This document shows, piece by piece, positions 1 to 44,162 of a stretch of DNA of 44,162 nucleotides. The notes beneath the pieces were generated by a model, which made no database searches, was not told where the DNA came from, and was given only the letters and a program-made list of their open reading frames with translations. Origin of the DNA: an uncultured Alphaproteobacteria bacterium (GTDB lineage Bacteria > Pseudomonadota > Alphaproteobacteria > RF32 > CAG-239); the NCBI GenBank assembly GCA_944391395.1, contig CALXTI010000002.1:64001-108162 (forward strand). The letters run 5' to 3'. The position numbers and the translations under genes are program-made. Positions within the stretch are counted from its first letter, which is position 1. Each line of letters starts with the position of its first letter.

Positions 1-1469
1 TAACGCTCCTGATGTTGTTTAATTAAGTTTTGCCGCAAATCATTTAAATTCTGCTCCAATCCTACGCCGTAAAGATGCGGGTTGGCAAGGCGTTTGTAGG
101 CTTTATCCAAACGGTTGAGGTTTTGCGTTGCCGTTGTTTGAATCTCGATTAAAGAACGGTTGATGTCATCGGCAATCACTTTGCCGTTTGCCATCACCGG
201 TTTTAAGAGGCTATAAGCTTCCTGATTCTGCGTAAACGCAACACGCTCGCCGGTGGTGCTGTTCAAACGCCATGAAGTGAGCGTGCGGGTTAGGCGTCCG
301 TCTTTAATTGGTTCATCGTTTTGTCGGGTGATGATATCGCCTTCAAACATGCCGTTTTTGACAATACGAATAACGTTTGTGGCGCCGGGAATGGTGGTTT
401 TGCCTTCGGCAATTTTGATTTTCGGCACGCCGTTATACTGTTTGGTTTTATAAACCCCGCCCAAAGCCGGCGTGTCATAAGCGGTTACCAGTTTGGTGCC
501 GGCGGCAAAGGCGTCATACGGCGCACGTTGCACTATGACAAGATTTTCTATCAAGTGCTCATCTAAATCGTTGGATGCCAATAGCTGAACATTGGGCATG
601 CCGGCGGCTTCCAACATGGCTTTTGCCTCTTTTGCCCAATAGGCCAAATCACCGGAATCTATGCGGATGCCCTGAAGTTCAATGCCGGTTTCCTGCGCGG
701 CGCGAATGGCGTTTTTAACACCTTGGCGGGTGTCATATGTATCTACCAATAAAATGGTATTGCCGACGGAGGCGCGCATATACGCTTTGAAAGCGTCAAG
801 CTCATCGGCATAGCTCATGACAAACGAGTGCGCCATGGTGCCTTTGGGCGGAATGCCGTAATATTGTGCCGCTTTAACGTTTGAAGTGCCGCAGCAGCCG
901 CCGATAAAAGCGGCGCGTGTGGGCAGAAAACAGCCGAAATCCTGCGCGCGGCGGAGGCCGAATTCCATTACCGGACGTTTGATTCCGTCGGCCGCGGCGG
1001 CAGTTACCATGCGGGAAGCTTTGGTGGCAATCAGGCTTTGGGCGTTAAACGCATTTAAAAAAGCCGATTCAATCATATCCACTTGCCAGCAGGGACCGCT
1101 GACGCTTAATACCGGTTCGTTGGGGAAAACAATTTCGCCTTCGGGAACGGCGCGGATGTCAAGCTGCAGGCGTTGTCCGTTTAAAAATTGCAGAAAGTCT
1201 TTGGCAAACAAACGGTTGCCGTCGCGGTTTTTTAATGATGCCAGATAGTCAATGTCTTCCGGTTTGATTTGCCAGTTTTCCGTCCATTGTAAAAATTCGC
1301 CCAAGCCGGCGCTTAAAAGATAACTGCCGCCGAATGGGCATTTACGGAAGAAGGCTTCGGAAGTTTTGGGTTCCAGATGTTTGCTATCTTTGAACCAGGA
1401 TTGAGCCATGGTCAGGTGGTATAAGTCACAGAAAAAAGGTGTTCCGGATTGTAAAATATCGTTTCTCAT
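1..1469 (-). CDS. pncB: Nicotinate phosphoribosyltransferase (left edge of window, 3' end cut or just reached)
   Basis: Converts nicotinate plus PRPP to nicotinate mononucleotide in the cytoplasm, the committing step of the Preiss-Handler NAD salvage route. The reading frame from ATG at 1469 stays open for 489 codons to base 3; the last two bases (TA on the coding strand) could begin a stop codon, so the gene may end at the window edge. Visible family motifs are LYHLTMAQSWF near residue 17, EFGLRRAQ near 160, and IRIDSGDLAYW and AGTKLVTAYDTPALGG in the second half, where the phosphoribosyltransferase barrel binds its substrate. Length fits the roughly 490-residue bacterial family. Its start overlaps the pncA stop by four bases (ATGA), so it is probably translationally coupled to pncA. 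Function is assigned from family motifs. Confidence 0.93.
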   Translation of the reverse strand, partial: MRNDILQSGTPFFCDLYHLTMAQSWFKDSKHLEPKTSEAFFRKCPFGGSYLLSAGLGEFLQWTENWQIKPEDIDYLASLKNRDGNRLFAKDFLQFLNGQRLQLDIRAVPEGEIVFPNEPVLSVSGPCWQVDMIESAFLNAFNAQSLIATKASRMVTAAAADGIKRPVMEFGLRRAQDFGCFLPTRAAFIGGCCGTSNVKAAQYYGIPPKGTMAHSFVMSYADELDAFKAYMRASVGNTILLVDTYDTRQGVKNAIRAAQETGIELQGIRIDSGDLAYWAKEAKAMLEAAGMPNVQLLASNDLDEHLIENLVIVQRAPYDAFAAGTKLVTAYDTPALGGVYKTKQYNGVPKIKIAEGKTTIPGATNVIRIVKNGMFEGDIITRQNDEPIKDGRLTRTLTSWRLNSTTGERVAFTQNQEAYSLLKPVMANGKVIADDINRSLIEIQTTATQNLNRLDKAYKRLANPHLYGVGLEQNLNDLRQNLIKQHQER

Positions 1470-2095
1470 TGGTCGTTCCTTTCACTAAAATGAACCAGGT
1501 TATGTTGTGTCTTTTTTTCTAAAAGGTAGGTGCGAAAAAACTGGGCGCTGGTGATACTGTGCAATTTGCCGGCGTTGATGAACGGGCGGTAAACTTCGTC
1601 GTTCAAGATGTCGCCGATTTGGCGGTTTAAGCCCAAACACAAGTCTTCCAAAATGCAGACTTCGGCACCGCGTTTGAGAAGGCCGTCCATGGCTTCTTTA
1701 ACGCACACGTCGCTTAATACGCCGCAAAGATAAACTTTTTTGTTTTGCCATTCGGTGCTTAAAATTGCGTAGTTGTGTTTTTCATGCCAGATGTTGGTGG
1801 TGCCCTTAAAGATTTTGATAAGTTCTATATTGTCCTTAAACGGCGCGGCCGATTGCCAGTCTTTGGTGCCGAAAATGCAATGCGGCGGATAAGATTTGGC
1901 CTCGTTGGTGTTGAGATAGGTTTCCAAAAAGTGCGTGTCATATGAATCTATGACGGCATCAAACATACCGCGCTGGAGATTGGCGGCGAACTTTTGATGA
2001 CGTTCAATCAAGTCCGGCGCGGCAACGGAAAGTTTCCCGTTCGGGTGAACGAAATCGTTTTGAAAATCTATCCGCATTAAGATACGGTTGTTCAT
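1466..2095 (-). CDS. pncA: Nicotinamidase (isochorismatase-like family)
   Basis: Hydrolyses nicotinamide to nicotinate, which the next gene (pncB) uses. The 209-residue protein has the expected catalytic triad: D10 in RIDFQNDF, K97 in IFKGTTN, and C131 in LSDVCV. Likely metal ligands are D53 and H55 (YDTHF) and H72 (PPHCIFGT). The frame extends 29 codons further upstream, but ATG 2095 is chosen because an AAGGG Shine-Dalgarno lies 8 nt before it and the N-terminus then starts at the first strand of the fold. A separate leader (2096-2201) carrying the same RNA element as the nadM leader lies between nadM and this gene, suggesting its own translational control. The stop overlaps the pncB start. 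Confidence 0.92.
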   Translation of the reverse strand: MNNRILMRIDFQNDFVHPNGKLSVAAPDLIERHQKFAANLQRGMFDAVIDSYDTHFLETYLNTNEAKSYPPHCIFGTKDWQSAAPFKDNIELIKIFKGTTNIWHEKHNYAILSTEWQNKKVYLCGVLSDVCVKEAMDGLLKRGAEVCILEDLCLGLNRQIGDILNDEVYRPFINAGKLHSITSAQFFRTYLLEKKTQHNLVHFSERNDQ

Positions 2096-2201
2096 GATAT
2101 TTTCCCTTTCAGGCTTATTTAAGGGTTGAAACGACCGCCTGTCTTTCATAAGCCCTGCGAAAGACGCAGACGGGCAGCGCATTGTGCGCTAAAATTAAAG
2201 A
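2096..2201 (-). promoter_or_regulatory. Candidate cis-regulatory RNA (riboswitch-like) in the pncA leader
   Basis: Read on the minus strand, this intercistronic leader contains a hairpin (2176-2190, 6-bp stem). It is followed by a 7-bp hairpin (2141-2147 with 2159-2165) whose 11-nt loop GCAGGGCTTAT (2148-2158) is identical to the one in the nadM leader. Downstream come CGTTTCAACCC and an ATAAGCC box (2112-2118) exactly complementary to seven loop bases. The Shine-Dalgarno AAGGG (2104-2108) can pair with CCCTT (2121-2125), while GCCTG (2110-2114) can pair with CAGGC (2137-2141). These pairings cannot all form together, which suggests a translational switch. The ligand is unknown; an NAD-pathway metabolite is the obvious guess. 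Confidence 0.6.
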
Positions 2202-2744
2202 TTAAATAATTGCTTTTTTCCGATAAAAGTAATCTTCAATGATGTGGCAATTTTCCGGATGCACAAAATTTTTCCAGCGTTCATCGCCGTATTTTATCAT
2301 GTCGCGAATCATGGAGCCGCTGACAAACGGAAAAGAAGGGTCGGTGCGATCCACCAGCTCAATATGTTTAAAACACTCCTTAAACCAATGGGCGTCGTAA
2401 GCACTGCCGGCATAATAGACATCGGGTTTTGGTAAATCCGGAAAAGTTTCGTTGATGAAATCCAAAACATATTCGCCCCATTCGGCGGGGTTGTTGATGT
2501 CAAACAGGCCGATGATTTTTAAGCGTTCATATTCCGGCCGGTGGCGGTAGACGTTTTGAATCATTTTTTTGCGGGTGGTGTAGTTAAACGGGTTGCGGGA
2601 TGTTCCCTGTTCCTGAATGGAACCCAAAATGATGGTGACGCGTTCGCATTCTTTTAACATACGGTCAATCAGCATGGCGTGTCCGATGTGAAAAGGCTGG
2701 GCCCGCATGATGCTTAAACCGTGACGATATTTGAAATCAGACAT
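2202..2744 (-). CDS. nadM: NadM/NadR-like nicotinamide-nucleotide adenylyltransferase
   Basis: Predicted cytoplasmic nucleotidyltransferase that joins NMN (or NaMN) to ATP, giving NAD or its deamido form. The 180-residue protein has the class signature PFHIGH (residues 17-22, the HxGH ATP-binding motif) and a C-terminal VSGSMIRD (141-148), which corresponds to the ISGTxIR phosphate-binding motif. It is a stand-alone adenylyltransferase without the ribosylnicotinamide kinase domain of NadR. The start at 2744 is fixed by an AAGGAG Shine-Dalgarno 8 nt upstream. It is the first gene of the nadM-pncA-pncB operon and has a structured leader. Whether it prefers NMN or NaMN cannot be read from the sequence. 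Confidence 0.85.
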   Translation of the reverse strand: MSDFKYRHGLSIMRAQPFHIGHAMLIDRMLKECERVTIILGSIQEQGTSRNPFNYTTRKKMIQNVYRHRPEYERLKIIGLFDINNPAEWGEYVLDFINETFPDLPKPDVYYAGSAYDAHWFKECFKHIELVDRTDPSFPFVSGSMIRDMIKYGDERWKNFVHPENCHIIEDYFYRKKAII

Positions 2745-2861
2745 TAAAAAAACTCCTTACAAAGGAGCCGGCATATAAAAAGGGTATAAAATTTTCCCTG
2801 ATTAAACAACCTGGCTCGGGTTAACGTCCTTGAGCTTATAAGCCCTGCAAGCTCCAAGAAC
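2745..2861 (-). promoter_or_regulatory. Candidate cis-regulatory RNA (riboswitch-like) in the nadM leader
   Basis: On the minus strand a 12-bp hairpin with one bulge (2826-2837 with 2849-2861) displays the same 11-nt loop GCAGGGCTTAT (2838-2848) as the pncA leader. CGTTAACCC and a GAGCC box (2813-2817) follow it. The Shine-Dalgarno AAGGAG (2753-2758) is perfectly complementary to CTCCTT (2762-2767), forming a 6-bp hairpin that would hide it. The competing pairing GAGCC-A-GG (2810-2817) with CCGGCTC (2765-2771) would free it. GAGCC can also pair with GGCTT in the hairpin loop. This is the layout of a translational riboswitch; no known class is recognised. Confidence 0.62.
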
Positions 2862-2900
2862 AATTTTAAGATATAATATTTGGAAAAAATGTCAAGCATA

Positions 2901-2942
2901 AAAAAACACCGCCTGCGTATAAACGTTCGGGCGGCGTTTAAA
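2901..2942 (-). terminator. Rho-independent terminator after trxB
   Basis: GCCGCC-type arms at 2906-2913 and 2930-2937 form a GC-rich stem followed on the minus strand by a T-run (2901-2906). It lies just after the trxB stop codon and before the nadM leader. Confidence 0.75.
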
Positions 2943-2957
2943 AAGACACGGCCGGCG

Positions 2958-3899
2958 TCAGTTTTGTGTCTGCAAAAACTTTTCCGCTTCCATGGCGGCC
3001 ATGGCGCCGCTGGCGGCAGAGGTTATTGCCTGACGAAATTTAGAATCCTGCACATCGCCGGCGGCAAAAACACCCGCGATATTGGTGGCGGTGCCGTCCG
3101 GCGCGGTCAAGATGTAACCGTTATCGTCAAGTTTGAGAAAGTTTTTGAACACTTCGGTGTTCGGATGATGACCGATGGCGACAAACAAACCGTCTATCAT
3201 AAGTTCGCTCACGGCATCGGTTTTGACGTTGCGGATTTTGATACCGTTAACGCCCAAGGGCTGCTCACTGCCCAATACCTCATCAACCACGCTGTCCCAA
3301 ACGATTTCAATTTTCGGATTTTCTTTGACCCGCTTTTGCATAACGGCATCGGCACGCAGAGAATCGCGGCGGTGAATTAAATAAACCTTGGTGGCAAATC
3401 CGGTTAAATAGAGTGCTTCTTCGGCTGCCGTATTGCCGCCGCCGACCACGGCCACATTCTTGCTGCGGTAAAAGAAACCGTCACAAGTGGCGCAGGCCGA
3501 AACCCCGAAACCGATGTATTTTTTCTCGGAAGGAAGATTAAGCCAACGAGCGGAAGAACCGGTCGAAACTATTACAGTGTCGGCAGTGAACTCATTACCG
3601 TTTTCGGAACTGCAGACAAACGGGCGGGCGTTAAAATCCACCTCGGTGATTTTGTCATCAATCATGCGTACGCCGACGTTTTGTGCCTGCGCGCGCATAT
3701 TTTCCATCAGTTGCGAACCGGAAATCGGTTCGGCAAAACCGGGGAAGTTTTCAATGTCGGTGGTCATGGTCAACTGGCCGCCGATTTGCGGGCCGGAAAC
3801 CAAAACCGGATTTAAGCCGGCGCGGGCGGCGTAAATACCGGCGGTGTATCCGGCGGGGCCGGAGCCGATGATAAGTACTTTTGTTTTGTATTCAGCCAT
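2958..3899 (-). CDS. trxB: Thioredoxin reductase (NADPH)
   Basis: Cytoplasmic flavoenzyme that reduces thioredoxin with NADPH. The 313-residue protein has the FAD-binding GSGPAG near the N-terminus, the redox-active CATC in SACATCDGFF near residue 135, the NADPH-binding GGGNTAAEEA, and the C-terminal FAD motif GVFAAGDVQD. Length is normal for the family. The frame extends 17 codons further upstream, but ATG 3899 is preferred because an AGGAG Shine-Dalgarno precedes it and MAEYKTKVLIIGSG is the usual N-terminus. It is transcribed alone, from a promoter at about 3919-3946 to the terminator at 2901-2942. Confidence 0.95.
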   Translation of the reverse strand: MAEYKTKVLIIGSGPAGYTAGIYAARAGLNPVLVSGPQIGGQLTMTTDIENFPGFAEPISGSQLMENMRAQAQNVGVRMIDDKITEVDFNARPFVCSSENGNEFTADTVIVSTGSSARWLNLPSEKKYIGFGVSACATCDGFFYRSKNVAVVGGGNTAAEEALYLTGFATKVYLIHRRDSLRADAVMQKRVKENPKIEIVWDSVVDEVLGSEQPLGVNGIKIRNVKTDAVSELMIDGLFVAIGHHPNTEVFKNFLKLDDNGYILTAPDGTATNIAGVFAAGDVQDSKFRQAITSAASGAMAAMEAEKFLQTQN

Positions 3900-3918
3900 A
3901 TTTTTTCTCCTTTTTCTT

Positions 3919-3946
3919 AACATACGGTTTTGAATCTTTTTTGCAA
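3919..3946 (-). promoter_or_regulatory. Putative sigma-70-type promoter of trxB
   Basis: On the minus strand TTGCAA (3941-3946) and TATGTT (3919-3924) are 16 bp apart, 20 nt before the trxB start. This is a consensus match only. Confidence 0.5.
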
Positions 3947-4019
3947 GCAAATAAATTACTTATAAAAAGTTTTATCATTGGCTTATTAAGGGGATTTTTC
4001 GGGTAAATTAAATTTTTGA

Positions 4020-4048
4020 TTGTAAACGGTCAAAACATATTTTATGAT
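4020..4048 (+). promoter_or_regulatory. Putative promoter of the NPYG-repeat protein gene
   Basis: TTGTAA (4020-4025) and TATGAT (4043-4048) are separated by 17 bp, 35 nt before the ATG at 4084. Confidence 0.5.
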
Positions 4049-4083
4049 AAGGTACAAAATGTTTGTTTGTTAATGAGGTTGTT

Positions 4084-4512
4084 ATGCGTTATATATTGTT
4101 TTTGTTATTGATATGTGCGGCCTTACCGGTGCAGTCTCGTGTTATTGGGCGGCTTTCTGCCAACCGTTACGATGCCGATTCAACGGCAAATCCATACGGT
4201 GCCGGCAGCCGCTATGATGCAGACAGCATCAACAATCCGTACGGGAAATACGGCAGCCGTTACAGCAACACCTCGGCAAATAATCCGTATGCAACCGATG
4301 CGCCGAAACTATACGACAGCGAGGGAAATTACCGCGGTCGGCTTTCAGCCAACCGTTATGATCCGGATTCAATTTCCAATCCTTACGGCCGTTACGGAAG
4401 CAGGTATTCGCCCGACAGTATCAACAATCCTTACGGTGCCGGCAGCCGCTATGATGCAGACAGTCCGAACAATCCGTATGGGGATGGCTGGTATATCGTT
4501 GTTGATGATTGA
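4084..4512 (+). CDS. Small secreted NPYG-repeat protein, function unknown
   Basis: A 142-residue protein with a signal peptide (MRYILFLLLICAALPVQS, about 18 residues). The rest is almost wholly repeats of SRYDADSxNNPYG, in units of about 14-16 residues: RLSANRYDxDS opens two blocks and NPYG recurs six times. Composition is rich in Asn, Tyr, Gly, Ser and Asp with no cysteine, suggesting an exported, possibly metal-binding or calcium-dependent structure; that is inference. Similar NPYG repeat tracts exist in other bacterial secreted proteins of unknown role. A 32-base exact DNA repeat (4195-4226 and 4432-4463) shows recent duplication. ATG 4084 is chosen over the upstream ATG at 4063 because GAGG precedes it and the signal peptide then begins at residue 1. 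Confidence 0.75.
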   Translation: MRYILFLLLICAALPVQSRVIGRLSANRYDADSTANPYGAGSRYDADSINNPYGKYGSRYSNTSANNPYATDAPKLYDSEGNYRGRLSANRYDPDSISNPYGRYGSRYSPDSINNPYGAGSRYDADSPNNPYGDGWYIVVDD

Positions 4513-4582
4513 TTTTTGCGTACGGTGGAAAAAGCTTTGTTTATAAAGCAGAGGAATAGCACTAAACGATGTAAATTTTTTA

Positions 4583-4611
4583 TTGACAATAAAAAAACCT
4601 TCCTTTATAAG
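4583..4611 (+). promoter_or_regulatory. Strong sigma-70-type promoter of tRNA-Thr
   Basis: A perfect -35 TTGACA (4583-4588) and a -10 TATAAG (4606-4611) are separated by 17 bp and end 12 nt before the tRNA. Confidence 0.75.
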
Positions 4612-4623
4612 AAAATCCGTTAC

Positions 4624-4699
4624 GCCGACATAGCTCAGTTGGTAGAGCAGCTGATTTGTAATCAGCGGGTCGGGAGTTCAAGTCTCTCTGTCGGCACCA
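4624..4699 (+). tRNA. tRNA-Thr (anticodon UGU)
   Basis: A complete 76-nt cloverleaf. The acceptor arms are GCCGACA and TGTCGGC, the D arm is GCTCAGTTGGTAGAGC, and the anticodon stem GCTGA/TCAGC has loop TTTGTAA, giving anticodon TGT. The T arm carries GTTCAAGTC, the discriminator is A, and the CCA end is encoded. Confidence 0.97.
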
Positions 4700-4704
4700 T
4701 AGAG

Positions 4705-4755
4705 TTTTCAAGGCTTTGCGATGAATCGGCAAGGCTTTATTTTTTGCCTTGAAAA
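4705..4755 (+). terminator. Inverted repeat after tRNA-Thr, likely terminator
   Basis: TTTTCAAGGC (4705-4714) is perfectly complementary to GCCTTGAAAA (4746-4755), with a T-run just inside the second arm. The loop is long, so efficiency is uncertain. Confidence 0.4.
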
Positions 4756-4815
4756 TTCGTTTCATTTGATAATGTTGGATAAATTCAAATTTTAACGTCC
4801 GTTTCGTATGAAGAT

Positions 4816-5994
<1,179 letters not shown>

Positions 5995-6032
5995 TTGCAA
6001 TCTTATATAGTTGTTTTTTAACGGAGATAACA

Positions 6033-7133
6033 ATGCAAAAATATAACTACGGTCGACAATCTATTGACAATGACGATATTGATGCTGTTCTTTCGGTATT
6101 GAAAAGCGATTATCTGACTTGCGGGCCGAAGATTAAAGAGTTTGAAAATGCCGTTTGCCAATATACCGGAGCAAAATATTGCGTGGCTGTGTCAAATGCT
6201 ACGGCAGGGCTGCATATTGCGGCTCTTGCTATAGGGTTACGGCCCGGAGATGAAGCGATAACATCGCCGATTACGTTTTTATCTTCAGCAAATTGTATGT
6301 GTTTTACCGGTGCGACTCCGACATTCGCGGATATTGACGAACAAACCGCCAATATTGATCCTGAAGAAATCAGGCGTAAAATCACAAGTAAAACCAAAGC
6401 AGTTATTCCTGTTCATTTTGCGGGACAAAGCTGTGATATGGCGAAAATTTATGACATCGCCAAACAAAATAATCTGTTTGTAATAGAAGACGCGGCTCAT
6501 GCCATCGGTTCGGAATACAAGGGAGATAAGGTCGGATCTTGTAGATATTCGGATATGACGGTGTTTTCGTTTCATCCGGTCAAAACCATCACGACCGGTG
6601 AAGGCGGCGCCGTTACGACAAACAGCAAAGAATTATACGATAAATTATGCGCATTACGGGCTCATGGCACGCATAAAGACGGTGAGATGCAAAACACATG
6701 GGAATATGAAATGCGCGAACTCGGGTATAATTATCGCATGACCGAGATGCAGGCGGCTCTAGGAATCAGTCAGCTGAAAAAAATTGACAAGTTTAAAAAG
6801 CGGCGGCGTGAAATTGTTGCTTTTTATAATAAGGAATTAAGGCTTCCTCATTTGATTGAGAAAGATTTTTCCGATGCCTGTTTTCATTTGTATCCGATAT
6901 TGGTGGAAAACAGACGGGATTTTTATTTTAAGGCCAAAGAAAAAGGGCTGAATTTGCAAGTGCATTATATTCCGGTACACACGCAGCCTTATTATGCCCG
7001 TTTCGGATATAAAAAGGGGGATTATCCTAAGGCGGAGGCGTATTATGAAAAATGTATTTCTCTGCCGTTGTATCCATCGTTAACAGATGAGGATTTGATG
7101 GAAATCGTCAGAAGAATAAAGGATATATTGTAA
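6033..7133 (+). CDS. pseC: UDP-4-amino-4,6-dideoxy-N-acetyl-beta-L-altrosamine transaminase, PseC
   Basis: PLP-dependent aminotransferase of the DegT/DnrJ/EryC1 family that aminates C4 of the PseB product. The 366-residue protein shows SDYLTCGPKIKEFE at the N-terminus, the aspartate motif EDAAHAIGS (D153) and the Schiff-base lysine K184 in FHPVKTITTGEGGAV. Length is normal. ATG 6033 is used rather than the upstream in-frame start at 5943 because GGAG precedes it and the upstream extension lies inside pseB. The stop overlaps the pseF start by one base. Confidence 0.92.
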   Translation: MQKYNYGRQSIDNDDIDAVLSVLKSDYLTCGPKIKEFENAVCQYTGAKYCVAVSNATAGLHIAALAIGLRPGDEAITSPITFLSSANCMCFTGATPTFADIDEQTANIDPEEIRRKITSKTKAVIPVHFAGQSCDMAKIYDIAKQNNLFVIEDAAHAIGSEYKGDKVGSCRYSDMTVFSFHPVKTITTGEGGAVTTNSKELYDKLCALRAHGTHKDGEMQNTWEYEMRELGYNYRMTEMQAALGISQLKKIDKFKKRRREIVAFYNKELRLPHLIEKDFSDACFHLYPILVENRRDFYFKAKEKGLNLQVHYIPVHTQPYYARFGYKKGDYPKAEAYYEKCISLPLYPSLTDEDLMEIVRRIKDIL

Positions 7134-7807
7134 TGTCATCGGCGGCAATAATAACGGCGCGCGGCGGAAGCAAGCGAATTCCACGCAAAAATATTAAGAA
7201 ATTTATGGGTAAGCCGATGTTGGTTTACGCAATAGATGCCGCGCTAAAATCAAATCTTTTTGACGAGGTCATGGTTTCAACCGATGATGCGGAAATTGCC
7301 TGCGTGGCCGAGCGGTACGGCGCAAAAGTTCCTTTTATGCGTTCTGATGCCATGGCCGGTGATTTTGCGACGACCAAAGATGTGTTGGCAGAGGTGATTA
7401 ACGAATATCAAAACAGAGGGCAAACTTTTGAAAATATTTGTTGTATCTATCCGTGCGTACCGTTTCTGACAGCGGAGGTGTTGCAAGATGCATTCAAAAA
7501 ATTTGTATCAACCGCAGCGGACAGATTGATCCCCGTGGTTAAATTTTCTTTTCCGATACAACGTGCTTTCAGGATAAACGATAAAGGGTATTTGGAATAT
7601 CGCGAACCTGAAAATGCCTCGAAACGTTCGCAAGATTTGGAACCTATGTATCATGATGCGGGGATGTTTTATTTTTATAAACAAAATAAATTAGAAAGTC
7701 CTAACATAATGTTCTACGAAATGAAAGAAGAAAATGTTCAAGATATTGACACGATGGAGGATTGGAAGTTGGCAGAACTCAAGTATAAAGTAAAGGAAAC
7801 GTTATAA
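7133..7807 (+). CDS. pseF: Pseudaminic acid cytidylyltransferase, PseF
   Basis: Activates the nonulosonic acid as its CMP derivative using CTP. The 224-residue protein begins with the CMP-sugar synthetase signature IITARGGSKRIPRKNIK and has PMLVYAIDAAL, STDDAEIA and the PMYHDAGMFYF block typical of PseF/NeuA. It follows pseC with a one-base overlap (TAATG) and is separated by one base from the next gene. The pairing with pseB and pseC supports pseudaminic rather than sialic acid as substrate. Confidence 0.9.
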   Translation: MSSAAIITARGGSKRIPRKNIKKFMGKPMLVYAIDAALKSNLFDEVMVSTDDAEIACVAERYGAKVPFMRSDAMAGDFATTKDVLAEVINEYQNRGQTFENICCIYPCVPFLTAEVLQDAFKKFVSTAADRLIPVVKFSFPIQRAFRINDKGYLEYREPENASKRSQDLEPMYHDAGMFYFYKQNKLESPNIMFYEMKEENVQDIDTMEDWKLAELKYKVKETL

Positions 7808-7808
7808 A

Positions 7809-8711
7809 ATGTTTATTAAAAGAGAACAATCTTGCGGCGTCGTAAAATATAAAATTTTCGGAAAAACGATATTTAAGCAGGGAAATAAACAAAAAGGACC
7901 TTACGGTATGCATTCCATATTGGAAGCGTATACCGGGATGAAAATAAACAGAAAAAAAGTCAGATTACAGCACGGATGGTCGCCTTTGGACGGTGCTTTT
8001 CCCAACGATTTGAAAAAAAAGACGAAAGTTGCTCTGGCTTGGAACAAACGTTATTGCAATGATTGGAATAAAAAAAGTGATGTTCCGTGCTATATTTGGG
8101 GTTCGCCTTTTATATATTACAGAAAGATGAACAATATCGTTCAAGATGCCGCGGCAAAAGGGACGATAGCCTATCCTTCGCATTCCACGGCGACCACGGA
8201 AGCACGGTTTGATATTGATGATTATTGCGCTCAATTAAAAGCCCTTCCCGATGAATTTCAACCCGTAACAATATCTTTGCACCCTATGGATATTGAACTC
8301 TATCATATGGATGAAGAATATGAAAAAAGAGGCTTTAAGACCGTTTGCGCCGGTTTGGATATGAAAAAACCGTTTTATGAACTTTTTTATGACAATCTGA
8401 AGAAATATAAATATTCCACCTCTAATGAGCCCGGTTCCTATACTTTTTATTCCGTGGAAATGGGAATTCCGTTTTTTATACTCGGACCCGTCGCTTCAAG
8501 TTGTGATACGAATAAAGCGGAAGAAAACCGCGAGCAACGTAACACGAAAATTACGGATTATCAATACGGTCAAATCGCTTATGATTTGTTTTCAAAATTT
8601 CCCAAAGGCATAATTACCGAAGAACAGAGGAATTTTGTTTTATCCGAAACAGGCGCAAACGATTGTGTTTCTAAGGATGAACTGATTAAAATCTTGGAAA
8701 AAATAAAATGA
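7809..8711 (+). CDS. Unknown glycosyltransferase-like protein in the pse operon
   Basis: A 300-residue soluble protein with no signal peptide or membrane segment. I do not recognise its exact family. The N-terminal RLQHGWSP and the C-terminal block EPGSYTFYSVEMGIPFFILGP resemble the two halves of GT-B-fold glycosyltransferases and UDP-sugar hydrolases, where a conserved Glu/Ser-containing loop binds the nucleotide diphosphate; this is inference from pattern. In the operon it sits where pseG might be expected, so it could be a transferase adding the nonulosonic acid to an acceptor, or a replacement for the missing UDP-sugar hydrolase. Its stop overlaps the next start (ATGA). Confidence 0.6.
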   Translation: MFIKREQSCGVVKYKIFGKTIFKQGNKQKGPYGMHSILEAYTGMKINRKKVRLQHGWSPLDGAFPNDLKKKTKVALAWNKRYCNDWNKKSDVPCYIWGSPFIYYRKMNNIVQDAAAKGTIAYPSHSTATTEARFDIDDYCAQLKALPDEFQPVTISLHPMDIELYHMDEEYEKRGFKTVCAGLDMKKPFYELFYDNLKKYKYSTSNEPGSYTFYSVEMGIPFFILGPVASSCDTNKAEENREQRNTKITDYQYGQIAYDLFSKFPKGIITEEQRNFVLSETGANDCVSKDELIKILEKIK

Positions 8712-9475
8712 AAGTCGGGTTAAAACTTTGGTCGGTAAATACGGATTTTTATCTTAAAGAAGCGGAAATCCTTTTTGATAAAGGTGTTTTTGATTATGTG
8801 GAACTTTATGTTGTACCAAACACTCTTGACACGCTTAACCAATGGAAAGCGTTAAAAACTCCTTTTATTATGCATAATGCACATTTTGCACACGGGTTTA
8901 ATCTGGCTAAAAAAGGGAACAAAGCCCGAAACAGAAAAATATATGATGAAACAAAACATTTTGCCGATGAGTTAAAAGCGCAATACATTATTTTTCACGG
9001 CGGAATTGACGGAACACCGGAGGAAACGGCTCAACAGCTGGCAGGGTTTGGGGAATCCAGAGCATTGATTGAAAACAAACCTTTTGTCGCTTTGCCCAAC
9101 AAAATGGGCGGTAATTTTTGCCGGGGTGCTACTTTTACCGAATTGCGTTCTATCATCAATGAGGTCAAGTGCGGCTTTTGCCTCGATATCGGTCATGCCG
9201 TCTGTTCCGCCAATTCGCAACATAAAGAACCGTATGGCTTTATAAAAGAATTGCTGACTTTAAATCCCGCCATGTTTCATTTGTCCGATGTTACGGATAT
9301 GACATCTCCTTACGATGCCCACCCGCATTTGGGGACGGGGCGGTTGGATATATCGTGGCTGAAAAATAACATCTTTCCACATAATGCCGTTATTTCAGTT
9401 GAAACAAATAAAGATAACAAACAAAATTTAGATGATTTTGTAAAGGATGTGAAATGGCTGAAGAGTTTATCATAA
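8708..9475 (+). CDS. TIM-barrel sugar isomerase/epimerase-like protein (xylose isomerase-like fold)
   Basis: A 255-residue protein resembling the sugar-phosphate isomerase/epimerase and AP-endonuclease-2 superfamily. Likely metal and substrate residues sit at the strand ends: FHGG near 97, IENKP near 119, CLDIGHA near 160, FHLSDV near 195, HPHLGTGRLD near 208 and SVETN near 228. This Glu-Asp-His-Glu pattern suggests an active divalent-metal enzyme. It overlaps the upstream gene by 4 bases and the downstream gene by 22, so it is tightly embedded. It is not one of the classical Pse enzymes; it may epimerise an intermediate or replace a missing step. Confidence 0.75.
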   Translation: MKVGLKLWSVNTDFYLKEAEILFDKGVFDYVELYVVPNTLDTLNQWKALKTPFIMHNAHFAHGFNLAKKGNKARNRKIYDETKHFADELKAQYIIFHGGIDGTPEETAQQLAGFGESRALIENKPFVALPNKMGGNFCRGATFTELRSIINEVKCGFCLDIGHAVCSANSQHKEPYGFIKELLTLNPAMFHLSDVTDMTSPYDAHPHLGTGRLDISWLKNNIFPHNAVISVETNKDNKQNLDDFVKDVKWLKSLS

Positions 9476-10905
9476 GACTTGCAACAACAGACGACATGAA
9501 GAATGTTTTTGAACTTTCCAATGATAAGCTTGTCAGGAGAAACTCAATCAATCAGGAACAAATCGGCTGGGATGACCACGTTGTCTGGTTTACAAACCGA
9601 ATAACCAAAATCGGCGAGCCTTTTTATATTGTTGAATCTTATGATAAAAAACTTATTGCCCAAGTGCGTTTTGACAAGAGAGATGAGTTTGTGATTTCAA
9701 TAAGCATTTCTTCCGGGTTCCGAGGGAAAGGACTGGCGGCAAAAATTATTAAAAAATGTTCCGAATTTTCGGGAATTAACAAAATTACGGCCTGGGTTAA
9801 AGAAGAAAATACGGCATCGCAAAAAGCTTTTTTAAAGGCTGGCTATAAGTTTGATATAAAAGATGGAGATTATTTGAAATATGTTTATAAAAAATCGGTT
9901 TATATAATCGCGGAGATGTCGGCCAATCATTGCGGGGATATTGAATTGGCCAAAAAAATTATTTCCAAAGCAAAAGAAATCGGCGCCGATGCCGTCAAAA
10001 TACAAACTTATACGGCCGATACGATTACGATAAATTGCAACAATGCGGAATTTCAGATAAAAGACCAAAACAGTCTGTGGAAAGGCGAAAACCTTTATTC
10101 CCTTTATCAAAAAGCATATACACCGTGGGAATGGCAGGGCGAGTTGAAAATGTACGCCGATTGTGTTGGAATTGATTTCTTTTCGACACCGTTTGATTTC
10201 ACCGCGGTTGATTTTTTGGAGAGCATCAAGGTCCCGATGTATAAAATCGCCTCTTTTGAAGCGATAGATTATCCTTTGGTAAAATATGCCGCCTCAAAGG
10301 GAAAGCCGATGATTATATCCACCGGCATTTCTTCTTTTGAAGAAATGCAAGAAGTTGTCGATGTCTGCCATAGTGTTGGCAATGATGACATTACTTTGTT
10401 GAAATGCACCTCGGCTTATCCGGCACGTCCCGAAGATATGAATATTTTGACTATAAAAGACATGATGGAAAAATTTTCGTTCCAAGGTGTCAAAATCGGT
10501 TTGTCTGATCATTCCATGAGTATTATTCCTCCCGTTGCGGCGGTCGCGCTCGGCGCCAGAGTCATCGAAAAGCATTTTACTTTGGACAGAGCCTTGGGTG
10601 GTGCAGACAGCGCTTTTTCGCTGAACATCGAAGAATTTGCCGCCATGGTCCAGGCTGTCAGGGAAACGGAAAAAACTTTGGGCGTCGTTGATTATACGGT
10701 TAATGAACAAAATCGCAAATTTGCGCGCTCGTTATATGTCGTGAAAGATATAAAGCAAGGGGAAGTTTTTACTTTCGAAAACATAAAATCAATTCGCCCG
10801 GCAAACGGATTGCATCCCAAATATTACAATGAGGTTTTAGGCAAAAAAGCGGCTTGCGATTTGACTTTCGGCACGGCGCTGCAAAAAAAGCACATTAAAG
10901 ATTGA
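9454..10905 (+). CDS. pseI: Fusion of GNAT acetyltransferase (PseH-like) and pseudaminic acid synthase PseI
   Basis: A 483-residue two-domain enzyme. Residues 1-147 are a GNAT N-acetyltransferase with the acetyl-CoA loop GFRGKGLAAKI near 89 and NTASQKAFLKAGY near 120, likely the C4-amino acetylation normally done by PseH. From about 149 the NeuB/PseI condensing domain begins (YIIAEMSANHCGDIELAKKI). It has KIQTYTADT, STPFD, KIASFE, LLKCTSAYP, GLSDHS and EKHFTLDR, then a C-terminal SAF (antifreeze-like) domain from about 420. PseI condenses the 6-deoxy-diacetamido-altrose with phosphoenolpyruvate. Fusion of the acetyltransferase to PseI is unusual; it is more often attached to PseG. It is the last gene of the operon. 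Confidence 0.9.
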   Translation: MAEEFIIRLATTDDMKNVFELSNDKLVRRNSINQEQIGWDDHVVWFTNRITKIGEPFYIVESYDKKLIAQVRFDKRDEFVISISISSGFRGKGLAAKIIKKCSEFSGINKITAWVKEENTASQKAFLKAGYKFDIKDGDYLKYVYKKSVYIIAEMSANHCGDIELAKKIISKAKEIGADAVKIQTYTADTITINCNNAEFQIKDQNSLWKGENLYSLYQKAYTPWEWQGELKMYADCVGIDFFSTPFDFTAVDFLESIKVPMYKIASFEAIDYPLVKYAASKGKPMIISTGISSFEEMQEVVDVCHSVGNDDITLLKCTSAYPARPEDMNILTIKDMMEKFSFQGVKIGLSDHSMSIIPPVAAVALGARVIEKHFTLDRALGGADSAFSLNIEEFAAMVQAVRETEKTLGVVDYTVNEQNRKFARSLYVVKDIKQGEVFTFENIKSIRPANGLHPKYYNEVLGKKAACDLTFGTALQKKHIKD

Positions 10906-10929
10906 ATAAATATGCTTGTGCCTTTTTTT
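10884..10929 (+). terminator. Probable terminator of the pse operon
   Basis: A-rich GCACA (10890-10894) pairs with TGTGC (10917-10921), followed by seven T. The stem overlaps the end of pseI and the loop is long. The remaining bases up to 11018 hold only AT-rich leader of the next gene. Confidence 0.45.
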
Positions 10930-11018
10930 AATATTTGAGGACAAGATGCAATAAATTATTTACATTTTTATGATACGTATATATCAAAATAATATATTTA
11001 TGTATTTTGAGGTGCACC

Positions 11019-14000
11019 ATGAAATTTCTTACTTCCCGTTGTTGCAAGGCAGTTGTCGCGTTTGTTGCGGCAATGTCTTTGAGTGTCAACACATTTGCCG
11101 CGTCGCCGCAAGTTGTTAATTCGTTTTACAACTATGCAAAAACCAATCAAATAAGCAAAATCAGGCGTTTGCAAAGCATGGGTTACGGTATTGATGTCCG
11201 AACCGATGACGGGATATCGGCTTATTGTCTGGCTAAAAATGATGACAACACGCAAGCCATGCGTTTGTTGGAACGTTTGGGCGCCGATAAAAATCAAAAA
11301 TGTACGACTATTGCCTGGGGCAAAACCGCAGCCGTCGCGTTGGGCGTTGCTGCCGTGGGCGGCGGTGTGGCTTTAGCTGCCGGCGGCGGTGGCGGAGGCG
11401 GCGGGGGAGATTCCGACCCATGCGCCTCAAAGCCGAATTCACAATGGTTTGTGGATCATTGTGAATGTGTGCCGGGGTATGAAGACCCGGGAGATGGCAT
11501 TTGCTACAAAATCTTGACTTGCGGTGCAAACCAACATCAAGACAAAGACAAATGCGTCTGCAACGATGGTTATATTGATCAGGGCGGTGTCTGTTATGTG
11601 GAATTGACTTGCGGCGCCAATGCGCATCAAGAAGGCAACGAATGCGTCTGTGACGGCGGTTATATTGAGCAGGGCGGTGTCTGTTATGCGGAATTGACTT
11701 GTGGCGCCAATGCGCATCAAGAAGGCAATAAATGCGTCTGTGACGGCGGTTATATTGAGCAGGGCGGTGTCTGCTATGCGGAGTTGAGTTGCGGCGCTCA
11801 CGGTACGCAAGAGGGAAATACCTGCAAGTGCGAAGAAGGATATAAAGGGTCATCTTGTCAAGAGTGCGACATAGGGTATGATAGATATGGCGACGATTTA
11901 TGCCACAAAACGTTGGATTGCGGTCAATACGGTCAACAAAAAGGGGGAACCTGCGTTTGCTATGATAATCACGTTTATGACGGAACTTCCTGCGACAATA
12001 AATGTGCAGAAGGTTATGAACGTCAGGAAGACGGAAGCTGTTTGAAAGTTCTGGATTGTGGCGAACATGGTGAATCGGTGGGTGGCCAGTGTGTATGTAA
12101 AGACGGGTATGCTTGGGACGGTACGACTTGTGATAACAAATGTGCCGGCGATTATCATATGGGTGATGACGGTGTTTGTTATGCAAAGTTGACTTGCGGC
12201 AACCATGGCAGTCAGGTAAATGATCAATGTGTGTGCGAAACCGGTTATGCCTGGGACGGCACAACTTGTGATAAACAATGTGATAAAGATTATATTATGG
12301 GTACTGACGGGGTTTGTTATACGGATTTGAAGTGTGGCGAACACGGGAAACAAGTTCTTGATCAATGTCGGTGTGATGCAGGATACGGGCGAGATGCCAG
12401 CGGCGCTTGTGTTGAAAAAAATGTTGTCGATAAAGTCGGATTTGAAGAAAATGCGAACCATAATGACGGGGAAGTTAAAATCGAGAACAATGATTTTGTC
12501 GACGTTTATGGCATGAAATCTACGTTTCCCGCTGAAGATTGGGTAGGGTCCGACAGTAGTTTATATAACCGACACGCAAAGGTGGATGCGGGAGTTACTA
12601 CCGGTGAATGGCATTCTTTGATTGACATTACCAACAACAGCGACGCTAATGTGTATGGTATGTATTCGGAATTAAGCGGAGGTATCTATAATTTATATGT
12701 AAACATTGAAAAAGATATCAAAGGCGAGATTACGGCGGCGATTAATATTAAAAATCACGGAAACGGCAATGTCTATGGCATCCGCGGTAATAACAACGTT
12801 TATAATCTGTATGGTGACGTAGGTGTTGATTTGGAGTTAATGAAAGTAAGCAGCTCAATTAATGTTGAAAATGACGGCTCCGGGACAGCTTACGGTATGT
12901 ATGGAAAAACTGCTGATAACACTGGTGATTATGAATCGGCTGTGATAACTGTTAAAAGCATATATGACTATATGAAAGATGCTTTAAGCATGAGTGCAAG
13001 CGGCGGAGACGTGTACGGATTGTATGCTACTAATATTGCCACAAACAACGGCGGAAGGATTGATGTCTCTTCTGTATCCGGTGATGCAATAGGAATGTCA
13101 TCAAACAATACGGCTGATAATAGCGGGAATATCACATCAACGAGTGTTACGGGCAATGCGACAGGAATGGTCGGAGAAAATGTGAGGCATTCCGGAACCA
13201 TGACCGTTAGCTCCGAAAAGGGTTCGGCTTATGGTATTTCAGCCAGTGGCACCGGGGTTACGGTTAAAGAAAAAGCACAGATTGACGTATCCAGCAAGAG
13301 CCAAGATAATACGGATGCCGCTTACGGTGTTTATGCGAAAGGCGGATCGGTCGAGATCGAAAACGGCGTTCAATCCATCGGAATTACGAGCGAAGCCGGC
13401 AATGCTTATGGCGTGTATGCTATAAATGGTACGACGATAACCAATGCATTCGGTCTTGAAACTCCGGAGGAAGGCGAAGCAAACGAACCGGCCAAAGGAA
13501 TTGTTGTTACGTCGACATCGGGCGAGGCGTATGGTTTGTACGGAAACTCCGGCAACATAACCAACAACGGCAAAGTCGATGTTAACGGCGGCAAAGCGGC
13601 ATATGGTATTAAGGGTGAAGGCGGCAGTATAACGGTTACCAATAGCGGTAGTGTCTTGTCTCATTCGGATGGCGGCGATGCCTATGGCATGCATTCGGAA
13701 AACAAAGCTTCAAATAGCGGAACGATTGAAGTGTCTTCCGTATCGGGTAATGCCGTCGGTATGGTTGGGGCTGGTGTAAATAATACCGGAATCCTGAATG
13801 TTTCTTCAACCGAAAATAACGTGTATGGTCTGCAATGGCATGAAGTGCTTATGTCAATTCTGAATCCGGGTACAAACAAAGGTACAATCAATGTTTCCGG
13901 AAACAATGACACTTACGGATATTACGCATCGGGTGCGATATCGGCTTCTTTTGTTAACGAAACGGGTGGCGTTATTATCGGTAACAACACTTCCGGTAAT

Positions 14001-15821
14001 TTATACGGCGTATATGCCGGTAATGAGACTTCCGTCAATAATCCTTCGCATAAAAATGAAGGAACGATAGAGTTGACGGCAACGACCGGCAATGTCTACG
14101 GTATGTATGGTGAAAACGTGACGCTTGACAATACTTCCGGAGAGGAAAGTTCTGAAACCAATAAAGGAATTGTTGTTACGTCGACATCGGGCGAGGCGTA
14201 TGGTATATACGGTAAAAACAGCGTAATAACCAACAGCGGTAAGATTGCTGTTAACGGTGGTTCGGCGGCGTACGGAATATATGCCGACGGCGGAAGCGTG
14301 AACAACAGCGGAACAATTACGGTTGATGGCAACACTGCATACGGCATATATGCGACCAACGGGGCGACGGTAACCAACACCGGAACGATAACGCTTAACG
14401 GAACACTATGTGACGGTGATTGCTATGACCGAGCGAGCAACGGCAATTATATTGTCTTGGCTGAAGGTTCAACTTTAGTCAATGCGAGCTTAATGTCCGT
14501 TGCAGGTGATTTTGATTTTGATGATTACGGTTCTTCTTTCCGGATGGGCAAAAGCGGTGTGGTTGAAGCAAGCGGGGAAGTGAGTGGCACTGCGGCGGTA
14601 GACGCGTCGGTGGTTCAGGGCGGATTTGAAGACGAATATCGCGAAGAAGGAGCGATTAAAGGTCAAAACCTTGGTGTTGCGGCCGCTTCGCAGTCGGCGA
14701 TGTTTGAAGCGTCAATTGAGGAAGGCGAAGACGGTGCGGCCGATATTGTGATGAAGAGAGAGTCGTTTAACAATCTTTCGTCGGCAAGTTCAATAGCCGC
14801 ATATTTGGAGCAGAACTACAAAGCCGAGAAGAACGAGCAACTGTTTGACGCGTTGAAATCAGCGCCGAATGCGGCGTCATATCGTTCAGCCGAGGCGGAG
14901 CTATTGGGTTATGGCTTGCTGCCGAACTTCAGCCGGGAGAACATGACGGTGTTGCGGAGCCTAAACAATGCGTTGAACAAAGAGCTGTTTACGGCGGAAG
15001 GCAAAGAACGCAAGATGGTTGGTTATGATTTTCTGTATCAGGCGCGTGATACGAAAGGCACGCTGACCGGTTATGAGAACTATGCCAACACGATGTACTT
15101 TATGTATGATAATGAGCATGAGAATGGTCTGCGCAGCGGTTTGGGCATGAGTATCACGCAGTTTAACAGCAACTACGATGATGATTCATCGCGCAAAGAA
15201 ATCATGATTCAAGCGTTGGTACCGGTATCGTACAAAGCAGAGAACGGTCTGAAATGGGCATCGGTTGCACGTTTTGGATACGGCGACGGCGAATATAAGC
15301 GTCGGACGTCATCGGATGTGTTTGAATCGGATTTGAGCGAATGGATATACGGATTGAGCAACGCCGTTCGTTATGAAATGGATTTGAGCTTTGTCAAGGT
15401 AGAGCCGACGGCGGAGTTCAATGTGTTGGGTTATTATCAAAACCGTATTCGCGAAGACAAGAACAAAGCCAACGCGATTAAGGCGGATGCGGTCAACAAC
15501 TTGTCGGTTGAAGGCGGATTGGGCTTTAATTTGAGCAAAGAATGGAAGCTTAATGAACGCGATAAACTCTCGGTGCATGCGGGCGCGATGTATTATCATG
15601 AATTTGCCGAACCGTATCACAGTCTGGATGCCAGCATTTACGGCATGACGGGCAGTTATCGGATTACGGATTACGAAGGCATTTATGATGATGATCGCGG
15701 CGTATTGAGTGCCGGCTTTGATTATGACATCGGCGATTTCACGATTTACGGGCAATATAACCAGTATATTGAAGATGAAAACCCGATGAGCATCAATGCC
15801 GGTTTGAAATATCGTTTCTGA
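11019..15821 (+). CDS. Large autotransporter adhesin with ankyrin-like head, EGF-like repeats and beta-barrel
   Basis: A 1600-residue protein. Residues 1-27 are a signal peptide. Residues 30-95 resemble an ankyrin-type helical pair (IRRLQSMGYGIDVRTDDG, then LLERLGAD). Residues 102-130 are Ala/Gly-rich and end in nine glycines, probably a flexible linker. About 133-465 is Cys-rich with repeated units of the form CG-x-H-x-C-x-C-x-GY, like EGF modules; two of them are near-identical with period 90 bp and a third, slightly diverged, precedes them. About 465-1200 is a repetitive passenger with recurrent (A/V)YG(M/I)Y turns, likely beta-helical. About 1300-1600 is an autotransporter-type barrel ending in YRF, the usual outer-membrane insertion signal. 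ATG 11019 is used because GAGGTG precedes it. Likely a surface adhesin; ligand unknown. Confidence 0.88.
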   Translation: MKFLTSRCCKAVVAFVAAMSLSVNTFAASPQVVNSFYNYAKTNQISKIRRLQSMGYGIDVRTDDGISAYCLAKNDDNTQAMRLLERLGADKNQKCTTIAWGKTAAVALGVAAVGGGVALAAGGGGGGGGGDSDPCASKPNSQWFVDHCECVPGYEDPGDGICYKILTCGANQHQDKDKCVCNDGYIDQGGVCYVELTCGANAHQEGNECVCDGGYIEQGGVCYAELTCGANAHQEGNKCVCDGGYIEQGGVCYAELSCGAHGTQEGNTCKCEEGYKGSSCQECDIGYDRYGDDLCHKTLDCGQYGQQKGGTCVCYDNHVYDGTSCDNKCAEGYERQEDGSCLKVLDCGEHGESVGGQCVCKDGYAWDGTTCDNKCAGDYHMGDDGVCYAKLTCGNHGSQVNDQCVCETGYAWDGTTCDKQCDKDYIMGTDGVCYTDLKCGEHGKQVLDQCRCDAGYGRDASGACVEKNVVDKVGFEENANHNDGEVKIENNDFVDVYGMKSTFPAEDWVGSDSSLYNRHAKVDAGVTTGEWHSLIDITNNSDANVYGMYSELSGGIYNLYVNIEKDIKGEITAAINIKNHGNGNVYGIRGNNNVYNLYGDVGVDLELMKVSSSINVENDGSGTAYGMYGKTADNTGDYESAVITVKSIYDYMKDALSMSASGGDVYGLYATNIATNNGGRIDVSSVSGDAIGMSSNNTADNSGNITSTSVTGNATGMVGENVRHSGTMTVSSEKGSAYGISASGTGVTVKEKAQIDVSSKSQDNTDAAYGVYAKGGSVEIENGVQSIGITSEAGNAYGVYAINGTTITNAFGLETPEEGEANEPAKGIVVTSTSGEAYGLYGNSGNITNNGKVDVNGGKAAYGIKGEGGSITVTNSGSVLSHSDGGDAYGMHSENKASNSGTIEVSSVSGNAVGMVGAGVNNTGILNVSSTENNVYGLQWHEVLMSILNPGTNKGTINVSGNNDTYGYYASGAISASFVNETGGVIIGNNTSGNLYGVYAGNETSVNNPSHKNEGTIELTATTGNVYGMYGENVTLDNTSGEESSETNKGIVVTSTSGEAYGIYGKNSVITNSGKIAVNGGSAAYGIYADGGSVNNSGTITVDGNTAYGIYATNGATVTNTGTITLNGTLCDGDCYDRASNGNYIVLAEGSTLVNASLMSVAGDFDFDDYGSSFRMGKSGVVEASGEVSGTAAVDASVVQGGFEDEYREEGAIKGQNLGVAAASQSAMFEASIEEGEDGAADIVMKRESFNNLSSASSIAAYLEQNYKAEKNEQLFDALKSAPNAASYRSAEAELLGYGLLPNFSRENMTVLRSLNNALNKELFTAEGKERKMVGYDFLYQARDTKGTLTGYENYANTMYFMYDNEHENGLRSGLGMSITQFNSNYDDDSSRKEIMIQALVPVSYKAENGLKWASVARFGYGDGEYKRRTSSDVFESDLSEWIYGLSNAVRYEMDLSFVKVEPTAEFNVLGYYQNRIREDKNKANAIKADAVNNLSVEGGLGFNLSKEWKLNERDKLSVHAGAMYYHEFAEPYHSLDASIYGMTGSYRITDYEGIYDDDRGVLSAGFDYDIGDFTIYGQYNQYIEDENPMSINAGLKYRF
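11516..11784 (+). repeat. 90-bp tandem coding repeats (EGF-like modules)
   Basis: Three consecutive units of 90 bp encode LTCGANxHQxxxxCVCxxGYIxQGGVCY. The second and third are almost identical at DNA level and the first is more diverged, indicating recent duplication. Copy number may vary by slippage or recombination without breaking the frame. Confidence 0.8.
13494..14204 (+). repeat. Pair of exact 42-bp in-frame direct repeats in the passenger
   Basis: Bases 13494-13535 and 14163-14204 are identical and lie 669 bp (223 codons) apart. They encode the same stretch ending in TSTSGEAYG. Recombination between them would remove 223 residues in frame. Confidence 0.85.
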
Positions 15822-15843
15822 TTATAAACCGACGCGGCAAATT

Positions 15844-15877
15844 AAAACCGGCTTTGATAAATATCAAAGCCGGTTTT
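15844..15877 (+). terminator. Strong terminator after the autotransporter
   Basis: A near-perfect palindrome with arms AAAACCGGCTTTGATA (15844-15859) and its complement (15862-15877) ends in TTTT. It can work on both strands, serving the converging PBP gene too. Confidence 0.8.
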
Positions 15878-15952
15878 GTAATAAGAGAGCCCCGTTAGTT
15901 AGACCAGTAGTTTTTTTTGAATGTTATTTGGATTTTTTAAGCTCAAAATAAA

Positions 15953-17794
15953 TCACCAATTAAAAAAACGTTCGGCAAGACTTTCTTTTTGCGGGGAAAG
16001 TTCGTCCGCCGCCAGCATGATTTTTTGCCAAATCAAGGCCGGAAGCGTGCTGCCGCCGATTTTATCCATCGGCGAATTGTCATCGTTGCCGACCCAGACG
16101 GCGGCAATGTATTGATCCGTCCAACCGACAAACCATGCGTCGCGGAAATCTTGCGAAGTTCCGGTTTTGCCGGCGGCAAAAAACGGAAGTCTGGCACGCC
16201 GTCCCGTGCCGTTTGTTATAACGGCTTCCAACATGGCGGTAATGTTTTCAACCACGTCTTTATCCAAAATCCGCATCGGTTCGGCCATGTCGCGTTGGTA
16301 AAGCTGCATGCCGTCTTTGGAATACACTTCACTGATGGAATACGGCCATGCGGCATATCCGCCGTTGGCAATGGAAGCATAAGCCGCCGCCATGTCCAAA
16401 ACCTTGACTTCCGCCGTGCCAAGCGCCAAAGACGGAGCGTTTGGAATGTTTGTGGTGATGCCCATGCGGCGAGCGTTGCGGATAATGTCGCGCCGGTTTA
16501 AGCGTTCGGCAAGATTAATCGTCGCCAAATTGTAAGAATGGGCGAGCGCTTCGGTTAAGCTGACTTGGCCGTGGGTTTTTCCGTCGGCGTTTTGCGGCTG
16601 CCATTTGCCGATTTTGAGCGGAATGTCGTCAATCAAATCTTCCGGTTTCCAACCTTGCTGCAGCGCGGTAATGTAAATAAACGGTTTGAACGCAGACCCC
16701 GGTTGGCGCAGCGCCTGCGTGGCGCGGTTGAAATGACTGTTTTCATAATCAACGCCGCCGACCAGAGCTTTGACGGCGCCGCGGCGATCCAAAACGACAA
16801 CGGCGCCTTCGCTGACATGGCGATTTTGGTATTGCGCAATCATTTCTTGTAGGATTTGTTCGGCTTTTTGCTGCAAATCTTGGTCAAGCGTGGTGCTGAC
16901 GTATATGTCCTGATTGCGCTCGCCGATGTAGGCGTTGACCTCGTTATAAACCATATCGGCAAAATGCCGTGCGCCTTCAACTTTGTATTTTGTGATGTTT
17001 TCCAATGGTTCGGCGGCGGCTTGTTCCATTTCTTGTTTGCTGATGGTGCCGTGTTCATACATCAACCGTAAGACAACTTTGGCGCGTTCCAACGCCTTTT
17101 CGGGGTTGGCGGACGGATTGTAACGCGACGGCGCTTTGAGCATGCCGGCAATGAGGGCGGCTTCTTTTAAGCTTAAATCACGCGAGCTTTTGCCGAAATA
17201 TTTGTTGGCGGCGGCTTCAATGCCGTAAACGCCCGAGCCTAAATAAACACGATTGATGTACAGGGTTAAAATTTGTTCTTTGCTGAACTTGTATTCCAGC
17301 CAAAAGGCGATTAACAGCTCCTGAACCTTGCGTTTGATGCTTTTTTCGGGCGTAAGGAAGATGTTTTTGGCCACTTGCTGGGTGATGGTGCTGGCGCCCT
17401 GGGCATAGCGCTGTTTGATTAAATTTATGGTCATGGCGCGGGTGAAAGCAATGACGTCAAAGCCGAAATGCGAATAAAAACGATGGTCTTCGACATCAAC
17501 CACCGCCGCCGGCACATAATACGGCAAATCTTTTAGGTAAACAACTTCGGCAAAACTGTTGCCGTAGGTGGTGATTTCATTGCCGTTTTCGGCAATAATC
17601 GTGGTGGAGGGGCGCCGTGTGTGCGAAACGGCGGTTTCCATATCCGGCAGCGTGAGGGCGCAATAACCGATATAAACCGCTAAAACGGCGGCGACACATC
17701 CTCCGGCAATAAAACCAAGCTTGAACCAAAAGTGCTTGGTTGATTTTTTGCGGCGGCTTTTTTTGCGTATTTTTTTTGTAGTTTTCTTGACCAT
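15953..17794 (-). CDS. Class A penicillin-binding protein (bifunctional transglycosylase/transpeptidase, PBP1A-like)
   Basis: Inner-membrane enzyme that polymerises and cross-links peptidoglycan. The 613-residue protein has a very basic cytoplasmic N-terminus (KKTTKKIRKKSRRKKS) and one transmembrane segment at about residues 22-46. The GT51 transglycosylase domain carries EDHRFYSHFGFD and GASTITQQVAKN. The transpeptidase domain has SxxK in PGSAFKPF, SxN in HSYNLAT and KTG in AGKTGTSQDFRDAW. All catalytic motifs are intact. It is shorter than E. coli PBP1A and lacks its large insertion. ATG 17794 is preferred to the in-frame ATG at 17836, although neither has a strong Shine-Dalgarno. Divergent from polA. 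Confidence 0.92.
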   Translation of the reverse strand: MVKKTTKKIRKKSRRKKSTKHFWFKLGFIAGGCVAAVLAVYIGYCALTLPDMETAVSHTRRPSTTIIAENGNEITTYGNSFAEVVYLKDLPYYVPAAVVDVEDHRFYSHFGFDVIAFTRAMTINLIKQRYAQGASTITQQVAKNIFLTPEKSIKRKVQELLIAFWLEYKFSKEQILTLYINRVYLGSGVYGIEAAANKYFGKSSRDLSLKEAALIAGMLKAPSRYNPSANPEKALERAKVVLRLMYEHGTISKQEMEQAAAEPLENITKYKVEGARHFADMVYNEVNAYIGERNQDIYVSTTLDQDLQQKAEQILQEMIAQYQNRHVSEGAVVVLDRRGAVKALVGGVDYENSHFNRATQALRQPGSAFKPFIYITALQQGWKPEDLIDDIPLKIGKWQPQNADGKTHGQVSLTEALAHSYNLATINLAERLNRRDIIRNARRMGITTNIPNAPSLALGTAEVKVLDMAAAYASIANGGYAAWPYSISEVYSKDGMQLYQRDMAEPMRILDKDVVENITAMLEAVITNGTGRRARLPFFAAGKTGTSQDFRDAWFVGWTDQYIAAVWVGNDDNSPMDKIGGSTLPALIWQKIMLAADELSPQKESLAERFFNW

Positions 17795-17877
17795 TATTAT
17801 GTCCCGTATGTTAAATTTATCATATTTTATACGCATTCGGTTAAAAAAAAATTATACGGCATAAAATTTTTATTTGC

Positions 17878-17906
17878 TTGGCGGCAATAAAAAATCAGAC
17901 TATATT
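17878..17906 (+). promoter_or_regulatory. Putative polA promoter
   Basis: TTGGCG (17878-17883) and TATATT (17901-17906) are separated by 17 bp, 32 nt before the polA start. Confidence 0.5.
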
Positions 17907-17938
17907 AGGGTATTAAACGGAAAAATGAAAGGAAACAA

Positions 17939-20689
17939 ATGGCCAAAAAAGTTTGTCTGATTGACGGGTCGGGATATATTTTCAGAGCCTTTTACGCACT
18001 GCCGCCGCTTAACACGCAGGATGGCACGCCGGTGAACGCGGTTTTGGGCTTTATGAACATGTTTATGCGCTTAACTGCCAAAATTAAATGCGATTATTGT
18101 TTGGTGCTGTTTGATGCCAAACGGCAAAATTACCGCAATGAGATTTTTGCCGATTATAAAGGCACACGCAAAGAAATTCCCGAAGAGCTGATCCCGCAGT
18201 TTCCGATTATTCATCAAGCGGTTGAGGTTTTGAATCTTAACCATTTGGAAATGGAGGGTTTTGAGGCGGATGACCTGATTGCTACTTACGCCCGCAAGGC
18301 TCTGGAAGAAGGCGACGAGGTGGTTGTGGTTTCCGCCGATAAAGATTTGATGCAGCTCATCCGGCCGGGGGTGGAATTTTATGACAGTATGAAAGACAAA
18401 TTTTTCACGCCCGAAGATGTTAAAGAGAAATTCGGCGTTTATCCGGACAGGGTTGTGGATGTGCAGGCTTTGGCCGGTGATGCAACCGATAATGTGCCCG
18501 GGGTGCCGGGCATCGGGCTTAAAACGGCGGCCGAGCTGGTTAATCAGTTCGGTTCGTTGGACGAGGTGTTAAACCACGCCGATGAAATCAAACAAAACAA
18601 ACGTCGGGAGACGCTGCTTGCCAACATTGAAAATGCGAAAATATCGTTACAGCTCGTTAGGTTAAAAGACGATGTTAATGTATCACACGAACTTAAAGAT
18701 TACACCTGCAAGGCGCCGAATTTGGATAAAGTTTTGGCGTTTGCCGATAAATATGAGCTTAAAAGTATTCGACCGAGGGTTGAAAAGTGGGTCGTTGAAC
18801 AAACCGAACGCTGCGGCGGGGCGGTTGTGCGCAAACCGGCAGAAGTGGTTAAAAAATATGAATTGGTGCAAGACGAGGCAAGCTTAAAACGCTGGTGCGA
18901 TATGGCTAAAGCAGCCGGACGGTTTGCTTTGGACACGGAAACAACGGGGCTTGATCCGTTTCATGATAAAATTGTCGGTTTTTCGCTGGCGGTGGCGCCC
19001 GGGGTGGCCTGTTACGTGCCTTTGGTGCATCAAACGGCGGAGAATAAAGCTGATTTATTTGCCGAACCGATGGGTGTTAATGTTAAACAATTACATAAAG
19101 ATATTGCGTCTAAGTATTTGAAAGAGATGTTTAATTGCAAATCGATTTTAAAGATTGGACATAACATCAAATTTGATATGCACTTTTTGGCGCAAGTTGT
19201 CGGCACGGAAACGGAAATTTTTCCGATTGAAGATACGGCGGTGCTTTCCTACGTGTTGGACAGTTCGGAACATGGGCACGGTTTGGACGAATTGGCGGCG
19301 TTGTTTTTGGATTATCAGACCATCAAATACGAAGAAGTTTGCGGCAGCGGGCGCAATAAAATCACTTTTGACCAAGTACCGCTTGATAAAGCGCTGGATT
19401 ATGCCGCCGAAGATGCCGACATTACTTTGCGGCTTTATGATGTCCTGAAGCCACGCTTGACGGCGGAAAAGAAAACGTCGGTCTATGAAGATTTTGACCG
19501 CCCGCTGATTGGCGTCTTAAAAAATATGGAAGATGCCGGCATTATGCTGGATACCAAAGCTTTGATGCAGCTTGACGCGGAATTTGATCAAAAGCTTAAA
19601 GCCGTGGAACAAGAAGTTTATGCTTTGGCGGGTGAAGAGTTTAATTTAGGTTCGCCCAAGCAAATCGGCGAGATTTTGTATGTCAAAAAAGGCTTGAAAG
19701 GCAAGAAAAATGCCTCGGGCAGTTTTCAGACCGGCGCCGATGTTTTGGAGCAGTTGGCCGAAGAGCATGAATTGCCGGCAAAAATTTTGGAATGGCGCGG
19801 TTTTGCCAAGTTGAAATCTACTTATACCAGCGCGCTTTTGGCGCTGATGGATAAGAACAATCGGGTGCATACCACGTTTAGCCAAACGGTGGTTAATACC
19901 GGCCGGTTGGCCTCCTCCAATCCGAATTTACAGAACATTCCGGTGCGCACCGACGAGGGCAGGCTTATTCGCCGTTGTTTTGTCGCTAAACCGGGTTGCA
20001 AGCTGATTTCAGCCGATTACAGTCAGGTGGAGCTGCGTTTGCTGGCGGCGGTGGCCGATGTCAAAGCCTTAAAAGAGGCTTTTCGTCACGGTGTTGATGT
20101 GCATGCTTCAACCGCTTCGCGCGTGTTCGGCGTGCCTTTGGAGGCGGTTGACGCAAATTTGAGGCGTCACGCCAAGGCTATCAATTTCGGGATTGTTTAC
20201 GGCATATCCCAATATGGTTTGGCGCGGCAGATAGACACCACGCCCGAGGTGGCCAAGCGCTATATCGACTCTTATTTTGCCACCATGCCGGAAATTAAAG
20301 ATTATATGGAAAAAACCATCGCTTTTGCCCATAAAAACGGCTATGTCTTAACGCCTTACGGGCGCAAATGTTCGGTTATGGGAATTAATGACAAGAACAA
20401 ACGCATTGTTTCTTTTGCCGAGCGGGCGGCGATAAACGCGCCGATCCAAGGCGGGGCGGCGGACATTATTAAGCTGGCGATGCAAAAGGTGTGGCATCTT
20501 TTGCAAGACGGCGGTTTCAAAACGCGGATGTTGTTGCAAGTTCATGACGAACTGGTGTTTGAGGCGCCGATTGACGAGGTGGAAAAAGTTAAAGTTTTAA
20601 TTAAAGAAGCGATGGAAAGTGTTGTTGATTTTGATATTCCGTTTGTGGCGGAGGTCGGTGTCGGCGACAACTGGACGGAAGCGCATTGA
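17939..20689 (+). CDS. polA: DNA polymerase I
   Basis: Fills gaps during replication and repair and removes RNA primers. The 916-residue protein has all three domains. The N-terminal 5'-3' exonuclease shows CLIDGSGYIFRAFYALPPL, EGFEADDLIAT, SADKDLMQ and the helix-hairpin-helix GVPGIGLKTA. The 3'-5' proofreading exonuclease has FALDTETTGLDP near 329 with its metal-binding Asp and Glu intact, KIGHNIKFD, and a YAAEDAD motif. The family A polymerase has motif A SADYSQVELRLLA near 690, motif B RRHAKAINFGIVYG and motif C VHDELVFE near 867. An AAAGGAAAC Shine-Dalgarno precedes the ATG. Length is normal. Confidence 0.97.
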   Translation: MAKKVCLIDGSGYIFRAFYALPPLNTQDGTPVNAVLGFMNMFMRLTAKIKCDYCLVLFDAKRQNYRNEIFADYKGTRKEIPEELIPQFPIIHQAVEVLNLNHLEMEGFEADDLIATYARKALEEGDEVVVVSADKDLMQLIRPGVEFYDSMKDKFFTPEDVKEKFGVYPDRVVDVQALAGDATDNVPGVPGIGLKTAAELVNQFGSLDEVLNHADEIKQNKRRETLLANIENAKISLQLVRLKDDVNVSHELKDYTCKAPNLDKVLAFADKYELKSIRPRVEKWVVEQTERCGGAVVRKPAEVVKKYELVQDEASLKRWCDMAKAAGRFALDTETTGLDPFHDKIVGFSLAVAPGVACYVPLVHQTAENKADLFAEPMGVNVKQLHKDIASKYLKEMFNCKSILKIGHNIKFDMHFLAQVVGTETEIFPIEDTAVLSYVLDSSEHGHGLDELAALFLDYQTIKYEEVCGSGRNKITFDQVPLDKALDYAAEDADITLRLYDVLKPRLTAEKKTSVYEDFDRPLIGVLKNMEDAGIMLDTKALMQLDAEFDQKLKAVEQEVYALAGEEFNLGSPKQIGEILYVKKGLKGKKNASGSFQTGADVLEQLAEEHELPAKILEWRGFAKLKSTYTSALLALMDKNNRVHTTFSQTVVNTGRLASSNPNLQNIPVRTDEGRLIRRCFVAKPGCKLISADYSQVELRLLAAVADVKALKEAFRHGVDVHASTASRVFGVPLEAVDANLRRHAKAINFGIVYGISQYGLARQIDTTPEVAKRYIDSYFATMPEIKDYMEKTIAFAHKNGYVLTPYGRKCSVMGINDKNKRIVSFAERAAINAPIQGGAADIIKLAMQKVWHLLQDGGFKTRMLLQVHDELVFEAPIDEVEKVKVLIKEAMESVVDFDIPFVAEVGVGDNWTEAH

Positions 20690-20730
20690 TATAATAAATT
20701 TTTTATCAATACTTGTTGAAGGAATTAAAG

Positions 20731-21561
20731 ATGAAAGTGGCTTTTCAAGGCGTGTTGGGCGCGTATTCTCATCAGGCGGCACAAAATATTTATCCCGATG
20801 CCGAATATATCGGTTGTGAAACCTTTGCCAAAGTTTTGGAATTGACTGCTAATAAAACGGTTGATTATGCGGTGGTGCCGATTGAAAACTCAAAGGCGGG
20901 ACGGGTTGCCGACATTCATTTTCTACTGCCCGGAACTGGATTGTTTGTTATCGGGGAATATTATTTGCGTGTGCGCCATCAGTTGTGGGGCTTGCCGGGT
21001 GCAAAGCTTGAAAGAATCGGCGAGGCTTATTCGCATCCGCAGGCTTTGGCGCAATGTGCCGGATTTTTGAACAGACACGGTATTAAACCTTTTTCAACGC
21101 AGGATACGGCGTTATCCTGCAAGCAAATTGCCGAAATGAAAGACTTGACGGCGGCGGCAATCGCTTCCGAGGCCGCCGGAAAACTCTACGGATTGGAAAA
21201 ACTGGCCGCGGATATTGAAGATTCCGAACACAACACAACGCGTTTTCTGGTTATGAGCAGGGAAGCTTTGAAAAAAAGTCCGCAAGAAGGAAAAAAATAT
21301 AAGACGGCAATGGTTTTCAGGGTTAAAAACATTCCGTCCGCTTTGTTTTGGGCTTTGGGCTGTTTTGCCCGGGAACGGCTTAATCTGACCAAACTGGAAA
21401 GCTATTTGGTTGATGGCGGTTTTGTGGCGGCGCAATTTTACGCCGAAGTGGAAGCACATCAGGAACAAGATGAATTTAAACAAGCTTTGACAAGCCTGAA
21501 AGGTGTGTGCGACACCATCCATGTTTTGGGGAGTTATCCGACGGGTGTGGCGGCGGTTTAA
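20731..21561 (+). CDS. pheA: Prephenate dehydratase
   Basis: Converts prephenate to phenylpyruvate in phenylalanine synthesis. The 276-residue protein has the periplasmic-binding-like catalytic domain (FQGVLGAYSHQAA, VPIENSKAG, and NTTRFLVM with the essential TRF). From about residue 190 it has a C-terminal ACT domain that normally binds Phe for feedback inhibition. The ACT motif reads TKLESYLVDGGFVAAQFYAEVE, a form seen in alphaproteobacterial PheA. There is no chorismate mutase domain, so it is the monofunctional type. ATG 20731 is preferred to 20713 because GAAGGA precedes it and the family N-terminus starts there. It follows polA by 41 nt and may be co-transcribed. Confidence 0.94.
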   Translation: MKVAFQGVLGAYSHQAAQNIYPDAEYIGCETFAKVLELTANKTVDYAVVPIENSKAGRVADIHFLLPGTGLFVIGEYYLRVRHQLWGLPGAKLERIGEAYSHPQALAQCAGFLNRHGIKPFSTQDTALSCKQIAEMKDLTAAAIASEAAGKLYGLEKLAADIEDSEHNTTRFLVMSREALKKSPQEGKKYKTAMVFRVKNIPSALFWALGCFARERLNLTKLESYLVDGGFVAAQFYAEVEAHQEQDEFKQALTSLKGVCDTIHVLGSYPTGVAAV

Positions 21562-21567
21562 ATAAGC

Positions 21568-21584
21568 TATCTGCATGGCAGATA
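21568..21584. other. Small perfect hairpin between convergent pheA and pilin-like gene
   Basis: TATCTGC and GCAGATA (21568-21574, 21578-21584) form a 7-bp stem with a 3-nt loop. No T-run follows on either strand, so it is a weak terminator candidate. Confidence 0.35.
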
Positions 21585-21604
21585 ACATAGGGTAAATCGT
21601 GTTT

Positions 21605-22294
21605 TTATCGGACGGAATTGGTTTTCCACAGCATTCTGAGATAACAAGCGTCCTTTTCGGCGCAGGAGTTGCAAGCATCCATGATTTTTTCCAAAGAAAG
21701 ATTATATAAGCAGGAGGAAGAGCATATCTCATCACCGTAAAAAGCCATACCGGCTATACTTCCGCTATCGGTTTTCTGATGAGAAATTTGTACGCTTCTT
21801 AAAATATCGTGCATTTCTTTGCCTATTTTTAAGATGTTCTGACAGCTGTCGGCGTCTACGACTTGATTGTGTCCCCAAATAGTTAATTTGAAAAAGACGC
21901 CACCCGTTGTGTCATTTTCCCAACCAACGGTCAGTTGATTATCCAAGGCGTCGTACAGGTAATAATTTGAATTGTCTTTTATCATTTCCTGAGGAATAAG
22001 GTTTAAGACTTTATATACATTAAACAGGTTTCCGTCGCCGTCGGAATAATTTTCGTATGCATTTAAATGCTGGTATCCGCCACTGATGAGTTGTGTGATT
22101 TGTTCGGCTTGTTTGTTTAATTTATACTTCAGCATGGCTTTGGAATATCCGGTCATCGCCCCGACCGACAATACGCCTATGATGGCGAGTACTCCTAACA
22201 TTTCAACCATGCTTCTTCCGCATAGAGCCGCATCTGTTGGTCTTTTTTCGTTGTGTGCCGAAGAGAAAAAGTTAAAAAAATCAAACAAATTCAT
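21605..22294 (-). CDS. Type IV pilin-like / pseudopilin-like protein
   Basis: A 229-residue protein whose N-terminus holds the prepilin signature GRSMVEMLGVLAIIGVLSVG at about residues 27-46, with a Gly before the cleavage point, the conserved Glu five residues after the expected methylated residue, and a hydrophobic helix. The leader before the Gly is long for a type IVa prepilin. The C-terminal domain has seven or more cysteines (for example EICSSSCLYN and DACNSCAEKDACY), suggesting disulfides. It is a lone gene with no assembly genes nearby. ATG 22294 is preceded by AGGAG at 8 nt. Minor pilin, pseudopilin and competence roles are all possible. Confidence 0.75.
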   Translation of the reverse strand: MNLFDFFNFFSSAHNEKRPTDAALCGRSMVEMLGVLAIIGVLSVGAMTGYSKAMLKYKLNKQAEQITQLISGGYQHLNAYENYSDGDGNLFNVYKVLNLIPQEMIKDNSNYYLYDALDNQLTVGWENDTTGGVFFKLTIWGHNQVVDADSCQNILKIGKEMHDILRSVQISHQKTDSGSIAGMAFYGDEICSSSCLYNLSLEKIMDACNSCAEKDACYLRMLWKTNSVR

Positions 22295-22526
22295 CAAAAG
22301 AACTCCTAAAAAATTGCAAAAAAGTATCTATTTTCCCGATATTCTAAACCGTTTTTTTTTTTTGCAACTTTAAAGATTCTCCAACCAATCTTTTCTTTAT
22401 CCCGGGTTGTGGTTCTTAAAAACACGTTTCTTTTGGCAAAAAGGTATAACTTCTTAATATTGCTTGTGCTTAAAGCGGAAACATATTAAAATGCACTCAA
22501 ATTGTTCGTTTGTACGGAGAAGCAAT

Positions 22527-23645
22527 ATGAATTTGGAAAAAAAATTGAGATTGTGGCAAAAAACCGGTTTGATAACCGCACAACAGGGGCGGGCAATTGC
22601 TACATTTGAAAAACGCCGGACAAAACCGTATTTGTTTTACGGGCTTTTGGCAATCGCGTTTTTTTGCATCGGTTTGGGAGTTGTTTCCGTGATTGCCGCT
22701 AATTGGGCGGCAATTCCGGCCGCGGTAAAGCTGGCGGTTGATTTTGTTTTGTTGGTCGCCGCCGCCGGTTATACTTTCGAATGTTATCGTAAAGGAAAAA
22801 GCGGACTGTTTGACGGAATGACGTTTTTGTTTGCGTTGCTGGTACTGGCTTCCATCGGTCTGATATCCCAGATATACCAATTGCAACCCGAGGCGTTGTC
22901 CGCCTTTTTGCTGTGGTCGTTATTGATGCTTCCTTTAACATTCTTTAACAAAAAAATGTTGCTGCCGGCGATTGTTCTTCCGGTTTTGTGGATGTCCTTG
23001 TTTGATTTTGCAATGCAAAACGATGATTTTCGATTGTTTTTACAGGTGCTTTCCGACAGTTGGGAATATGCAATCGGCCTCATTTGGTTGTTCACATGGT
23101 TTTTGTTATATCAGTTGTTGCGCTTGTTTTGTCGGGGACGAGCCGTCGGTTTTGTTAAAGCCTTACGGTTTTGGCTGGTTTTAAGCACGGTCGTTTCTGT
23201 TTTCTTTATGGATTTTGAGCGTAATTTTTTGCTGACTTCTTTGCGGCCTTATCATGTTGAGGGCATGCTCGGCGCTGTTTTGGTGATGTCGGCCGCGGCG
23301 ATGATTGCCGTATCGTTTTATTTGGAGAAAAAACGTCATCGCCCGTTTTATATTCCGTCATTGATGATTGTTATTTTTATCGGCGGATTGTTGCCGTTGT
23401 CGTTTATTTTGTCATTCGCGCTTTTGATTTTGGCAGGTGTTTATGCTTATCAAAATCATTTTTGGCGGTTGTTTAATTTGGTTTTTGTGCTGGTGGCGCT
23501 GCGAATTTTCCTGATATATGTCGATTTTTGGGGAAGCTTGATGCAAACGGGTATCGGATTGATAATGTCCGGGGTTGTGCTTTTGTTGTTGATGTTGGCT
23601 TCTTCCAAATTGGGAAAATATTTGCAAAAAGGAAAAATAAAATGA
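22527..23645 (+). CDS. DUF2157 family multi-pass membrane protein
   Basis: A 372-residue inner-membrane protein. A short cytoplasmic head (KLRLWQKTGLITAQQGRAI) typical of DUF2157 precedes about ten to eleven hydrophobic helices, beginning with LFYGLLAIAFFCIGLGVVSVIAANW. Function of the family is unknown. ATG 22527 is chosen because GGAG precedes it; an upstream in-frame start at 22464 adds 21 residues without DUF2157 character. It overlaps the next gene by ATGA. DUF2157 genes are commonly paired with GDYXXLXY genes, as here. The region 22295-22526 upstream is AT-rich with a T12-like run and no gene. Confidence 0.8.
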   Translation: MNLEKKLRLWQKTGLITAQQGRAIATFEKRRTKPYLFYGLLAIAFFCIGLGVVSVIAANWAAIPAAVKLAVDFVLLVAAAGYTFECYRKGKSGLFDGMTFLFALLVLASIGLISQIYQLQPEALSAFLLWSLLMLPLTFFNKKMLLPAIVLPVLWMSLFDFAMQNDDFRLFLQVLSDSWEYAIGLIWLFTWFLLYQLLRLFCRGRAVGFVKALRFWLVLSTVVSVFFMDFERNFLLTSLRPYHVEGMLGAVLVMSAAAMIAVSFYLEKKRHRPFYIPSLMIVIFIGGLLPLSFILSFALLILAGVYAYQNHFWRLFNLVFVLVALRIFLIYVDFWGSLMQTGIGLIMSGVVLLLLMLASSKLGKYLQKGKIK

Positions 23646-24082
23646 AGAAAGTGTATGTTTTGGGCGCTTTTTTGGCATTGCCGGTTTTGTTTATGCTCGG
23701 TTGGCTGGCGCAGATTGAATATGTGCTCAATGCCGAACGGTCGGTTGTTGTTCGGATGACGGGTTATGATCCGCGGGATTTGCTGGCCGGGCATTATCTT
23801 TATTTGCAGCCGGACTGGAGTCGGACGGATTGTTTGCAATTTGCCGAAAGTCGTTGCCCGACGGAACGTTTCGGCAGAAGGTATCGTTATTATTTGCCGG
23901 AATTTGACGCGCAAGAACTAGACAGGGTTCTGATGCAAGATGATTTAAAAGTGGAAATGGTCTTTAGCTACAAAGGAGAAGGCAAACCTTTGGTTAAAGA
24001 GCTGCTGATTGGTGGTAAACCCTGGGCGGAATGGCTCAGGCAATCCGCAAAACAGCCTGAAGTTCCGTTGCCTGCAGAGTGA
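23642..24082 (+). CDS. GDYXXLXY-family protein
   Basis: A 146-residue protein with one N-terminal transmembrane helix (VLGAFLALPVLFMLGWLAQ) and a periplasmic domain. The family motif is recognisable as GYDPRDLLAGHYLYLQP, though the signature Asp is His here (GHY instead of GDY). Family function is unknown; it is usually the partner of a DUF2157 membrane protein and may form a complex with it. It is coupled to the upstream gene by ATGA. Its last 47 bases overlap the end of the converging chpT gene. Confidence 0.8.
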   Translation: MKKVYVLGAFLALPVLFMLGWLAQIEYVLNAERSVVVRMTGYDPRDLLAGHYLYLQPDWSRTDCLQFAESRCPTERFGRRYRYYLPEFDAQELDRVLMQDDLKVEMVFSYKGEGKPLVKELLIGGKPWAEWLRQSAKQPEVPLPAE

Positions 24083-24653
24083 TTTTAACCGCAGAGTTTT
24101 GTAAAAGTTGCATCATGTATATTAAGGCGGCTGTTTGCGACGGATTTTCTTCGGGAAATTGTCCGTTAATCGTATTTTGCAAAATTTGTATTTTGCCGGC
24201 GGAAAGCGGCGAGGGAGATTGAGCGGCAATGGTCAATCCGTTTTCCGTTTCGTCAATTTTGAGTGTTCCGCCGCGAATAAAGACATCGGCCATGGACATA
24301 ATGCACAGCATTACAATTTTGTAAAGCGCCGGGGTTTTGAGCGATAAAACAAGGGTTATCGGTGTTTGCCGGCTGCCGACGGTGGAAAGATAATCTTTGC
24401 ATATTTGCTCAATTTCCGCCGTGTTTTTCGGGGCGGCGTTGTTTAGACCGAAAGCCAAACGGAAAAATTTAAGGCGCGCGGATAACGTGTGCGAACTTAT
24501 TTGCAGAATCGGTTTAATGTCGGCAACACCCTCGGGATCTTCGTCTAAGATTTCGACGGCGTTGGCCACCGCACCGATGTTGCCGATGAGATCATGGCTT
24601 AAACGGGTGCAAACAAGCTCGGTAATCATGCAAGGCTGCAAATTATCAGACAT
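24036..24653 (-). CDS. chpT: ChpT-like histidine phosphotransferase
   Basis: A 205-residue cytoplasmic protein resembling ChpT, which passes phosphate from the hybrid kinase CckA to CtrA (and CpdR) in the alphaproteobacterial cell-cycle relay. The phosphorylated His is H20 in CTRLSHDLIGNIGAVANAVEIL, followed by a degenerate ATPase-like domain that does not bind ATP. Length matches ChpT. It lies 12 nt after the stop of the secreted-protein gene on the same strand, probably one operon. The overlap of its 3' end with the GDYXXLXY gene is convergent. Confidence 0.85.
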   Translation of the reverse strand: MSDNLQPCMITELVCTRLSHDLIGNIGAVANAVEILDEDPEGVADIKPILQISSHTLSARLKFFRLAFGLNNAAPKNTAEIEQICKDYLSTVGSRQTPITLVLSLKTPALYKIVMLCIMSMADVFIRGGTLKIDETENGLTIAAQSPSPLSAGKIQILQNTINGQFPEENPSQTAALIYMMQLLQNSAVKITLQATELQAVLRIA

Positions 24654-24665
24654 ATCTTAAACTTC

Positions 24666-25730
24666 CTAAAATGTGTATAAATCCGTGTTCATGAAACGTT
24701 GGTCTTCGCGCGACATTCTGGTATAATCCAGTTCGTGGAGCATGTTGTCTTCCAAAAGCAAAAAACCGGTTGCCGCCCGCATGTACGGCTTGTTGCCGCC
24801 CAAACCCCAGATAACATCTTGTTGATTGTCGGGAACGCCGTATTTTTGGTTGATTTTTTTCCAAAAATCATAGACTTTGATGTTGCGCAAGTACATTGCT
24901 TTCGGGCTGTTCCCGGTGTTGTTGGCCGCTTCGGAGCGATAGGTGATTTTGTAGATTTTGTTATTGGTAAAGGTGCTGGTTAAGAAAATTTGCACGGTCT
25001 CTTTAGTGTCAAATTTGTTAAATTGCGCCTGCGATATAAATTGATAATTTTCTTTTTTGGCCAAACGTATCACGCAGTTTTCAAGACGTTCATAGCCGAT
25101 TACGCCCTGGTTGCGGCATTTTTCTTCATTGCGCCAGCGAATAAAATTCGGAATGTCCATTTTTTGCATGGTTTTTTTGTAGCCGCGTTTGGTTAAAGCT
25201 TCTTCGGCTTGTTTGTATGACATTCTGAGCATGACGCCGGAAATATCAAATACGGACGCGTTGGAGCGACGATTTTGTCCTTGGCTTTGCTCTAACATGT
25301 CGGCCAGAGGATTTTTGGCAGAGGTTGAACTTTGGATATTTTCTTTGGCAGAAGAAATCAACTGTCCGACCCAGCTGGTTTTGCTTTCGGCCGGTTGGTC
25401 GTTTTGGATTTCATCAGGAGCGTTTTCTCTGATATTGTCGGTCAGGGAATGTCTGGTGTCAACCTTCAGTTCATTGTCTTGAACGTTTTGATTTGGCAAA
25501 GATTGTTCAAAAAAAGGAACTTCCGCCTGTTCATCCAAATTGACGGCTTCGCCGAACGCATCCACGGTTTGGTCAAAATTCAAGTCCTCCGCGTCGACCA
25601 ACGGTGCGGCGGTTTGTTCTTCTTCCGGACTTGTTTGCGGCACGTTTTGCAAGTTGAGCGGCAAAACTTCGTTATCGGCGCTCAATGCAACCGTCGGAAA
25701 AAGCAGCAAAAGCAGAATAAGTTTTTTCAT
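24666..25730 (-). CDS. Secreted protein of unknown function, upstream of chpT
   Basis: A 354-residue protein with a clear signal peptide (KLILLLLLFPTVALSADN). About residues 20-150 are low-complexity and acidic. A folded domain of about 200 residues follows, starting SGVMLRMSYKQAEEALTKRGY, a pattern like domains that track divergence between protein pairs, and ending with LYTF. Two cysteines (EKCRNQG and ENCVIRL) may form a disulfide. No family is recognised. Shine-Dalgarno GGAAGGGA precedes the ATG. It is followed after 12 nt by chpT, but no functional link can be inferred from this. Confidence 0.7.
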   Translation of the reverse strand: MKKLILLLLLFPTVALSADNEVLPLNLQNVPQTSPEEEQTAAPLVDAEDLNFDQTVDAFGEAVNLDEQAEVPFFEQSLPNQNVQDNELKVDTRHSLTDNIRENAPDEIQNDQPAESKTSWVGQLISSAKENIQSSTSAKNPLADMLEQSQGQNRRSNASVFDISGVMLRMSYKQAEEALTKRGYKKTMQKMDIPNFIRWRNEEKCRNQGVIGYERLENCVIRLAKKENYQFISQAQFNKFDTKETVQIFLTSTFTNNKIYKITYRSEAANNTGNSPKAMYLRNIKVYDFWKKINQKYGVPDNQQDVIWGLGGNKPYMRAATGFLLLEDNMLHELDYTRMSREDQRFMNTDLYTF

Positions 25731-25877
25731 TATCCCTTCCTGAAAATTTTTCTTGTTTATTATAAATTTAATAGCCTTAAAAAAAGTTTAATATGAAAGG
25801 GCGATTTTTATTTACATTTATCGGAGAGAAAGTTAAAAAAGCAGTATGTTCCCAATCAAACACAAGAGATGAATAAA

Positions 25878-27236
25878 ATGGAAAAAAACACGGTTAATAT
25901 TATCGGAGCGGGGTTGGCCGGCAGTGAAGCCGCATGGCAGGCGGCAATCCGCGGCATAAAAGTCAATCTCTATGAGATGAAACCTTTGAAATTTTCACCG
26001 GCACATAAAAATCGGGATTTTGCCGAGTTGGTGTGTTCAAATTCTTTGCGCTCGGATGATTATGAACATAATGCGGTCGGGCTTTTGCATGAGGAAATGC
26101 GTCGCGCGGGTTCGCTTATTATGGAGGCGGCCGCCGCGACCAAAATTCCGGCCGGCGGCGCGTTGGCGGTTGACCGCAACGCTTTTGCCGCTTTTGTTAC
26201 CGAAAAATTGCGCGGGTATGAAAATATCAATATTATAAACGAAGAAATCACAACATTGCCGACGGATGGCGAAACAATAACGATTGTTGCCAGCGGACCG
26301 CTGACATCCGAAGCTTTGGCGGCGGAAATCCTGAAATTGATTGATGGAAAAACTTTGTCTTTTTATGATGCCATTGCGCCGGTGGTGTATACCGAAAGCG
26401 TCGATTTTTCAAAAGCTTGGTATCAGTCGCGTTATGATAAGGGAGAAGGTCGCGATTATATTAACTGCCCGCTTGACAAAGAGCAATATTATCAATTTGT
26501 TGATGCGCTTTTGCAAGCCGAAAAAGTTGAATTTCACGATTTTGAAGAAGCTCAATATTTTGACGGGTGTCTGCCGATTGAAGTGATGGCGGAACGCGGA
26601 CGCGACACTTTGATGTTCGGACCGATGAAACCGGTCGGGTTGACCAATCCACACGGCGGTGAAAAACCATACGCGGTGGTTCAGCTCCGACAAGACAATA
26701 AAGAAGACACGTTAAGGAATATGGTCGGGTTTCAAACCAAGCTCAAATATGGCGAACAACAACGAATTTTTAAGATGATACCCGGTTTGGAAAATGCGGA
26801 ATTCGCCAGATTCGGCGGTATTCATAAAAATACGTTTATCAAAAGTCCTTTGCTGTTGGATGAATTTTTACGTTTGAAAAAACATCCGAATATTATGTTT
26901 GCCGGACAAATCACCGGTTGTGAAGGTTATGTCGAAAGCGCTGCGGTCGGTTTGGCGGCGGGATATTTCGCCGCTATGCTGACACAGGGCGAAAATCCGG
27001 TCTTGCCGCCCCGAACAACGGCTTTAGGTTCCATGCTCGCGCATCTGGCGGATGCAACCGATGTTGAGCACTATCAGCCGATGAATATCAATTTCGGGTT
27101 GTTTCCGGATTTGCCGCTTTTGACCACGCCAAAAGGAAAATTGCGAAAATTAAAAGGGGCGGAACGCAAAGAAGCGTATTGCCGCAGGGCGTTGGCGGAT
27201 TTGACCGGGTGGCTTGATTGTTTGAAAATTGTCTAA
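25878..27236 (+). CDS. trmFO: Methylenetetrahydrofolate-tRNA-(uracil-54-C5)-methyltransferase
   Basis: Flavoenzyme that makes ribothymidine at position 54 of tRNA using methylenetetrahydrofolate. The 452-residue protein has the FAD motif [16 protein letters not shown], the conserved [54 protein letters not shown] and [12 protein letters not shown] blocks. Length is normal. ATG 25878 is preferred over ATG 25869, because the AAGAG at about 25864 is spaced correctly only for the second. Confidence 0.96.
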
Positions 27237-27264
27237 CTTATTGTGTTTTATGAATAAACATTCG

Positions 27265-27293
27265 TTGACTAACAACAAATGTTGGTATATGTT
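27265..27293 (+). promoter_or_regulatory. Putative promoter of the hpnD-like gene with an internal palindrome
   Basis: TTGACT (27265-27270) and TATGTT (27288-27293) are separated by 17 bp. The spacer contains the inverted repeat CAAC-AAAT-GTTG (27273-27284), a possible operator. Confidence 0.5.
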
Positions 27294-27339
27294 ACATTAA
27301 ATTCGGGCAACGGAATATAAGCAAAATAAAGGATTATAC

Positions 27340-28173
27340 ATGAGTTCTATCGGTAAACTGGTCAGAAAATCACAAGCAACGTTGTTTTGGTGCGTGCGCG
27401 GTCTGCCCAAAGCGCAACGGGAGGCAATCTACACGCTTTATGCTTTTTGCCGGCATATTGATAATGTGGTGGACGGTAATTTGCCCGAAGATGAAAAAAA
27501 AGAACTGCTCAACATTTGGAAACAGGAACTTGATAATATATATGACAAGAAGGTTCCCGCCACGGATATCGGACGCAAAATTTATAAAAACTGTATGCGC
27601 TTTAAGATAAAAAAAGAAGATTTTTCAGAAATCTTAAACAGCACCTTTTTGGATTTTCCAAAGCCTTTGCAAGCACCTGATTTTGCCACGTTTTACAAAT
27701 ATTGTTACGGGACGGCGGAAATTCCGGCGTATATTATGCTTTCGATTATCAACGGCATGAGTGAAAGCAAAAAACGCGAACTGGCCGGACATTTCGGGCG
27801 CGCCATGCAAATCACCAACATGCTTAAAGATGTGAAGGAAGACGCGTTGGCCGGGCATTTGTATATGCCGGCAGAGCTGCTTGAAAAAGCCGGTATCAAA
27901 ACAACGGATCCGCAAAGCGTCATTACCGATAAAAATTTAATCGCCGTACGCGAACAACTGGCGCGGCTGGCGGCTGAAGATTTTGACAAGGCTTTTGCCA
28001 TGCTGGATAAAACCGATGTCAAAAAGACGCATCCATTCAGGGTGATTTTGCATATTTACCGGCGTTATTTTGATATTATGCAAAACCGCGGGTGGGAGAT
28101 TATGTCGCCTAAACCGGAAATCAAAACTTCAGATAAAATCAAAATTTTCTGGCGCGCGGTTTGGGGTAAATAA
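27340..28173 (+). CDS. hpnD: Squalene/phytoene synthase family, presqualene diphosphate synthase-like (HpnD-like)
   Basis: A 277-residue prenyl-transferase that would condense two farnesyl diphosphates to presqualene diphosphate, on the route to squalene and hopanoids. Both aspartate motifs are intact: DNVVD at 41-45 (in YAFCRHIDNVVD) and the second in NMLKDVKEDALAGHLYMP. AGHLYMP resembles the GRLYLP of HpnD. No hpnC, hpnE or squalene-hopene cyclase lies in the window, so the end product cannot be judged; phytoene synthase is an alternative. AAAGGA precedes the ATG. Confidence 0.8.
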   Translation: MSSIGKLVRKSQATLFWCVRGLPKAQREAIYTLYAFCRHIDNVVDGNLPEDEKKELLNIWKQELDNIYDKKVPATDIGRKIYKNCMRFKIKKEDFSEILNSTFLDFPKPLQAPDFATFYKYCYGTAEIPAYIMLSIINGMSESKKRELAGHFGRAMQITNMLKDVKEDALAGHLYMPAELLEKAGIKTTDPQSVITDKNLIAVREQLARLAAEDFDKAFAMLDKTDVKKTHPFRVILHIYRRYFDIMQNRGWEIMSPKPEIKTSDKIKIFWRAVWGK

Positions 28174-28205
28174 AGTTGTTGGCAATTTAAATTTCTGTTT
28201 GAATT

Positions 28206-28222
28206 TGTCATAATATATGACA
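28206..28222. promoter_or_regulatory. Perfect palindrome before the outer-membrane protein gene (possible operator)
   Basis: TGTCATA-ATA-TATGACA has two perfect 7-bp arms. It overlaps a plausible promoter (TTGAAT at 28199-28204, CATTAT at 28221-28226), a position suited to a repressor. Confidence 0.45.
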
Positions 28223-28260
28223 TTATGCCTTGTGTTTTATAACATAAGAGAGTATTTGCC

Positions 28261-29160
28261 ATGAATCGTTACGGTTTGCTTTTTTTGTTGGGTGTTTTGG
28301 TTTTGAGCCGCCCGGGTTGGGCTCAAGAGGTTTCGGCCGAGGCCGCTGATGAAAATCCGGCCGCGGAAGCGGAAAGTTCTTTTAAAGCGACATTGAAACG
28401 CATGGCGTTGGAATATACGCAAAACAGCGTTTCCAATAAAGATGAAGATGATGATTATCCGGGGACGTTTAATTCCGATGAGCAGGAGGTTTTCACCGGC
28501 GTATTTGACGGTCAGCTGGAATATGCCAACAAGAATTTGGTGTGGCTGAACAGTTTGTTTATGGAATACGGCAAGACCAAGGCCACCGAAAACGGCGAAA
28601 CAACAGACAGCGAGAACGCTGATAAAATTTTGTTGACAAACGACTATATTCACAAACTTTGGAATCTTGAAGAAGGTGTGGTCGGTCCGTTTGCAAGCCT
28701 TGGCTATCAGACCGAATTTACCACTTTTACCGGAGCGGACGGCAAAGAATATCGTACCAAAATTTTGCGCGGCAAGGCCGGTGTCAAACTTTATGACGGC
28801 AAGCATTTTAAGGATTTATATATCGCGGCGGTGGAAGAAGCGGATTTTACCTATGATGATGTTAACATGAAGACCGGTGCGGAGGTCGGTTACGAATTTG
28901 AATATCAGGTGCGTGACGACATGACTTTTTATTCCAACGGCTTTTATCGTTATTTCTTTGTTTATGACAGTTATGAACGTACGGATTATCGCTATGAATA
29001 CGAAATCAACAACCGGTTGGCGGTCGATATCGCGGGTGGACTTGCTTTTGCCCCGTTTGTGGATTTCCATTCTGCCAAGAGTCGCGGTGCCGACAAGGAA
29101 CGTTCGGATACGACGGTCGGTATCGCTCTGGAATATAAAGGCGATTATGTCTTCTGGTAA
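28261..29160 (+). CDS. Putative outer-membrane beta-barrel protein
   Basis: A 299-residue protein with a signal peptide (YGLLFLLGVLVLSRPGWAQ, cleavage before EVSAEAA). An acidic linker and a domain rich in alternating aromatic and polar residues follow: VFDGQLEYANKNLVWLNSLFMEYG, GPFASLGYQTEFTTF, MTFYSNGFYRYFFVYDSYER and GIALEYKGDYVFW. The pattern and the terminal aromatic residue fit a DUF481/DUF3078-like transmembrane barrel of 10 to 12 strands. Role (porin, structural or enzyme) is unknown. AAGAGAG precedes the ATG. It follows hpnD at 87 nt and may be separately regulated through the palindrome at 28206-28222. Confidence 0.65.
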   Translation: MNRYGLLFLLGVLVLSRPGWAQEVSAEAADENPAAEAESSFKATLKRMALEYTQNSVSNKDEDDDYPGTFNSDEQEVFTGVFDGQLEYANKNLVWLNSLFMEYGKTKATENGETTDSENADKILLTNDYIHKLWNLEEGVVGPFASLGYQTEFTTFTGADGKEYRTKILRGKAGVKLYDGKHFKDLYIAAVEEADFTYDDVNMKTGAEVGYEFEYQVRDDMTFYSNGFYRYFFVYDSYERTDYRYEYEINNRLAVDIAGGLAFAPFVDFHSAKSRGADKERSDTTVGIALEYKGDYVFW

Positions 29161-29239
29161 TAAACCGGTATTGAGATTTTTTCATTGAAGTTTTTGATGC
29201 TCTTATTTATATTAAATAAAAAACAAGAGGGGATTGATT

Positions 29240-29998
29240 ATGAAAAAAAATTGTCTGGTTAATGCCGCGTTAGCGTTGAGTTTGTTGTTTTCGGGTGCCG
29301 TTTCGGCGCAAGCGGCCGAGGGGGTCGAATCTTTCAAACAAAGCCGTGACGCTTGGCGGCGGCAACAAAATGTTACAACGGAAGAAAAAAAAGAAATCAC
29401 GCAAAAAATGCGTGACACCATTCCGGAAAATGCTTTGCGCAATATCACCGAAGCCGAACAGGCTTTTTGCTACACGGTGGAAACGCCGGAAGACGGGTAT
29501 AAGGGATATCTCTTGGACGGCATGGCGGTAACAGGTTTTTGCGGCATTTTAAGCAAAGCGGAAATACAGTTGTTTATTGATGAATTTTTAAGAAAAGAAG
29601 AGAGTGTTTCCAATGTCGTGGCGCAATGTATTATTCAACCGCGGATGATTTTGCGTTTTATGCGCGGAGTGGATTACAGCGATGTCTTGTTTTCTTCACC
29701 TTGTAACGCTTTTTCGGTGTTTTATGCCGGAAGCATCACAACTTTTAACATTTCGCCGGCATCGGCGACGGAAAACGCCATTATCGAAGCGTATGAAAAG
29801 AAAAAAATGGCGTTTGTTTCGCCGGCTTTGTTAGGGCAGGTGCTGCCTATCGGCGTGCCGCAAAATGATGAACAGCGCGCGTTGGTAAAAGAAAAATCGC
29901 AGCAGGGGCCGGTACGCAACTGGCAGACCGAATCAAAACCGACGCCGAAGCCTGCAACCGAAGAAAAGAAAGGTTGGAACAAATTGAAATTCAATTAA
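29240..29998 (+). CDS. Exported protein of unknown function
   Basis: A 252-residue protein with a signal peptide (LVNAALALSLLFSGAVSAQA). The mature part has four cysteines (FCYTVETP, GFCGILS, QCIIQP, SPCNAF), is mostly helical and ends in a basic, Pro/Lys-rich tail (KPTPKPATEEKKGWNKLKFN). I recognise no family. ATG 29240 is used because AGAGGGG precedes it; the annotation frame opens six bases earlier with TTG. The tail might bind peptidoglycan or the membrane, which is only a guess. Confidence 0.65.
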   Translation: MKKNCLVNAALALSLLFSGAVSAQAAEGVESFKQSRDAWRRQQNVTTEEKKEITQKMRDTIPENALRNITEAEQAFCYTVETPEDGYKGYLLDGMAVTGFCGILSKAEIQLFIDEFLRKEESVSNVVAQCIIQPRMILRFMRGVDYSDVLFSSPCNAFSVFYAGSITTFNISPASATENAIIEAYEKKKMAFVSPALLGQVLPIGVPQNDEQRALVKEKSQQGPVRNWQTESKPTPKPATEEKKGWNKLKFN

Positions 29999-30050
29999 AG
30001 AAAACTGTTAAAAAGAGGTTTGCCGGCTCGGACGGCGGTTTTCCGGACAG

Positions 30051-30082
30051 AAAAAAATCCCCGAAAATTTCGGGGATTTTTT
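30051..30082. terminator. Bidirectional terminator between convergent genes
   Basis: AAAAATCCCCG and CGGGGATTTTT form a strong stem flanked by A and T runs on both sides, serving the gene ending at 29998 and the one ending at 30090. Confidence 0.8.
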
Positions 30083-30089
30083 GACACTT

Positions 30090-30647
30090 TCAACGTTCTT
30101 GGAAAAATCCGAAAAGCATACTCCGGCGGCGGGTTTTTGCCCGACAGATTTTATATAAAATCCGGATGACTTCTTTATCGCAAAGTTCGTAAACAGTCAT
30201 GTTTTCAATTCGGCGACAAATTTCTTTGAAGTCGTCTTGTTTGAACTTTTCCAGATTGCACAGGATAAATTTGGCAACGTTTTCCTTTTGCGGACAGTAA
30301 ATCGCCAAATCATACCTTTGGGTGATTTCTAAGAGGCGGTATTCGGCATCGGCAAACGGAACGTTCAATCCCAGAATTGTTGCGGCAAAAGATGAGAGCT
30401 CTTTGGCGATTTCGACAAAAGTTTCATCATACATGCCCCGATAATCAAGCAAAAACGCGGCAAAACCTTCCGTTCTTTCCTGTGTGGCCGAAAGCAGAGC
30501 CTTTATTGCTTCAGGCGAGAAGGCTTTAACTTGAATTTGGTTGATTTCCTTAATCAATTCGCGGATATCCCGACGAATCTGCCCTAATTCTTCTAATGTC
30601 AGATAAGGATTGCTCTTCCTTATTCTTGCGTATTCTTTTAAATTCAT
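30090..30647 (-). CDS. Uncharacterised cytoplasmic helical protein
   Basis: A 185-residue protein without signal peptide or membrane segment. The first third is charged and predicted helical (LEELGQIRRDIRELIKEINQIQ). It has five cysteines and ends in a very basic tail (KICRAKTRRRSMLFGFFQER). No family is recognised. No Shine-Dalgarno precedes the ATG at 30647, so a start nearby is possible. It is a lone gene, divergent from nifJ with about 260 bases between. Confidence 0.55.
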   Translation of the reverse strand: MNLKEYARIRKSNPYLTLEELGQIRRDIRELIKEINQIQVKAFSPEAIKALLSATQERTEGFAAFLLDYRGMYDETFVEIAKELSSFAATILGLNVPFADAEYRLLEITQRYDLAIYCPQKENVAKFILCNLEKFKQDDFKEICRRIENMTVYELCDKEVIRILYKICRAKTRRRSMLFGFFQER

Positions 30648-30769
30648 AATGTAAAAATTATTTGTTGTTGGTTCCGATTATAATTTTTTGGTTGTTTTTG
30701 TCAATAAAAAATATTTTCAGACCTTTGGCGAGCGATGGTGAAAATTCGTTGAAAAATCTTAAAAAAAAC

Positions 30770-30797
30770 TTGCAATTTTTGCATAATATGCTATCAA
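30770..30797 (+). promoter_or_regulatory. Putative nifJ promoter
   Basis: TTGCAA (30770-30775) and TATCAA (30792-30797) are separated by 16 bp; the leader to nifJ would be about 100 nt. Confidence 0.4.
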
Positions 30798-30822
30798 ACA
30801 GGCAGAATTTATTTCTAACTTC

Positions 30823-30872
30823 AAAAGGCCGGAAGATCAGGCGTTAAACCGTCTTGAACGATGGCTTTTTTT
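30823..30872 (+). terminator. Terminator-like structure in the nifJ leader (attenuator or small RNA end)
   Basis: AAAAGGCC (30823-30830) can pair with GGCTTTT (from 30863). The enclosed AAGAT(CA)GG...CCGTCTT also folds, and a run of seven T (30866-30872) follows. It lies between the promoter and the nifJ start, so it may attenuate nifJ or end a small RNA of about 70 nt. Confidence 0.35.
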
Positions 30873-30906
30873 ATTTGTGTAACTTAAAACTTTTAAGGAT
30901 GCTTAA

Positions 30907-33900
30907 ATGTCAGATGTAAAAATGAAAATGATGGACGGCAACGAAGCGGCCGCTTCGGTTGCCCACCGCATGAACGAAGTCTGCGTCATTTATCCGATTA
31001 CCCCGTCTTCACCGATGGGTGAATGGGCTGACGCGTGGTCGGCCGCCAAGCAGAAAAACCTGTGGGGCGTTGTGCCGGAAGTTCAGGAAATGCAGTCCGA
31101 AGCCGGCGCGGCAGGCGCATGCCACGGTTCTATTCAGGCCGGCGCTTTGACCACCACCTTTACGGCTTCGCAAGGCTTGCTCTTGATGATTCCGAATATG
31201 TATAAAATCGCCGGTGAATTGTCTCCGTTTGTGATGCATGTCGCCGCGCGTTCGCTGGCTTATCACGCTTTGTCGATTTTCGGCGATCATTCCGATGTGA
31301 TGGGCTGCCGCCAGACCGGTTTTGCCATGCTTTGCTCCAACTCGGTTCAGGAAGCGCACGACATGGCCGCGATTGCCCAAACCTCAACGTTGCGTTCACG
31401 GGTGCCGTTCATGCATTTCTTTGACGGTTTCAGAACGTCGCATGAAATCAAAAAAATCAAACTGCTCTCCGATGATGATTTGCGGGCAATGCTGGAAGGC
31501 GTTGATTATTCTTTCAACGCAAAGCATGCTCTGCGTCCGGAAAAACCGGTCATTCGCGGTACGGCGCAAAACCCCGATGTCTTTTTCCAGGGTCGTGAAG
31601 CGGCTAACCCGTATTACAAAAAAGTTGAAGGCATTGTGCAAGAGGAAATGGACAAGTTTGCCAAGATTTCCGGTCGTCAGTACCATGTGGTGGACTATGT
31701 CGGCGCGGCTGATGCCGAAGAAGTTATCGTCATCATGGGTTCCGGCGGTGAAACGGTTGAAGAAACTATCGCTTATTTGAACGCCAACGGCGGCAAATTC
31801 GGCGTGCTGAAAGTACATCTGTATCGTCCGTTCCCCGAGGAATCTTTCTTAAAAGTTCTGCCTAAATCGGTTAAGGTGGTTTCGGTTTTGGATCGTACCA
31901 AAGAATCCGGTTCAACCGGCGAACCGCTTTATCTGGATGTGGTGGCGACATTGACTCAGGCTTATGCCAATGGTAAAATCGCCTCTATGCCGAAAATCGT
32001 CGGCGGCCGCTATGGCTTGTCTTCAAAAGAATTTACGCCGGGCATGGTCAAGGCGGTGTTTGACAACGGTTTGTCCTCCAACCCGATTAACGGATTTTCG
32101 GTCGGTATTACCGATGACGTCAGCAAAACCTCTTTGTCTTATGACGATTCAATAGATACCGAACCCAAAGACGTGGTGCGCGCCGTGTTCTACGGCTTGG
32201 GCGCAGACGGCACGGTCGGGGCTAACAAAAACTCGATTAAGATTATTGCCGAAGATGCCGGTAAATATGGTCAAGGCTATTTTGTGTACGACTCACGCAA
32301 ATCCGGTTCCATGACCACATCGCACCTGCGTTTTTCGGACAATCCGATTAAGTCGGCTTATCTTATCAGCAAGGCTGATTTTGTGGCTTGCCACCAGTTT
32401 CCGTTTATGAACAAAGTAGATATTTTGAGCATTGCCAAGCCGGGTGCGACTTTCTTGTTGAACGCACCTTATGAGGCCGGCGAAGTTTGGAATCATCTGC
32501 CGATTGAAGTTCAGGAAGAAATTATTGCCAAGAAACTGCAATTTTATACAATCAATGCGGTTGAAGTGGCGCGTGCCACCGGCATGGGTCAACGCATCAA
32601 CACCGTGATGCAGACATGTTTCTTTGCAATTTCCAACATCCTGCCCAAAGACGAGGCAATATCCCAAATCAAGGCGGCGATTAAGAAAACTTACAGCAAG
32701 AAGGGTGATGCCATCGTGCAGAAAAACTTTGCGGCAGTGGACGCTTCTTTGGAACATCTGCACAAAGTGGAATATCCGTCAAGCGTAACCTCAAACTTCC
32801 ACCGTCAGGCGCCGGTTCCAGCCGATGCTCCGGAATTTGTCAAGAAACTGACCGGCGAAATGATTGCCGACCGCGGCAACCAACTTCCGGTTTCGGCTTT
32901 TGCCGAAGTGGTGGACGGCACATGGCCGACAGGAACCACGCAATATGAAAAACGCTGCATTGCCACCGAAGTCCCGGTTTGGGATCCGGATACATGTATT
33001 CAGTGCGGTAAATGCTCTTTGGTCTGCCCGCATGGCGTTATTCGTATGAAAGTGGCAACCGAAGCTGAGTTGCAGGGTGCTCCGGCAAGCTTTAAATCCG
33101 CCGATTACAAAGGCAAGGAATTTGCCGGCAAGAAGTTTATTTTGCAGATTTCTCCGGAAGATTGTACCGGTTGCGGATTGTGCGTTTCGGCTTGTCCGGC
33201 ACGCAATAAAGCAGACGCTTCAAAACGTGCCATCAATATGGATCATATTGAAAATCATCTGGAAGCGCAGAAAGCTAACTGGAAATTCTTTGAAAAACTG
33301 CCATATGTCAAGAGAACGGAAGTTGTTAAGAATCTGCCGAAGTCAACCCAGCTTATTCAACCGTTGTTTGAATATTCCGGTGCTTGCGCCGGATGCGGCG
33401 AGACGCCTTATGTCAAACTTTTGACTCAGTTGTTCGGCGACCGCATGGTTATCGCCAACGCAACGGGCTGCTCTTCCATTTATTCGGGCAACCTGCCGAC
33501 CACACCGTATACCAAAGATGAAAAAGGCCATGGACCGGCATGGGCAAACTCGTTGTTTGAAGACAATGCCGAGTTTGGTTTGGGCATGCGTTTCTCTATT
33601 GATCAGGAAACCAGCGTTGCCAAATCTTTGTTGGAAGGTCTGAAAGACAAAGTCGGTGCGGAATTGACCGATAAAATTTTGAACAACCCGCAAACAACCG
33701 ATGCCGAAATTGATGCTCAACGCGACAATGTCAAAGCCTTGCGCGCCAAACTTTCCGGTATGGACGGCGAAGACGCCAAGCATTTGGACGTTTTGGCTGA
33801 TTACCTGATTAAGAAATCGGTCTGGATTTTGGGCGGCGACGGCTGGGCTTATGATATTGGTTTCGGCGGCTTGGATCACGCCATTGCCTCCGGCAAAAAT

Positions 33901-34467
33901 ATCAACATTCTGGTGATGGATACCGGTGTGTATTCCAACACCGGCGGTCAGCAATCAAAAGCCACGCCGATGGGCGCTTCAGCCAAATTTGCGACCGCGG
34001 GCAAGGCTTTGCCGAAGAAAGATTTGGGCATGATTGCCATGTCTTACGGCAATGTTTATGTGGCGCAGGTTTCTTTCGGTGCCAATGATATGCAGTTGAT
34101 TAAAGCCTTAAACGAGGCGGAAGCTTATGACGGTCCGTCTATTGTGATTGCTTACTCACACTGCATTGCCCAGGGCTTTAATCTGGCCGAAGGCATTGAG
34201 CATCAGAAGAACGCCGTTGAAAGCGGTTCTTGGCCGTTGTATCGCTACAATCCGGAAAACATCAAAGAAGGCAAAGCGCCGTTGATGTTGGATTCTAAAG
34301 CGCCAACCAAACCGCTGGCTGACTATATGGCTAACGAAACGCGTTTCCAGATTGTCAATAAAGCCAATCCGGAACGTTATGAAATGCTTTTGAACAAAGC
34401 ACAAGAAAACGTTAAAGAAAAACGTCAGTTGTTAGAACATATGGCCGAACTTAAAGTTGCAGAATAA
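30907..34467 (+). CDS. nifJ: Pyruvate:ferredoxin (flavodoxin) oxidoreductase, single-chain
   Basis: Oxidatively decarboxylates pyruvate to acetyl-CoA and reduces ferredoxin or flavodoxin, a hallmark of anaerobic metabolism. The 1186-residue chain contains all fused domains of PFOR. The N-terminal domains carry GNEAAASVAHRMNEVCVIYPITPSSPMGEWAD and the CoA-binding domain. A ferredoxin-like domain has two 4Fe-4S motifs, CIQCGKCSLVCPHG near 697 and CTGCGLCVSACPARN near 754. The C-terminal thiamine-diphosphate domain has GACAGCGETPY near 826 and GGDGWAYDIGFGGLDH near 976. Length matches the family. AAGGATGC precedes the ATG. A terminator follows at 34481-34518, so it is transcribed alone. Confidence 0.97.
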   Translation: MSDVKMKMMDGNEAAASVAHRMNEVCVIYPITPSSPMGEWADAWSAAKQKNLWGVVPEVQEMQSEAGAAGACHGSIQAGALTTTFTASQGLLLMIPNMYKIAGELSPFVMHVAARSLAYHALSIFGDHSDVMGCRQTGFAMLCSNSVQEAHDMAAIAQTSTLRSRVPFMHFFDGFRTSHEIKKIKLLSDDDLRAMLEGVDYSFNAKHALRPEKPVIRGTAQNPDVFFQGREAANPYYKKVEGIVQEEMDKFAKISGRQYHVVDYVGAADAEEVIVIMGSGGETVEETIAYLNANGGKFGVLKVHLYRPFPEESFLKVLPKSVKVVSVLDRTKESGSTGEPLYLDVVATLTQAYANGKIASMPKIVGGRYGLSSKEFTPGMVKAVFDNGLSSNPINGFSVGITDDVSKTSLSYDDSIDTEPKDVVRAVFYGLGADGTVGANKNSIKIIAEDAGKYGQGYFVYDSRKSGSMTTSHLRFSDNPIKSAYLISKADFVACHQFPFMNKVDILSIAKPGATFLLNAPYEAGEVWNHLPIEVQEEIIAKKLQFYTINAVEVARATGMGQRINTVMQTCFFAISNILPKDEAISQIKAAIKKTYSKKGDAIVQKNFAAVDASLEHLHKVEYPSSVTSNFHRQAPVPADAPEFVKKLTGEMIADRGNQLPVSAFAEVVDGTWPTGTTQYEKRCIATEVPVWDPDTCIQCGKCSLVCPHGVIRMKVATEAELQGAPASFKSADYKGKEFAGKKFILQISPEDCTGCGLCVSACPARNKADASKRAINMDHIENHLEAQKANWKFFEKLPYVKRTEVVKNLPKSTQLIQPLFEYSGACAGCGETPYVKLLTQLFGDRMVIANATGCSSIYSGNLPTTPYTKDEKGHGPAWANSLFEDNAEFGLGMRFSIDQETSVAKSLLEGLKDKVGAELTDKILNNPQTTDAEIDAQRDNVKALRAKLSGMDGEDAKHLDVLADYLIKKSVWILGGDGWAYDIGFGGLDHAIASGKNINILVMDTGVYSNTGGQQSKATPMGASAKFATAGKALPKKDLGMIAMSYGNVYVAQVSFGANDMQLIKALNEAEAYDGPSIVIAYSHCIAQGFNLAEGIEHQKNAVESGSWPLYRYNPENIKEGKAPLMLDSKAPTKPLADYMANETRFQIVNKANPERYEMLLNKAQENVKEKRQLLEHMAELKVAE

Positions 34468-34480
34468 GGCAGCTTAAAAG

Positions 34481-34518
34481 AAACTCCCCACGTTTGAGAA
34501 AGCGTGGGGAGTTTTTTT
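34481..34518 (+). terminator. Rho-independent terminator of nifJ
   Basis: AAACTCCCCACG (34481-34492) pairs perfectly with CGTGGGGAGTTT (34503-34514) and runs into seven T. On the minus strand it may also serve the gene ending at 34530. Confidence 0.9.
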
Positions 34519-34529
34519 GCATTGTTTTT

Positions 34530-35927
34530 TTAATCTCGTTCTTTATGAGATACAATCGGATATGACATCATCGGTTCAAGTTTCTTTTTTGCTAAAATTT
34601 TACGCTGAATGATGGGTGCGTAACGATTGGCAATTTCGTTAATACCGTTAAAACGTTCTTTTTCAGCCGGTGTCAGACGAGAAAATTTATAGGTGATGAT
34701 TTTGTGTGCATTTTCATCTGTCTCGTCAAATTCGGTATCCACTTTGCCAATCAGGCGCAAAAAACAAAGCTTGTTGATTTCATCATCTGCGGAAAAGGCT
34801 GTTTTGGGGTCAAAATCATCATATGATTCGACCAGATATTCTTTATTGATATGTTGGCGGCATTGATCATAAGTTCCGTCAGCATTGTCCGGTTCAACTC
34901 TTAACGGGCGGTAACCGTCATCTTCAATGCGTCGAGCCTTGTCCAACACCATCATGTTGTATTTGTGGATGGCGTTTTCATTGATTTTGCGGCAGCGATT
35001 GTTCAGAATTTTGATTTTGGCTTCCTGCTGACGAACTTCTACCGGTTCCATTTGTTTTCTGTCTTTGGCAAGTTTGGCCTCAATCGCCCTGACTTCCTCA
35101 TATATCTTATGCGTGCGCAAGTCGCCTTCATATAAAGCCTGAATTTTTAACTGAACTTCAACGTTTAAGTGTTTGTCATCTTCTGTTTCCTGGCGCATAA
35201 TCATCTTGATATCGTAATATCTTTTTTCATTTTGGCTCAAGGGCAGGGCAAAGCGATCGCGGGTTTCCGCATCGTTTATGTGGAATTTTGATTTTATTTC
35301 GCCACGGTTTTCGGTCAAAACTCTTCTGATGCGTTCCACGCCCGACAAATATTTACTGGTGATGGTCAGGCGCAAAATGTCATTGAGTTTTTTGGTGCCT
35401 CGCGGGATGGATTGTATTTTTTCGCTGAAAGCTTCGCGATCTTCCATTTCGAAAAGGAGATAAGATGCTTTTTTAATGGCGGCAATATAGGCTTGTCCAT
35501 ATTTGCTTTCCAGCTTTTCCACGGCACGTTCGGCCTTTTTCATGCGCGGAAATATCACATAAATCGGATTGTTAAATTTGTCGACATATTCCAACCGGGT
35601 ACTGGTGAACGGCGTAACGGCCTTTAAGCCGTAATTTATCGGCTTGCCGTTGGCGTCACGATCGATTTTTCCGGTTTGCGGATCAAAAGCGCAAGTTCTG
35701 TCCGGTCTTTTGAAACTTTCATACAAGGCGCGGTATACTTCACGGTAAACCCCCATTCCGTCCGAATAAAAATCAATCAAATAATCGCGGTCTTCCGCGG
35801 TTATACGTCTGTCATTGAAGGCTTTTTCCACAACCTCAAGATTTTCCGCATTGATTGACTCCTGAATACGATCAATTTCTTCGTTGGGAAGGTTAACAAT
35901 TTTTTTAACCTCGTATTCTTCTTGCAT
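34530..35927 (-). CDS. Uncharacterised protein with RelA/SpoT-like nucleotidyltransferase motifs
   Basis: A 465-residue soluble, charged protein. The central part follows the order of the RelA/SpoT synthetase fold. KLNDILRLTI at 180-189 (compare the strand with the metal-binding Asp, D183) is followed by NEKRYYDIKM at 233-242 (compare the N-x-Y-x-S/D region), then LNVEVQLK at 254-261 (compare ExQ, E257 and Q259) and H273-x2-Y276-E277. Flanking regions (1-150, 280-465) are helical and unfamiliar; no HD hydrolase or TGS/ACT domain is seen. It could be a divergent alarmone synthetase or a relative with another activity. The ATG is preceded by CGGAGAT. The resemblance is by eye. Confidence 0.55.
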   Translation of the reverse strand: MQEEYEVKKIVNLPNEEIDRIQESINAENLEVVEKAFNDRRITAEDRDYLIDFYSDGMGVYREVYRALYESFKRPDRTCAFDPQTGKIDRDANGKPINYGLKAVTPFTSTRLEYVDKFNNPIYVIFPRMKKAERAVEKLESKYGQAYIAAIKKASYLLFEMEDREAFSEKIQSIPRGTKKLNDILRLTITSKYLSGVERIRRVLTENRGEIKSKFHINDAETRDRFALPLSQNEKRYYDIKMIMRQETEDDKHLNVEVQLKIQALYEGDLRTHKIYEEVRAIEAKLAKDRKQMEPVEVRQQEAKIKILNNRCRKINENAIHKYNMMVLDKARRIEDDGYRPLRVEPDNADGTYDQCRQHINKEYLVESYDDFDPKTAFSADDEINKLCFLRLIGKVDTEFDETDENAHKIITYKFSRLTPAEKERFNGINEIANRYAPIIQRKILAKKKLEPMMSYPIVSHKERD

Positions 35928-36050
35928 TTTTTATCTCCGATTATTTTGTCTAACTTTTAGAATATGACATAAAATTACGATTTTGGCAAGAGTTTTTTTA
36001 AATAATGATATAAATGAATTGAGATTTTTTAAAAACGTTTACATTAAACG

Positions 36051-36173
36051 TTCGTTTAATTAAAACTTTCTGCCTGCATCATAGCCAAAATTATTTTTAT
36101 TGCAAAATTTTATATTTAGACCTGTTTATAACTTTTTGTTTTTACGATGTTTTTTGTTTATATTAAACGAACG
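36051..36173. repeat. AAACGAACG-type inverted repeats before the O-acetylation genes
   Basis: TTAAACG-TT-CGTTTAA (about 36052-36067) is a palindrome by itself. Its right part CGTTCGTTTAAT (36056-36067) recurs inverted as ATTAAACGAACG (36162-36173), 15 bases before the ATG. A further TAAACGAATG overlaps the start codon. The same AAACGAACG core is in the 30-bp arms before pseB. Otherwise the stretch 35928-36187 is AT-rich with no gene. Confidence 0.6.
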
Positions 36174-36187
36174 ATAAAGATAAACGA

Positions 36188-37873
36188 ATGAACGGGAAGA
36201 TAAAAGGGATTATGCGCAAGCCATGGCGGCGTTGGTTGCTGATTGGGGCGATAACAGCCGGGCTGATGGCAATTGTTGCGGATTTTTGGTCAGTTAAAAA
36301 CATTCAGGTCAAGTTTCATACGGAAGCGGCTAAAGACATCAATTATCAAATATTTTATGCAAGCAAACCGGATAAAAGTTTTTCGGAAGCAGAATCTGTC
36401 AAAAAAACAGTCAAAGCCGGCAAGCACGATGTTAAGATAACACTGCCGGCAAGAAAGATTTTCAAATTCAGGATAGATCCGGGGCAAAATCCGGGGAAGG
36501 TCGTTCTTGCCGATATTCGGCTTGAAGGCCGCAGCACCCTTAATATTGACGACGGCAACAAGTTTATTTATCAAAATCACATTGATGACAAGAAGATAGA
36601 AGGCGGAAAGATAACTCTTGTTTCAAGCAGAAACGACCCGTACATTGTATATAAAGATAAATTTGAACTAAAAGCCGGACGGGAGATAGATTTTTGTCTG
36701 TTTGTGATAAGTTTGTTTTTTGCTTTGTTTGTTTCAACCAAATCGGTTAATTATCTGGCAAAATTCAAGGTTTTGGAGCTGCGTTCACGGATAGACATTG
36801 TGTTTTTGGCATGCTTTTTTGCGTTGTTGTTTGTGCCGATGAGCCGGATATCCGATGATGAAAAATCGGAGCAGGAAAACCGGATGTTGGCAAAATTTCC
36901 GACCAGGCAAAGCATCAAAACCGCCAGCGACTTCAGCAAACAATTTGAAGCCTGGTTTAACGACCGTTTTTTAGGGAGAGATGATTTTATTAAAATTTAT
37001 AATTTTATGGATTATAAAATTAATAATAAAATGGAAAATGAAAAAGCCTTCAATGGCAAAGAAAACTGGCTTTTTTATAAACTTGAGCACAGTATTGAAA
37101 ATTATCAGAATGCGATATTGTTTTCTGATATACAGTTAAAGAAGATAACAGCTTATTTAAACGAAATTCAGGCATGGTGTGAGGCAAACAACAAAAAATT
37201 TTATTTTGTTATCGCTCCGGATAAAAACAAAATTTATGGCGAATATTATTACGATTTGCCTAAAAAACGCCCTGACTCTGAAAGCAAAACAAGGCAGTTG
37301 TTAAATTATTTAGCCCGGCATTCCAAAGTAAAAGCAATTTATTTATACGATGTCTTACATGCTCATAAAAAAGGTGATTTGCTTTATTATAAAAATGATA
37401 CACATTGGAATCTTCTAGGCGCATATTACGGATATCAGGAAATTATGCACACGATAAGGCAGGATTTTTCAGACGTTCCCGAAGCCGAAATTCAAGGATT
37501 TTCTGTTGTTAAACATGAAACAGGTGATTTGACACGGATGTTTGCCCCGGTTATGCAAAAAAAAGATTTTACAGAATATAAATCACCTATAATCAACAAA
37601 CAGTCAAAATGTCATGACGCTGATGGTAACAGAAGACCGGACATTGTTTGCAATAGTCCCAAAGCCAAACTAAAGTTATTTATGCAAAGAGATTCTTTTG
37701 CCGACGGTCTCATTCCTTATTTGTCGCAATCTTTTAATAAATCCGTTTTTGTTTGGCACGAACATATGAGTAAAAGTAAGCTTCCTTTGATAAAAGAAGC
37801 CGATGTCATTATTATTGAAACCGTTGAAAGAGCAACCGCAAAATTTGCAAATATGAAATTTCCAAAGGACTAA
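36188..37873 (+). CDS. AlgJ/AlgX-like SGNH O-acetyltransferase component
   Basis: A 561-residue membrane-anchored protein that probably completes O-acetylation of a surface polysaccharide. A basic N-terminus and one transmembrane segment (about 15-32) precede a beta-rich periplasmic domain. Two more hydrophobic stretches follow (about 170-185 and 200-215), then an AlgX/AlgJ-type domain from about 235. It has the catalytic Asp-His motif NDTHWN near 404 and the nucleophile region QRDSFADG near 500. The start is uncertain: ATG 36188 has a weak Shine-Dalgarno, while ATG 36212 (MRKPWRRW) has AAAGGG close by. It is five bases upstream of the MBOAT gene, so one operon. Confidence 0.8.
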   Translation: MNGKIKGIMRKPWRRWLLIGAITAGLMAIVADFWSVKNIQVKFHTEAAKDINYQIFYASKPDKSFSEAESVKKTVKAGKHDVKITLPARKIFKFRIDPGQNPGKVVLADIRLEGRSTLNIDDGNKFIYQNHIDDKKIEGGKITLVSSRNDPYIVYKDKFELKAGREIDFCLFVISLFFALFVSTKSVNYLAKFKVLELRSRIDIVFLACFFALLFVPMSRISDDEKSEQENRMLAKFPTRQSIKTASDFSKQFEAWFNDRFLGRDDFIKIYNFMDYKINNKMENEKAFNGKENWLFYKLEHSIENYQNAILFSDIQLKKITAYLNEIQAWCEANNKKFYFVIAPDKNKIYGEYYYDLPKKRPDSESKTRQLLNYLARHSKVKAIYLYDVLHAHKKGDLLYYKNDTHWNLLGAYYGYQEIMHTIRQDFSDVPEAEIQGFSVVKHETGDLTRMFAPVMQKKDFTEYKSPIINKQSKCHDADGNRRPDIVCNSPKAKLKLFMQRDSFADGLIPYLSQSFNKSVFVWHEHMSKSKLPLIKEADVIIIETVERATAKFANMKFPKD

Positions 37874-37878
37874 CCCGT

Positions 37879-39279
37879 ATGTTATTTTCATCAATGACGT
37901 TTATATTTATCTTTTTGCCGGTGGTGAGCGCGGTGTATTTGCTGTCGCGGCCGGAAGTAAAGAATTATGTTTTGCTGTTGGCAAGTCTGCTGTTTTATGC
38001 CTGGGGCGAACCGAAGTATCTGGCGATTATGCTGTTGACGATTATCATCAACTACGCCGGCGCCTATTACATCAGCCGCAGCAATCACCATAAAAAGGCG
38101 CTGCTGGCGACGACAATTTTGTTGGATTTGAGCTTTTTGTTTTATTTCAAATATTTTAATTTTGTTACCGACAATATCAACGCGTTGTTTCATGCCGAGC
38201 TTGACTTTATCGACGTGATTATGCCGATAGGCATTTCGTTTTACACCTTCCAGGCCTTGAGCTATGTGGTTGATGTGTATCGCGGCGAGGTTAAGGCGCA
38301 AAAGGACGTGTATAAACTGGCGCTTTACATCACGTTGTTTCCGCAGTTGGTGGCCGGGCCGATTGTCAAATATCATGATGTGGAAGAACAAATCGACAAG
38401 CGCGATGTAACGTTTGACAAGGTGGCTTACGGGGTCAAGCGCTTTATCATCGGGCTGGCCAAGAAGATGCTGATTGCCAACACCTTGGGCGCGGTGGCCG
38501 ACAAGATATTCAATCAGCCGGTAGAAAACTTTGATGCCTTAACGGCGTGGATTGGGGCGTTTGCCTATACGTTCCAGTTATATTATGATTTCAGCGGCTA
38601 TTCGGACATGGCGATTGGTCTGGGCGCCATCTTCGGGTTTAAGTTTTTGGAGAACTTTAATTATCCGTACATTGCAAAATCGATTACGGAGTTTTGGCGC
38701 CGATGGCACATATCTTTGTCGACCTGGTTTAAGGAATATTTGTATATACCTCTCGGCGGTAATCGGGTGAGCAAGCGCCGCAACATTTTTAACTTGTTTG
38801 TGGTGTTTTTGGCAACCGGCATCTGGCACGGCGCAAGTTGGAATTTTGTCTTTTGGGGCATGTGGCACGGCTTGTTTATCATCATCGAAAAGTTGACGGG
38901 TTGGCACAAGAAAGAAGGCGGATTTAAGCTTGCGGCGGCGCACCACATATATGCAATATTGGTGTTTGTCATCGGCTGGGTGATGTTCAGAGCCAAAGAC
39001 ATGAGTTATGCTTTGGATTATCTCAAAAATATGTTCGGACTGGTAAGCGAACACAACGTCACATACAAACTCGGATATTATATCGACAACATGGAATTGC
39101 TGGCGTTTGCGGCGGCGGTTATTTGCGCGATGCCGGTGTTTCGGGGAATGCTCAACATCCGTTTCAAACACAAGCTGCGCCGCGCGTTGGTGAATATCTG
39201 GCTGATGATAATGTTTGTTCTTTCGGTTTCGGCAATCGCCGCCTCCACCTACAACCCTTTCATCTATTTCAGATTCTAA
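37879..39279 (+). CDS. MBOAT-family O-acyltransferase (AlgI/PatA-like)
   Basis: A 466-residue multi-pass inner-membrane protein that passes acetyl groups from the cytoplasm to the periplasmic partner. It begins LFSSMTFIFIFLPVVSAVYLL and has the family blocks LLLASLLFYAWGEPKYL, MPIGISFYTFQALSYVVDVYRGE, FPQLVAGPIV and EFWRRWHISLSTWFKEYLYIPLGGNR. The two catalytic histidines lie in WHGASWNF (near 315) and MWHG (near 329). Length fits AlgI. AAAGGAC precedes the ATG. Together with the upstream AlgJ/AlgX-like gene it forms a minimal O-acetylation module for an exopolysaccharide, capsule or similar polymer; the substrate is unknown. Confidence 0.92.
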   Translation: MLFSSMTFIFIFLPVVSAVYLLSRPEVKNYVLLLASLLFYAWGEPKYLAIMLLTIIINYAGAYYISRSNHHKKALLATTILLDLSFLFYFKYFNFVTDNINALFHAELDFIDVIMPIGISFYTFQALSYVVDVYRGEVKAQKDVYKLALYITLFPQLVAGPIVKYHDVEEQIDKRDVTFDKVAYGVKRFIIGLAKKMLIANTLGAVADKIFNQPVENFDALTAWIGAFAYTFQLYYDFSGYSDMAIGLGAIFGFKFLENFNYPYIAKSITEFWRRWHISLSTWFKEYLYIPLGGNRVSKRRNIFNLFVVFLATGIWHGASWNFVFWGMWHGLFIIIEKLTGWHKKEGGFKLAAAHHIYAILVFVIGWVMFRAKDMSYALDYLKNMFGLVSEHNVTYKLGYYIDNMELLAFAAAVICAMPVFRGMLNIRFKHKLRRALVNIWLMIMFVLSVSAIAASTYNPFIYFRF

Positions 39280-39283
39280 ATCT

Positions 39284-39319
39284 AAAAAATATCCCTCTTA
39301 AAAAACGGGATATTTTTTT
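39284..39319 (+). terminator. Terminator of the O-acetylation operon
   Basis: AAAAAATATCCC (39284-39295) pairs with GGGATATTTTTT (39307-39318), ending in a T-run. Confidence 0.8.
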
Positions 39320-39380
39320 AGATTAAATTATGCACAAACAAACGCCAAAAAGTTGATTTCATTGTTTGATTTTTAAATAT

Positions 39381-39540
39381 TTAATTTGGTCGCTTATCTT
39401 TGCGGCGTAACAGGAGAAAGATGGTGCCGGCGTAACGGAAAGAAAAGAGCGCCTTGTTGATGAGCGAATAAAATATAAAAACAGACCCGACAATCTGGTC
39501 GTCGGTTCTCGGGATACAATAAACCCCGCTTGAGCGGGGT
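39381..39540 (-). pseudogene. Possible gene remnant on the minus strand between algI-like and DUF192 genes
   Basis: A minus-strand frame ending at TAA 39381-39383 stays open with coding-like codon choice, reading IPRTDDQIVGSVFIFYS and then RYAGTIFLLLRRKDKRPN. It has no ATG, GTG or TTG start in the visible part. It may be the tail of a broken membrane protein gene, or chance. The rest of 39320-39564 shows only a terminator hairpin. Confidence 0.25.
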
Positions 39541-39541
39541 T
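39521..39541 (-). terminator. GC-rich hairpin after the DUF192 gene
   Basis: AACCCCGC-TTGA-GCGGGGTT forms an 8-bp stem; on the minus strand a short TTTATTG follows. It lies 24 bases after the DUF192 stop. Confidence 0.65.
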
Positions 39542-39564
39542 GAAAACTTGTCCGGCAGTGAAAA

Positions 39565-40017
39565 TTATTTTTTCAAAGCATCATGCTGAACGGTGTCGCC
39601 GATTTTGAGTCCGTTTTTCGCAATATCGCCGCCGTTGATTTCAATAACCGCAGATAACGGTTCGTTAGTTTGCGGACGGATGAGCTTGGTGGACATCGGT
39701 TCGGCGTTTTCATACAACCATACGATTTTGCCGTCGTTGTTAACAAAAACCATATCAAGCGGAATGTAGGTGTCTTTCATCCACATGGCAATTTCCGTTT
39801 GACCTTGCAGAACAAATATCATACCGGAATTTTCAGCCAAAGTTTTACGCTCCATCAAGCCTCTGGACATTTCATCCTTGGTTGCGGCAGTTTCAACCTG
39901 ATAAGTTACCGGTCCTTCCGAAGTTACGAACACCAGCTCGGAAAGCTTGTCGTCTTTCTTGCCGCAAGACGCTAAAAGCAAAACAACGGCAAACAATTTA
40001 ATGAATTTAGACATCAT
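39565..40017 (-). CDS. DUF192 family lipoprotein
   Basis: A 150-residue protein with a lipoprotein signal peptide ending in the lipobox LLASC, then a charged linker. The DUF192 domain has YQVETAATKDEMSRGLMERKTLAENSGMIF, AMWMKDTYIPLDMVFV and GGDIAKNGLKIGDTV. DUF192 proteins are small and conserved with unknown function; here the protein would be anchored in the periplasm. ATG 40017 is used because GGGAG lies 7 nt before it, while the ATG at 40023 is too close. Confidence 0.85.
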   Translation of the reverse strand: MMSKFIKLFAVVLLLASCGKKDDKLSELVFVTSEGPVTYQVETAATKDEMSRGLMERKTLAENSGMIFVLQGQTEIAMWMKDTYIPLDMVFVNNDGKIVWLYENAEPMSTKLIRPQTNEPLSAVIEINGGDIAKNGLKIGDTVQHDALKK

Positions 40018-40194
40018 GGTCATTCTCCCTGATACATAAAGATGTATTAAATTTATTATGTTTTTGTTTAATTTGCAACTTAAAAATGCAAATGCGTGTA
40101 AATAGTTTTTATCCTTGTTTTATTTTATGATATGTTATAAGTTGAAAAACATGTCGGCGTGAATGTATGCCGTTGTAATAACCGGATTTGAAAG

Positions 40195-41952
40195 ATGAAT
40201 GATAAAAAGAAATCATTAGGGGGTAATCTTTGGGTCAAGACTTCTGCGGACGAACGACAAACGGAAATGTTGTGTCAGCGTTCGGGACTTCCGTATTTGA
40301 TTTGTCGGATTTTGGCGTCGCGAGGCATTACCGCTGAAGGTGTTGAAAGTTTTCTTAATCCGAAGTTGCAAAACCTGATGCCGAATCCGTCTTGCTTAAA
40401 AGATATGGACAAGGCCGCCAAACGTTTGGCCGCAGCGGTTTGGGCCGGCGAAAAAATCGGCATCATCGGCGATTATGATGTTGACGGGGCCACATCAAGT
40501 TCGGTTTTGCGTCGTTTTTTGGAATTTTTCGGTTTGACGGTACGGGTGCACATTCCCGATCGGGAAGAAGGATACGGTCCGAGTTTGCAGGCTTTTGAAG
40601 AATTTGCAGCGCAAAATATCCGTCTGGCGGTAACGACCGATTGCGGAACAACGGCTTTTGAAGTGTTGGACAACGCGGCGGCGGACGGGTTTGATGTTTT
40701 GGTGGTTGATCATCACGAAGCCGAGGCGCGTTTGCCGAAAGTTGTGGCGGTGGTCAATCCCAAGCGGCTTGATGAGGATAATGATTATCCCTATTTGAAA
40801 TATCTGGCGGCCGTCGGCGTGGTGTTTCTTTTGATTGTGGCGGTTAACCGTGAATTGCGTAATTCCGGTTATTATGAAAAACATGCGGCGCCGGATTTGT
40901 TGCAACTTTTGGATTTGGTCGCTTTGGGAACGGTGTGCGACGTGGTGCCGCTCTCGGGGCTTAACCGGGCTTATGTCAAACAAGGTTTGAAAATTATGTC
41001 TTTACGGCAAAACGAAGGTATAAAAGCGTTGTCGGATATCGCCGGTTTGAATGAGGCGCCGACGGCTTTTCATCTTGGATATGTCTTGGGTCCCCGAATC
41101 AATGCCGGCGGCAGAGTAGGCGACGCATCGGCGGGAAACCGCCTGTTGTGCACGCATGATGCGGAAACCGCCAAAGCTTTAGCCGAGGAGCTGAACAAAT
41201 TTAACATTGAACGTAAAGACATTGAAGCATATGTTCTTTTACAGGCCATTGAACAACTGGAAAGCACGCCGCAGGAATATCCGATGGCTTTTGTTTCCGG
41301 AGCGGACTGGCATCAGGGGGTTGTCGGCATTGTCGCCGGAAAGCTCAAAGAACGCTATAATTTGCCGGCTTTCGTGATGTCTGTCGAACATGACGAAGTC
41401 AAAGGTTCGGCTCGTTCTATTCCGGGGATTGATTTGGGCGCTTTGATTATGTCGGCGAAAGAAAAAGGAATCCTGACCAAAGGCGGCGGACATATCATGG
41501 CAGCGGGTTTTTCCCTTAACGAAGAAAAAATGGAAGATTTCAGACGTTTTGCCGGTGAATATATTCGTGGCAAATTGGGTGGCGAAACCGTAACGCCCGT
41601 GGTGGAATTTGACGGTGTGGTCAGTCTTTCCGGCGCCAATTTGGATTTGGCGGAAAAGCTGCAAAGCCTTGAACCGTTCGGCGCCGGAAATCCGGAACCG
41701 CGAATCGTGATTGAAAACGTGAAAATCGTTCGGCCGTCGATTATCGGCAGCGGACATGTCCGTTGTTTTTTGGGCGGTGATAACGGCGGCGGTTTGAAGG
41801 CAATCGCTTTTCGGGCGGCGGACAACGCCATCGGCGCAGCCATGCTGCAAGCCAACGGCGAGCGGTTTGACGTGGCCGGTCAACTGCGTAAAGATATTTG
41901 GCAAGGCAAAACATACGTGCAGTTTATTATTGAAGACATGATGGCCGCGTGA
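40195..41952 (+). CDS. recJ: Single-stranded-DNA-specific exonuclease RecJ
   Basis: 5'-3' exonuclease on single-stranded DNA in recombination and mismatch and base excision repair. The 585-residue protein has the DHH phosphoesterase motifs: IIGDYDVDGATSSSVL near 90 (motif I with metal Asp), TTDCGTTAF near 140 and VVDHHEAE near 172 (DHH). The DHHA1 domain has GSARSIPGIDLGALI and TKGGGHIMAAGF near 430, and an OB-like C-terminal domain has LQSLEPFGAGNPEPR. Length is normal. The Shine-Dalgarno is weak (GAAAG). The gene ends three bases before the converging gene at 41956. Confidence 0.96.
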   Translation: MNDKKKSLGGNLWVKTSADERQTEMLCQRSGLPYLICRILASRGITAEGVESFLNPKLQNLMPNPSCLKDMDKAAKRLAAAVWAGEKIGIIGDYDVDGATSSSVLRRFLEFFGLTVRVHIPDREEGYGPSLQAFEEFAAQNIRLAVTTDCGTTAFEVLDNAAADGFDVLVVDHHEAEARLPKVVAVVNPKRLDEDNDYPYLKYLAAVGVVFLLIVAVNRELRNSGYYEKHAAPDLLQLLDLVALGTVCDVVPLSGLNRAYVKQGLKIMSLRQNEGIKALSDIAGLNEAPTAFHLGYVLGPRINAGGRVGDASAGNRLLCTHDAETAKALAEELNKFNIERKDIEAYVLLQAIEQLESTPQEYPMAFVSGADWHQGVVGIVAGKLKERYNLPAFVMSVEHDEVKGSARSIPGIDLGALIMSAKEKGILTKGGGHIMAAGFSLNEEKMEDFRRFAGEYIRGKLGGETVTPVVEFDGVVSLSGANLDLAEKLQSLEPFGAGNPEPRIVIENVKIVRPSIIGSGHVRCFLGGDNGGGLKAIAFRAADNAIGAAMLQANGERFDVAGQLRKDIWQGKTYVQFIIEDMMAA

Positions 41953-41955
41953 TGC

Positions 41956-42603
41956 TTAAATATAACCCTTGCGGTCAAGATAACTTAAGATCAGCGTTAA
42001 AATATAGATACCGACAAAGACGGCTACCACAATCCATAATATTTGGCGTTCGGTCATAACGTGACTGATGCCGGTAACGCCCAAAGCGCTGCCGACGATG
42101 CGAAACACGCCGTCGGATTTTTTGTGCAAAATCGTAACGGCTATTTGATCGCCGGGATTTAGAAAATCAAAGGTGATGACAATGCTGTCTTTATATTCCT
42201 TCAATGATACGTCCACCGCGGTTGAGGTGAGAGGCTTGTCAAGCGTATAATGCACCATTTCCGCTTCGGGCGGGACAATAATGCGAATCGGGTCGTGCCC
42301 CAGATGCGAAACATCGCTTCCCGACAAAGGTTGTTGACCGTTGTTTTGCATGATAACGACGGTTTGATATAAATTGTCATATTCTTTGTCTTCCACCACG
42401 ACTTTGAATTTGTTGTCGTTTTGTGAGGAAATAAAGCTGTGCGACTGCGTGTCGTATTCTATAATCGGGCGGTTGATGTAGAACTGGTATATACCAATCA
42501 GCAATGCGGAAAAGCCGATAAAAAACGCTCCGACATTGCTGATTAAAAATCCCCAAAGTTTGTTGAAAAATTTTTTAAGCGGCGAGGTGCGAACTATTTT
42601 CAT
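41956..42603 (-). CDS. Membrane protein of unknown function
   Basis: A 215-residue protein with two transmembrane segments: residues about 17-37 (FLISNVGAFFIGFSALLIGIYQFYI) and 189-209 (ILWIVVAVFVGIYILTLILSYL). Between them is an extracytoplasmic or cytoplasmic domain of about 150 residues, predicted beta-rich, without cysteines. The family is not recognised. ATG 42603 is chosen for the GAAAGGAAA Shine-Dalgarno. It lies 76 nt after the Nudix-like gene on the same strand, probably in one operon. Confidence 0.6.
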   Translation of the reverse strand: MKIVRTSPLKKFFNKLWGFLISNVGAFFIGFSALLIGIYQFYINRPIIEYDTQSHSFISSQNDNKFKVVVEDKEYDNLYQTVVIMQNNGQQPLSGSDVSHLGHDPIRIIVPPEAEMVHYTLDKPLTSTAVDVSLKEYKDSIVITFDFLNPGDQIAVTILHKKSDGVFRIVGSALGVTGISHVMTERQILWIVVAVFVGIYILTLILSYLDRKGYI

Positions 42604-42679
42604 GATATTTTCCTTTCCGCTTTTATATAGTGAATAAAAGAAGATTTTAAACGGTGCTTGTTCATACAACAGGTATGTT

Positions 42680-43687
42680 TTAGCGCGTCATGTTCATGCC
42701 GCTTAAAATTTGCAGGGAAGTTTGTTCCATTTTTTGTACGGTTTCGGGTTTGAGTTGCAAAACATCGGCAATGAAATTTAAGTCTTTGCCCATTTTTTGC
42801 GCCGCATTGTCAAGGCTTATTTTCCAAGCGGTTTCTTGCTGAAGTTCGTTCATCAGGCTCAGTACGGCGTTATCATCATGATTGAGCGCCGCCGAAGCGA
42901 TATACCACGCGGCCAGCCATTCGTGCGGATAGCGATAATCGGTTTGGGCGTTGCGACCGTCCTCCAAACGGTTTTTGCCGCTGTGATTGCCGTAACTTTT
43001 GAGCGCGGTCCATAGCGGGACAACTCTGAATTCGGTGGCTTCGGAGTGTTCCTGATGCCGTTTGATGTCTTGCGACCGCTGCGCCAGAATCTGCAAAGTT
43101 TCGGCAGAGCATTGCAGAACATGACAATAAGGCGTAACGGCCCAAACATCGCCTTTCCCGTCCCAAATATTGATGACGTAATTGTCATCGCGGATGTCCG
43201 GCATGTTGATTAGTTTGATTTTTTCTGCCGGAAGTTTGACATCGGTTATGCCTAAGTTTTCAAGTTCTTCGCGGGTTTCGCGCAAGACGTTGTTGATACG
43301 GATAAGGTTTATGTCATTGATTAAAACCGGCGAATCGTTTTGCAAAACAATGTCGTCGCGCAAACCGACAAGCCGGCGGCGCTCATCTTGATGTAAACGG
43401 GAAAATTCTTCGGAAGATGTTCTTTCGGCCAAACCTCCCATCGCGCCGATGCCGTCGGGCATGCCGGTTTTGGCATTTAAGCGCGCGATTAAACCAAGAT
43501 TGAGATTTTGCATCTGTTGTTTGGTCGTTTTGCCGGAGCTGATTTTTCCGGAAACAAGCGTAACGTTGGCGCCGCTGTTTTTGATAAAATCACGATTATG
43601 TTTAAGGTTGAGAATGTTCAGTCGTTCTTGTCCTTTGGCGGCAATGCGCAGAGCTTGCAACACTTCTTGCCGGGAATTTAACATCAT
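42680..43687 (-). CDS. Nudix-like protein of unknown function
   Basis: A 335-residue soluble protein. Two parts of a Nudix box are visible but separated: GGLAERTSSEEF at about 84-95 and RETREELENLGI at 136-147, the latter matching REUxEExGU. The normal spacing between the two parts is much shorter, so an insertion of about 40 residues is implied. A GKISSGKT at about 47-54 also fits a P-loop pattern (GxxxxGKT); either reading is by eye. A helical C-terminal domain follows, ending LQILSGMNMTR. ATG 43687 is chosen because GGAG precedes it; the upstream in-frame start at 43711 lacks one. Function unknown. Confidence 0.5.
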   Translation of the reverse strand: MMLNSRQEVLQALRIAAKGQERLNILNLKHNRDFIKNSGANVTLVSGKISSGKTTKQQMQNLNLGLIARLNAKTGMPDGIGAMGGLAERTSSEEFSRLHQDERRRLVGLRDDIVLQNDSPVLINDINLIRINNVLRETREELENLGITDVKLPAEKIKLINMPDIRDDNYVINIWDGKGDVWAVTPYCHVLQCSAETLQILAQRSQDIKRHQEHSEATEFRVVPLWTALKSYGNHSGKNRLEDGRNAQTDYRYPHEWLAAWYIASAALNHDDNAVLSLMNELQQETAWKISLDNAAQKMGKDLNFIADVLQLKPETVQKMEQTSLQILSGMNMTR

Positions 43688-43754
43688 GCTTTTCTCCGTT
43701 ATTTTTTTCAAGTGTTGAAAAGTATAAAATAAATCTGTTTTATTTCAAGGCAAA

Positions 43755-43785
43755 AATCAAGGCCCGCAAAGCAGGCCTTTTATCT
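43755..43785 (-). terminator. Hairpin terminator after the HdeD-like gene
   Basis: AAGGCC and GGCCTT arms around a GC-containing loop lie just after the stop of the minus-strand gene, followed on that strand by GATTTTTG. Confidence 0.55.
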
Positions 43786-43791
43786 ATTCAT

Positions 43792-44162
43792 CTATTCGGC
43801 ATTCAGCCATCGGCGGAAGTATATGTATTCGGTTATTTCCAAAGCTCCGTACAAGATGATGTAAAGTCCGAGCAGCGTGCCGATGGTAACCGCGCCGATG
43901 CCGGGATATCGCAAAATCAGAAAACCGAAGACAATGCCCAACAATCCGAGGGTTAAGCTCCATCCCCAAGGCAGTTCAACTTTATGCAGCTGATAAGCGC
44001 TGACCAGTTGGGCAGCACCGACGGCCAAACACCACAAAGCAAAAATTATCGGCAAACTTGCCGCCGTAACACCGATGTTTGTGACCAAAACAATGCCGAT
44101 GATGATGTCAATGAGGCCGACAAACATAAACCAGCCGGAATCGAGGTTCAGGGAAAAACCGA
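43792..44162 (-). CDS. HdeD-family membrane protein (partial, 5' end beyond window)
   Basis: The frame is open to the right window edge, so the first ATG seen (44127) is probably internal. The visible 123 residues show four to five hydrophobic helices with paired small-residue motifs (GLIDIIIGIVLVT, LTLGLLGIVFGFLILRYP and IGTLLGLYIILYGALEI). This matches the DUF308/HdeD acid-resistance membrane family, which normally has about 180-190 residues and six helices. The family is linked to acid tolerance in enteric bacteria; the role here is unknown. Confidence 0.8.
   Translation of the reverse strand, partial: GFSLNLDSGWFMFVGLIDIIIGIVLVTNIGVTAASLPIIFALWCLAVGAAQLVSAYQLHKVELPWGWSLTLGLLGIVFGFLILRYPGIGAVTIGTLLGLYIILYGALEITEYIYFRRWLNAE

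Follow-up and report, generated by a model that had tools for sequence, protein, structure and literature searches.

NAD is universal. The open literature covered here names only two classes of NAD-sensing riboswitch, each of narrow distribution (PMC7749635), and one more class with an architecture unlike theirs would back the view that RNA sensing of NAD is spread over many lineage-specific classes. NAD+-I (the nadA motif) is known only in Acidobacteria, and the placing of both classes in other lineages by a preliminary description of this DNA agrees with the literature (PMC7749635). Like the element described here, NAD+-I is a leader RNA of NAD biosynthesis genes, but the present family has no nadA gene, and no match was found to the 4227 Rfam models, tested as a whole set rather than with the nadA model singly. 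NAD+-II (the pnuC motif) is likewise a small pseudoknotted leader of a NAD-precursor gene, for which translational OFF control at the ribosome binding site has been proposed (PMC7749635, PMC10085692). It has, however, its own 5' pseudoknot strand outside P1a and an A5 strand forming a triplex with P1 (PMC10085692), whereas here the loop of a bulged hairpin serves as the pseudoknot strand and there is no A5 triplex strand; NAD+-II belongs to streptococcal pnuC, the present element to alphaproteobacterial nadM and pncA. The pntA motif, a weak riboswitch candidate, is also a candidate RNA near a NAD(P)-related gene with the Shine-Dalgarno (SD) sequence within a stem, but it occurs exclusively in Streptomyces, upstream of pntA, and no link to the present sequence was seen (PMC11109978).

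Neither leader, nor any of 11 diverged loci, gave a gathering-score match in Rfam 15, in keeping with the preliminary description, which named no NAD riboswitch class with this loop; the best unthresholded match over the leaders was mir-2834 (E 6), a chance hit. In the SAM-II and preQ1 classes, small pseudoknots act as OFF switches: the loop of a hairpin forms base pairs with a strand 3' of it that adjoins or overlaps the SD. The present element would work in a like manner, but it differs in its two-hairpin loop-loop architecture, its loop and its gene context, and it matches no Rfam model. The open-access literature on nadM/pncA, NAD-III, NMN and nicotinamide riboswitches, to which the search was confined, yielded no description of the element.

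The window, that is the whole stretch of 44,162 nucleotides analysed, comes from a genome of 1.48 Mb in 39 contigs whose nearest relatives are MAGs of uncultured gut Alphaproteobacteria. On its minus strand the operon runs from nadM through a pncA-like gene to pncB, and one element precedes nadM (element A) while the other lies in the gap between nadM and pncA (element B):

2868-2895, minus strand: sigma-70-type promoter TTGACA-16-TATCTT (10/12 consensus), adjoining element A upstream
2826-2861, minus strand: hairpin P1 of element A (5' strand 2861-2849, loop L1 GCAGGGCTTAT 2848-2838, 3' strand 2837-2826)
2808-2822, minus strand: hairpin P3 of element A (AACC 2822-2819, loop with L1-complementary GAGCC 2817-2813, GGTT 2811-2808)
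2202-2744, minus strand: nadM, nicotinamide/nicotinate-nucleotide adenylyltransferase family
2136-2172, minus strand: hairpin P1 of element B (5' strand 2172-2159, loop L1 GCAGGGCTTAT 2158-2148, 3' strand 2147-2136)
2104-2127, minus strand: hairpin P3 of element B (AACCCTT 2127-2121, loop with L1-complementary ATAAGCC 2118-2112, SD-containing AAGGG 2108-2104)
1466-2095, minus strand: pncA-like gene, isochorismatase/nicotinamidase family
3-1469, minus strand: pncB, nicotinate phosphoribosyltransferase, third gene of the operon (PF17767, PF04095, PF17956)

Since the promoter immediately precedes element A, this element would form the 5' end of the mRNA; TTGACA is present at the equivalent spot in many relatives' nadM leaders. 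Further upstream, just 3' of trxB, a GC-rich hairpin with T7 (2905-2937, minus strand) is likely to be the terminator between trxB and the nadM operon.

The 11-nt loop GCAGGGCUUAU is common to both elements, while their base-paired stems are unrelated. The preliminary description was right to report the loop as identical in the two leaders: the minus-strand copies of GCAGGGCTTAT lie at 2848-2838 and 2158-2148, there is no third in the 1.48-Mb genome, and matches at one mismatch number 3 in the window against 0.51 expected. The stems, described there as 7 and 12 bp long, are instead both of about 12 bp with a bulge, which in the nadM copy of the window is a single G. Across the family, P1 comprises 5-6 bp, a 2-nt bulge N-G, 6 bp, a closing G-U and the 11-nt loop, for which comparison of the leaders gives the consensus G[C/A]AGGGCUUAU; dozens of genomes have the loop G[C/A]AGGGCTTAT, on differing stems, ahead of nadM, pncA or both, and it is invariant in most leaders. 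Folded singly, the window sequences have no more than a slight advantage over shuffled ones (z -1.0 and -1.7), so it is the comparison of leaders, where the evidence is strong, that carries the case for structure. When 30 nadM-type and 26 pncA-type leaders were aligned separately, 21 of the 24 P1 pairs proved to have changed on both sides (11/12 and 10/12, respectively), with 94% and 98% of P1 cells still paired, which bears out the earlier claim that the stems vary with pairing kept while the loop is conserved. This covariation is strong in both alignments, scoring 0.440 (nadM) and 0.485 (pncA) against 0.235 and 0.208 for shuffles, and none of 500 shuffles reached it, kinship being uncorrected. 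Sliding the P1 partners by 1-3 columns reduced pairing to 25-52%, and when partners were permuted among leaders the pairing was weaker 1000 times out of 1000 for every helix, including P3, the antiterminator and the terminator (again uncorrected for kinship). Even within one genome the nadM and pncA copies differ over most of P1, yet both pair. On nested alignments RNAalifold recovered P1 alone, since loop-loop pairs cannot be drawn by that program.

On the 3' side of P1 the consensus continues with a linker and a short P3 (AACC...GG, 3-5 bp). The loop of P3 has the sequence UGAGCC or AUAAGCC and forms base pairs with L1, the partner strand being AUAAGCC at pncA and GAGCC at nadM. The linker had been given as CGTTTCAACCC, of which AACC is conserved in relatives and CGTT is not. 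The AGCC box noted earlier as complementary to the loop is confirmed, and relatives show covariation between box and loop: one pair of the L1-P3 helix, otherwise U-A, is C-G in four of the pncA leaders, and paralogous leaders have the helix re-paired, with GACAGU/ACUGUC in place of GGCUUAU/AUAAGCC. The GGC/GCC core of this kissing helix is constant across the 30 nadM and 26 pncA aligned leaders, and part of the support for the helix comes from the paralogs. The P3 stem in turn appears in relatives' nadM leaders as AAAC/GTTT, GAAC/GTTC, AACT/AGTT and AGAG/CTCT. Since the partner strand in nadM leaders is the loop of this small covarying hairpin, the predicted topology is best represented by a pair of hairpins that touch loop to loop, so that of the H-type pseudoknot first proposed the loop-partner pairing is retained and the plain H-type form is replaced. 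Conserved unpaired bases are few (the 5' purines of the loop, the bulge G and the AA of AACC), and a ligand pocket is therefore not evident.

Two further features lie between element A and the nadM start codon:

2765-2771, minus strand: CCGGCTC, 3' half of an alternative antiterminator/antisequestor helix with GAGCC 2817-2813, paired in the minimum free energy fold
2746-2769, minus strand: intrinsic-terminator-like hairpin GGCTCCTT-TGT-AAGGAGTT with a T run (2752-2746) right before the nadM ATG and the SD AAGGAG (2758-2753) inside

Across nadM leaders, GAGCC[G/A] is complementary not only to L1 but also to [C/T]GGCTC shortly upstream of the start codon. The two flanking bases, 3' of GAGCC and 5' of GGCTC, are associated, the combination being G/C in 36 leaders, A/T in 6, A/C in 5 and G/T in none (Fisher p 4e-5, kinship uncorrected), and the default minimum free energy fold of the window's nadM leader is this GAGCC:GGCTC state. 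The hairpin in the window scores as terminator-like, with 8 pairs and a T tail; relatives keep GGCTCCTT...AAGGAG with T7-8 and ATG after it, and the hairpin also hides the SD. In pncA leaders it is AACC[C/T] of P3 that pairs with the SD. At the level of sequence, then, each platform is mutually exclusive with the aptamer fold, as in riboswitches, GAGCC pairing with either L1 or GGCTC and the SD being held in P3, and both platforms would fit a switch turned OFF by a stable loop-loop fold. We propose that the folded loop-loop core is the binding site of a NAD-pathway metabolite, most likely NAD+ or NMN. At nadM, aptamer folding would capture GAGCC and leave CCGGCTC free, so that the GGCTCC...GGAG-T7 hairpin could form and would end transcription and/or hide the SD; without ligand, GAGCC would pair with GGCTC and nadM would be expressed. 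At pncA, folding would stabilise P3, whose 3' strand is the SD, and translation would be blocked.

The search for further copies suggested in the preliminary description returned many matches upstream of nadM and pncA, within a narrow distribution. With the stem covariation and the lack of an Rfam match, all three checks that the preliminary description had named as able to refute it thus turned out in its favour. A covariance model built from nadM leaders alone finds the pncA leaders, and the reverse is also true. Strong matches to the nadM model were present in 54 of 152 family genomes (E at most 4.7e-12) and to the pncA model in 38 of 136 (E at most 4.2e-11), and the strong whole-genome matches are nadM and pncA leaders. 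The loci chosen around nadM or cofE hold 86 distinct loop-plus-stem matches, of which 85 are situated 5' of nadM (42), pncA (38) or a cofE-like gene (5). As expected of a riboswitch, a conserved covarying structure is thus found in the 5' untranslated regions of functionally linked genes. Outside the family the element was seen in one genome only, the termite-gut MAG G183 from another family of the same class; a phylum-wide scan of 398 genomes with model R1 matched the window's own genome alone, and the pooled model R3 added nothing in 385 genomes of the class, though weak relatives may be missed because these large scans used strict filters. The leaders of the more divergent family nadM genes (L018-L023, 59-65% identity) lack the element. 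Weak matches in family genomes G020, G005, G166, G138, G069, G019, G014, G108 and G100 are without the L1 loop and were judged chance, and those in other families (L146-L152) look like chance.

NadA was found in none of the 136 family genomes scanned, with positive controls included, and QRPTase was not found in the window's own genome, so that NAD appears to come from salvage alone. Control of nadM-pncA-pncB by a sensor of NAD status would suit such a salvage-only supply, and since these bacteria lack NadA the element would govern the use of host or microbial niacin by gut Alphaproteobacteria.

A second operon, consisting of nadM2 and a cofE-like gene (PF01996, F420 ligase), is present in L082, L083, G055, G056, G058 and G059. 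Its L1-P3 helices are re-paired as GGACAGU/ACUGUC and GGGCAGU/ACUGCC: the loops of the cofE leaders are UAGGGACAGU with ACUGUC or UAGGGGCAGU with ACUGCC, the bulged stem, AACC and SD context being retained, and in the nadM2 leader the platform logic of nadM is rebuilt with GGCC. We know of no NAD role for the cofE-like gene, and its pairing with nadM2 could mean an unusual nicotinamide-type cofactor. In L082 (2860-4858) and L169-L172, nadM2 and the cofE-like gene each have their own re-paired version of the element.

It is near certain that the element is structured and cis-regulatory. From the sequence comparisons we infer that it is also a riboswitch, and we think it likely that each copy is the aptamer of a cis-acting OFF riboswitch which regulates NAD salvage and belongs to a new class; what is new is probably the class, the kind, a riboswitch, being already known. 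For the ligand, NAD+ or NMN is a first guess, the data not distinguishing the two, and another compound of the pathway may bind instead. By a narrower preference, we lean towards an independent third riboswitch class for NAD+ or a NAD precursor, with a kissing-loop core and two platforms in one operon (transcription terminator/SD at nadM, translational at pncA), and with a re-paired nadM2-cofE version whose ligand may be another, related compound of the nicotinamide type.

The leader RNA could be truly structured and yet be bound by a protein instead, either an autoregulating NAD enzyme or another RNA-binding regulator, that switches the same platforms. Autoregulation would also suit a motif that is small, conserves few unpaired bases and hardly occurs except before nadM and pncA, but the architecture is common to two differing platforms and a third, cofE-like gene, and mutually exclusive folds are typical of small OFF riboswitches, so that we regard control by a protein as rather unlikely. 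The invariance of the loop in most leaders would be expected if L1 were the seed-pairing site of a trans-acting small RNA. Such a partner would not, however, produce a complementary strand inside each leader that changes with L1, which makes this very improbable. Least credible is a DNA operator, for instance one for NrtR or another NAD repressor, or a repeat that arose by chance or duplication: although the nadM site sits just 3' of the promoter, the arms are free to vary with pairing kept and the centre is fixed, the reverse of what a palindromic operator would show, the second copy is flanked by co-directional genes of one operon, and the covariation of the folding platforms already contradicts it. 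An upstream-ORF attenuator was also rejected, the nadM leader having one 5-codon ATG ORF and the relatives' leaders no conserved ORF by eye.

Elsewhere in the window, a short, secreted-looking protein of degenerate repeats SRYDADSINNPYG without an NCBIfam match is encoded at 4063-4512 on the plus strand. It is followed on the same strand (4996-8711) by a cluster that, from translations alone, resembles one for pseudaminic/legionaminic-type sugar synthesis, with dehydratase-, aminotransferase- and CMP-sugar synthetase-like ORFs.
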